A stretch of 32,966 bases of DNA from a virus: positions 1 to 32,966 of IMG/VR virus record IMGVR_UViG_3300046170_000087; one strand, 5' to 3'. Positions within the stretch are counted from its first letter, which is position 1. Each line of letters starts with the position of its first letter. Shown piece after piece: positions 1-32,966 of this stretch. The notes under the pieces were generated by a model. That model was not told the origin of the DNA and did not search any database. It saw nothing but the letters and a program-made list of their open reading frames with translations. The position numbers and the translations under genes are program-made.

Positions 1-26
1 GTTGCAAAACATGAAATTGCAACGCC
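1..26. other. Hairpin completed across the window ends (closure mark)
   Basis: GTTGCAA at 1-7 pairs with TTGCAAC at 17-23. If the last bases of the window (GGC, 32964-32966) are placed before base 1, the stem grows to GGCGTTGCAA / TTGCAACGCC, 10 perfect pairs with a 9-nt loop. The extension lies exactly across the ends, so it supports the window being a closed or circularly permuted molecule. The hairpin would lie between the small gene ending at 32953 and the one starting at 57, the same position that other hairpins hold in this gene series. Confidence 0.6.
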
Positions 27-56
27 ACAACCTAGCAAAGGTAAGGAGAAACTATC

Positions 57-236
57 ATGCAATTAACAAAAGAGCAATTTAAATCTATCAGAACAGAACT
101 CCAATACACTCAAAAAGAGTTCGCAGAAATGTTAGGAATAACTATTAGAATGATAACGTACTGCGAGTCTGGACAGAGACCAGTTGGAAAGACTGTTTCA
201 ATACTAGCAAAACGTATTTATCAAGACGAGAAATGA
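57..236 (+). CDS. Small XRE/Cro-type helix-turn-helix protein (59 aa)
   Basis: This 59-residue protein is almost only a helix-turn-helix domain. Residues about 17-45 read TQKEFAEMLGITIRMITYCE, the usual XRE pattern with the recognition helix at ITIRMITYCESG. It starts at ATG 57, preceded by AAGGAG at 43-48, a good ribosome-binding site. The upstream sequence CCTAGCAAAGG (31-41) resembles the leader of the small genes at 31.4-32.3 kb, so across the circular junction it looks like the last member of that early series. A 27-bp palindrome lies 20 bp downstream and may be its operator (inference). It is a likely DNA-binding regulator; the target is unknown. Confidence 0.85.
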   Translation: MQLTKEQFKSIRTELQYTQKEFAEMLGITIRMITYCESGQRPVGKTVSILAKRIYQDEK

Positions 237-437
237 CGCAAATCTATGTAAGTATATCTATGCAGTACAGTACTGCATAGATGTACTGTATTGCATTTCT
301 ATAAGTACTAAGATATTTTTTTTATTTTTATTAAAGCATACATTCGTTAAGACTATGAAAACAAAACAATGTTTTGATCGTTGCCGTAGGGCTTTGCTAT
401 GTCAGCATAGCTGATTATACGAGGGAGCAAAAAGCTG
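237..437. other. Gene-free convergent intergenic region
   Basis: This 200-bp gap separates the rightward HTH gene and the leftward early operon. It holds the palindrome at 256-282, a T-rich run at 314-330, and a small hairpin GCTATG-TCAG-CATAGC at 396-411. I see no open frame with a ribosome-binding site and no tRNA fold. It is a candidate place for a bidirectional terminator or an attachment site, but nothing proves either. Confidence 0.4.
256..282. promoter_or_regulatory. 27-bp near-perfect palindrome, possible operator or terminator stem
   Basis: ATCTATGCAGTAC at 256-268 and GTACTGCATAGAT at 270-282 are perfect inverted repeats around one base. A degenerate half-site, GTACTGTATTGCAT, follows directly at 283-296. 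The element lies between the end of the HTH gene at 236 and the end of the leftward gene at 438. Repeated half-sites suggest a DNA-binding target. A stem at the meeting point of two convergent transcripts could also act as a terminator, although the T-rich stretch only comes at about 314. Confidence 0.6.
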
Positions 438-686
438 TCAAGAAAATAATTTATCTTGGATATGTTTACTCACATAGCCATGCACAAAACGAGTAACGTC
501 TCTCATTCTTTGTTCAGCCGGTTCAAGCTCATTATAGTAAGACCAGTAAGCATCAAGAGTAACTTCAGCCATATGATCGTTGCTATTGCCAAGTACCTTA
601 AGAGAAAGAACCAGCTCTTTAAATCTTTCTTTTGTCTTGCACTTCTTCGCATACTTTCTAATTAAATTAATATTATTTCTTGGCAT
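438..686 (-). CDS. Unknown small phage protein (82 aa)
   Basis: I do not recognise this protein. It has a lysine-rich N-terminus (IRKYAKKCKTKERFKELV) followed by a mixed helical-looking body and no membrane segment. The start at 686 (MPRNNINL) is preferred over 704 because it overlaps the end of the preceding gene by 14 nt, like the other joints in this operon. It is the last gene of the leftward operon that begins with the repressor at 1554. Confidence 0.6.
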   Translation of the reverse strand: MPRNNINLIRKYAKKCKTKERFKELVLSLKVLGNSNDHMAEVTLDAYWSYYNELEPAEQRMRDVTRFVHGYVSKHIQDKLFS

Positions 687-939
687 CAGCACACTCATAA
701 CCAACTAGGGCATAACCTAGAATATCTTGCCATGAGTCATCATGGTCAGGTGTTTCTATTAATCTAGCAATCTTAACAGCTACCATACAAAGAGCCACTT
801 GCTCAGTTGTTACATACTTATCCAATATCACAGACCACATTTTAGCAATACGAGTATGATTATCTACGATAGAGCCGTAGCTTTCTCCACGTTCTTGTAT
901 AACTTCAGCAGTCTTTTGTAATAAATCAAACTTATCCAT
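673..939 (-). CDS. DUF6378-like phage protein
   Basis: The 88-residue protein carries the pattern I associate with the phage family DUF6378: ERGESYGSIVDNH near residues 17-29, then QVALCMVAVKIARL and ETPDHDDSWQDILGYA towards the end. The repeated acidic and histidine residues in a helical protein suggest a metal-dependent or nucleotide-handling fold, but no function is established that I know of. It overlaps the resolvase gene upstream by 8 nt and the next gene by 14 nt, so it belongs to the repressor operon. Confidence 0.75.
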   Translation of the reverse strand: MDKFDLLQKTAEVIQERGESYGSIVDNHTRIAKMWSVILDKYVTTEQVALCMVAVKIARLIETPDHDDSWQDILGYALVGYECADAKK

Positions 940-1316
940 CTCTTTCCCTCACTATGTAAAACCATGTTTCTATATCTACTTCACAAACCAAATCATGCCC
1001 AGCATTAAAGTTCCTCGACAGGACATCAAGAGAAATAACACATTTGATAGGACAGTTATTGTATTTGTATATCAATACTGGAGTTAGACTTAAACTCGCA
1101 GCAGATTCCTTTTGCTTGCTCCCACCAAGCACGTTTAAACGTAGTGCCTTTGAGATACGCTTTACATTCAATAGACCAACCAGGAATAATAATATCAGCT
1201 TGACCTTTTGCCTGGTACTGATCCAGGTTTCTCTTGGCATCTATGTTAAGATTATCTTTTATGAGCTTGCATATCTTTCTCTCAAAAGATGCACCTTTGT
1301 TACGACTATCTGCCAT
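932..1316 (-). CDS. Holliday-junction-resolvase-like nuclease, split by an apparent +1 frameshift
   Basis: The first frame (1316 to about 1086) gives the front of a PD-(D/E)XK nuclease: ASFERK with its conserved glutamate, KGQADIIIPG with the aspartate, and IECKAY with the E-x-K pair, then AWWEQAKG. It would run on only to a TAA at 1056-1058. The missing C-terminal strand (TPVLIYKYNN...) lies in the +1 frame and ends at 932. Skipping one A (complement of 1085) after codons AAG TCT joins them into a 127-residue protein of normal resolvase length. The start at 1316 is chosen because GGAAG precedes it; it overlaps the repressor gene by 11 nt. The likely role is cutting branched DNA made during recombination. 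The family call is firm; whether the break is recoding, mutation or a sequence error is open. Confidence 0.7.
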
Positions 1317-1554
1317 TATACATTTTCTTCCATTCATTAGTGGTATACTGAGTCATCTTTTCTTGCATCTGTTTGAGAAAGTCATTCGCAGTTACTTGAC
1401 CAAGTGTGGCTAACTCTATCTTGTTCATTGTGTCAGGCGTTGGAAATCTTTCACACTTTATGAGTCTACATATAGCTGATCGAGTCAACCCTGATTTAAG
1501 GGCAAACTTATTTTGTGTCAGCTTATTCTTCTTTATGTACTCAATTAATTTCAT
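1306..1554 (-). CDS. Cro/CI-like repressor (helix-turn-helix, 82 aa)
   Basis: Residues about 4-40 form an XRE-type helix-turn-helix (IEYIKKNKLTQNKFALKSG, then LTRSAICRLIKCERFP). The C-terminal part is short and helical and lacks a CI-type self-cleavage domain, so it is closer in size to Cro. The ATG at 1554 is preferred to the TTG at 1581 because a strong -10 box (TATTAT) ends only 6 nt upstream; transcription would begin at the start codon itself and the mRNA would be leaderless, as for lambda cI from PRM. No ribosome-binding site is seen, which agrees. The promoter overlaps the operator palindrome, so the protein probably controls itself and the rightward operon. Confidence 0.8.
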   Translation of the reverse strand: MKLIEYIKKNKLTQNKFALKSGLTRSAICRLIKCERFPTPDTMNKIELATLGQVTANDFLKQMQEKMTQYTTNEWKKMYNGR

Positions 1555-1560
1555 ACTGTT

Positions 1561-1589
1561 ATAATAATTAAGTGTTGACAATCTGTCAA
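1561..1589 (-). promoter_or_regulatory. Leftward repressor promoter with overlapping operator
   Basis: Read on the minus strand, TTGACA (1589-1584) is followed by exactly 17 nt and TATTAT (1566-1561), close to a consensus sigma-70 promoter. The predicted start falls on the A of the repressor ATG at 1554. The -35 box is one half of the inverted repeat TTGACA-ATC-TGTCAA at 1575-1589, so a dimeric repressor bound there would block this promoter. Confidence 0.7.
1575..1589. promoter_or_regulatory. Operator palindrome TTGACA-N3-TGTCAA
   Basis: A perfect 6-bp inverted repeat with a 3-bp spacer lies between the divergent starts and overlaps the -35 box of the leftward promoter. A third half-site at 1608-1613 is the -35 of the rightward promoter. 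This is the expected layout of a two-promoter genetic switch controlled by the HTH protein encoded at 1306-1554 (inference from position). Confidence 0.6.
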
Positions 1590-1607
1590 TTATAATTAAA
1601 TAAATTG

Positions 1608-1636
1608 TTGACAGTAGCGATTGTAAAGAATAATAT
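1608..1636 (+). promoter_or_regulatory. Rightward promoter of the recombination operon
   Basis: TTGACA at 1608-1613 and TAATAT at 1631-1636 are separated by exactly 17 nt, a strong sigma-70 promoter pointing at the gene starting at 1668. Its -35 lies in a second copy of TGTTGACA (1606-1613), 33 bp (about three helical turns) from the first copy at 1573-1580. This spacing would place repressors on the same face of the DNA. Confidence 0.7.
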
Positions 1637-1667
1637 CGTAACCAATAGCAAAGAAGTGGAGATTAAC

Positions 1668-1808
1668 ATGAAGACTGAATATGACAACTTACTAGAATCG
1701 TTAGAAGATATTGTAGGGCAAATGCAAATGGGAAAAGTAACATTTGAACAAGCATTAGATACATTGAAAACTATAACTAAGTACTACGAGAATAGGCAAG
1801 GAGAATAA
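1668..1808 (+). CDS. Unknown small acidic helical protein (46 aa)
   Basis: This is the first gene of the rightward operon. The start at 1668 (MKTEYDNLLESLED) is chosen because GTGGAG sits 6-11 nt upstream; the frame is open further upstream but that part would overlap the promoter. The protein is one or two amphipathic helices, acidic, with the phrase GKVTFEQALDTLKTI. I do not recognise it. Its position right after a repressed promoter suggests an early regulatory or accessory role. Confidence 0.6.
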   Translation: MKTEYDNLLESLEDIVGQMQMGKVTFEQALDTLKTITKYYENRQGE

Positions 1809-1810
1809 CT

Positions 1811-2827
1811 ATGAATGTATTTAGCTGTTTTGATGGTGCAAGTTGTGGGCAGTTAGCCTTAAAAAAACTTGGAATCCCTATAACAAATTATTATGCAAGT
1901 GAGATAGATAAGTATGCTATCCAAGTAACACAAGCTAACTTTCCTAACACAATACAATTAGGAGACATAACAACAGTTAATCCTGGTCAGCTACCTAAAA
2001 TAGATTTGATGATGGGAGGTAGTCCTTGTCAGGGATTTTCGTTTGCGGGAAAACAACTTAACTTTGATGACCCTAGATCTAAATTGTTTTTTGACTTCAT
2101 AAAACTAAGAGACAAGCTAAAACCTAAATATGTTTTGTTAGAAAATGTAAGAATGAAAAAAGAATCAGAGGATATCATATCTGATTACATGGGTTGTAAG
2201 CCTATTAAAATAAATTCAGCGTTACTTTCTGCACAAAGTAGAAATAGGCTGTATTGGTTTGTTAAACTCGTTGGGGATAAATATATACCAGTATTAACTT
2301 TTCAACCACATGACAAGGGTATAGTTATTAAAGATATTCTTGAAGAATTGCCTTTTGGAACTATACCAAATTATCTTGCTAATAGTTGGGGAGGAGAGCC
2401 TAGAGGAAACAAAGTTAAATCAATAGACGATTCCAAAGCTAACTGCCTTACTGCATCTATGTATAAAGGTCAGATACCAACCTATGTAAAAAAATTAATT
2501 CCAAAAGAGAATCCTACACTATCTAAAGATGGTCTTATTAGAGTTGGAAGTGCTGATTTGAAAGGACATGACAGTATCAAAAGAGTATACTCAAGAGATG
2601 GGAAAGCTCCAACATTAACAACAATGCAAGGTGGTCACAGAGAACCAAAGGTGGCTTTATCTGGTTATGCTTGGCGAAAGCTAACACCACTTGAGTGTGA
2701 ACGCCTACAAACAATGCCTGACAACTACACTAATCATGTATCCAATACGCAGCGATACAAGATGATAGGCAATGGCTGGACAGTAGATGTCATAGCTCAC
2801 ATATTGAAAGGGATACAACATGGCTGA
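1811..2827 (+). CDS. DNA (cytosine-5-)-methyltransferase
   Basis: This 338-residue enzyme has the motifs of C5 methyltransferases in order: SAM-binding FSCFDGASCGQ (4-14), GGSPCQGFSFAG with catalytic Cys73 (motif IV), LLENV with Glu111 (motif VI), QSRNRLYW (142-149, motif VIII), then RKLTPLECERLQTMP (motif IX) and YKMIGNGWTVDV (motif X). The whole arrangement is intact. The variable region at about 180-270 would hold the target-recognition domain; the target cannot be read from sequence. No restriction endonuclease is encoded nearby, so it is an orphan that probably protects the phage DNA from host restriction or alters gene control. It overlaps the next gene by 8 nt. Confidence 0.93.
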   Translation: MNVFSCFDGASCGQLALKKLGIPITNYYASEIDKYAIQVTQANFPNTIQLGDITTVNPGQLPKIDLMMGGSPCQGFSFAGKQLNFDDPRSKLFFDFIKLRDKLKPKYVLLENVRMKKESEDIISDYMGCKPIKINSALLSAQSRNRLYWFVKLVGDKYIPVLTFQPHDKGIVIKDILEELPFGTIPNYLANSWGGEPRGNKVKSIDDSKANCLTASMYKGQIPTYVKKLIPKENPTLSKDGLIRVGSADLKGHDSIKRVYSRDGKAPTLTTMQGGHREPKVALSGYAWRKLTPLECERLQTMPDNYTNHVSNTQRYKMIGNGWTVDVIAHILKGIQHG

Positions 2828-3710
2828 GATACCTGATTACAGATTAAACTTTGGCATTGAGCATGAGAGTGCAAGCAATGGAACAACAACTAAAGATGAG
2901 ATGATACTCAAGCATTATCTTAGAAAAGAACATAAGATGTCTTTTCCTATGGCATCAAGACCGATAGCTGGTATCAAGGTACAAACTGGTGTTGATTGTG
3001 CTATGGGATTACATAACTACAGTCCAATCAGAGGTGTCCAAGAAGCTATGGAAATCAATGAGTCTGTTAGATATGCACTCACAGAATACCAAGGATACAC
3101 ACCTAGAACATGGGATAATGGCAAAGATGCAGAGGAATACGAGGAGTTTCGTGAGCATCTACCTGAGATGATTAAGCACGCAGTTGATGGACTGCAACAA
3201 TATTTTACTGGTGTAAATCGTATCGAGGGAGAATCAATGAAGCAATTTATTGAACCTAAGATAGATGTACCAGTTGTTTTGTATCAAGATTACTCAGGTG
3301 GTGGCAAACAGATAGACCTTAAATGCTCACTACCTATGAGAAACCCACCAAAGAAAGATGGTACTAGGTCTTGGCGTATACCTAAACCTAAGACAGAACC
3401 ATCAGCACAACAAGTTATGCAACAAGCAGTCTACTGGAAAGCTACTGGAGAAAAACCAGCTTTGTTATTTGTTACAGCATCAGGCTATAACATAGTAGAC
3501 GAAACGAATTGTGAGCTTATGAAAGAAGATAATCTGCAACGAGCTTATGATGATGTAGTACGTTCTTGGTTAGTCACTCAGAACTTACTCAAAGCAAGCA
3601 GAGGTTCATGGAAAGCGTTAGCTGGACTAGTTCAACCTGACATGATGCAGATAGCACAAAGACATGGACCAAACATTACCAACCTAGCTAAACAACTATG
3701 GGAGTTATAA
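2820..3710 (+). CDS. PD-(D/E)XK (YqaJ/RecB-like) exonuclease
   Basis: The 296-residue protein shows the nuclease core of phage recombination exonucleases: KQIDLKCS holds the D-x-K pair (Asp166, Lys168), and QQAVYWKATG (201-210) is the RecB-type Q-xx-Y motif, followed by a strand, ALLFVTASGYNIV. Its place two to three genes before an ERF annealing protein and an SSB-like protein is the classic exonuclease/annealase pairing, as in lambda Red or RecE/RecT. It would chew a DNA strand at double-strand ends so that ERF can anneal the single strand left. It overlaps the methyltransferase by 8 nt. Confidence 0.8.
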   Translation: MAEIPDYRLNFGIEHESASNGTTTKDEMILKHYLRKEHKMSFPMASRPIAGIKVQTGVDCAMGLHNYSPIRGVQEAMEINESVRYALTEYQGYTPRTWDNGKDAEEYEEFREHLPEMIKHAVDGLQQYFTGVNRIEGESMKQFIEPKIDVPVVLYQDYSGGGKQIDLKCSLPMRNPPKKDGTRSWRIPKPKTEPSAQQVMQQAVYWKATGEKPALLFVTASGYNIVDETNCELMKEDNLQRAYDDVVRSWLVTQNLLKASRGSWKALAGLVQPDMMQIAQRHGPNITNLAKQLWEL

Positions 3711-3711
3711 C

Positions 3712-4071
3712 ATGACAAATCCAATTAAACTTAGAAGAAACCTAGATCCATTTACTAGCCATCAAAGTGCAGAGAAAGTTGAAGCATCTCGCATGGAAAA
3801 GATTGTCCTTGGAGTCATTGATTCATTCGGAGAGAACGGCTGTATATCCGACCAAGTGCAATATGCTTTAGCCGAATATCGATACAGCACGATTACAGCA
3901 CGCTACAAAGCATTAAAAGAAAAAGGACTAGTTGTTACTGATGGCACAGCTATCAAGGCTGAGAGTGGCAGAAAACAGCTAAAGATGTGGAGTGCAAGGC
4001 ACTATCATCATGAATCAGTCACAGATGAGGACAGAATACAGCATATGGCAGAAGAAAGGGCAGGAGTGTAG
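3712..4071 (+). CDS. Winged-helix DNA-binding protein
   Basis: Residues about 26-85 look like a winged helix: MEKIVLGVIDSFGENGCIS, a second helix at DQVQYALAEYRYSTITARYKALKEKG, then a wing at LVVTDGTAIKAESGRKQLKMWS. The opening DPFTSHQSAEK is a phrase I know from phage proteins of this kind. The protein lacks any catalytic domain. It could be a replication-initiation or transcription factor. It begins 1 nt after the exonuclease stop. Confidence 0.65.
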   Translation: MTNPIKLRRNLDPFTSHQSAEKVEASRMEKIVLGVIDSFGENGCISDQVQYALAEYRYSTITARYKALKEKGLVVTDGTAIKAESGRKQLKMWSARHYHHESVTDEDRIQHMAEERAGV

Positions 4072-4073
4072 TT

Positions 4074-4346
4074 ATGGAGATAGAAAAAAATATACCTATA
4101 CCAACAACAAAAATTAAAAATAACAAGCATGTTAATATAGCTAGAAAAATGAATGTTGGAGACAGCATTTTTATAAAAGCTGTTGAAGAAGATATAGGTA
4201 AATATGCAGATTATAATCGTGAAACTCATGCAATAGCTAACAACTTTGCAAATGCCTTAAGAAGACTAAATAAAAAAGCTACTGTAAGGATTTCTAGAGA
4301 TGATGACGGCACTTTACTTGGATTTAGAGTATGGAGAATAGAATGA
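4074..4346 (+). CDS. Unknown conserved-looking phage protein (90 aa)
   Basis: The protein opens with a proline- and lysine-rich stretch (IPIPTTKIKNN), followed by RKMNVGDSIFIKA, an alanine-rich helix (AIANNFANALRRLNKK) and a final strand (TVRISRDD...GFRVWRIE). This arrangement is common in small phage proteins encoded near recombination genes, but I know of no function. It starts 2 nt after the preceding stop and overlaps the next ATG (ATGA at 4343-4346). Confidence 0.65.
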   Translation: MEIEKNIPIPTTKIKNNKHVNIARKMNVGDSIFIKAVEEDIGKYADYNRETHAIANNFANALRRLNKKATVRISRDDDGTLLGFRVWRIE

Positions 4347-4529
4347 TAAATGAATTAGTCAGTAAATGGAAAAGAGCAGATGACTGATACTGAACAGTAT
4401 CATGCACAAGCTATAGATATGTTAGAGGATCGTATAGCTAAACTAGAGGATAAGCACAAGGCTGTGACCAAACAGAACGAAGTGCTTATGGAGTTGTTAA
4501 GTAAACTAATAAGAGGAAAGAATGAGTAA
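4343..4529 (+). CDS. Small coiled-coil protein, possibly joined by a +1 frameshift
   Basis: Two readings exist. A 14-codon frame starts at 4343 in an ATGA overlap and stops at TGA 4385-4387. A 49-codon frame starts at ATG 4380 and ends at 4529, giving a hydrophilic coiled coil (AIDMLEDRIAKLEDKHK, then NEVLMELLSKLI). Skipping T4385 after codon GAC joins them into one 61-residue protein beginning MINELVSKWKRADD. The joined form has the better start; the shorter form has a weak AAGAG upstream. The coiled coil overlaps the ERF gene by 8 nt. Function is unknown. Confidence 0.5.
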
Positions 4530-5242
4530 TTTAGCTAAAACTATGGATACCATTGCAGACTTACACAAGTCTCATGGTGTCAAACAAAAAGGTGGCAAAC
4601 TTTATACACAGGTTGTGCATAGAATGGAAGCCTTTAGACGTATACATGGCACAGACTTTGGTCTTGATACTGAGATACTAGTCAATGATGGCAAGCGTGT
4701 TGTTGTCAAAGCTATTATCACAGACAAAGATAATCGCAAAGTAGGTGCTGGTATGGCAGAAGAGATACGAGGACAAGGCATGGTCAATACAACATCTGCC
4801 TTTGGAAAACGCTGAGACTTCTGCAATAGGTAGAGCCTTGGCTAGTCTTGGACTAGCTGGTGGAGAATATGCTAGTGCGAATGAACTTGACGCCGTTGAG
4901 AGAAAAACGCAAGCTATGAAAGAGGAGCCGAACAAACTCGTATCCCCAAAACCAGTGGCTCCTCAACCCCTTACAAAAGAAGATGTTAAGGACATCCCAC
5001 CTAAACCTCCACAACCTAGACAATTAACAGATGAAGAAAGGAGAGAAATACACGTTAAAAAAGTAAAAGACTTTGAGCATTGGTGTCAGCAAAAAAGAAC
5101 AACTGACCAGCTCAATTCTTTTTATACTGAATCTCAGACTACCTTAAATGAGATGAAACAACATAATCCTGACTTGTTTAAACAGGCAAGTCAGGTATTT
5201 CTTAAATATTTAGACCAGCTAGAAAGGAAATCAAATGGCTAA
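4522..5242 (+). CDS. erf: ERF-family single-strand annealing protein, split by an apparent +1 frameshift
   Basis: The first frame (ATG 4522) carries the ERF core YTQVVHRMEAFRRIHG, VNDGKRVVVKAIITD and EEIRGQGMVNTTSA, then stops at TGA 4813. The family signature that must follow, LENAETSAIGRALASLGL, lies in the +1 frame and continues to 5242. Skipping one T of TTT (4801-4803), or slipping on TTT, rebuilds an unbroken 239-residue protein with a proline-rich linker (about 135-170) and a helical C-terminus. ERF proteins bind single-stranded DNA as rings and anneal strands, working with the exonuclease upstream; phages use this for circularisation and recombination. The family call is firm. A downstream-only product would need a non-ATG start at 4745 and would lack half of the fold. 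Confidence 0.8.
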
Positions 5243-5573
5243 TCAATATAGAAAAGTAATAAACATAACCCTGTTCGCTAACTCAGAGGGCAAGGCTACA
5301 CATGGTAACTCAAAGTGGACACCATACAAAGATGGTAGTCCAGCAGATATTCATCTAAGGAAAGATGCTAGATACAGCGTAAAGTTATTTGGTAATGATG
5401 ATGGATCACTTGGTCTTGCTATATCAGAGGTAGTGCAAGGACAATACACAGATAGCATATCAGATGGTGTATCACAGCCTGGTATGAGATCACTCGCTCA
5501 ATCGATAGACCCACCAAAGCCTAGTCCTATCTCAGCATTAAAAGATGAGCTTGATGATGAAATACCATTCTAA
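5235..5573 (+). CDS. SSB-like single-stranded DNA-binding protein
   Basis: The protein (112 aa) has a beta-rich N-terminal half (YRKVINITLFANSEG, ARYSVKLFGNDDGSLGLAIS) and ends in a flexible region and the acidic tail DELDDEIPF. That tail closely matches the C-terminal tip DDDIPF of bacterial SSB, which recruits host repair and replication proteins. The core is not a clear SSB OB-fold by eye, so it may be a functional analogue. It overlaps the ERF gene by 8 nt, which fits a shared role in handling single-stranded DNA. Confidence 0.65.
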   Translation: MANQYRKVINITLFANSEGKATHGNSKWTPYKDGSPADIHLRKDARYSVKLFGNDDGSLGLAISEVVQGQYTDSISDGVSQPGMRSLAQSIDPPKPSPISALKDELDDEIPF

Positions 5574-5757
5574 AGCGTACTATTCCACACAGGAAGCTAC
5601 CGAACTGATGTTTGGAGATACACCAAGCAATAGAAAAAGACTTCTTCGTTTGTTACAGAACGGAGAGGTCAAAGGTAAAAAGTTTGGTAAGAGATGGTTT
5701 GTTTATGCAAGCGAAATAAATGGAGAGGATAATGAAGTACAACAAGGCTGGAACTGA
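5557..5757 (+). CDS. Excisionase/MerR-like helix-turn-helix protein
   Basis: The 66-residue protein reads YYSTQEATELMFG, RLLRLLQNGEVKGKKFGKRWFVYASEI, the pattern of small HTH_17 or excisionase-type proteins in which a wing (GKRWFV) follows the recognition helix. Start codons at 5545, 5554 and 5557 are all possible; 5557 gives a compact domain. It overlaps the SSB-like gene by 17 nt. Such proteins act as recombination directionality factors or small regulators. No integrase is present, so a regulatory role is more likely. Confidence 0.65.
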   Translation: MKYHSKAYYSTQEATELMFGDTPSNRKRLLRLLQNGEVKGKKFGKRWFVYASEINGEDNEVQQGWN

Positions 5758-6095
5758 CTTTTGAGAACTGCTATGTTTGTGGTGCTAAACTAAAAGAGGT
5801 TACCCATAAAAGAAATATACAAAGAAGGTGTAAAAGCTGCATCTATCATGGTGTTGGGGAAATGAAACCGGTAGTGGAAGAGTCACAACAGGAAGAAGAA
5901 GAGGATTGGAGCGTCTTAGATGATCCAAGAGCCGTAAATGAAAAAGACTACGGCAGAGTCTTCAGAGAGCCAACAAGAGTTTACACTGGTCACTCCAGTT
6001 TATCTGAACTTGTTGGAGGTTCATCTAACTATAACCATAAACATGGACCATCAACAGACGGAGTTCGGTACACAAACCGAAAAAAGAAAGAATAA
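5732..6095 (+). CDS. Zinc-ribbon protein with an apparent +1 frameshift at TTT TGA
   Basis: ATG 5732 has a good upstream GGAGAGG (5722-5728) but reads only MKYNKAGTDF before TGA at 5762. The +1 frame continues as ENCYVCGAKL...RRCKSC, a clear CxxC...CxxC zinc ribbon, followed by an acidic stretch (QEEEEDW) and a basic tail ending at 6095. The joint is TTT TGA G, where the tRNA on TTT could re-pair fully with the overlapping TTT, the same logic as the CTT TGA site of the RF2 gene. The joined protein is 120 aa. A later ATG at 5862 could start a shorter product without the ribbon. Function is unknown; nucleic acid binding is likely. Confidence 0.6.
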
Positions 6096-6239
6096 CTATT
6101 TCTTTTTCTTAGCCTTCATTATCTTTTTTTGCAAAGCACTAGGCAATGTCTTTTGCTTTGCAGTTAAACCTTTACCAGACATCTTTTTCTTAGGTGGTCT
6201 TCCTTTTTTAGAACCATAAGTTCCTTTACCCATTGGCAT
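6096..6239 (-). CDS. Small lysine-rich phage protein (47 aa)
   Basis: The protein reads MPMGKGTYGSKKGRPPKKK and ends in ALQKKIMKAKKKK; about one third of its residues are lysine. The start at 6239 has AAGGA 9-13 nt upstream. Marine phages often carry short proteins of this type beside their lysis genes; the role is not known, but the charge suggests binding to DNA or membranes. Its stop codon directly abuts the stop of the rightward operon at 6095. The same frame continues upstream as a cysteine-rich reading without a start codon (see 6240-6351). Confidence 0.6.
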   Translation of the reverse strand: MPMGKGTYGSKKGRPPKKKMSGKGLTAKQKTLPSALQKKIMKAKKKK

Positions 6240-6351
6240 AGCTTTTTCCTTTCTTTCTCTGTCAGCTTTACATAATTTACAGTTAGGTTTACATTTTCCT
6301 AAAACACAGTCAATAAACTCTTGACCAAATTTATCTTCATTTTTTCTTAGA
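6240..6351 (-). other. Cysteine-rich reading frame without its own start codon
   Basis: In frame with the lysine-rich gene that starts at 6239, the upstream codons read EDKFGQEFIDCVLGKC and then KPNCKLCKADRERKEKA. The cysteine spacing looks like a real zinc-binding peptide and not chance. No ATG, GTG or TTG with a ribosome-binding site begins it. It can be reached by a +1 shift from the end of the DUF6321-like gene (AAG TCT A at 6354-6348) or by a -1 shift from an ATG at the ATGA of that gene's stop. It may be another split gene. Confidence 0.4.
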
Positions 6352-6642
6352 CTTATTACGTCTACTAATTGCAGCAGCTTTTCTCTTAGCATCTGCCTTA
6401 CTACTCGCACCCCATGCACGAAGAGAGAGTAGCAATCTCGTAGGCTTTCCTTTAGCATCTTTTTCAGGTCCACGCATACCTCCCATTCTAGCTAGAAAAC
6501 TAGCTCTTCTTGGATTGTCACCTTTCTTTACAGGTGCTTTTAGATTCATGCCTTGACGTTTAGCAGAAGCTCTACCCCTGGCATTGAGTCCACCCTTGGG
6601 ATTCTTTCCTGCTTTTCTTGTCCACGCTGGTGTCTTAGCCAT
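6337..6642 (-). CDS. DUF6321-like basic protein
   Basis: The 101-residue protein follows a pattern I know as DUF6321 in marine phages: AKTPAWTRKAGKNPKGGLN, then KAPVKKGDNPRRASFLARM, GGMRGPEKDAKGKPTRL, and a lysine/arginine-rich end. It is intact. The function is unknown; the charge and the GNPKGGL/GKPTR phrases suggest binding to nucleic acid. It overlaps the endolysin gene by 8 nt and sits among four lysine-rich genes in the lysis region. Confidence 0.75.
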   Translation of the reverse strand: MAKTPAWTRKAGKNPKGGLNARGRASAKRQGMNLKAPVKKGDNPRRASFLARMGGMRGPEKDAKGKPTRLLLSLRAWGASSKADAKRKAAAISRRNKSKKK

Positions 6643-7084
6643 TTATTAACCCATGCCTGTAGCCGTTTTGTTTATCATAAGTCAGCATTTCTTTTCTGCC
6701 GTTCTCAACATAGCTGCAATGTATCCAGCCACTGTTACCACCAGTATAACATTCTAAGATTAACTGGTCAAAGTCCAGGTTACCCATGATCCATTCAGCA
6801 AGCTCATAATTATCCACACCAGCTACCTCGAAGTCTGCTGCTTGTCCCTTACAGTGCTGACTGTTCTCAGAACTTCCTATAGCAATAGACAACTCAGGAG
6901 ATCTATAACCACTAGATACTATGAATGAACCAAACTTATCTCGAATAGGCTGTAATATATTCTCAGCTAATAACCTTAAATTGTATATCTCATCAGCATT
7001 AGGACTGTTTATTATGCCTTTACGCTCTGCTGTTTGACTCTTTGTTAATTCGCTCAGAGAGAAGTTTGGACTCAGCTTTGACAT
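6635..7084 (-). CDS. M15-family peptidase endolysin
   Basis: This 149-residue protein matches peptidase M15 (D-Ala-D-Ala carboxypeptidase type, M15_3). FIVSSGYRSPELS has the conserved arginine, SQHCKGQAADFE supplies zinc ligands His77 and Asp84, and WIHCSY supplies His122. There is no signal peptide, so it needs the holin to reach the cell wall. It would cut peptide cross-links of peptidoglycan at the end of infection. It overlaps the neighbouring genes at both ends (1 nt upstream, 8 nt downstream). Confidence 0.9.
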   Translation of the reverse strand: MSKLSPNFSLSELTKSQTAERKGIINSPNADEIYNLRLLAENILQPIRDKFGSFIVSSGYRSPELSIAIGSSENSQHCKGQAADFEVAGVDNYELAEWIMGNLDFDQLILECYTGGNSGWIHCSYVENGRKEMLTYDKQNGYRHGLING

Positions 7085-7344
7085 TATTTAACCTTTCTAA
7101 ATCTTTTCGTTTTTGCTGCAATCTTTTTGGGCTGTTTAGATACCTGTTTACCTGCTCTAGTTGCTTTTCGTTTAGCAGCCGTAGTCTTGGCGTATTCTTT
7201 GGAACTAAGAGCCTTAATCGCTTTCTCAGGTAGATAACGTTCACCTGTTGCCTTTCGCCCTTGTGTACTAGGCTTGCCACTCTTGGTTCTCCATTTTTGC
7301 TTTGTCCAAGATTTCAGTGATCTTTGTCTTTTTGTGAGTGCCAT
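7084..7344 (-). CDS. DUF5872-like basic protein
   Basis: The 86-residue protein reads MALTKRQRSLKSWTKQKWRTKSG, TGERYLPEKAIKALSSKEYA and GKQVSKQPKKIAAKTKRFRK. This is the layout I know as DUF5872 in marine viruses. It is strongly basic and lacks hydrophobic segments. It starts in a TAATG overlap with the gene upstream and ends in another with the endolysin. Function is unknown. Confidence 0.75.
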   Translation of the reverse strand: MALTKRQRSLKSWTKQKWRTKSGKPSTQGRKATGERYLPEKAIKALSSKEYAKTTAAKRKATRAGKQVSKQPKKIAAKTKRFRKVK

Positions 7345-7521
7345 TACTTATATCCACCACCTTTAGCTTTGTACTGCTTGGCAAGCATCTGTGCTTTCCT
7401 AGCTGACCATTGACCAGGCTTTCCACCTTTACCACCTAGACTTAATCCTTTGGAATAACTGCTTTCGCATAGTAGGTTTGGTGTAGTTACCTGACTTGTT
7501 TACTGTAGATTTTGACCTCAT
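7344..7521 (-). CDS. Small basic phage protein (NKSGNYTKPTMRK type), split by an apparent +1 frameshift
   Basis: Read from ATG 7521 the frame gives VNKSGNYTKPTMRKQLF and QRIKS, then would stop at TGG TAA. The rest of this familiar phage protein, GGKGGKPGQWSARKAQMLAK to KGGGYK, is in the +1 frame and ends at TAA 7344-7346. Skipping one A (complement of 7437) after AAG TCT rebuilds a 58-residue protein that matches the type I remember from marine phages along its length. It starts in an ATGA overlap with the holin stop and ends in a TAATG overlap with the next gene, so both ends are natural gene joints. Function is unknown. Confidence 0.65.
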
Positions 7522-7914
7522 TTTGTCAACCCCTTTTGCTTTTCGTAAGTTCTAAGTCCACCCAATCCGAGCATACCCATTAACACAGTCATCAATGATC
7601 CCATGTCAAAAGTAGGTAACTCAGGTATAGCAACTCCGATATAAGCACACAAGAATATTGTTATTGGTGCTAGTACAAAGTGCCAACACAATGCAACACC
7701 ACAAGTCCAGCCTATAAATGGTCTCCAACCGGCAACAAAGATTGACTTATGTTGTGCTTCTGCCTTGTTTATCTCTAGCTGACCTTTAGCTAACTCCTGG
7801 GCGTGCTTCTCAGCCATAGTTGCCTATCTCATGTGCCAACTTATTCTTGGCATCTTTGTCTTCTATAAACTTACCAACTAAATTGGTAACTGGTCCTATC
7901 AATGCTGTTAACAT
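7518..7914 (-). CDS. GTA-type 3-TM holin, split by an apparent +1 frameshift
   Basis: The C-terminal frame (from 7817) holds AEAQHKSIFVAGWRPFIGW and three hydrophobic segments, the hallmark of the GTA_holin_3TM family. Family members have an N-terminal part that reads like ALIGPVTNLVGKFIEDKD...LAHEI; here it is encoded just upstream from ATG 7914 but in another frame, which stops at TGA. Skipping one T (complement of 7818) gives HEIGN joined directly to MAEKHAQELAK, a 131-residue protein with the normal order. ATG 7817 could also start a short form; a pair of products would be like the dual-start holins. It would open the inner membrane for the endolysin encoded downstream. Confidence 0.75.
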
Positions 7915-8123
7915 TACTTATGCTCCTTATGTTCATGACCCATCCATATACCAAATACACCTGTCATTACACCCATAACCACAGATACAAAGGCTGACTG
8001 TGCAGCAGTCGGTGCATCTAAATCCATAAACCATTCAGCACATCTCCATGACATGACTGTACTAGCAAGCATCATACATCTTGGTAATATCTTCCATTTA
8101 AGAAACTGTTCAACTGTAACCAT
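7914..8123 (-). CDS. Small membrane protein of the lysis cluster (69 aa)
   Basis: The protein has a moderately hydrophobic N-terminal part (RCMMLASTVMSWRCAEWFM) and a clear membrane segment (AFVSVVMGVMTGVFGIWMG), ending in a charged HEHKEHK tail. It overlaps the start of the GTA-type holin by one base (TAATG). It may be a second holin or an antiholin. Confidence 0.6.
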   Translation of the reverse strand: MVTVEQFLKWKILPRCMMLASTVMSWRCAEWFMDLDAPTAAQSAFVSVVMGVMTGVFGIWMGHEHKEHK

Positions 8124-8320
8124 TAGTACACCTTCACTTTCTCAGTATCAACAAATGGCACGAGCTTACACATACACTCATACACTTGTGGCTTGTCATC
8201 TTTCATATAAGATTGATTGTTTAATTTGTCTCTGTATTGTAAACACACATTGACATTCTCAAAATATATACCACCAGTAGCAATGCCATTTAATGTACAA
8301 GCAAGTAAAAAGGCTGTCAT
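8123..8320 (-). CDS. Small possibly exported protein (65 aa)
   Basis: The N-terminus MTAFLLACTLNGIATGG is hydrophobic and could be a short signal or lipoprotein-like leader (cysteine at position 8). The rest holds several cysteines (NVCLQYRDKLNN, YECMCKLVPF) typical of an exported domain. It overlaps both neighbours. In a lysis cluster it could be an outer-membrane spanin partner, but it lacks the usual proline-rich body, so this is only a possibility. Confidence 0.5.
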   Translation of the reverse strand: MTAFLLACTLNGIATGGIYFENVNVCLQYRDKLNNQSYMKDDKPQVYECMCKLVPFVDTEKVKVY

Positions 8321-8787
8321 ATCAAACCTTTCTTTTTGGCTATGATTGCTAGTACTGTAACAACACCTGATAATAAAGCAGTAATAAGTATAGCCAGTAC
8401 AACTTTCATTACTGTTTCTTTTATTTGCTCTTTGCGTTTCTCTGCTTTAATACGAGCATCTCTTCTAGATTTGCGTGCATCAGCACAGTAAGATACATAG
8501 TCATTATATAGACCTGCTCTACCATATAGCTGCATGAACTCTCTGAGTTGTTCGTTCTTAACTCGTATCTCTTCCAAAGCCATAAACTCTTCTAGGTCAT
8601 TGTCTTCTTTGCCTAGAAAGTTAGTCCAGATACTATTCTTTTTTTTATGTAAATCTTGTTTAAGTTGTTCTTCAGCACTAACAAATTTAGATATTGCTGC
8701 ACCTGCTGAAGATAGTTCACGACCATTCTGTATGGTCTGTTTGATAATTGCAAAAGCACTATTAGCGACCACTAGCATTTCAAGCAT
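8317..8787 (-). CDS. Coiled-coil protein with a C-terminal membrane anchor (156 aa)
   Basis: The middle part is charged and helical (KNEQLREFMQLYGRAGLYNDY, RDARIKAEKRKEQIKETV). It ends in one strong membrane segment, VVLAILITALLSGVVTVLAII, and a basic KKKGLI tail. The start at 8787 has GAGGTGA just upstream. I know similar unnamed proteins from the lysis region of marine podoviruses. A role in lysis timing or in the cell envelope is plausible but not shown. Confidence 0.6.
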   Translation of the reverse strand: MLEMLVVANSAFAIIKQTIQNGRELSSAGAAISKFVSAEEQLKQDLHKKKNSIWTNFLGKEDNDLEEFMALEEIRVKNEQLREFMQLYGRAGLYNDYVSYCADARKSRRDARIKAEKRKEQIKETVMKVVLAILITALLSGVVTVLAIIAKKKGLI

Positions 8788-8791
8788 AGCG

Positions 8792-8953
8792 TCACCTCAA
8801 TAATAAACCTACCATCATAACTATCATAGTACCTGCTGTACCAATCATTATATGCTCTATACGTTTGATGCGAAGTATAGTTTCTTTCCATCTTTCAGCA
8901 CATACTGCTTCATGTGTATCTATTTGTGCTTTTACTTCTGATGCTTTAACCAA
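8792..8953 (-). CDS. XhlA-like small membrane protein with TTG start (53 aa)
   Basis: The start TTG at 8953 has the strongest ribosome-binding site in the region, AGGAGG, 5 nt upstream, placed in the end of the preceding gene. The protein reads VKASEVKAQIDTHEAVCAE, RWKETILRIKRIEHIM, then the membrane segment IGTAGTMIVMMVGLLL. A charged helix followed by one C-terminal membrane segment is the plan of XhlA-type hemolysin/holin accessory proteins. It has no ATG, so it is easily missed. Confidence 0.65.
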   Translation of the reverse strand: MVKASEVKAQIDTHEAVCAERWKETILRIKRIEHIMIGTAGTMIVMMVGLLLR

Positions 8954-9505
8954 TTACACCTCCTCTGGAAAGTCATAGATTGGAGCATTGCCAGTAGGAT
9001 TACCATCATCATCTGTTGGCACTTCAAACAAATCCTTAAAAGCATCTAAATCAGTACAAGCATTTATTGCAGTTTCTATTGTACCAGTAGCTGTTCTAAC
9101 TGCATCTCTATAAGTGCTTATCTCTGTAGGTATTGCAGTAGACTTTTCTGCATTTCTAACAACATACCAATCTGAAGCAGTAAGCAGCCCATTAGCAGTT
9201 GATTTAGTTCTTTCTACCCAAATAGTCTTTAGACCTTTCGTAACAACTTGATTGCCATCTTGGTCTAGTATTGGATTATCATCTTCATCAACTGCATTGA
9301 TATCTGTTAGGCTACGTTCTACATCTCTTGCCCAATAAAATCTATCGTCATAGCTTGTGTCTACGTCATCTTGCCACGTTACACCCCAATGAGCTTTATC
9401 CTCTGCTGACCAAGCTGATGCCCAATTATAAGGATGTTTATACCCATCATCATCAGTCCAACTCTTGCCAACTTTTAGAGTTCTTCCATTGTATAACCAA
9501 GCCAT
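8954..9505 (-). CDS. Tail-fibre accessory or assembly-like protein (183 aa)
   Basis: The protein opens MAWLYNGRTLKVGKSWTDDDG and contains HWGVTWQDDVD and a long helical, acidic C-terminal half (TATGTIETAINACTDL, DLFEVPTDDDGNP). This plan, with a tail-fibre gene directly before it, is that of small tail-fibre assembly chaperones or attached tip proteins. The repeated D-rich linkers are typical. It is not a clear match to a named family. Confidence 0.55.
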   Translation of the reverse strand: MAWLYNGRTLKVGKSWTDDDGYKHPYNWASAWSAEDKAHWGVTWQDDVDTSYDDRFYWARDVERSLTDINAVDEDDNPILDQDGNQVVTKGLKTIWVERTKSTANGLLTASDWYVVRNAEKSTAIPTEISTYRDAVRTATGTIETAINACTDLDAFKDLFEVPTDDDGNPTGNAPIYDFPEEV

Positions 9506-9514
9506 TATCTTCTC

Positions 9515-11968
9515 CTATCTTGCATTAGCATATTTAAAAGGGTTCTCAGCAAAAGCCATATAAATATAGGTGTTACCACTACCATTATATCCTGCATTAC
9601 TATCTCGCCATTTAAAACCATTTGATGTAAAATCTAAAATATTATCATTGTTGTTTTCTGCTGTACTATCATCAGCAATTAATCTTGGAACAACAACATT
9701 AAATGGTGCTCTCTCGCTATCAAACATATGCCAATTTTCACCAGAGATATTAGTTACCTTAACCATCAACCAAGCAGGTCTAAATCCAGTATAAACAAAC
9801 GTGCCATCTGATGAGCCATTACCAGTATAACTGCCAAATTTACTGTAGCCTTCTATCTCTGCGAAACAATAGGCTATATGTTCATCGCCACTATTATTTA
9901 CCTCAACATTATCAACAGAAATAACAGTTGATGTTGGGAGTGTATTATTCCAAACATTTGGGTCGTCGTTTCTAGAATTAGTTAAATTAAAATAAATAAC
10001 TTGTCCTCCTGTAAATGTTTTGTGCCACACGTTCCAATTATATGTGCCTTGATCAAGATTTTTTATAAAAAAGAAATCTGGAGTAACACCCAAGCCGTGA
10101 CCAATAGTTCCAGAACCGTTACCTGTATATTTAACAATGCTAAACCCTGCATCTGTGTTTGCTTGTACTGTACTTGTTATAGTACCATCTGTATTGCTTG
10201 AGGTTGTGCCACCATTTGCTTTCCAGTTCCAAGCTACCATTGTATCTGCTGTACCACCATCAGGTGCATAGTTAAAGTAACCATCTTCATCATCATCTAA
10301 ATCATAACCAGTACTAGTAACAGCATTATTAACAAAGCTATCAAAAGTAGCTTCTGCATTAGCACCATTAGACCTTAGATATGTTGTAAATCCTCGTGAA
10401 CTATCTAATATCATATGGTCTGCATTTCTATTTCTTGGTTTACCCCAAATAAAATCTGGTTTAAATCCAACAGTAATTGTTTTAGTAGAGCCATCTACAG
10501 ATTCAGCAGTCCAAGTAGTTGTATTAAAATAATCATCAGCTTGTGTAGTCTCATTAGGACTAATAGTAGGCTCTGGAAGATTAGATGTGCATAATGCTAG
10601 ATAACCACTAAAAACTGAACTATGGAAATCGCCATTACCATTTGCATCTGAATTACCCCCTGCTGATTCTTCTCCTGCAAAAGTGCTATCCTGACCAAAA
10701 TTACCTTGACCAGTATGAGTGCCACCAGAACTTGCATTTAAAATAAAAGGTCTTACTTCTCCAGTAAGATTGTTATGTAAAAATCCTGTGCCATTAGTTA
10801 AATTAGCATTATTTTGTAAAACACCATCAACTGAAACATACCACTTACTATTATCCATATCTAAATAAATGCCAATAACATTATTAGTAGTGTAACTTAC
10901 AGTTGAACTTCCAGTAGAACCAGATGAGTCTTGTGTTTCTCCATCAGTACCCCTAACAGTCCAAGCACTACCATCTGCATCAGTTCCTCTTAAACCAATT
11001 TTAAAATATCCTGCAGTTGTTGTTGTGCTATTTAATCTATGTTCCCAATACCATTTCCCACTTGAAACTGCAAAAGTTCCTGTTGTTTGTTCATCTGTGT
11101 TTTGTGCATTTACAACAACTTCTAGATTGCCCTCTGAAAATGTGTTGTCATTTCCTTTTGGGTCTAAAGGATTATAGGTGCAAAAGTTATTCTCTGGACT
11201 ATCTGGCATATCACAATCAGAAGCAACTATTCCACTAGATGTAAAGTGATTAGCATCACCACTAGTATCTGCTCCTATTGTGCTAGATGAACCAGTTCCA
11301 GTTCCAGTTTGATTGAATTGCAATCTAAAACCATTAGTGCCATATGAGCCAGTATATGCTTTGGCTATCCATACACCATTTTTAAATTCGCCAAAATCTG
11401 TTTCATCTAATGTTTGCCCATCAACAAAGTTAACCTCTGCCATATACCCATCAAAATGTGTATTAAGTGTAACTCCTCTAGCACCAACTGCGTGTTGTTT
11501 ATTACTGTTAATAAGACCATTCCCTGCTGATAAAGTTAAATCTGTTTGTTTATCTTGCAGGACACCATTTACATAAATTTTAGTTCTATTTGATTGTGTG
11601 GATTGAGAGCCATCAAATGTAACGATAATATGATACCAAGCTGAAACATCTCTATATACAGCTAGAGTTTGACATTCATCTCCATTAGTGTTCCCAGTTT
11701 TATTATTTACCTTTATTTTATGGTCAGACCTAAATTCAATTCTACCAATATTAGAACCATCTTGTTCTGTTCCAAATAAATTTTGTTGTCCTAAGTTTCC
11801 TCGTTTTACCCAACCACTCCAAGTCCAAGATTGTTGGTCACCTCCACTAAATGTTTTTTGTAAATAAGGGCTATCATTATCATTGTACCTCAATGACTGA
11901 GTAGCTACACCATTGTAGAAACCCCCAGAAGCATACATCCATTGTGTAGAACCAAAAGGACCAGACAT
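9515..11968 (-). CDS. Large lectin-type tail protein (LamG and SPRY-like domains)
   Basis: This 817-residue protein begins with a LamG/concanavalin-like domain at about 20-215 (TWSGWVKRG, WYHIIVTFDGS, KIYVNGVLQ, DGYMAEVNFVDG). A SPRY-like domain follows at about 285-420 (SSGKWYWEHRLN, IGIYLDMDNSKWYVSVDG). The second half is built of two or three related beta-rich blocks marked by ITVGFKPDFIWGKPRN, VTPDFFFIKN and YTGFRPAWLMVK, which I link to the phage domain DUF7483. Such modules bind glycans. It probably sits at the tail and recognises the host surface. It follows the T7-like tail fibre. Confidence 0.75.
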   Translation of the reverse strand: MSGPFGSTQWMYASGGFYNGVATQSLRYNDNDSPYLQKTFSGGDQQSWTWSGWVKRGNLGQQNLFGTEQDGSNIGRIEFRSDHKIKVNNKTGNTNGDECQTLAVYRDVSAWYHIIVTFDGSQSTQSNRTKIYVNGVLQDKQTDLTLSAGNGLINSNKQHAVGARGVTLNTHFDGYMAEVNFVDGQTLDETDFGEFKNGVWIAKAYTGSYGTNGFRLQFNQTGTGTGSSSTIGADTSGDANHFTSSGIVASDCDMPDSPENNFCTYNPLDPKGNDNTFSEGNLEVVVNAQNTDEQTTGTFAVSSGKWYWEHRLNSTTTTAGYFKIGLRGTDADGSAWTVRGTDGETQDSSGSTGSSTVSYTTNNVIGIYLDMDNSKWYVSVDGVLQNNANLTNGTGFLHNNLTGEVRPFILNASSGGTHTGQGNFGQDSTFAGEESAGGNSDANGNGDFHSSVFSGYLALCTSNLPEPTISPNETTQADDYFNTTTWTAESVDGSTKTITVGFKPDFIWGKPRNRNADHMILDSSRGFTTYLRSNGANAEATFDSFVNNAVTSTGYDLDDDEDGYFNYAPDGGTADTMVAWNWKANGGTTSSNTDGTITSTVQANTDAGFSIVKYTGNGSGTIGHGLGVTPDFFFIKNLDQGTYNWNVWHKTFTGGQVIYFNLTNSRNDDPNVWNNTLPTSTVISVDNVEVNNSGDEHIAYCFAEIEGYSKFGSYTGNGSSDGTFVYTGFRPAWLMVKVTNISGENWHMFDSERAPFNVVVPRLIADDSTAENNNDNILDFTSNGFKWRDSNAGYNGSGNTYIYMAFAENPFKYANAR

Positions 11969-11976
11969 TATCGCTC

Positions 11977-13728
11977 CTAACTAAAAGCTAATTGTGGTGT
12001 ACCTAACAATATACGATTAGATGCGACCACTATATAAGGCACTACATCTGTAGCACTTGCTGTACTTGATAAAGTTAATCCTGCACCACCTGCTGTCTCA
12101 TAATCTGTGCCTAGCGATACTGTTCTGCCACCAATTCCATCTTGTATGAATGTTATAAACCCAGACTGACCTACTTGCTCTGTTGTTGGATTTGCTAATG
12201 TTACATTCCCAGTAAGTGTAAGAACAAAGTTTTGATTAGTTTGGAAGTTTAGTGTTACTGAACCAGTATTAGTTGTGTCTGTGTCTGTAGTTGCTAGTGC
12301 AGTACCAGTTACTTCAATGCCTGTTGAAGTGGTAGCGAGTTTTTGAGAGTTAGCATGATAAAGTGTTACAGCACCATTATTCGCAGCAAACAAATAGTTT
12401 ACACTATTATCAGCATTGTTTAGTTCAAGATTATTTGCTTGTATTCTAAGGTTTCCAGTGCCGTTATCTTGAATAATGCTACGATTACTATCATGATAAA
12501 TCTGTAAGTCAGACCCTGCACCAAATATGGCTTTGTTGTTATCGCCTAATGTTAAGTTACCAGTCATAGCATCGCCAGTAACAGCAACAAAGTCAGTAGA
12601 TGCAGAGGTTGCAGCAGTACCCAATCCTAAGTTAGTTCTTGCTGTTCCTGCATTGTTTAGGTCTGATAAGTTGTTGGCAACAGTTAGAAAGTTAGCAGCA
12701 GTTAATGCTGCATCTGCCCATGCAGAACCAGTATATACCTTGAGGTTATTGCTTGTTGTATTAAAATACAAGTCACCTGCATTGAGTGCTTCGCCATCAT
12801 TGTCTACAGATGGATCACTTGCTTTAGCTCCCAGGTATATATCATCAAAGTTATCAAACGCTAATTCTGCTGCTGCTTGAGCCGTTTCTGCTGCTGTCTG
12901 TGCAGTCTCTGCTGCTGTTTGTGCAGTTTCTGCTCCTGTCTTTGCAGTCTCTGCATCATCTTTGTGTGTTTCTGCTGTAGATGCTGAGTTACTTGCATTG
13001 GTTGCACTAGTTGATGCTGCACTAGCTGAGTTTGCTGCGTTTGTAGCACTTGTTGCTGCACTAACTGCATCTACTAATAACTCAAAATGATCTGTATCTG
13101 TTAGACTGTCACCAACAACGGCATCTGCAACACATATATATACGTTGTTTAGCTGTGCAGTAGTCGTTGATTTGATTATATCCCTTACAACATAGGCTTC
13201 TGTTGTTACTGTTGCATCTGTACCCTGATATGTACCTAACTCCTGTGTAACTGATATCTCTCCAGAGCTATCAAATGCAAGGATCTTGTTTGCTCTTTCT
13301 GTTGCACCCACTGTAAATTCAGTAGATGTCATGCTATTTGTTCGTGATAGCTTGATACTTCTATCGACTTCTTCTTGTTGCTGTTGTGCAATAAATGTAA
13401 GCCTATCTAGTGCATCTTCATGGCTTTCTGCTGGAAATGGATCGTTGGCAGTATAGTCTGTGGACTGTGTTTGTGCCATGTTGCGTCTAATAACAACAGT
13501 AACACCACTAGCAGGTGCAGTTCCAAACACAACATTACCACCATTAGCATTACCTGCATTTGTTACAGTGTAATTTGTTGTTAGACTCTGTACTGTTTCA
13601 GTACCAGCAGCCGATCTTAGTATGACAGTAAGGTCTGCATCAGCGAATATCTTGAAAGCATATGCAAACGTAGTGGTACTTCCGTCTCCACTGTAACTGT
13701 TTTTTGTGGTTGTGCTACTAACTGTCAT
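11977..13728 (-). CDS. T7 gp17-like tail fibre protein
   Basis: The first 150 residues have the pattern of the T7 tail-fibre N-terminal domain that attaches the fibre to the tail: SYSGDGSTTTFAYAFKIF, then ESHEDALDRLTFIAQQQQ and EVDRSIKLSR. A long coiled coil of heptads follows (AETAQTAAETAQ, about 230-285), then repeat blocks (ALNAGDLYFNTTSNNLKVY, NLSDLNNAGTARTNLGLG, GNLTLGDNNKAIFGAGSDLQ) and a beta-rich tip. The total of 583 residues is close to T7 gp17. A candidate promoter lies just upstream (13746-13774). Confidence 0.85.
   Translation of the reverse strand: MTVSSTTTKNSYSGDGSTTTFAYAFKIFADADLTVILRSAAGTETVQSLTTNYTVTNAGNANGGNVVFGTAPASGVTVVIRRNMAQTQSTDYTANDPFPAESHEDALDRLTFIAQQQQEEVDRSIKLSRTNSMTSTEFTVGATERANKILAFDSSGEISVTQELGTYQGTDATVTTEAYVVRDIIKSTTTAQLNNVYICVADAVVGDSLTDTDHFELLVDAVSAATSATNAANSASAASTSATNASNSASTAETHKDDAETAKTGAETAQTAAETAQTAAETAQAAAELAFDNFDDIYLGAKASDPSVDNDGEALNAGDLYFNTTSNNLKVYTGSAWADAALTAANFLTVANNLSDLNNAGTARTNLGLGTAATSASTDFVAVTGDAMTGNLTLGDNNKAIFGAGSDLQIYHDSNRSIIQDNGTGNLRIQANNLELNNADNSVNYLFAANNGAVTLYHANSQKLATTSTGIEVTGTALATTDTDTTNTGSVTLNFQTNQNFVLTLTGNVTLANPTTEQVGQSGFITFIQDGIGGRTVSLGTDYETAGGAGLTLSSTASATDVVPYIVVASNRILLGTPQLAFS
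12872..12955. repeat. 21-bp tandem repeats coding for fibre heptads
   Basis: Four consecutive 21-bp units (12872-12892, 12893-12913, 12914-12934, 12935-12955) share the core GCAGTCTCTGCTGCTGT with few changes. Each encodes one seven-residue coiled-coil turn of the tail fibre (AETAQTA). Such repeats can gain or lose units and change fibre length. The same DNA opens a long glutamine-rich frame in another reading, which is a shadow. Confidence 0.75.
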
Positions 13729-13745
13729 AACTACCTCATTTCTAC

Positions 13746-13774
13746 GTTATAATATTTTTTGTTAAATTAATCAA
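13746..13774 (-). promoter_or_regulatory. Candidate leftward promoter before the tail fibre gene
   Basis: On the minus strand TTGATT (13774-13769) and TATAAC (13751-13746) are separated by 17 nt in the 53-bp AT-rich gap between the gp16-like gene and the tail fibre gene. Most neighbours in this operon are separated by a few bases or overlap, so the gap is notable. It could give extra fibre protein late in infection. Confidence 0.4.
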
Positions 13775-13781
13775 ATTCATT

Positions 13782-16700
13782 TTAATCTACCCTTGCTGAC
13801 TCAGGTAAATCTTCAAACATTTTATTCATTACATTTTTTATACCTATTGCGTTTGAATAAGGAACTAATGATTTAAGTGCCCTACCTTGTGCAGCAGACA
13901 CTTGATATTCGTCATTTAACAAAGCTCGGCTAACTCCTTGTACAGCCTTGTATCCAGTATCAATTAATTGCACAGATGGTATTCCACTAATCAAACCTGT
14001 AGCTAATCCTGTTGTTCTTCCATAAGAAAACAAAGGATCTTCGCCAAAAAAAGGCATACCAGTATCTATTAGTGCAGGAAACAATGAAGCATAAGAACTT
14101 CTTTGGAAAGCTGCTTTCCCTATTTCTACAGGAGACAACCTTTCTCTTAAAAATTCTTCTTTATCTGATCTGCCTATAGCATTTGCGTGCATTTGTGCAG
14201 TATAAGATAACCCAGCAAAGAAAGATGAATACATCATGGCAGAATATGCAGCAAAGTCATTTCTTTTTATATTATGCAAAAATTGTTTTGAATAAGACAC
14301 AAGCATAAATGTTCTGAACTGAGATAATATTTTACCCATTGTGCTTGTCATATGTATATTTAAATTACCAACATCATTCTGTTGTATGCTTTGCCTGGTC
14401 CACCTACTTACAGCTAAAACAAAAGCATCTCTTGCATCTATGTCATCCCAAGCATCTAAATTAATTCTTCTAATTTTTCTGCTTTTAAAAAACACTGATG
14501 GACTTGTTACTGCGTTTTGTCTTATTTGCTCAAAAACCCTTTGTGACATATCAGTATTTAATCCAAGACTTTCCATTCTTTTGGCTATATCTTGCTCTTT
14601 AGTGCCTCTACCTATTTTTTTAAAGTTTATGCTTTTAATACCAAAAGCTAAATCAGTTAAAGATTGCACAGCTATTCTTCCTGCAGCTCTTTCTAAACCA
14701 GCAGTTATAGGAGCCATACCAGAGATATCTGCTGTAATCCTTTTTAATGGTTGTGCAGCTAATCCAACCCTATCTATGAAGTCTCCCCTGCCTTCTACAT
14801 ATATATCATGTGCATCATATTTATTCATAGATTGATGTATTCTTCTATCAACACCAATACCTGCAAACGCTTCTAAATCTCTTGCAACAGGATCCTCTAA
14901 ATTACCATTGGCTGTTCTTTTAAGCATTGATTTAAGTTCAGGAATAACCCTTATCAAACCTCTAATGCCATCTATAGATACAGCATTACCTAATTCAGCA
15001 ACTTGTGCAAAACCTACTTGGTTCATAACTCTAATAAAGTTGTAATCCATAAGCAATCTAGCTATTCGATTAGCATCAGAAGATGGGTTTTGTATTGTTT
15101 TAGGTGGTCTTCCTAAAATCATATCATACATAACCTCAAACTTAAGAATGTCTTTTTCAGCTTGTTTTAATCCATCATCACCTAATTCATCACCCTCGGC
15201 TCTTATTAATTGCATTTGTTTTTTAAAATCTGCATCACTTGTTATGCCCTTTTGTGCAAAGGCTATTCTTCCTGACATTTGGTTTACATATGAATTGAAA
15301 ACTTGTTCAGCATCTCTATTCATTAAATCTTTTACTGCAATTCTTTTGCCGTCAAATGTCATTTCATAATTTAAGTCAAACTTTAAACGTTTTTTTGCTC
15401 TTGACGGAACACCCTCTGGCTTAAAATGTAAAAGATTAACCAAAGCATCTGCCTGTGATTCAGACAATATTTCCTCTTCAATAAGCAAATCTTTTAAAAA
15501 TTCTTTATTTGATGTACTAAAAATTCTTGATACACCTGCATCTAAACCAACGTGACGATCAACAATCTTGTCTCTCATCCCTCTACCAATAGCATCTGCC
15601 AATTCTTCAGTTAATTCAGGATTAGCGTTTCTTAAAGATCGAGATAACAACATTGGAATGAAACCATCATCTGTCTGTTGCCTTAGCGTAGTAAATTTAT
15701 GAGAATCCCATAAATGCGTAAAATATCTTAAATCTTCAGGTATATCTTCAAACCCTTTTACACCAGCATCTTTTGCATCTTGTAATATTTCTCTAAATAC
15801 ATTTCTCTGCCTTTGTGCTGCATTTATAACTGATTGATTCCTAGAAGATCCAGGAAACTCAATTTCATCAGCAACAAGTCTTCCAAAATCAGAACGCTGT
15901 GCACCCCATTTTCTTTTCCAATAACCAATATTATTAGATTTTGCCCACTCTGTATAAGAATCTTCATAAGCGTTGTAATATCTAGCGCTGTAACTCCTTG
16001 TTTTTGTTGTCTTTATTAAGTCTGCTGTAAACTCACCTGGTTCAACAGCATCCTCTCCTACTATATTTGCTAATTTTCTTGATATACCTAATGCACTATT
16101 TTTTAGCTGACCAATCATATCTATTCTAAATTTACCAAAAAAACTAAACGGAGTATCACTAGCTTCTTCTATTTCAGCATCAGCACCCTTTACAATTTCT
16201 TTTATTTGTACAGGCTGACTTAATGGATTTTCCATAGCACCTACACTACCATCAGGTCTTTTATAGTCTTCAGTCTTTGCTATTCCCTTATCTATTGTGG
16301 CTTGCTGCAGGTCACTTACTTGTGCTTTTTCAAAATCATTAACACCTTTTTTTAAAGCATTATTAAACATCTGATCAGAGCTTTTGCCAAATACACTTCC
16401 AATAGCACCACCTAAAAGCATACCACCACCAGCAGCGTATAATATATCATATGGATCTTTTACTGGATTTTGAGAAACTAGGTAAGACTCAATAGCACCA
16501 CTTGATATCCCACCTGTTGCCAAACCTCTAAAAGCTCTAGCCAATCTAGTAGCCTTTGAACCCCATATAAATGGAGCAGCCACACCTTCCGTCAATGCTG
16601 TAGCTGTGATAGCAGCAGGATCTATGGTAGCAGCAGCAAGTCTCAATGGTATTCCTGCCCAACCATATTTAGCCAATGTTTCCTCATTTTTCATTGATTG

Positions 16701-17012
16701 CAAAACTCGATCTCTTAGTTTTTCTGCGTGAGGTCTACTTACTGCATCTTCTAGAAAATCTTGATATTCTAATGGTATATCTTTTGTAAACTCAGCATAA
16801 GATTTATCGTCAAGCAAAAAATTAGGATCAGGCTCAAAATCCTCTAATCCGTTGTATATCCAAGACATTGCATTATCTTCAGCAAAAGCTGCAGAAAGAG
16901 CATCAGAAAATGTTATTTGATCTCTTTCTTTTTGTAAGGTTTCTTCTGCCTCTCTCTCTTCAAGCAGATTAATAGGTCTTGCTACCTGTATTTGTTTTGC
17001 TTTTAGTTCCAT
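13782..17012 (-). CDS. T7 gp16-like internal virion (ejection) protein
   Basis: The longest gene of the window (1076 aa) sits where T7 has gene 16, after the gp14- and gp15-like genes. It has glycine/alanine-rich segments of membrane-inserting type (YAAGGGMLLGGAIGSVFG near residues 190-205) and otherwise long charged helices. I do not see the lytic transglycosylase motif that T7 gp16 carries at its N-terminus. Proteins in this position leave the capsid with the DNA and form a channel across the envelope. It overlaps the gp15-like gene by one base (TAATG). Confidence 0.7.
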   Translation of the reverse strand: MELKAKQIQVARPINLLEEREAEETLQKERDQITFSDALSAAFAEDNAMSWIYNGLEDFEPDPNFLLDDKSYAEFTKDIPLEYQDFLEDAVSRPHAEKLRDRVLQSMKNEETLAKYGWAGIPLRLAAATIDPAAITATALTEGVAAPFIWGSKATRLARAFRGLATGGISSGAIESYLVSQNPVKDPYDILYAAGGGMLLGGAIGSVFGKSSDQMFNNALKKGVNDFEKAQVSDLQQATIDKGIAKTEDYKRPDGSVGAMENPLSQPVQIKEIVKGADAEIEEASDTPFSFFGKFRIDMIGQLKNSALGISRKLANIVGEDAVEPGEFTADLIKTTKTRSYSARYYNAYEDSYTEWAKSNNIGYWKRKWGAQRSDFGRLVADEIEFPGSSRNQSVINAAQRQRNVFREILQDAKDAGVKGFEDIPEDLRYFTHLWDSHKFTTLRQQTDDGFIPMLLSRSLRNANPELTEELADAIGRGMRDKIVDRHVGLDAGVSRIFSTSNKEFLKDLLIEEEILSESQADALVNLLHFKPEGVPSRAKKRLKFDLNYEMTFDGKRIAVKDLMNRDAEQVFNSYVNQMSGRIAFAQKGITSDADFKKQMQLIRAEGDELGDDGLKQAEKDILKFEVMYDMILGRPPKTIQNPSSDANRIARLLMDYNFIRVMNQVGFAQVAELGNAVSIDGIRGLIRVIPELKSMLKRTANGNLEDPVARDLEAFAGIGVDRRIHQSMNKYDAHDIYVEGRGDFIDRVGLAAQPLKRITADISGMAPITAGLERAAGRIAVQSLTDLAFGIKSINFKKIGRGTKEQDIAKRMESLGLNTDMSQRVFEQIRQNAVTSPSVFFKSRKIRRINLDAWDDIDARDAFVLAVSRWTRQSIQQNDVGNLNIHMTSTMGKILSQFRTFMLVSYSKQFLHNIKRNDFAAYSAMMYSSFFAGLSYTAQMHANAIGRSDKEEFLRERLSPVEIGKAAFQRSSYASLFPALIDTGMPFFGEDPLFSYGRTTGLATGLISGIPSVQLIDTGYKAVQGVSRALLNDEYQVSAAQGRALKSLVPYSNAIGIKNVMNKMFEDLPESARVD

Positions 17013-19498
17013 TATTGTAATTTAGGTCCTAATAAAGTTTCTTTTAGAGTTTTTATATTCTCTTTTCTAATTTTTTCTTTTCTCTTTTCCTCTGCGATAG
17101 CTCCTGCAGTCTTTTCTGGCATACCCTTTTGGAAATCTGTCGTTGTCAACTCTTTGAATAAAACTGCTTGCTGTTCTCTTATTTTTTCTTTTCTTATATC
17201 TTCAGGTGATTTAACTAAATCTTTTTGTTTTTCAAATTGAGCAGCAATAACTTCTTTCTTTTTTACTTCAGCTTTTGCTGTTTCTTCTTCAAGTTTCATT
17301 TTTTTAAGCTGATCTAATGTATAGCTTTCATTTGGAAACAACATTCCATTTCTTACAATAGACCATCTATCAATTCTTCCAGTAACAGGCGTAGCAGTTA
17401 TCTCTTCATCATCATCAGGATTTTTAAGTTTGTAGTCTTTTATAATTAAATCTGCATAGTATCGAATGTCTGTTTCGTTCATATTTACAGACCTTGGTAT
17501 AAGAACACCTTTATGATTTATATGAGAATCTAATATATCTTGCCCTGCTCTTTCAACTGCTGCTTTAGGATCTGCTCCTAAACCTATATAAATCTTAGAT
17601 AAATTTTCAACTTTTTGCTGTATAACAGAACTGTTTTGTGGCTTTGTTCCAAAAAAACTTGTTGACTCAGAGCTTATGCTATCTACTTCACTTTTTATTA
17701 CTTTATACTTTGCGTTAATAGTTTCTATGCCTGTTTTTCTTGCTGCGTTAACCATGCCTATTGATTCTTCAATGGTTTTACCAGTTTGCTCAAGTGCTAA
17801 TACTTGATTGTAAACAGCAGTTTCTTCTTGATTTAAATGCAACTGCACAAGACCTGGACCCATAGCCTTCATTTGCCTAAATAATTCTATCTGATTTTTT
17901 AACTTTGGCATATCTGCTTGATCGCCTAGAATATTTGTTGCTCCTTCTGAAAGCTCATTTTTAAAATTTTCATAGGCTACGTTATTTTGTTGCAGTATTA
18001 ACAATGTATCTGCTTGTGATTTTCCTTTTATAGCTTGACTAATTATTGCCTTTTCTTCTTTTGCAGTATAATTTTGCTTAACCTCAGAGTACCTACCTGT
18101 CTGTAATGCAGTTGCTCCATTGTTTATAAACTGTGCTGTGTTTTGTGCTTCTATTAAATCATTCTCAACATCAATGACACCTGACAATATTGCTCTAGCT
18201 GACTTGCCATTTGTTGTTTGCTGCATCTCCAATGATGTCCTGCCACCATATTTTGTTTGTAATAATTGTTTTGTTGACTCTGCAAGTTCCCTTATTTTTT
18301 CAGCATTAACTTGACTTGGGTCTTGTTTATATATTTCTAATAAAGTTTTTTGCCTATAATATAAATATTGAGCAGAACCCACAATAGATCCTTCTGCTTT
18401 TTCTTTGTCTTTTGATGCACCTACATAAGATTTTGCTTTATCAACAGCAGATAAAGTTCCTACATTTTCAGCCTCTTCGCTAACATCTTGTGATATTTCG
18501 TTCAAAGCATCATCTTCAACTTCTTTGCTTCGTGCACTTATAAATTTTTGTACGCTATTACTTATATTCTGTGGAAGATCAGACCCACTAATATTGATAG
18601 TTTTACCACTAGCTAATTCAATATTTACGTCTTTATTATCTCTAAGCAAATCAACTATCGTATTCAACTCATCAAAAGTTGCATCACTTGCATCTAACTG
18701 ATCTTGTATATTTTGGTTTATATCTTGTATTATAACATTTCTTTTTGCTCTAATAACTTTGTTAAACTTGTTTTTTATTGATGTAGATTGCTTGCTATTT
18801 TTTACTTCTTCAGTCATTGCTTTTAGTTGTGAAAAAGATGTTGCACCTTCAATTTTGTTTGAAAATGTTTCTTGCTCTACAGCAATATTTAACTGTTCAA
18901 CAGACCTAATAGAAGAATACTTAATTGTTCCGTCTTTTTGGCTATCGCTTATTTCTTTCATTGCGTCAGCACTAGCTTTAATATACTCAGGATGGTTGCT
19001 TGGAGTAGATGCCATAATACCTCTAAGCCTAACTAACTTATCGTTTACAGCAGTTCCTCTTATTACTTCTTGTTTTCCATACGCTTCATTTCTACCTTTT
19101 AACTGTCCACCAGCTTGTATATCGCCCAATCTACCAATAAGTGCCTGTTGCTCCACAGGTCTTAAGTTATATTTACCAGCAATATCTTTTACTTTTTTAC
19201 CTGCAAAAGTTTTATATTTACCATCAAACTCTTCCATGCTTGTGCTGGTATCATTTTTTATATGTGTATCTATTTCTTTTGTAAGTTCATTTTCAGCTTG
19301 TGCTATTGCACTTTTAGCTTCTGCTTTTTTGTCTGCATCATAAAAATCACGCATGATATTACCAGCAGCCTCACCAAACCTTGCAATCTCTTGACCTACT
19401 CCAGTAAAAGCACCTGCTGATGCTCTGGGTCCTAGCGAACCAGCTGTAGTAACACCTGATGCACCTAAGCCTTTGTTATATAATGGTATTTGTGGCAT
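17012..19498 (-). CDS. T7 gp15-like internal virion protein
   Basis: This 828-residue protein is almost entirely charged and helical, with an N-terminal AARFGEAAGNIMRDFYDADKK-like region, many KAEKEK-type stretches and a lysine-rich end (KRKEKIRKENIKTLKETL). T7 gp15 is 747 residues and of similar composition, and the gene order gp14-gp15-gp16 is the same. It is expected to be a core protein inside the capsid, ejected with the DNA. No enzymatic motif is seen. Confidence 0.7.
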   Translation of the reverse strand: MPQIPLYNKGLGASGVTTAGSLGPRASAGAFTGVGQEIARFGEAAGNIMRDFYDADKKAEAKSAIAQAENELTKEIDTHIKNDTSTSMEEFDGKYKTFAGKKVKDIAGKYNLRPVEQQALIGRLGDIQAGGQLKGRNEAYGKQEVIRGTAVNDKLVRLRGIMASTPSNHPEYIKASADAMKEISDSQKDGTIKYSSIRSVEQLNIAVEQETFSNKIEGATSFSQLKAMTEEVKNSKQSTSIKNKFNKVIRAKRNVIIQDINQNIQDQLDASDATFDELNTIVDLLRDNKDVNIELASGKTINISGSDLPQNISNSVQKFISARSKEVEDDALNEISQDVSEEAENVGTLSAVDKAKSYVGASKDKEKAEGSIVGSAQYLYYRQKTLLEIYKQDPSQVNAEKIRELAESTKQLLQTKYGGRTSLEMQQTTNGKSARAILSGVIDVENDLIEAQNTAQFINNGATALQTGRYSEVKQNYTAKEEKAIISQAIKGKSQADTLLILQQNNVAYENFKNELSEGATNILGDQADMPKLKNQIELFRQMKAMGPGLVQLHLNQEETAVYNQVLALEQTGKTIEESIGMVNAARKTGIETINAKYKVIKSEVDSISSESTSFFGTKPQNSSVIQQKVENLSKIYIGLGADPKAAVERAGQDILDSHINHKGVLIPRSVNMNETDIRYYADLIIKDYKLKNPDDDEEITATPVTGRIDRWSIVRNGMLFPNESYTLDQLKKMKLEEETAKAEVKKKEVIAAQFEKQKDLVKSPEDIRKEKIREQQAVLFKELTTTDFQKGMPEKTAGAIAEEKRKEKIRKENIKTLKETLLGPKLQ

Positions 19499-19514
19499 AT
19501 CCTAAACCTTCCTA

Positions 19515-19946
19515 TCATGTCATACCCATATATGTTTTAGCTGCTTTTTCACCTGCTTGTAAAACAGTTCTATAAGCTGCTGTTTTAAACTGTGCAGATT
19601 GAGCACTCGCTGTTGCTCTAGCCATAGCTGCTTCATTTATCTTTGCAGCCTCTTGTATAGAACCTGCATATCGTATTCCTATTGCATCTAACTCAGTGTT
19701 AAAGAAAGTATCTCTTAACGCCTCAAGAGCACTGCCTGACATTTGTATTCCAGACTTTGCAGTAGCAACTCTTTGTGTGCCTTGTAGTCTTTCAGCATTT
19801 TTTCTTAAATTAGCTTCTTGTTGCCTTGTAGCACGCTGTACTAATATTTTTTCGTTTTCAGCAACTTTAGCATTGTATTCACCAACTTGCCTTGCAGCTT
19901 TTGCTGAAGCCATATTTCCTTTGTAACCTAGAACAGCATCTAACAT
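19515..19946 (-). CDS. T7 gp14-like internal virion protein
   Basis: The 143-residue protein is helical and alanine-rich (AKAARQVGEYNAKVAENEK, RQQEANLRKNAERLQG, NEAAMARATASAQSAQF), the composition of T7 gp14 and related internal core proteins of podoviruses. GTQRVATAKSGIQMSGSALE is a phrase I know from this family. It follows the gp13-like gene with a shared base and precedes the gp15-like gene, the T7 order. Confidence 0.75.
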   Translation of the reverse strand: MLDAVLGYKGNMASAKAARQVGEYNAKVAENEKILVQRATRQQEANLRKNAERLQGTQRVATAKSGIQMSGSALEALRDTFFNTELDAIGIRYAGSIQEAAKINEAAMARATASAQSAQFKTAAYRTVLQAGEKAAKTYMGMT

Positions 19947-20368
19947 TACACAACCCTCGCAAAACGATAATAGTCTGATCCATCAGGACCAAACTTCTTC
20001 ATTAAACCTTCGTTCTCAAAACCCAACCATTCAACATATCTAATCGCTTGCTTGTCTCCTGTGTGAACACTAGCTTGTATACGCTGTAAATCTGTGTCTT
20101 CTTGAACATGATCCAATAATAAACTGGAATACTTAGCTGCTGAAAAGGGCATCTTGTAAGCGTGCTTTGACATAACAAACCAAGCTTCACCTACATTATC
20201 CCACAATCCGTATACACCACCAATCATAAATACCTTACTTTCTTGCATTGCTGTGTATGCACTCAAACAACTTTCTTTCATCATAGCTGCTTTTGAGCTT
20301 TCTGGAAAATGAAAATTTGTTTCAATCATATCCAAGTGTTCTTTTTCAAACTTTTTAAACTTAAGCAT
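19946..20368 (-). CDS. T7 gp13-like protein with GNAT acetyltransferase fold
   Basis: The 140-residue protein resembles T7 gp13 in size, place and pattern: VGEAWFVMSKHAYKMPFSAAK in the middle and GDKQAIRYVEWLGFENEG followed by FGPDG near the end. The latter is the typical C-terminal GNAT signature (N-xx-xxR-xxxxxGF). Whether it still transfers acetyl groups is unknown; the P-loop-like pantetheine site is not obvious. ATG 20368 is chosen; a TTG lies one codon upstream. It overlaps the gp12-like gene by 8 nt. Confidence 0.75.
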   Translation of the reverse strand: MLKFKKFEKEHLDMIETNFHFPESSKAAMMKESCLSAYTAMQESKVFMIGGVYGLWDNVGEAWFVMSKHAYKMPFSAAKYSSLLLDHVQEDTDLQRIQASVHTGDKQAIRYVEWLGFENEGLMKKFGPDGSDYYRFARVV

Positions 20369-22769
20369 CAAACGTATTAGACCTTCTCATAATCGCTAAT
20401 ATTGTCATAGGCAATGGCTGTGTTTGCCTTATAACAATCTTTGCATCATTGTCATAGCCTGATGGAAAAGATATTTCTTTATCCCCAGTAAATAATGGAA
20501 CAGCTTCATCCATAGCCATACTACTATCTCTAAATGGTAATCTGTCAAGGTTACTTGTATCAGGACCTAGTTCTGCACCAACAGTCTGAAAGAATCTAGC
20601 TGTCACGCCATGTATTCTCTTTATCTTGCCTTGTGCAATGCCATCTTCTGCACCTGCTTCCATACGCAATGTTTCCAGTGATGATGTATAACCATAACCA
20701 ACATGGACCTTAGATGCACTTCTATCTAATGTAATTGTGCCATTGCTGACTGTTTTATCAGCGTGTGCAGCACCATCTGCTAAAATGGTTACTGTTTCAC
20801 CCTCAAGGTGGTTTAGGCTTTTAATGGTCGTTGTAGCTGATCCATCATATGTCAATCCACTATCTACGAAGAAAGCATCTGTAACATCATCATTAAAATA
20901 TAATGACTTAAGATATACAATGTGTCGAACAGTTGTTCCATCTATTGTCCTCTTCACACTTAGATACACCTGGTCTTCTGCACCACTAGGTATAGCTGTG
21001 ATACTTTCCACTACACCACTACCACCTAAACTATGCTCATGCCAACCCACTGTAGCGTTTGCTCTATCATATGTAAGACCGATTAGCCTTCCATCAGCAT
21101 GAACAAACCATAGTAATAACTCAGGCTCTTGCTGCCAAACCATGTCAGTCAAACCACCTCTAGCCAAATGATCTGCAAGCACAGTCAAATCTACACCCAG
21201 TAATCCATCTGTGTCTAAATCAAAGGTTATCTCTTTTACCTTTTCAGCACCCTTCTGTATGAGTATGGTACTGTTACCTGCTCTCAAAGGCTTGATGTTA
21301 CCTGTACCAAAGGTTGTTTCTCGTAGCACGTTAACATTCGTAGGTGTTACTGGCTCTGATCCTGCACCACCTGATAAGGTAAACTCAGCACTTGTAGTCA
21401 ATAACTGCAAGAATCTAGCTGGTAAAAGATGCTTAATCACGTTAACTTGATCGGATGCTATAGTTACATTAATCGCTGCATCATCTTCTGTTCCAGGTGT
21501 ATGGTTCTCAAAATCAGCAGATACACTACCAAAGATAGTCTGTGGCTGATCTGTGGTTCCAGCAAAGTATAATCTTTCTTCGTAAAAACCTATCGCTCTT
21601 GGAAATCCTGTGGTTGAGCTAAAACTTCCCAATGACCATTTTGTTGTAGCATTGCTCGATCCCACGATATTATGTGGTAATACTGATATGCCACCATCAT
21701 CTTCTTTAACTGTAGCTGTTACAACTGTTGAGCTTGTAAACCCTGTTATCTTTACATAACCTGTATCGTCATGCCTATATTCCCAATTAATCGAACCATA
21801 TGTTTCTGTACCTGATGTATGCACTGGTGGAGTGTTGCCTGATGTTTGCGTTGATCCAGTAACCTGCTTATAAACGTGACCATTAAATCTTACAAATTCA
21901 TTTGCAGCGTAACTTGTACTTGCTGCCCATTCATCATAAGTTACCTCTAATACCTCACGAAACCTAATTAATCTCCCAACATCTGTACTGGCAAACAAGG
22001 CTGCACTTGCTGTAATCGTTACAGAACCTGTATCTGCTGAAGCGTATAATGTTGTAGTTGTTATATTTTCATCAAGGTAAGGACCATCTGTAAAATCAAT
22101 ATCTGTTAATGTCCATGATGTATGACTTGTTCTTGTCAACTTTGCTGGTGCATGATCTTGTTGTGCAAGGAACAACACATCTGCTGATTGTGCATAATTA
22201 ATCGTAGATAGCTGTGCTGTCGTGTAAGTCGTTGTAATTTCTACTATTTTCCCAACTGTGCCACCACTTGTATATGTGGTAAACGCAGAGCTATTGATAC
22301 CACTTAACTGAAATGTATTTGTAGTGACACCTGCAACAGTAAATTCTCTGTTGTTTACTTCCGTCATCCCACCGACACTAGCTATAAACACTCTATCGCC
22401 ATTGCTTAGACCATGTGAATTAGCTGTAACTACTGCTGGATTAGCTTTTGTTATGGCTGTTATAGCTGTGGTAGCTTCTGTGACCAAGCCACCATCTTTA
22501 AATATACGAATATAGTTATTACCAAACTCCAATACATAGGCTTGTGTATCACTAAACTCAAAGTTGATTAGCCTTACCTGACCACCATCTTTTGTTGTTC
22601 CTGCGTAATATGTGCCTGGTCTGCGTGTTGTACCTCCCTGTGGAAATACAATCATGTTGCTTAAATCTTTTACGGCTTCGTTATACTTCTGTAAATCAAT
22701 ACGACCTTCTAATCGTGGCGATATCTCACCTGCTCGGAAGTTGGTGATGATTGACGATACTCTTGCCAT
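20361..22769 (-). CDS. T7 gp12-like tail tubular protein B (nozzle)
   Basis: This 802-residue protein starts like T7 gp12 relatives: ITNFRAGEISPRLEGRIDLQKY, LSNMIVFPQGGTTRRPGT, FSDTQAYVLEFGNNYIRIF. The body is beta-rich, and an insert at about 265-330 (YDEWAASTSYAANEFVRFNG, INWEYRH) resembles a carbohydrate-binding module. T7 gp12 is 794 residues. It forms the tip of the short tail through which DNA leaves. It starts 1 nt after the gp11-like gene. Confidence 0.88.
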   Translation of the reverse strand: MARVSSIITNFRAGEISPRLEGRIDLQKYNEAVKDLSNMIVFPQGGTTRRPGTYYAGTTKDGGQVRLINFEFSDTQAYVLEFGNNYIRIFKDGGLVTEATTAITAITKANPAVVTANSHGLSNGDRVFIASVGGMTEVNNREFTVAGVTTNTFQLSGINSSAFTTYTSGGTVGKIVEITTTYTTAQLSTINYAQSADVLFLAQQDHAPAKLTRTSHTSWTLTDIDFTDGPYLDENITTTTLYASADTGSVTITASAALFASTDVGRLIRFREVLEVTYDEWAASTSYAANEFVRFNGHVYKQVTGSTQTSGNTPPVHTSGTETYGSINWEYRHDDTGYVKITGFTSSTVVTATVKEDDGGISVLPHNIVGSSNATTKWSLGSFSSTTGFPRAIGFYEERLYFAGTTDQPQTIFGSVSADFENHTPGTEDDAAINVTIASDQVNVIKHLLPARFLQLLTTSAEFTLSGGAGSEPVTPTNVNVLRETTFGTGNIKPLRAGNSTILIQKGAEKVKEITFDLDTDGLLGVDLTVLADHLARGGLTDMVWQQEPELLLWFVHADGRLIGLTYDRANATVGWHEHSLGGSGVVESITAIPSGAEDQVYLSVKRTIDGTTVRHIVYLKSLYFNDDVTDAFFVDSGLTYDGSATTTIKSLNHLEGETVTILADGAAHADKTVSNGTITLDRSASKVHVGYGYTSSLETLRMEAGAEDGIAQGKIKRIHGVTARFFQTVGAELGPDTSNLDRLPFRDSSMAMDEAVPLFTGDKEISFPSGYDNDAKIVIRQTQPLPMTILAIMRRSNTFDA

Positions 22770-22770
22770 A

Positions 22771-23367
22771 TTAGAACCTTGCGTTTGTGTAAGTATCTGC
22801 CTGTAATTGTTCTGGATAACCCTCTAGTGCATCCATGCTTCTAGCTTCACTTAATCTTGCTTGATATAAAGAATACATTGACTGTGCCAAAGCGTTACTA
22901 CCTGTAATTGCATATGCAGTTTCTGCTGCCAGTTTATGTGCAATCGTACTGCTTAATAGTGGATCATATTGCTCTGTGTCTGTTACCCTAGATAAATATA
23001 TTATAGAACAAGTACCCTCGTTAGAAAGTATCTTTCTGCCTTCTATCTTATACATCACGTTGCTATCATAAGCTGCAACATCATTGTTTACGTTTGAGTT
23101 CCAAAAAGAAATAACTCTTAAGCAATAAGGGTCTGTAGGTAATGTAAATTGATAGGTGAATCCGAATGATGGTGCATCACTATCTTGTGCTAGTGTTGCT
23201 CTTGATATAGCCACGTTCCAGGTATGTGATCTTAGAACGGCATCTCTTACTGTTTCAAATCTTCTATTACAAAGTCGTGCTTCTTTAGAGTTTTCCGTTA
23301 GTGCAGTTATTGTTGCTGCACCAAGTAAATCCATAGCTTCGTTACAAATATCTACTACTGACGGCAT
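22771..23367 (-). CDS. T7 gp11-like tail tubular protein A
   Basis: The 198-residue protein has the gp11 signature: VVDICNEAMDLLGAATITAL, ARLCNRRFETVRDAVLRSH, TWNVAISRATLA, and DPLLSSTIAHKLAAETAYAI. T7 gp11 is 196 residues. It forms the ring between portal and nozzle. It precedes the gp12-like gene as in T7, and a hairpin lies just upstream (23386-23406). Confidence 0.9.
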   Translation of the reverse strand: MPSVVDICNEAMDLLGAATITALTENSKEARLCNRRFETVRDAVLRSHTWNVAISRATLAQDSDAPSFGFTYQFTLPTDPYCLRVISFWNSNVNNDVAAYDSNVMYKIEGRKILSNEGTCSIIYLSRVTDTEQYDPLLSSTIAHKLAAETAYAITGSNALAQSMYSLYQARLSEARSMDALEGYPEQLQADTYTNARF

Positions 23368-23385
23368 ATCAAACTCCTGAAAGTA

Positions 23386-23406
23386 AGGAGCAGATTAACT
23401 GCTCCT
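23386..23406 (-). terminator. Hairpin between decoration and tail tubular A genes
   Basis: AGGAGCAG (23386-23393) and CTGCTCCT (23399-23406) form a perfect 8-bp stem with a 5-nt loop, 10 nt after the stop of the leftward decoration-like gene. On the transcribed strand it is followed by TTACTTTC, only weakly U-rich, so it is more likely a partial terminator or a processing stem that lets capsid genes outnumber tail genes than a full stop. Confidence 0.45.
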
Positions 23407-23416
23407 CACAATGGTT

Positions 23417-23896
23417 TTAGTTAACAACATACTGGATGATAAAAGACATATCACCTGCTGTGCCACCAGTTGCATTAAATGTAGCTGCAACATAGTAGTA
23501 ACCACCTGGGTCACTTGAAGCACCAGCATCTTCCCATGCCTGTTGACCGATAGTGTTTATATCAGCAGCTTCGTTTCTTAACTCAGCTAATGCTGCACCA
23601 TCAGCTACAGAACTAGCATATAGATCTTCATCTACAACTGTTCCGTTAGACTGGTATAGACCCACGTTGAATGTGCATGATCCACCAAGTGAATCTGATC
23701 CAATTTGGATTGATGTTATTGATGCGTTACTTGGTATTGGTGCAAGCATAACAATGTCATTGTCTGTACTATCACCAGCAACTAATGCGACTGTACCCTG
23801 TGCTACACGCAAAACGCCATGTAACTCGTGGGCATCACTTGCAACTTGAGGACTAGCTTCAAAGTTAGCTACAAGAGTTGTATTTTTTGTAGTCAT
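23417..23896 (-). CDS. Possible capsid decoration or head protein (159 aa)
   Basis: The protein is beta-rich, small-residue-rich and acidic (ALVAGDSTDNDIVML, IGSDSLGGSCTFNVGLY, GGTAGDMSFIIQYVVN). It lies between the major capsid gene and the gp11-like gene. Proteins in this position with such composition often decorate capsids. I cannot name a family. Confidence 0.6.
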   Translation of the reverse strand: MTTKNTTLVANFEASPQVASDAHELHGVLRVAQGTVALVAGDSTDNDIVMLAPIPSNASITSIQIGSDSLGGSCTFNVGLYQSNGTVVDEDLYASSVADGAALAELRNEAADINTIGQQAWEDAGASSDPGGYYYVAATFNATGGTAGDMSFIIQYVVN

Positions 23897-23910
23897 TATT
23901 CACTCTCCCC

Positions 23911-24774
23911 TTAAGCTGATTCATCACAGTCGATTTGCACTACTTTGGATTCTTCCATTCTAGTAGCACCAATGCTCATGCAGTAGTAAACTTGAGTTGC
24001 ATAACCTTTGTCAGCTCTCTCATCTATTCTTGCAGAAACATCTTTTCCAATACCTAAAGCAATACCATCTTCTGCCCAAGCAAAACATGATCTGATATTA
24101 GATGCAATCGATAGTCTGTTTGTTACAATAAACTTGAAGCCTAGGAATGTATCCACATCACCCTGCACAAGAGCCTTAACTGTGTTAAAGTCAGAACTTG
24201 TTACTGATGTTGTGTTTAACAGAGCTTCAATCTGATTAGGACCAACAGCAATATATCTTGGTATTGATGGGTCAACGTCAGCTAAATCTAAAATCTTTTT
24301 AGCTTCGATTAACTTGGCAATAGACATATCGGCACTGCCATTTGCAATCTGATTAGCAGCAGCAAATGATGTTGATGTTGAGCCTGTTTCACCTGTAAAG
24401 GATGTTCCAAGTGCAGCAGAAATGACAACGTCATCCATAGCTCTTCCCATTGCTGCAGCAGCAGCTTGTGCATAAGAAGATGTAGGATCGATTAACATTC
24501 TAACCTTATCTTGATCATCAATTAAATCGGCATATTCATAGTCAGCTAAACTCACCCTACGTCTTGCATGAGGTGTGTCCATCTGTGGTGTGTCGGCATG
24601 ACGAGTTGTACGCAACTGAGCTGTAGCAACGCCTACCTGGTCGAAAAAAGCATTCTTTCCAGTAATATTCTCCACACGAACTGCATCTCTTAGACGGCTT
24701 CCCATCTGCTGAGATAGCATCTGCACGTTAGCAGAATACTGTTGGACAAATGCTGTAGTTACTGATGTTGACAT
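23911..24774 (-). CDS. Major capsid protein
   Basis: The 287-residue protein follows the scaffold gene as in T7. Its pattern fits phage capsid proteins of the HK97 fold: VQMLSQQMGSRLRDAVR at the N-terminus, an E-loop-like ADYEYADLIDDQDK, the spine helix AQAAAAAMGRAMDDVVISAALG, and GFKFIVTNRLSI near the end. AAGGAG lies upstream of ATG 24774. It builds the icosahedral head. Confidence 0.9.
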   Translation of the reverse strand: MSTSVTTAFVQQYSANVQMLSQQMGSRLRDAVRVENITGKNAFFDQVGVATAQLRTTRHADTPQMDTPHARRRVSLADYEYADLIDDQDKVRMLIDPTSSYAQAAAAAMGRAMDDVVISAALGTSFTGETGSTSTSFAAANQIANGSADMSIAKLIEAKKILDLADVDPSIPRYIAVGPNQIEALLNTTSVTSSDFNTVKALVQGDVDTFLGFKFIVTNRLSIASNIRSCFAWAEDGIALGIGKDVSARIDERADKGYATQVYYCMSIGATRMEESKVVQIDCDESA

Positions 24775-24820
24775 TTAAGTCTCCTTCGTAAAAGTTACAT
24801 TTGATTTTATTTGCAGTGTG

Positions 24821-25039
24821 CTACCCTTTACGGACACTCCTAGTTTTTTGAGCCGACTTTAGGCTATCGTCTTTCCGATTGTCTTGAGGACTTGTTGCCA
24901 AGCTACCCTGCATAACCCATTCGTAATATATATCAGCAAGTTTCTCTGGATGCAACACATCTCTTTGTGTTCCAAACTCGACTGCAAGCCGTAAACATTC
25001 CAAACGGATATCTTGGTCAGGAGTTACATCATTAGCCAT
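24821..25039 (-). CDS. Small head-region protein (72 aa)
   Basis: The protein is acidic at the front (DVTPDQDIRLECLRLAVE) and basic at the end (SLKSAQKTRSVRKG). It lies between scaffold and capsid genes, overlaps the scaffold gene by 8 nt, and is followed by a 46-bp gap. I do not recognise it; a scaffold accessory or head component is the natural guess. Confidence 0.6.
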   Translation of the reverse strand: MANDVTPDQDIRLECLRLAVEFGTQRDVLHPEKLADIYYEWVMQGSLATSPQDNRKDDSLKSAQKTRSVRKG

Positions 25040-25877
25040 GTATATACCCCATCAATTCCTGCATACGTTCAACAGCACGCTGCCTTCCTATAGGATCCTT
25101 CCTATTCCAATAGGCGTGTGACTTGTCGTTCATAATTGCATCAACTTCTTGTTGTGCCATTTGTGGTGTGTAAGCTCTGTTAACAGCATTATCAGATACA
25201 GTATCTTCGCTTGTAACAGTTGACTTAAACTCACCCATAGCAGCAAATGCCTTAATGAAAGCTGGATGATTACCAATTAATGTACCATCTTCTAGTTTCA
25301 TTTGTAATAAATCAGGACCACCAAACTGCTCAACAACTTCTTTTGCAGCCGTTACCTTTTGCTCGAAAGCCTGACCCCATTCTTTTTGAAGTTCTGCTGC
25401 TGTAGCTTCAGCTTGTTGTTCTGCTTGCTGTTGCATAGCTTCTGAGCTTTGTGCGACTGAGCTTTTATAATAATCTAATACACCCTGTGCTTGCTGTGGT
25501 GTTAGTCTCAGATTATGTGCAATGTCTGCATATTGTTTAGCTACATCTTCAGTAATAACATTACCATCAACAGGCAACTCATAACCTTCTGGTGTCTCTG
25601 GTCTTCCTAACTTACTGTAAATATTATCTAAATCTTCGTCTGTTGGATTCTTTGGCAACGGAACTTTGTCACTACCAATTAATCTTTGTGCGTTTACATA
25701 ACTCCTAGCTAAGTTACCAACGTCTTTGATTGGTGATAGACTAGGATGCTCCCTTAATTCTTCTGGTATCATTTCAATGAAACTGTTACCAGACCCACCT
25801 TGTGCAACCTCTGCTGGTGTTTCCAGCGTTGTAGGCTGTACTGGTTCGGCTACCTGTTCAGCAACTTGTTCTGACAT
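25032..25877 (-). CDS. Scaffolding protein (T7 gp9-like)
   Basis: The 281-residue protein is hydrophilic and helical with a long Gln/Ala/Glu coiled coil (SSEAMQQQAEQQAEATAAE). The segment YSKLGRPETPEGYELPV is a well-known mark of scaffold proteins in T7-like and related phages. It sits directly before the capsid gene. It would shape the procapsid and be released on packaging. Confidence 0.85.
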   Translation of the reverse strand: MSEQVAEQVAEPVQPTTLETPAEVAQGGSGNSFIEMIPEELREHPSLSPIKDVGNLARSYVNAQRLIGSDKVPLPKNPTDEDLDNIYSKLGRPETPEGYELPVDGNVITEDVAKQYADIAHNLRLTPQQAQGVLDYYKSSVAQSSEAMQQQAEQQAEATAAELQKEWGQAFEQKVTAAKEVVEQFGGPDLLQMKLEDGTLIGNHPAFIKAFAAMGEFKSTVTSEDTVSDNAVNRAYTPQMAQQEVDAIMNDKSHAYWNRKDPIGRQRAVERMQELMGYIHG

Positions 25878-25879
25878 AT

Positions 25880-26083
25880 TTACTCCTCTTTCATCATGTT
25901 ATAAATGTGTAGTATGACTGCCCTTTTACCTTCTTCAAAGGCTGTAGCATTGGCATCCCCAGCTACATAACTTGAAGCACGCCAGTTACAACGCAACTCC
26001 AAATCCTCCAAAACTTTCTTACCAGCGTTATCCTCAAATGTATCTTTATACATTAACTTGAGTTGTGCTATCTGGTCATTCAT
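25880..26083 (-). CDS. Small protein between portal and scaffold (67 aa)
   Basis: The protein (NDQIAQLKLMYKDTFEDNAG, WRASSYVAGDANATAFEEG) resembles the small proteins found after the portal in T7-like marine phages, sometimes called Bbp19-type. Start ATG 26083 overlaps the portal stop by 8 nt and is preferred to GTG 26089. The function is unknown. Confidence 0.6.
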   Translation of the reverse strand: MNDQIAQLKLMYKDTFEDNAGKKVLEDLELRCNWRASSYVAGDANATAFEEGKRAVILHIYNMMKEE

Positions 26084-27668
26084 TTGCACCCACCATTCTT
26101 ACAGCTTGTGCAGCTTGACCAACTGTAGCAACATCTTCTTGCTCCATTTGTCTTTCCATCTGCTCTTGCTGCATCATTGCACGCTGTTCTCTTTCCTCAT
26201 CAATAGATGACTGTGGTCTTAATACTTTCTTTGGCACTCCCAATGCGTCTGTTAAATAGTTTACCAATCCATCAGGATCTATATGGTCGCCAACAGGTAG
26301 TGACTGTGACAACGGCATCAATATCTCTAAGGCTCTCATCACACCATTAACAGAGCTAGACTTCTGTGCTCTAGCAAGTGGAGAAACATATTCAATATCA
26401 ATATCCATGCCCTGCAACACCTCTGGTGGTACTGCAAGCATATCAGCACGAAGCATCAAAGCAAACGCCCTGTCAATCAAAGGTCTTAGCATTTCGTTCA
26501 TTAACCTACCAAGAACAGGACCAATAACTCTCATTCGTTCTTCCTGTCTTTGTATTACTTCAGTAGCTGTCATGTTTGGTTGATTGCCACTTAAAAGTTG
26601 GTCAACGAAGAACGCAGTACGAATTGCTGCCCTTCGTTGTTCTTCCATATTCAGTCCAATAGGTATGTTAGCACCAGTTTGTAATGGCGTAATCGTATCC
26701 CTGGAACCTGATCTGTAAAAGTTGAGACCCCCAGGCTGGGTTCGTATAGGGAGTAAAAACCCATCATCAGGCACTAGTAGTGGAGGATCTATCATTTTTT
26801 GTGCCGCTTGTATGATTGTTTTAGACATAAGATTAATCATCTTAACATCTGGCAATGCAACCATTGCTGGAGATCTCCCCATCACTTCCCCTGTTGCCTT
26901 TAGGAAGCGTGGAACAACGTATGGCAGTTCTTGGAAACCACTCTCTGCCAGTATCATCTTAGTCTCCATGCAAATATACATGGATGCAAACGGCATATTT
27001 TTATTATCTGCTTTCGTTGGATCCCTATCTTTCCTAGGCATCACAACATGAAGTATATCTACATTCTCATCAGGCTTCTTCTCAAATGTCCTGGCAATAA
27101 AAGCACCGACATTATCAATACCAAACCTTTGTACAGCTTGTCTTGCAGGTATCTCATACTTTCTAAATACAGTATCAACTATACCATATTGATCTTCTGT
27201 AACGTAAAACTCTGATATATGTCTTGTGCTAAAACGTAATGTTTTATCATCCATCTCCACAAACATACAGCCAGTACCAAAAACAACTAGGTCAACATAC
27301 ATCTCATGGACTTCAGTTTCAAAGTTAGACATGGTAAAAGCACGCATCATTCTTTGTGATGAATCCTCTAACCACCTTTGTACTTCTTCGTCTCTGCCTA
27401 GCTCTTCATCTTTCATTGTCAAATGGAACCAAGGTGTAGCACCTGATGTTAGCATCCCATGTAAACTAGATGACAACAGATCAACTGCTTGCAAAGCTGT
27501 ACCATCAAAGATAAGTTCCATTCTCTTTTCGCCACGGCTTCTTTTCTTAACTATGTCAGCCTTTCTTGGCAACATATAGTCAGCTAACTCCTGGTAATGG
27601 TTGTTCCAGTTATCTCGCTGACCTTCAACGTGTTGAAATCTAGCAACTATATCTTTGACATTCATCAT
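26076..27668 (-). CDS. Portal protein (T7 gp8-like head-tail connector)
   Basis: The 530-residue protein has the phrases of T7-type portals: WNNHYQELADYMLPRKAD, GERRME-like RGEKRMELIFDGTALQAVD, and NQPNMTATEVIQRQEERM in the wing/stem region. T7 gp8 is 536 residues. It forms the ring through which DNA enters and leaves. A second ATG directly follows the first. Confidence 0.92.
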   Translation of the reverse strand: MMNVKDIVARFQHVEGQRDNWNNHYQELADYMLPRKADIVKKRSRGEKRMELIFDGTALQAVDLLSSSLHGMLTSGATPWFHLTMKDEELGRDEEVQRWLEDSSQRMMRAFTMSNFETEVHEMYVDLVVFGTGCMFVEMDDKTLRFSTRHISEFYVTEDQYGIVDTVFRKYEIPARQAVQRFGIDNVGAFIARTFEKKPDENVDILHVVMPRKDRDPTKADNKNMPFASMYICMETKMILAESGFQELPYVVPRFLKATGEVMGRSPAMVALPDVKMINLMSKTIIQAAQKMIDPPLLVPDDGFLLPIRTQPGGLNFYRSGSRDTITPLQTGANIPIGLNMEEQRRAAIRTAFFVDQLLSGNQPNMTATEVIQRQEERMRVIGPVLGRLMNEMLRPLIDRAFALMLRADMLAVPPEVLQGMDIDIEYVSPLARAQKSSSVNGVMRALEILMPLSQSLPVGDHIDPDGLVNYLTDALGVPKKVLRPQSSIDEEREQRAMMQQEQMERQMEQEDVATVGQAAQAVRMVGANE

Positions 27669-27672
27669 AGCT

Positions 27673-27894
27673 CTATCCTAATAAAGTTGGTGTCCCACCT
27701 GTACTGCCCATGCTAGTAGACGTTTCGCCTAGCTGTCCAGCAACAATCGTACTGCCACGACCCCTACGCTTTTTTCTTTCTGTTGCTTCAGCTTCCCCAG
27801 CTAATGCAGCAGCCTTTTCGTAATCGGCTTGAGCAGGTTCTTCTGGAACTGGTGGTGGTGGTGGAACGTATACTTTAGGTTTAAGGAACGACAT
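27673..27894 (-). CDS. Small proline-rich virion-region protein (73 aa)
   Basis: The protein begins with VYVPPPPPVPEEPAQADYEK, continues with a charged helix (EATERKKRRGRGS) and ends in glycine/threonine-rich sequence (GSTGGTPTLLG). Short PPP-rich, RRGRGS-containing proteins lie just before the portal gene in many marine podoviruses. Function unknown; it starts 9 nt after the preceding gene. Confidence 0.6.
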   Translation of the reverse strand: MSFLKPKVYVPPPPPVPEEPAQADYEKAAALAGEAEATERKKRRGRGSTIVAGQLGETSTSMGSTGGTPTLLG

Positions 27895-27903
27895 TAGTAT
27901 CTC

Positions 27904-28299
27904 CTATGTGCTTATTGATTTTTTTGATGGTGGTCTTGTAACTACGCCATAACCTTCCATGATCGTACCACCTTGACCTGATCTTTTTCCTCTAGTCGCA
28001 TACCTGGTCATAATAGGTGGCTTCTCATCTTCAATAACTTCAGGTGTAATCTCTGGCGTAACTTCTGGTTGTGCTGGTGCCCGGTAATCCATTTTGTCCG
28101 TACCAGTTACAGTCTCCACAACTTCTTTTGTTAGCTTCTTTACTGGTTTTTCCAATGGCTCAACTATGTCTGCACCTACCTTTTCAACCACATTAACAGC
28201 TTTCTTAACAGGTCTTTCCAATGGTTCTACTAAAGCCTTTTCAGCTTTTTGTAATGTTTTCTTTGTAGCTCTTGCAATTTTCTTTGGAGCACCACCCAT
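27904..28299 (-). CDS. Lysine-rich repeat protein next to the acyltransferase (131 aa)
   Basis: The N-terminal 65 residues hold a near-duplicate: ALVEPLERPVKKAVNVVEK and DIVEPLEKPVKKLTKEVVE, each an amphipathic lysine-rich helix. A proline/glutamate-rich linker (EVTPEITPEVIEDEKPP) and a glycine-rich basic tail follow. It starts 1 nt after the HlyC-like acyltransferase gene ends, so they are probably made together. The repeated P-V-K-K sites would be reasonable targets for a lysine acyltransferase (inference only). It could equally be a DNA-binding or virion protein. Confidence 0.6.
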   Translation of the reverse strand: MGGAPKKIARATKKTLQKAEKALVEPLERPVKKAVNVVEKVGADIVEPLEKPVKKLTKEVVETVTGTDKMDYRAPAQPEVTPEITPEVIEDEKPPIMTRYATRGKRSGQGGTIMEGYGVVTRPPSKKSIST

Positions 28300-28300
28300 G

Positions 28301-28708
28301 TTACTTTCCTTTCACTGTATGCCAACCTAACTTTCTAGTTTCAGGTCTAAACCAAAAGGCTTTCTTATAGCCACTTCGCATGAACATCCTTTTTAATTCA
28401 AGGAATCCTTTTCTTGTATAACCTTTTTTTGCAATAAAGTCTACTAACCAAACATCATTGCCACCTCCCTTGTATCCATCAGTAGGGAAGTATGTGGTTC
28501 CAACATAGTCATAAACCTGCTCATCATTAGGAAAACCCCAAGTAGCAAAGACCAATGGCTCATGAAATTCGTTTCTCATAATCTTATACTGTCTTATCCC
28601 TAAAGGTTTTTCAATATATTCTTGTATCATGCTATCATCCCAGTCTCTATGATGCTCACTATACCTCACCATCTCCAGTGCATCTTCATAGTCCTGCCCA
28701 TACCTCAT
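28301..28708 (-). CDS. HlyC-like toxin-activating lysine acyltransferase
   Basis: The 135-residue protein matches the plan of HlyC/RTX toxin acyltransferases: SEHHRDW (His19/His20, where HlyC has its catalytic His23), PLGIRQY, EPLVFATWGFPNDEQVYDY (HlyC relatives read P-xAyxsWA-xls-e-e), then NDVWLVDFIAKKGY with Asp90, matching the catalytic Asp92 of HlyC, and a final basic stretch. HlyC enzymes move fatty acyl chains from acyl carrier protein to lysines of a target. Here it lies between the large terminase (ATGA overlap) and the lysine-rich gene at 27904-28299, so the target may be a virion protein. The call rests on motif spacing. Confidence 0.7.
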   Translation of the reverse strand: MRYGQDYEDALEMVRYSEHHRDWDDSMIQEYIEKPLGIRQYKIMRNEFHEPLVFATWGFPNDEQVYDYVGTTYFPTDGYKGGGNDVWLVDFIAKKGYTRKGFLELKRMFMRSGYKKAFWFRPETRKLGWHTVKGK

Positions 28709-29991
28709 AGCGTAAAAGGATTGTACTCATTAACAGCCACCGATTGTGGTGCTCTTGTCATCACAGTACGATTCTCCAACCCAACAGATAAGTATCTAAA
28801 CGCATCAGCAGCGTGACTTGTAAAGTCATGCCTAGGCTGATCTCGGAATAACTTTTTCTTTTCATCCCATTCCTGCCTATACTGTCTTAACATTTCCAAC
28901 CCTTCAGCACATTTGTCTCTATCAAAGTAGCATTTAGGTATCATCATTCTAGCAGCGTTGATTCCGTCAGCTATTTTCATTCGAGGTATCACCTTAAATC
29001 GTATCCCCAAGCTAAAAGCTGTCTCTAATCTCGATTTCCCACTACCCAGTTCTCGAACTTCAATATCATGTGGAGCAAGATGATCTCCCCAGTGATAATC
29101 TTTCTTTCGCAATACTTCAGCGTAATGGTCCAAGCCAACGCCACTATTCTCATAATAGTCAATAACATTAACAGCACCCCCTCTATAGATCTGTGCAAAC
29201 CAAATAGCCGTTGAATCATTAATTCCTAAGTCCCAAGCTGTATGAACTGGCAACGCAGGATCGTATGGAACCCTGGTAATCTTGCCATTGTCATCAGCAT
29301 CAGCTAATAGTTTCCCATAATACGCACCAATAATAGCAGCCGTAAACGAACACTCATACTCTTGCTCATACTGCTCTGGTGTCATTTGCAACTTAGCAGC
29401 TTCTAGCTCGACATCTTTTACAAGTTTCGTTTCACTAGCTTTGGCAATCTTCCAGTACCACTGGTCAGAACCTTCTTCACTCTGCTCTTTAGCCGATTGA
29501 AGTATATCAAAAAAATGATTATGCCCAGCAGGTGTTCCCAAAAAGATGGCACTACCCTCTCTATCGGATAGGGCTGGTCTTACAACCTCCCCCCATACCC
29601 TAGGATTCTGCATCCCATACTCATCAAAGACACACAAGTCTAAGTATATACCTCTCAAAGCATCAGGATTTTCACCTGATAATAACATAATCCGACCATT
29701 GTTAGGAAAGTCAGCCCTCAGCTCAGTCTCATTAAAAGTAACACCAGGTATCACTCCAGCATAATACTTCACATAATCCCAGCTTATCCTCTTAGCTTGC
29801 GTAAACGTAGGAGCAACTAACGCAACTCTTGGTCTTGGTAACTCACAAGTAAGCACATGTTTAATCATATGATTGACAGCAAATACAGTTTTACCAAAGC
29901 GTCTGTGCATAACCAGCACATTCCACCTTTTCAAGTTCTTGTGCATCTCAGCCTGTAAGTCTCTAGGCTTGTATGGTATCTTAACTTGCAT
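28705..29991 (-). CDS. Terminase large subunit
   Basis: The 428-residue protein has the ATPase motifs MHRRFGKT (Walker A, 28-35) and LCVFDEYG (Walker B, Asp123-Glu124), then LGTPAGHNHF. The nuclease domain shows TAWDLGINDST (Asp254), and HAADAFRY near the end supplies the final acid. Length and pattern fit the Sf6/P22-like type and not the 586-residue T7 gp19. That type usually packages by headful and gives circularly permuted DNA. It overlaps the small terminase gene by 11 nt. Confidence 0.92.
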   Translation of the reverse strand: MQVKIPYKPRDLQAEMHKNLKRWNVLVMHRRFGKTVFAVNHMIKHVLTCELPRPRVALVAPTFTQAKRISWDYVKYYAGVIPGVTFNETELRADFPNNGRIMLLSGENPDALRGIYLDLCVFDEYGMQNPRVWGEVVRPALSDREGSAIFLGTPAGHNHFFDILQSAKEQSEEGSDQWYWKIAKASETKLVKDVELEAAKLQMTPEQYEQEYECSFTAAIIGAYYGKLLADADDNGKITRVPYDPALPVHTAWDLGINDSTAIWFAQIYRGGAVNVIDYYENSGVGLDHYAEVLRKKDYHWGDHLAPHDIEVRELGSGKSRLETAFSLGIRFKVIPRMKIADGINAARMMIPKCYFDRDKCAEGLEMLRQYRQEWDEKKKLFRDQPRHDFTSHAADAFRYLSVGLENRTVMTRAPQSVAVNEYNPFTL

Positions 29992-30370
29992 CCTCTGAAC
30001 CAGTCTCCCAAACTATCTTCAATGAACCATCACTGATCTCAACGCCTGTTCTGTTCTTAGCTTCGCCAAATCTCTCTGGTAATATCTTCTGCACCTTCCA
30101 ACGTACATGATGCCCATAGTCTCTCAATAGATTAGGATCGTAACTCTTACGACCATGTAACGCATCTCCGTACATATCCTCTAGCTCTTCTAGTGCTTTC
30201 TCAGCAGCCTGTCTCTGTGCAGTCTTAATATTGTTGTCTAGGTCAGCATCTTTGCTCATATGGCGATATAACGTAGCACGGCTAACCTTTGCATCTTGAC
30301 AAGCCTTTACTAGGCTGTGTCCGTCTGTAATGGATGCTATGATGTGCTCTTGTTTTGCTTTGCTTATCAT
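29981..30370 (-). CDS. Terminase small subunit
   Basis: The protein (129 aa from ATG 30370) has an N-terminal helix-turn-helix (SLVKACQDAKVSRATLYRHM) and a helical oligomerisation part (AAEKALEELEDMYG). This is the form of small terminases that pick the packaging site. A GTG at 30412 could extend it by 14 residues, but ATG fits the domain border. It is the first gene of the leftward late operon; there is no clear ribosome-binding site. Confidence 0.8.
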   Translation of the reverse strand: MISKAKQEHIIASITDGHSLVKACQDAKVSRATLYRHMSKDADLDNNIKTAQRQAAEKALEELEDMYGDALHGRKSYDPNLLRDYGHHVRWKVQKILPERFGEAKNRTGVEISDGSLKIVWETGSEDAS

Positions 30371-30746
30371 GTGTGTGTGAATGTACCTATTAATTGATAT
30401 ATATGGTGGCACGCCTGGCTGGGGTGGATACCTTAATTATTATACCCCCCATGCCTTGCCAAACTGCATACATTTTTATTATTGCTTTTCTTGTTTTGAA
30501 TTTCATGTTTCATTCTTTGCCGTGTAGAACTGTATCATTCAATATTTATTCTGCGTGTATCTCTCCCTAATATGCTAACAAATAAACTATTATTCACAGC
30601 TAATCAATATTATTTTTTACTTGCTATATATAGCCTTTGCACCAGCTGGAAAAACAATAATAATTTTTTTTGCATTTAGTACTTGACTAATGGAACATAG
30701 TTCCTATATATAATAAGACAACGACAAACAAAGCAAAGGTTAAAAC
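30371..30746. promoter_or_regulatory. Divergent control region between late and small-gene operons
   Basis: No gene is seen in this 376-bp gap. On the minus strand a TATAAT lies at 30444-30439 facing the small terminase gene, but with no good -35 box. On the plus strand TTGACT (30683-30688) is followed by TATATA at 30705 or 30707 (16- or 18-nt spacing) and TATAAT at 30709. Between these boxes is the palindrome GGAAC-ATA-GTTCC (30692-30704), a likely operator. A C-run (CCCCCC at 30445-30450) is striking in such AT-rich DNA. A packaging site or an origin could also lie here, but nothing marks one. Confidence 0.5.
30683..30714 (+). promoter_or_regulatory. Rightward promoter with an operator between -35 and -10
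   Basis: TTGACT at 30683 and the overlapping TATATA/TATAAT boxes at 30705-30714 form a sigma-70-like promoter for the small-gene series that starts at 30747. The 13-bp palindrome at 30692-30704 fills the spacer, the place where a bound protein blocks RNA polymerase. The spacing does not fit a LexA box. Confidence 0.55.
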
Positions 30747-30950
30747 ATGACAATCAAAACAATGATAAACAAATCTAAATATGTTTATGGGTACGTTTCA
30801 ACAAGTGAACATGATGGAATGTACTTAAGATTAAACAAGGCTGATGTTCTTGCAATGTATAATAATAAATACTCAAGAGAACAGATGGACATTAATAACT
30901 TTGATCTAAGACAAGACAATCAAGGTAATACAAATCTTTACATTAACTAA
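30747..30950 (+). CDS. Unknown small early protein (67 aa)
   Basis: This is the first gene of the small-gene series. It is basic at the front (MTIKTMINKSKYVYGYVST) and polar and asparagine-rich after that (NNKYSREQMDINNFDLR). No family is recognised. The leader AAGCAAAGG lies upstream. The position after a strong, possibly repressed promoter suggests an early role against the host. Confidence 0.6.
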   Translation: MTIKTMINKSKYVYGYVSTSEHDGMYLRLNKADVLAMYNNKYSREQMDINNFDLRQDNQGNTNLYIN

Positions 30951-30972
30951 ACCAAGCAAAGGAGCAAAGACA

Positions 30973-31251
30973 ATGATAGTTAGAAACATGACAAGTAACA
31001 AAGGCAATAAGATTGCTAACCAGTTCATTATAACAGACGATTATGAAAATACTTATTTTAAATCGTACGATTCAATAATTGTCAAAATAGGTAATAAGAC
31101 TATGGGAACTAATCCGATTTATTTAGATAAAACATTTTGGGATTATTCTGTAACTACCGGTAAATACAGAAACATATTCTTGAATGAAACCAAAAAAGAA
31201 ACAGAAAAGAAAATCAAGAATGGAACTTACATTCTAACAAATCTTAATTAA
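30973..31251 (+). CDS. Unknown small early protein (92 aa)
   Basis: It is a compact protein with alternating strands (NQFIITDDYENTYFKSYDS, IIVKIGNKTMG, FWDYSVTTGKY), rich in lysine and aromatic residues. No family is recognised. The 22-nt leader AACCAAGCAAAGGAGC before it is a variant of the repeated leader of this series. Confidence 0.6.
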   Translation: MIVRNMTSNKGNKIANQFIITDDYENTYFKSYDSIIVKIGNKTMGTNPIYLDKTFWDYSVTTGKYRNIFLNETKKETEKKIKNGTYILTNLN

Positions 31252-31267
31252 AAGAAAGGGAGCTAAA

Positions 31268-31399
31268 ATGGGATATCAAGACAAAAAATCTGAATGTGTT
31301 GGATGCGATGCAAAAACAGAAGGCACAATTAGGGAAGAGTTTAATTGGCATCTATGCGATGAATGTTACGAACAAGCTTTAGAACAAGAAACAGATTAA
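31268..31399 (+). CDS. Small zinc-finger protein (43 aa)
   Basis: The 43-residue protein has CVGCDAKTEG and HLCDECYEQ, a CxxC...CxxC zinc knuckle, in an acidic chain ending EQETD. AAAGGGAG lies 6-13 nt before ATG 31268. Short Zn-ribbon proteins in phage early regions can bind host RNA polymerase or other targets; here the role is unknown. It is below common length limits for gene finding. Confidence 0.6.
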   Translation: MGYQDKKSECVGCDAKTEGTIREEFNWHLCDECYEQALEQETD

Positions 31400-31411
31400 C
31401 TTATATCACTT

Positions 31412-31438
31412 ATAAACTAGGATCTATTCCTAGTTTAT
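31412..31438 (+). other. Intergenic RNA hairpin (11-bp stem)
   Basis: ATAAACTAGGA (31412-31422) and TCCTAGTTTAT (31428-31438) form a perfect stem with a 5-nt loop, extendable by three more pairs including one G-U. A second weaker stem (GAGCT...AGCTC, 31441-31457) follows. It lacks a U-run, so it is more like a processing or mRNA-stabilising element than a terminator. The next gene's leader begins just after it. Confidence 0.55.
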
Positions 31439-31487
31439 GAGAGCTATAAGAAAGCTCATAACCTAGCAACTAAGAAAGGAACTAAAC

Positions 31488-31793
31488 ATGAAACAATCAA
31501 CAGTTAAATTTGCATGGAATGATAATTATAATATGAACTGTGATATTGATGAGCTTAAGAAATTAGGCTTTATTAATTCATCATATCATAATGATCTAGC
31601 ACCATCTTACACAAATAAAAAAGGCAATATACAAGTTTTCTTTTTTGACCTTGAAGATGAAAGCATAAAGCAAGAAGACATAAAGCATAAATACTCAATA
31701 ATGAAGTTAGATGATAACGGAGAGTATTTAGAAGACGTTGGAATTACTAACTCATTCAATGAAATGGTTAGCTTAGTTAAATCAGCAGAATAA
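31488..31793 (+). CDS. Unknown small early protein (101 aa)
   Basis: The protein is acidic (ELKKLGFINSSYHND, FDLEDESIKQEDIKHK) with an alpha/beta pattern and no membrane segment. It is not recognised. CCTAGCAA...GAAAGG (31462-31479) precedes ATG 31488. Confidence 0.6.
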   Translation: MKQSTVKFAWNDNYNMNCDIDELKKLGFINSSYHNDLAPSYTNKKGNIQVFFFDLEDESIKQEDIKHKYSIMKLDDNGEYLEDVGITNSFNEMVSLVKSAE

Positions 31794-31805
31794 GGAGAAT
31801 AAACA

Positions 31806-31949
31806 ATGAATGATAAAAAACTATTATGGCAACTGTTTAAGGATATGACAGACAAAGAAATATCCAAATATAACAAGGATCATAAACTTTATGGTAGCAA
31901 CAAACTAACAAGACAACAGATTAATAATTGGAGTTCTGAAGATGACTAA
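31806..31949 (+). CDS. Unknown small early protein (47 aa)
   Basis: A 47-residue, hydrophilic protein (LLWQLFKDMTDKEISKYN, RQQINNWSSEDD). AAGGAG lies before ATG 31806. The end overlaps the next start by 8 nt (31942). No family is recognised. Confidence 0.55.
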   Translation: MNDKKLLWQLFKDMTDKEISKYNKDHKLYGSNKLTRQQINNWSSEDD

Positions 31950-32079
31950 GAAACAAATAGCAGAATATCTTATATTATTCGTACTAGGTTTAATAATAAC
32001 TATAGGTTTTGTTAATCCAGTATCTAAAGAATACACTTGGTGGAATTTAATATATCAATCAAAAGATTTAACCCAGTAA
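31942..32079 (+). CDS. Small single-pass membrane protein (45 aa)
   Basis: The protein has one strong hydrophobic segment near the N-terminus (YLILFVLGLIITIGFV) after MTKKQIAE, followed by a short polar tail. The start overlaps the preceding gene by 8 nt. Such single-pass peptides in early regions can act on the host membrane or on superinfecting phages; the role here is unknown. Confidence 0.6.
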   Translation: MTKKQIAEYLILFVLGLIITIGFVNPVSKEYTWWNLIYQSKDLTQ

Positions 32080-32090
32080 ACAAAAAGAAT

Positions 32091-32159
32091 TGTAAAGGCT
32101 AGTTTTGTACTAGTCTTTACATAACAGAGCCACACGGCTCTTAAAAAGCCACTAATGGC
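32091..32159 (+). other. Run of three RNA hairpins between small genes
   Basis: The first stem pairs TGTAAAGGCTAGT (32091-32103) with ACTAGTCTTTACA (32109-32121): 13 pairs, one G-U, loop TTTGT. The second pairs AGAGCC with GGCTCT (32126-32141, loop ACAC). The third is GCCA-CTAA-TGGC (32148-32159). They fill the gap between stop 32079 and the leader at 32163. The dense structure without a U-run suggests RNA processing or an mRNA-protecting element. Confidence 0.6.
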
Positions 32160-32162
32160 ATA

Positions 32163-32179
32163 ACTAGCAAAGAGAAAGG
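32163..32179 (+). repeat. Repeated gene leader (copy 1)
   Basis: ACTAGCAAAGAGAAAGG is followed 7 nt later by ACATG-type start context (ATG 32187). A copy with one extra A is at 32305-32322, and shorter variants are at 31-41, 31462-31479, 30730-30739 and 30953-30962. The GAAAGG end probably acts as ribosome-binding site; conservation further upstream is more than that needs. Confidence 0.6.
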
Positions 32180-32186
32180 TCTTAAC

Positions 32187-32300
32187 ATGACTAGCGAAGA
32201 GTATAAAAAAATAATTAGTTTTATATTGAATGATCTTGATACAAGAGATCAGCTTAAATTAATTGCACTAATAAAAGAGAAATTAGAACAAAACAACTAA
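32187..32300 (+). CDS. Unknown small early protein (37 aa)
   Basis: The 37-residue protein (MTSEEYKKIISFILNDLD, LKLIALIKEKLEQN) is two predicted amphipathic helices. It is supported by the repeated leader before it and by its place in the series. No family is recognised. Confidence 0.5.
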   Translation: MTSEEYKKIISFILNDLDTRDQLKLIALIKEKLEQNN

Positions 32301-32304
32301 ACAA

Positions 32305-32322
32305 ACTAGCAAAAGAGAAAGG
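32305..32322 (+). repeat. Repeated gene leader (copy 2)
   Basis: ACTAGCAAAAGAGAAAGG is the same as the copy at 32163 except for one inserted A, and is placed the same distance (7 nt) from the next ATG (32330). It is the best-matched pair of the leader family. Confidence 0.6.
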
Positions 32323-32329
32323 CTGTAAC

Positions 32330-32557
32330 ATGAAAGTAAAATTATATTCTACTGACTATGTAATAGTGGATTCACAAACAAAAAAGCCACTAGAAGGTTA
32401 TGAATCTATCTATCATTACACTTCTGTAATTGAGATGCTAAATGAAAAGCTAATCAATGAAGGCTATGAATATATATCTATTACAGAGCTACCCAAAGAA
32501 GAGAAAGAACAATACAAACAAACAATAATGGAAACTGAGGAGTTTTATAATGACTAA
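32330..32557 (+). CDS. Unknown small early protein (75 aa)
   Basis: The protein starts with strands (KVKLYSTDYVIVDSQTKKP), followed by a helix (YTSVIEMLNEKLINEG) and an acidic tail (EEKEQYKQTIMETEEFYND). The composition resembles small phage inhibitors, but no family is recognised. It overlaps the next gene by 8 nt. Confidence 0.6.
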   Translation: MKVKLYSTDYVIVDSQTKKPLEGYESIYHYTSVIEMLNEKLINEGYEYISITELPKEEKEQYKQTIMETEEFYND

Positions 32558-32780
32558 AAAAACAGATTGGGAAAGACTAGCAGAGAAAGAGCAAGCTGAA
32601 AGAGAAAAGGCTTTATCTTCTCTAACTGCAGAACAATTAAAGACAATCAAAAAGGCACATGAAACGATAGGGTCTTGTTTGGATATGATAACAGAATGTC
32701 ATGATCTATATATGTCAGACATAAGCAAGCTCAATAGCGTTTATTGGGCTATTAAACATCAATTTAACTTGGAGGAATAG
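32550..32780 (+). CDS. Unknown small helical protein (76 aa)
   Basis: A charged coiled-coil-like N-terminal half (DWERLAEKEQAEREKALSSL) and a helical C-terminal half with two cysteines (IGSCLDMITECHDLYM). It is not recognised. It overlaps the preceding gene and is followed directly by the next. Confidence 0.6.
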   Translation: MTKKTDWERLAEKEQAEREKALSSLTAEQLKTIKKAHETIGSCLDMITECHDLYMSDISKLNSVYWAIKHQFNLEE

Positions 32781-32782
32781 AC

Positions 32783-32953
32783 ATGGACAAGAAAACTATA
32801 GAAGACTGTATATCTTTTTTCCAATCAAAAGGAATAACTTGTAGAAACATAACAGAAGACGTTGTTGAAGTACTTGTTAGAACTTCATCAATGAGTACAG
32901 ATTGTTGGGTACAGATAAGTGAAGAAGAGATTTATTTTAGAGCCAACGACTAA
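32783..32953 (+). CDS. Unknown small early protein (56 aa)
   Basis: The 56-residue protein (KKTIEDCISFFQSKGITC, EDVVEVLVRTSS, CWVQISEEEIYFRAND) has an alpha-beta pattern. GGAGGAAT lies just before ATG 32783. It ends 13 nt before the window edge; after circular joining the closure hairpin and the HTH gene at 57 follow. Confidence 0.6.
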   Translation: MDKKTIEDCISFFQSKGITCRNITEDVVEVLVRTSSMSTDCWVQISEEEIYFRAND

Positions 32954-32966
32954 CAAAAAAAAGGGC

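What the first reader, a model, noticed from the sequence alone, without database searches (positions are those of the whole stretch)
30747..32953. Series of small orphan genes with a shared leader
Ten short rightward genes (37-101 aa), plus the HTH gene across the junction, mostly unrecognised, follow a promoter with a built-in palindrome. Several begin after TAGCAAA-(A)GAGAAAGG and 5-7 nt then ACATG. A conserved leader longer than a ribosome-binding site may be a binding site for a translational regulator, or a trace of cassette duplication and exchange. Such loci often hold anti-defence genes.
Basis: partly seen in the sequence, partly recalled or inferred. Interest (0 to 1): 0.6.

Follow-up and report, generated by a model that had tools for sequence, protein, structure and literature searches.

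The report
Structured RNA leaders between phage genes
In a family of uncultured marine phages, the small early genes are separated by strongly conserved RNA hairpins followed by a short shared start signal, which probably cut or protect the messenger RNA so that interchangeable genes can each be expressed.

Summary
The window is a circularly permuted, HTVC010P-like marine phage. In its early operon the GAGAAAGG part is an ordinary extended Shine-Dalgarno. It is also enriched in cultured SAR11 phages, whereas the TAGCAA upstream of it is not. In front of TAGCAA lie two covarying RNA modules. Leader A is a hairpin with 22-23-nt arms, a 2x2 internal loop and a hypervariable stem, starting 0-5 nt after the upstream stop codon. 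Leader B is three stem-loops. Covariation is strong: for A, 12 of 19 pairs change on both sides, and the score is 0.555 against at most 0.086 for slid controls. The mismatches are G.U rather than A.C (61:10 in A; 46:0 in the B stem), so the mRNA strand is what folds. Operons carry up to three A and at most one B, in front of 20 and 17 gene families. Rfam has no match. Best reading: intercistronic mRNA processing or stabilising modules of the T7 RNase III-site kind, coupled to a start-associated motif like SAS/ESAS of cluster K mycobacteriophages. Genes are exchanged throughout the operon, but no more at leaders than elsewhere. No gene tested here has a recognised anti-defence function.

The parts
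30683..30714 (+). Putative early promoter TTGACT ... TATAAT (20-nt spacer) with palindrome GGAACATAGTTCC at 30692-30704
   Evidence: sequence; not listed by the consensus scan; L149 has TTGACA with AGAACGTTGTTCT at the same place
30747..31399 (+). First three small genes (67, 92, 43 aa); the 92-aa protein matches phrog_21575, unknown function
   Evidence: families found in 5, 13 and 2 of 53 operons
31400..31450 (+). Leader A, hairpin P1: CTTAT, internal loop, long stem, starting directly after the stop codon of the 43-aa gene
   Evidence: (R2 E=2e-13)
31441..31457 (+). Leader A, alternative hairpin P2 GAGCT...AGCTC, overlapping the 3' arm of P1
   Evidence: GCTC present in 41 of 41 A hairpins; one compensatory GAGCG/CGCTC
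31464..31479 (+). TAGCAA plus AAGAAAGG Shine-Dalgarno of the 101-aa gene (start 31488)
31488..32079 (+). 101-, 47- and 45-aa genes
32091..32121 (+). Leader B, stem P1
   Evidence: (R1 E=5.6e-18)
32126..32159 (+). Leader B, stems P2 (32126-32141) and P3 (32148-32159)
32165..32179 (+). TAGCAAAGAGAAAGG, start signal of the 37-aa gene (start 32187)
32307..32322 (+). Bare leader TAGCAAAAGAGAAAGG of the 75-aa gene, no hairpin
32187..32953 (+). 37-, 75-, 76- and 56-aa genes
32957..32966 (+). A-run and first bases of the hairpin upstream of the HTH gene, split by the contig ends
1..39 (+). Rest of hairpin C (GGCGTTGC...GCAACGCC, loop with ACATGA) and TAGCAAA; read on the minus strand the hairpin ends in a T-run, so probably the terminator of the leftward operon
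57..236 (+). 59-aa HTH_3 (Cro/CI-type) regulator, last gene of the series
   Evidence: PF01381, 9.4e-7

Best explanation
Leaders A and B are cis-acting RNA modules that fill the spaces between cistrons of the early accessory-gene mRNA. Shown: each module folds on the mRNA strand, begins close after the upstream stop codon, and is followed by TAGCAA, an extended alphaproteobacterial-type Shine-Dalgarno and the start codon; the module keeps its place in the operon while the genes on either side are replaced. Inferred: the A hairpin, about two helical turns long with an internal loop, is cut by host RNase III (or a comparable enzyme) to divide the polycistronic transcript into mono- and dicistronic mRNAs. 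After the cut, the downstream piece keeps a short 5' stem (P2) that protects it and leaves TAGCAA plus the Shine-Dalgarno free for ribosomes. B would act as a further 5'/3' stabilising element. TAGCAA is a start-associated motif of unknown partner. The hairpin upstream of the HTH gene is a separate thing, a leftward terminator.
For: Covariation of A: 41 distinct hairpins, 94.7% of cells paired, 12 of 19 pairs changed on both sides, 146 such cells (shuffle mean 38.8), score 0.555 against at most 0.086 when slid. Arms of 22 or 23 nt in 41 of 41, loops of 4-7; hairpin starts 0-5 nt after the upstream stop in 40 of 40. Stem sequence is hypervariable at constant length, as expected of a double-strand-recognising enzyme. 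G.U against A.C cells 61:10 (A) and 46:0 (B stem P1): the mRNA strand folds. B: P1 99.6% paired, whole structure 0.240 against at most 0.128 slid. Several A in one operon, four loci with three, like multiple processing sites. [quoted passage not shown] An alphaproteobacterial RNase III cuts R1.1 (PMC6121014, passages). TAGCAA and the hairpin precede 20 (A) and 17 (B) downstream families.
Against: No transcript data and no cultured host. The S. meliloti enzyme prefers longer dsRNA than the E. coli one, and A has 5 + about 14-16 bp. B's stem is only 12-14 bp, short for RNase III. P2 hardly varies, so its covariation support is one or two lineages. A search threshold that counted G.U as a pair was used to collect A2, which favours G.U over A.C there (B P1 was not selected by pairing, apart from short TTGTA/TTACA sequence filters). 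Six named isolates lack both modules, so the modules are not needed by this phage type in general.
Confidence: 0.42

Rival explanations
1. Binding site for a phage or host translational regulator: a protein recognises the hairpin followed by AYAAC-UAGCAA and switches translation of the downstream genes.
For: AYAAC(C)TAGCAA follows the stem at nearly fixed distance in A, B and C; TAGCAA is not explained by ribosome pairing and is not a feature of cultured pelagiphage starts.
Against: The Shine-Dalgarno is largely unpaired in the folds; stem sequences are hypervariable; bare TAGCAA leaders without a hairpin are common; no candidate regulator was identified.
Confidence: 0.17
2. Transcription antitermination element (lambda nut-like or HK022 put-like): B carries GCUCUUAA (boxA-like) followed by a small stem-loop, and lets polymerase pass terminators.
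For: GCTCTTAA in 31 of 47 B leaders, followed by a 4-bp stem-loop; at most one B per scanned locus at E<=0.001. The nut comparison is from memory.
Against: 16 of 47 B leaders lack GCTCTTAA; B is absent from some operons and lies late in the operon, not near the promoter; A is repeated; no N-like protein seen.
Confidence: 0.13
3. Stability element only: hairpins at a 3' end or 5' end that block exonucleases, without programmed cutting.
For: A hairpins start directly after stop codons and both modules are very stable (mean -26 kcal/mol for A and -27 for B, z about -5.6 and -5.9).
Against: Does not explain the constant 22-23-nt arm length, the fixed internal loop or the conserved alternative stem P2.
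Confidence: 0.2
4. Recombination element: leaders are the sites at which gene cassettes are swapped (integron-attC-like or PeSL-like).
For: Very many gene families on both sides; three B leaders without a following gene (L137, L169, L188).
Against: Neighbour exchange no greater at leader junctions; the G.U bias points to mRNA, not DNA, as the folded form; no promoter in the leaders. No integrase among the window proteins scanned, but not all window proteins were scanned.
Confidence: 0.06
5. Nothing beyond ribosome binding: an extended Shine-Dalgarno.
For: AGAAAGG is a general start signal in cultured pelagiphages.
Against: TAGCAA and the covarying stems are not part of it.
Confidence: 0.02

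Closest known systems
[quoted passage not shown] PMC12699233, passages)
   Same: Short conserved motif overlapping the Shine-Dalgarno, repeated before many non-structural genes of unrelated families with larger-than-usual gaps; about half with an inverted repeat just upstream; function unproven
   Different: Other sequence (GGGATAGGAGCCC absent); ESAS repeats share a consensus within a genome, here the A stems are hypervariable and covary; here several classes, one starting at the stop codon
RNase III processing sites of T7 early mRNA (R1.1 and others; PMC4858673, passages)
   Same: Stem-loops between early genes, several per operon, internal loop, mono- and dicistronic units
   Different: No cleavage shown; different phage type and host; coupled to a start-associated motif; extra alternative stem P2
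Promoter-early stem-loops (PeSL) of T4-like phages (only passages in PMC4503421; original papers not read)
   Same: Stem-loops in a region of rapid exchange of small genes
   Different: No promoter in these leaders; no excess exchange at them
lambda nut and HK022 put antitermination sites (recalled, no call)
   Same: B has a boxA-like run and a small stem-loop
   Different: boxA-like run not conserved; late in the operon; A is repeated

Membership tests
SAS/ESAS of cluster K mycobacteriophages | 13-bp GGGATAGGAGCCC at start codons | tested here: not met
   0 matches with up to 2 mismatches
SAS/ESAS of cluster K mycobacteriophages | repeated before starts of genes of many families, outside the structural genes | tested here: met
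   20 and 17 downstream families; in the near-complete records strong A and B hits lie close together at one locus, in the early operon where it was read
SAS/ESAS of cluster K mycobacteriophages | inverted repeat of shared sequence upstream of a subset | tested here: inconclusive
   inverted repeat present; B stem partly shared in sequence, A stem hypervariable
T7-type RNase III site | stem-loop of about two helical turns between early cistrons | tested here: met
   A: arms 22-23 nt in 41 of 41; B stem is shorter
T7-type RNase III site | internal loop in the stem | tested here: met
   UA/CU-type 2x2 loop in A
T7-type RNase III site | cleavage by RNase III | not testable with these tools
   no RNA data
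PeSL of T4-like phages | early promoter in the element | tested here: not met
   no promoter-like site on the + strand inside leaders A or B
PeSL of T4-like phages | mediates shuffling | tested here: not met
   no excess exchange at leader junctions
lambda nut-like site | conserved boxA | tested here: not met
   GCTCTTAA in 31 of 47 B leaders
Known Rfam RNA family | match at gathering score | tested here: not met
   0 matches in window and six relatives; four chance-level hits at E up to 5
HTVC010P-like podophages | related terminase and capsid | tested here: met
   terminase 48-53% identical to HTVC010P-group phages; capsid region 72-75% identical DNA

The most novel reading that the evidence does not exclude
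Leader A is a two-state RNA that senses translation of the gene before it. The hairpin starts 0-5 nt after the stop codon, so a terminating ribosome would cover its first ten bases (lower stem, internal loop, CUC) and let GAGCU pair with the conserved AGCUC as P2. Translation of the upstream gene would thereby decide whether the full hairpin is available for cutting. A set of such switches, reused before 20 unrelated gene families, would be a general plug-in system that lets a phage install any small gene at fixed operon positions with its own expression control.
Probability: 0.14. Interest if true: 0.78.

Novelty: new variant of a known kind. Interest (0 to 1): 0.56.

Why it matters
Phage early regions are full of small, exchangeable genes with unknown roles, and how newly acquired ones get expressed is largely unknown. 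Here is a defined, strongly covarying RNA module, without a match in Rfam, that stays in place while genes around it change. It gives a direct handle: a profile to find these operons, a bench-ready RNA to test for RNase III cutting, and a comparison for the unexplained SAS/ESAS elements of mycobacteriophages.

Tried and rejected
Rejected: (1) Ribosome binding alone: TAGCAA is not a feature of isolate starts and the stems covary. (2) Leaders A and B as intrinsic terminators: no terminator-like site in 29900-32966 and no T-run after either hairpin. (3) Recombination hot spot: the neighbour-exchange test gave no excess. Gene calling there was crude: ATG starts with a Shine-Dalgarno, 30 aa or more, blastp clustering. 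(4) One common structure for B: tandem stems (score 0.240) and a nested alternative (0.204) both have support, in different lineages; unresolved. (5) The bare leader at 32307: no structure. In relatives the same bases often code the C-terminus LAKEKG of an upstream gene, seen by eye; not pursued. (6) Hosts: the exact A pattern has 0 hits in 84,980 species genomes; B was not scanned there. (7) Literature: searches listed no paper on these leaders in this or related phages; the library is open-access only. PMC2704228 has no occurrence of 'phage'; passages of PMC3014915 (T4 review) added nothing used here.

Limits of the counts: most loci were fetched by leader patterns or by early-operon proteins, so the 41 A and 47 B sites are not a random sample; some loci are pieces of the same or near-identical contigs (identical stretches counted once). 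Rows dropped: L093 from B (false hit), eight B rows without the usual P1 from alignment A3, L003 replaced in A3 by the window copy, L068, the window copy and A rows with long spacers from alignment A4. A regex count gave one 'BAB' operon, probably a false match; the covariance model found at most one B per scanned locus at E<=0.001.
Full report
WHAT THE WINDOW IS. The window is an IMG/VR virus record of 32,966 bases. Its capsid region is 72-75% identical in DNA, and its terminase 48-53% identical in protein, to SAR11 podophages of the HTVC010P group. The host is not known. The ten ORFs of the finding exist as described, and each has a homologue in at least one other of the 53 operons compared. 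The series ends in a 59-aa HTH_3 gene across the contig ends; relative L003 carries the joined stretch on one contig.

WHAT THE LEADER IS MADE OF. It splits into two parts. AGAAAGG is a normal start signal: it precedes 16 of 150 annotated starts in five cultured pelagiphages (shuffle mean 0.7), consistent with the extended 16S 3' end of alphaproteobacteria (established knowledge, not tested here). TAGCAA precedes 2 of 150 such starts (shuffle mean 1.25) and so is not a general pelagiphage start signal.

TWO COVARYING RNA MODULES. Upstream of TAGCAA the window has strong hairpins before the 101-aa gene (leader A) and the 37-aa gene (leader B), z about -5.4 each. Relatives were collected with DNA patterns and proteins. 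Among 1,189 TAGCAA sites, a structure-only search found 41 distinct A hairpins; all 41 are followed by a Shine-Dalgarno and start codon and all contain GCTC before TAGCAA, neither of which was required. On an alignment made without structure, 94.7% of cells pair, 12 of 19 pairs change on both sides, and the covariation score is 0.555 against at most 0.086 for slid partners. The arms are 22 or 23 nt in 41 of 41 although the stem sequence is hypervariable, and in 40 of 40 cases with an upstream ORF the hairpin starts 0-5 nt after the stop codon. For B, 39 sequences give a P1 stem paired in 99.6% of cells and an overall score of 0.240 (slid: at most 0.128); tandem stems P2 and P3 and a nested alternative are supported in different lineages. 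Departures from Watson-Crick pairing are G.U rather than A.C (61:10 in A, 46:0 in B P1), so the sense RNA, not DNA or antisense RNA, is what is kept folded. Rfam has no match.

DISTRIBUTION. Covariance models place strong A and B hits close together at one locus in each near-complete relative that carries both, in the early operon where it was read; none of six named isolates has a match better than E 0.5. Four of 70 loci carry three A copies (L149, L151, L154, L170; L149 and L170 look near-identical), B occurs at most once per locus, and wherever both occur A lies upstream of B (43 loci, hand count). L149 shows the order promoter, A, A, A, B, C, HTH. The exact A pattern is absent from 84,980 species genomes.

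GENES MOVE, LEADERS STAY. A precedes 20 and follows 12 gene families; B precedes 17 and follows 16. Three B leaders have no gene behind them. Yet exchange of neighbours is not more frequent at leader junctions (78) than at other junctions (161) of the same operons (p 0.21 and 0.98). So these are fixed positions in a fluid operon, not demonstrated exchange sites. No leader-associated gene tested has a recognised anti-defence function; two families match GP88.

THE HAIRPIN BEFORE THE HTH GENE is different. It has three stem versions with compensating changes and, on the minus strand, a T-run: in L149 it is called as a terminator; in L003 no terminator was called, because its longer loop exceeds the scanner's limit. 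It probably ends the leftward operon.

MECHANISM. [quoted passage not shown] A matches this plan: several stem-loops of about two helical turns with an internal loop between early cistrons, sequence free but length fixed. A cut would leave the conserved P2 stem at the new 5' end and the start signal open. This is inference; stabilisation without cutting, a regulator binding TAGCAA, and antitermination by B remain possible. P2 costs about 4 kcal/mol relative to the full hairpin, so it would need a cut or a ribosome on the lower stem to form; the stop codon sits where a terminating ribosome would do that, which is the bold reading.

COMPARISON. The nearest described elements are SAS/ESAS of cluster K mycobacteriophages, which are also start-associated motifs with inverted repeats before unrelated genes and of unproven function (PMC3203893, section 15 part 1; PMC12699233, passages). 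Their sequence is absent here, so this works like SAS/ESAS but is not a member. I rate it a new variant of a known kind.

Noticed in passing
window 438-704 (-) and L003 7040-8127: L003 carries a 280-aa ORF, similar by eye to the PAPS-reductase-type gene of HTVC034P, where the window has a shorter fused frame (MVMSVLMPRNN-INLIRKY), i.e. a clean gain or loss of one gene.
   Followed up: no
window 30692-30704; L149 about 1000-1025; other loci: The palindrome between -35 and -10 of the early promoter is present in relatives but with different sequence (GGAACATAGTTCC, AGAACGTTGTTCT, TGCACACAGTGCA), suggesting operators that differ between phages.
   Followed up: partly
window about 1590-1625: Divergent promoter region upstream of the 91-aa HTH gene with TTGACAATCTGTCAA and a second TTGACA, possibly its operator.
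   Followed up: no
L137 4813, L169 4339, L188 (- strand) 2276: Leader B present without any gene after it, running straight into the hairpin before the HTH gene: probable gene-deletion scars.
   Followed up: partly
window 32307-32322; L010, L053, L068 equivalents: TAGCAAAAGAGAAAGG is noncoding in the window but encodes the C-terminal LAKEKG of upstream genes in several relatives.
   Followed up: partly
L020, L030, L032, L036, L042, L043, L069: A second, more distant phage group has many TAGCAAA-type leaders (about six per early region) and a weak B-like element (R1 E about 1e-4 in the records of L020, L036 and L042; 0.04 in that of L069).
   Followed up: partly
window 1811-2827 (+): C-5 cytosine DNA methylase (PF00145, 9.7e-49).
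   Followed up: no
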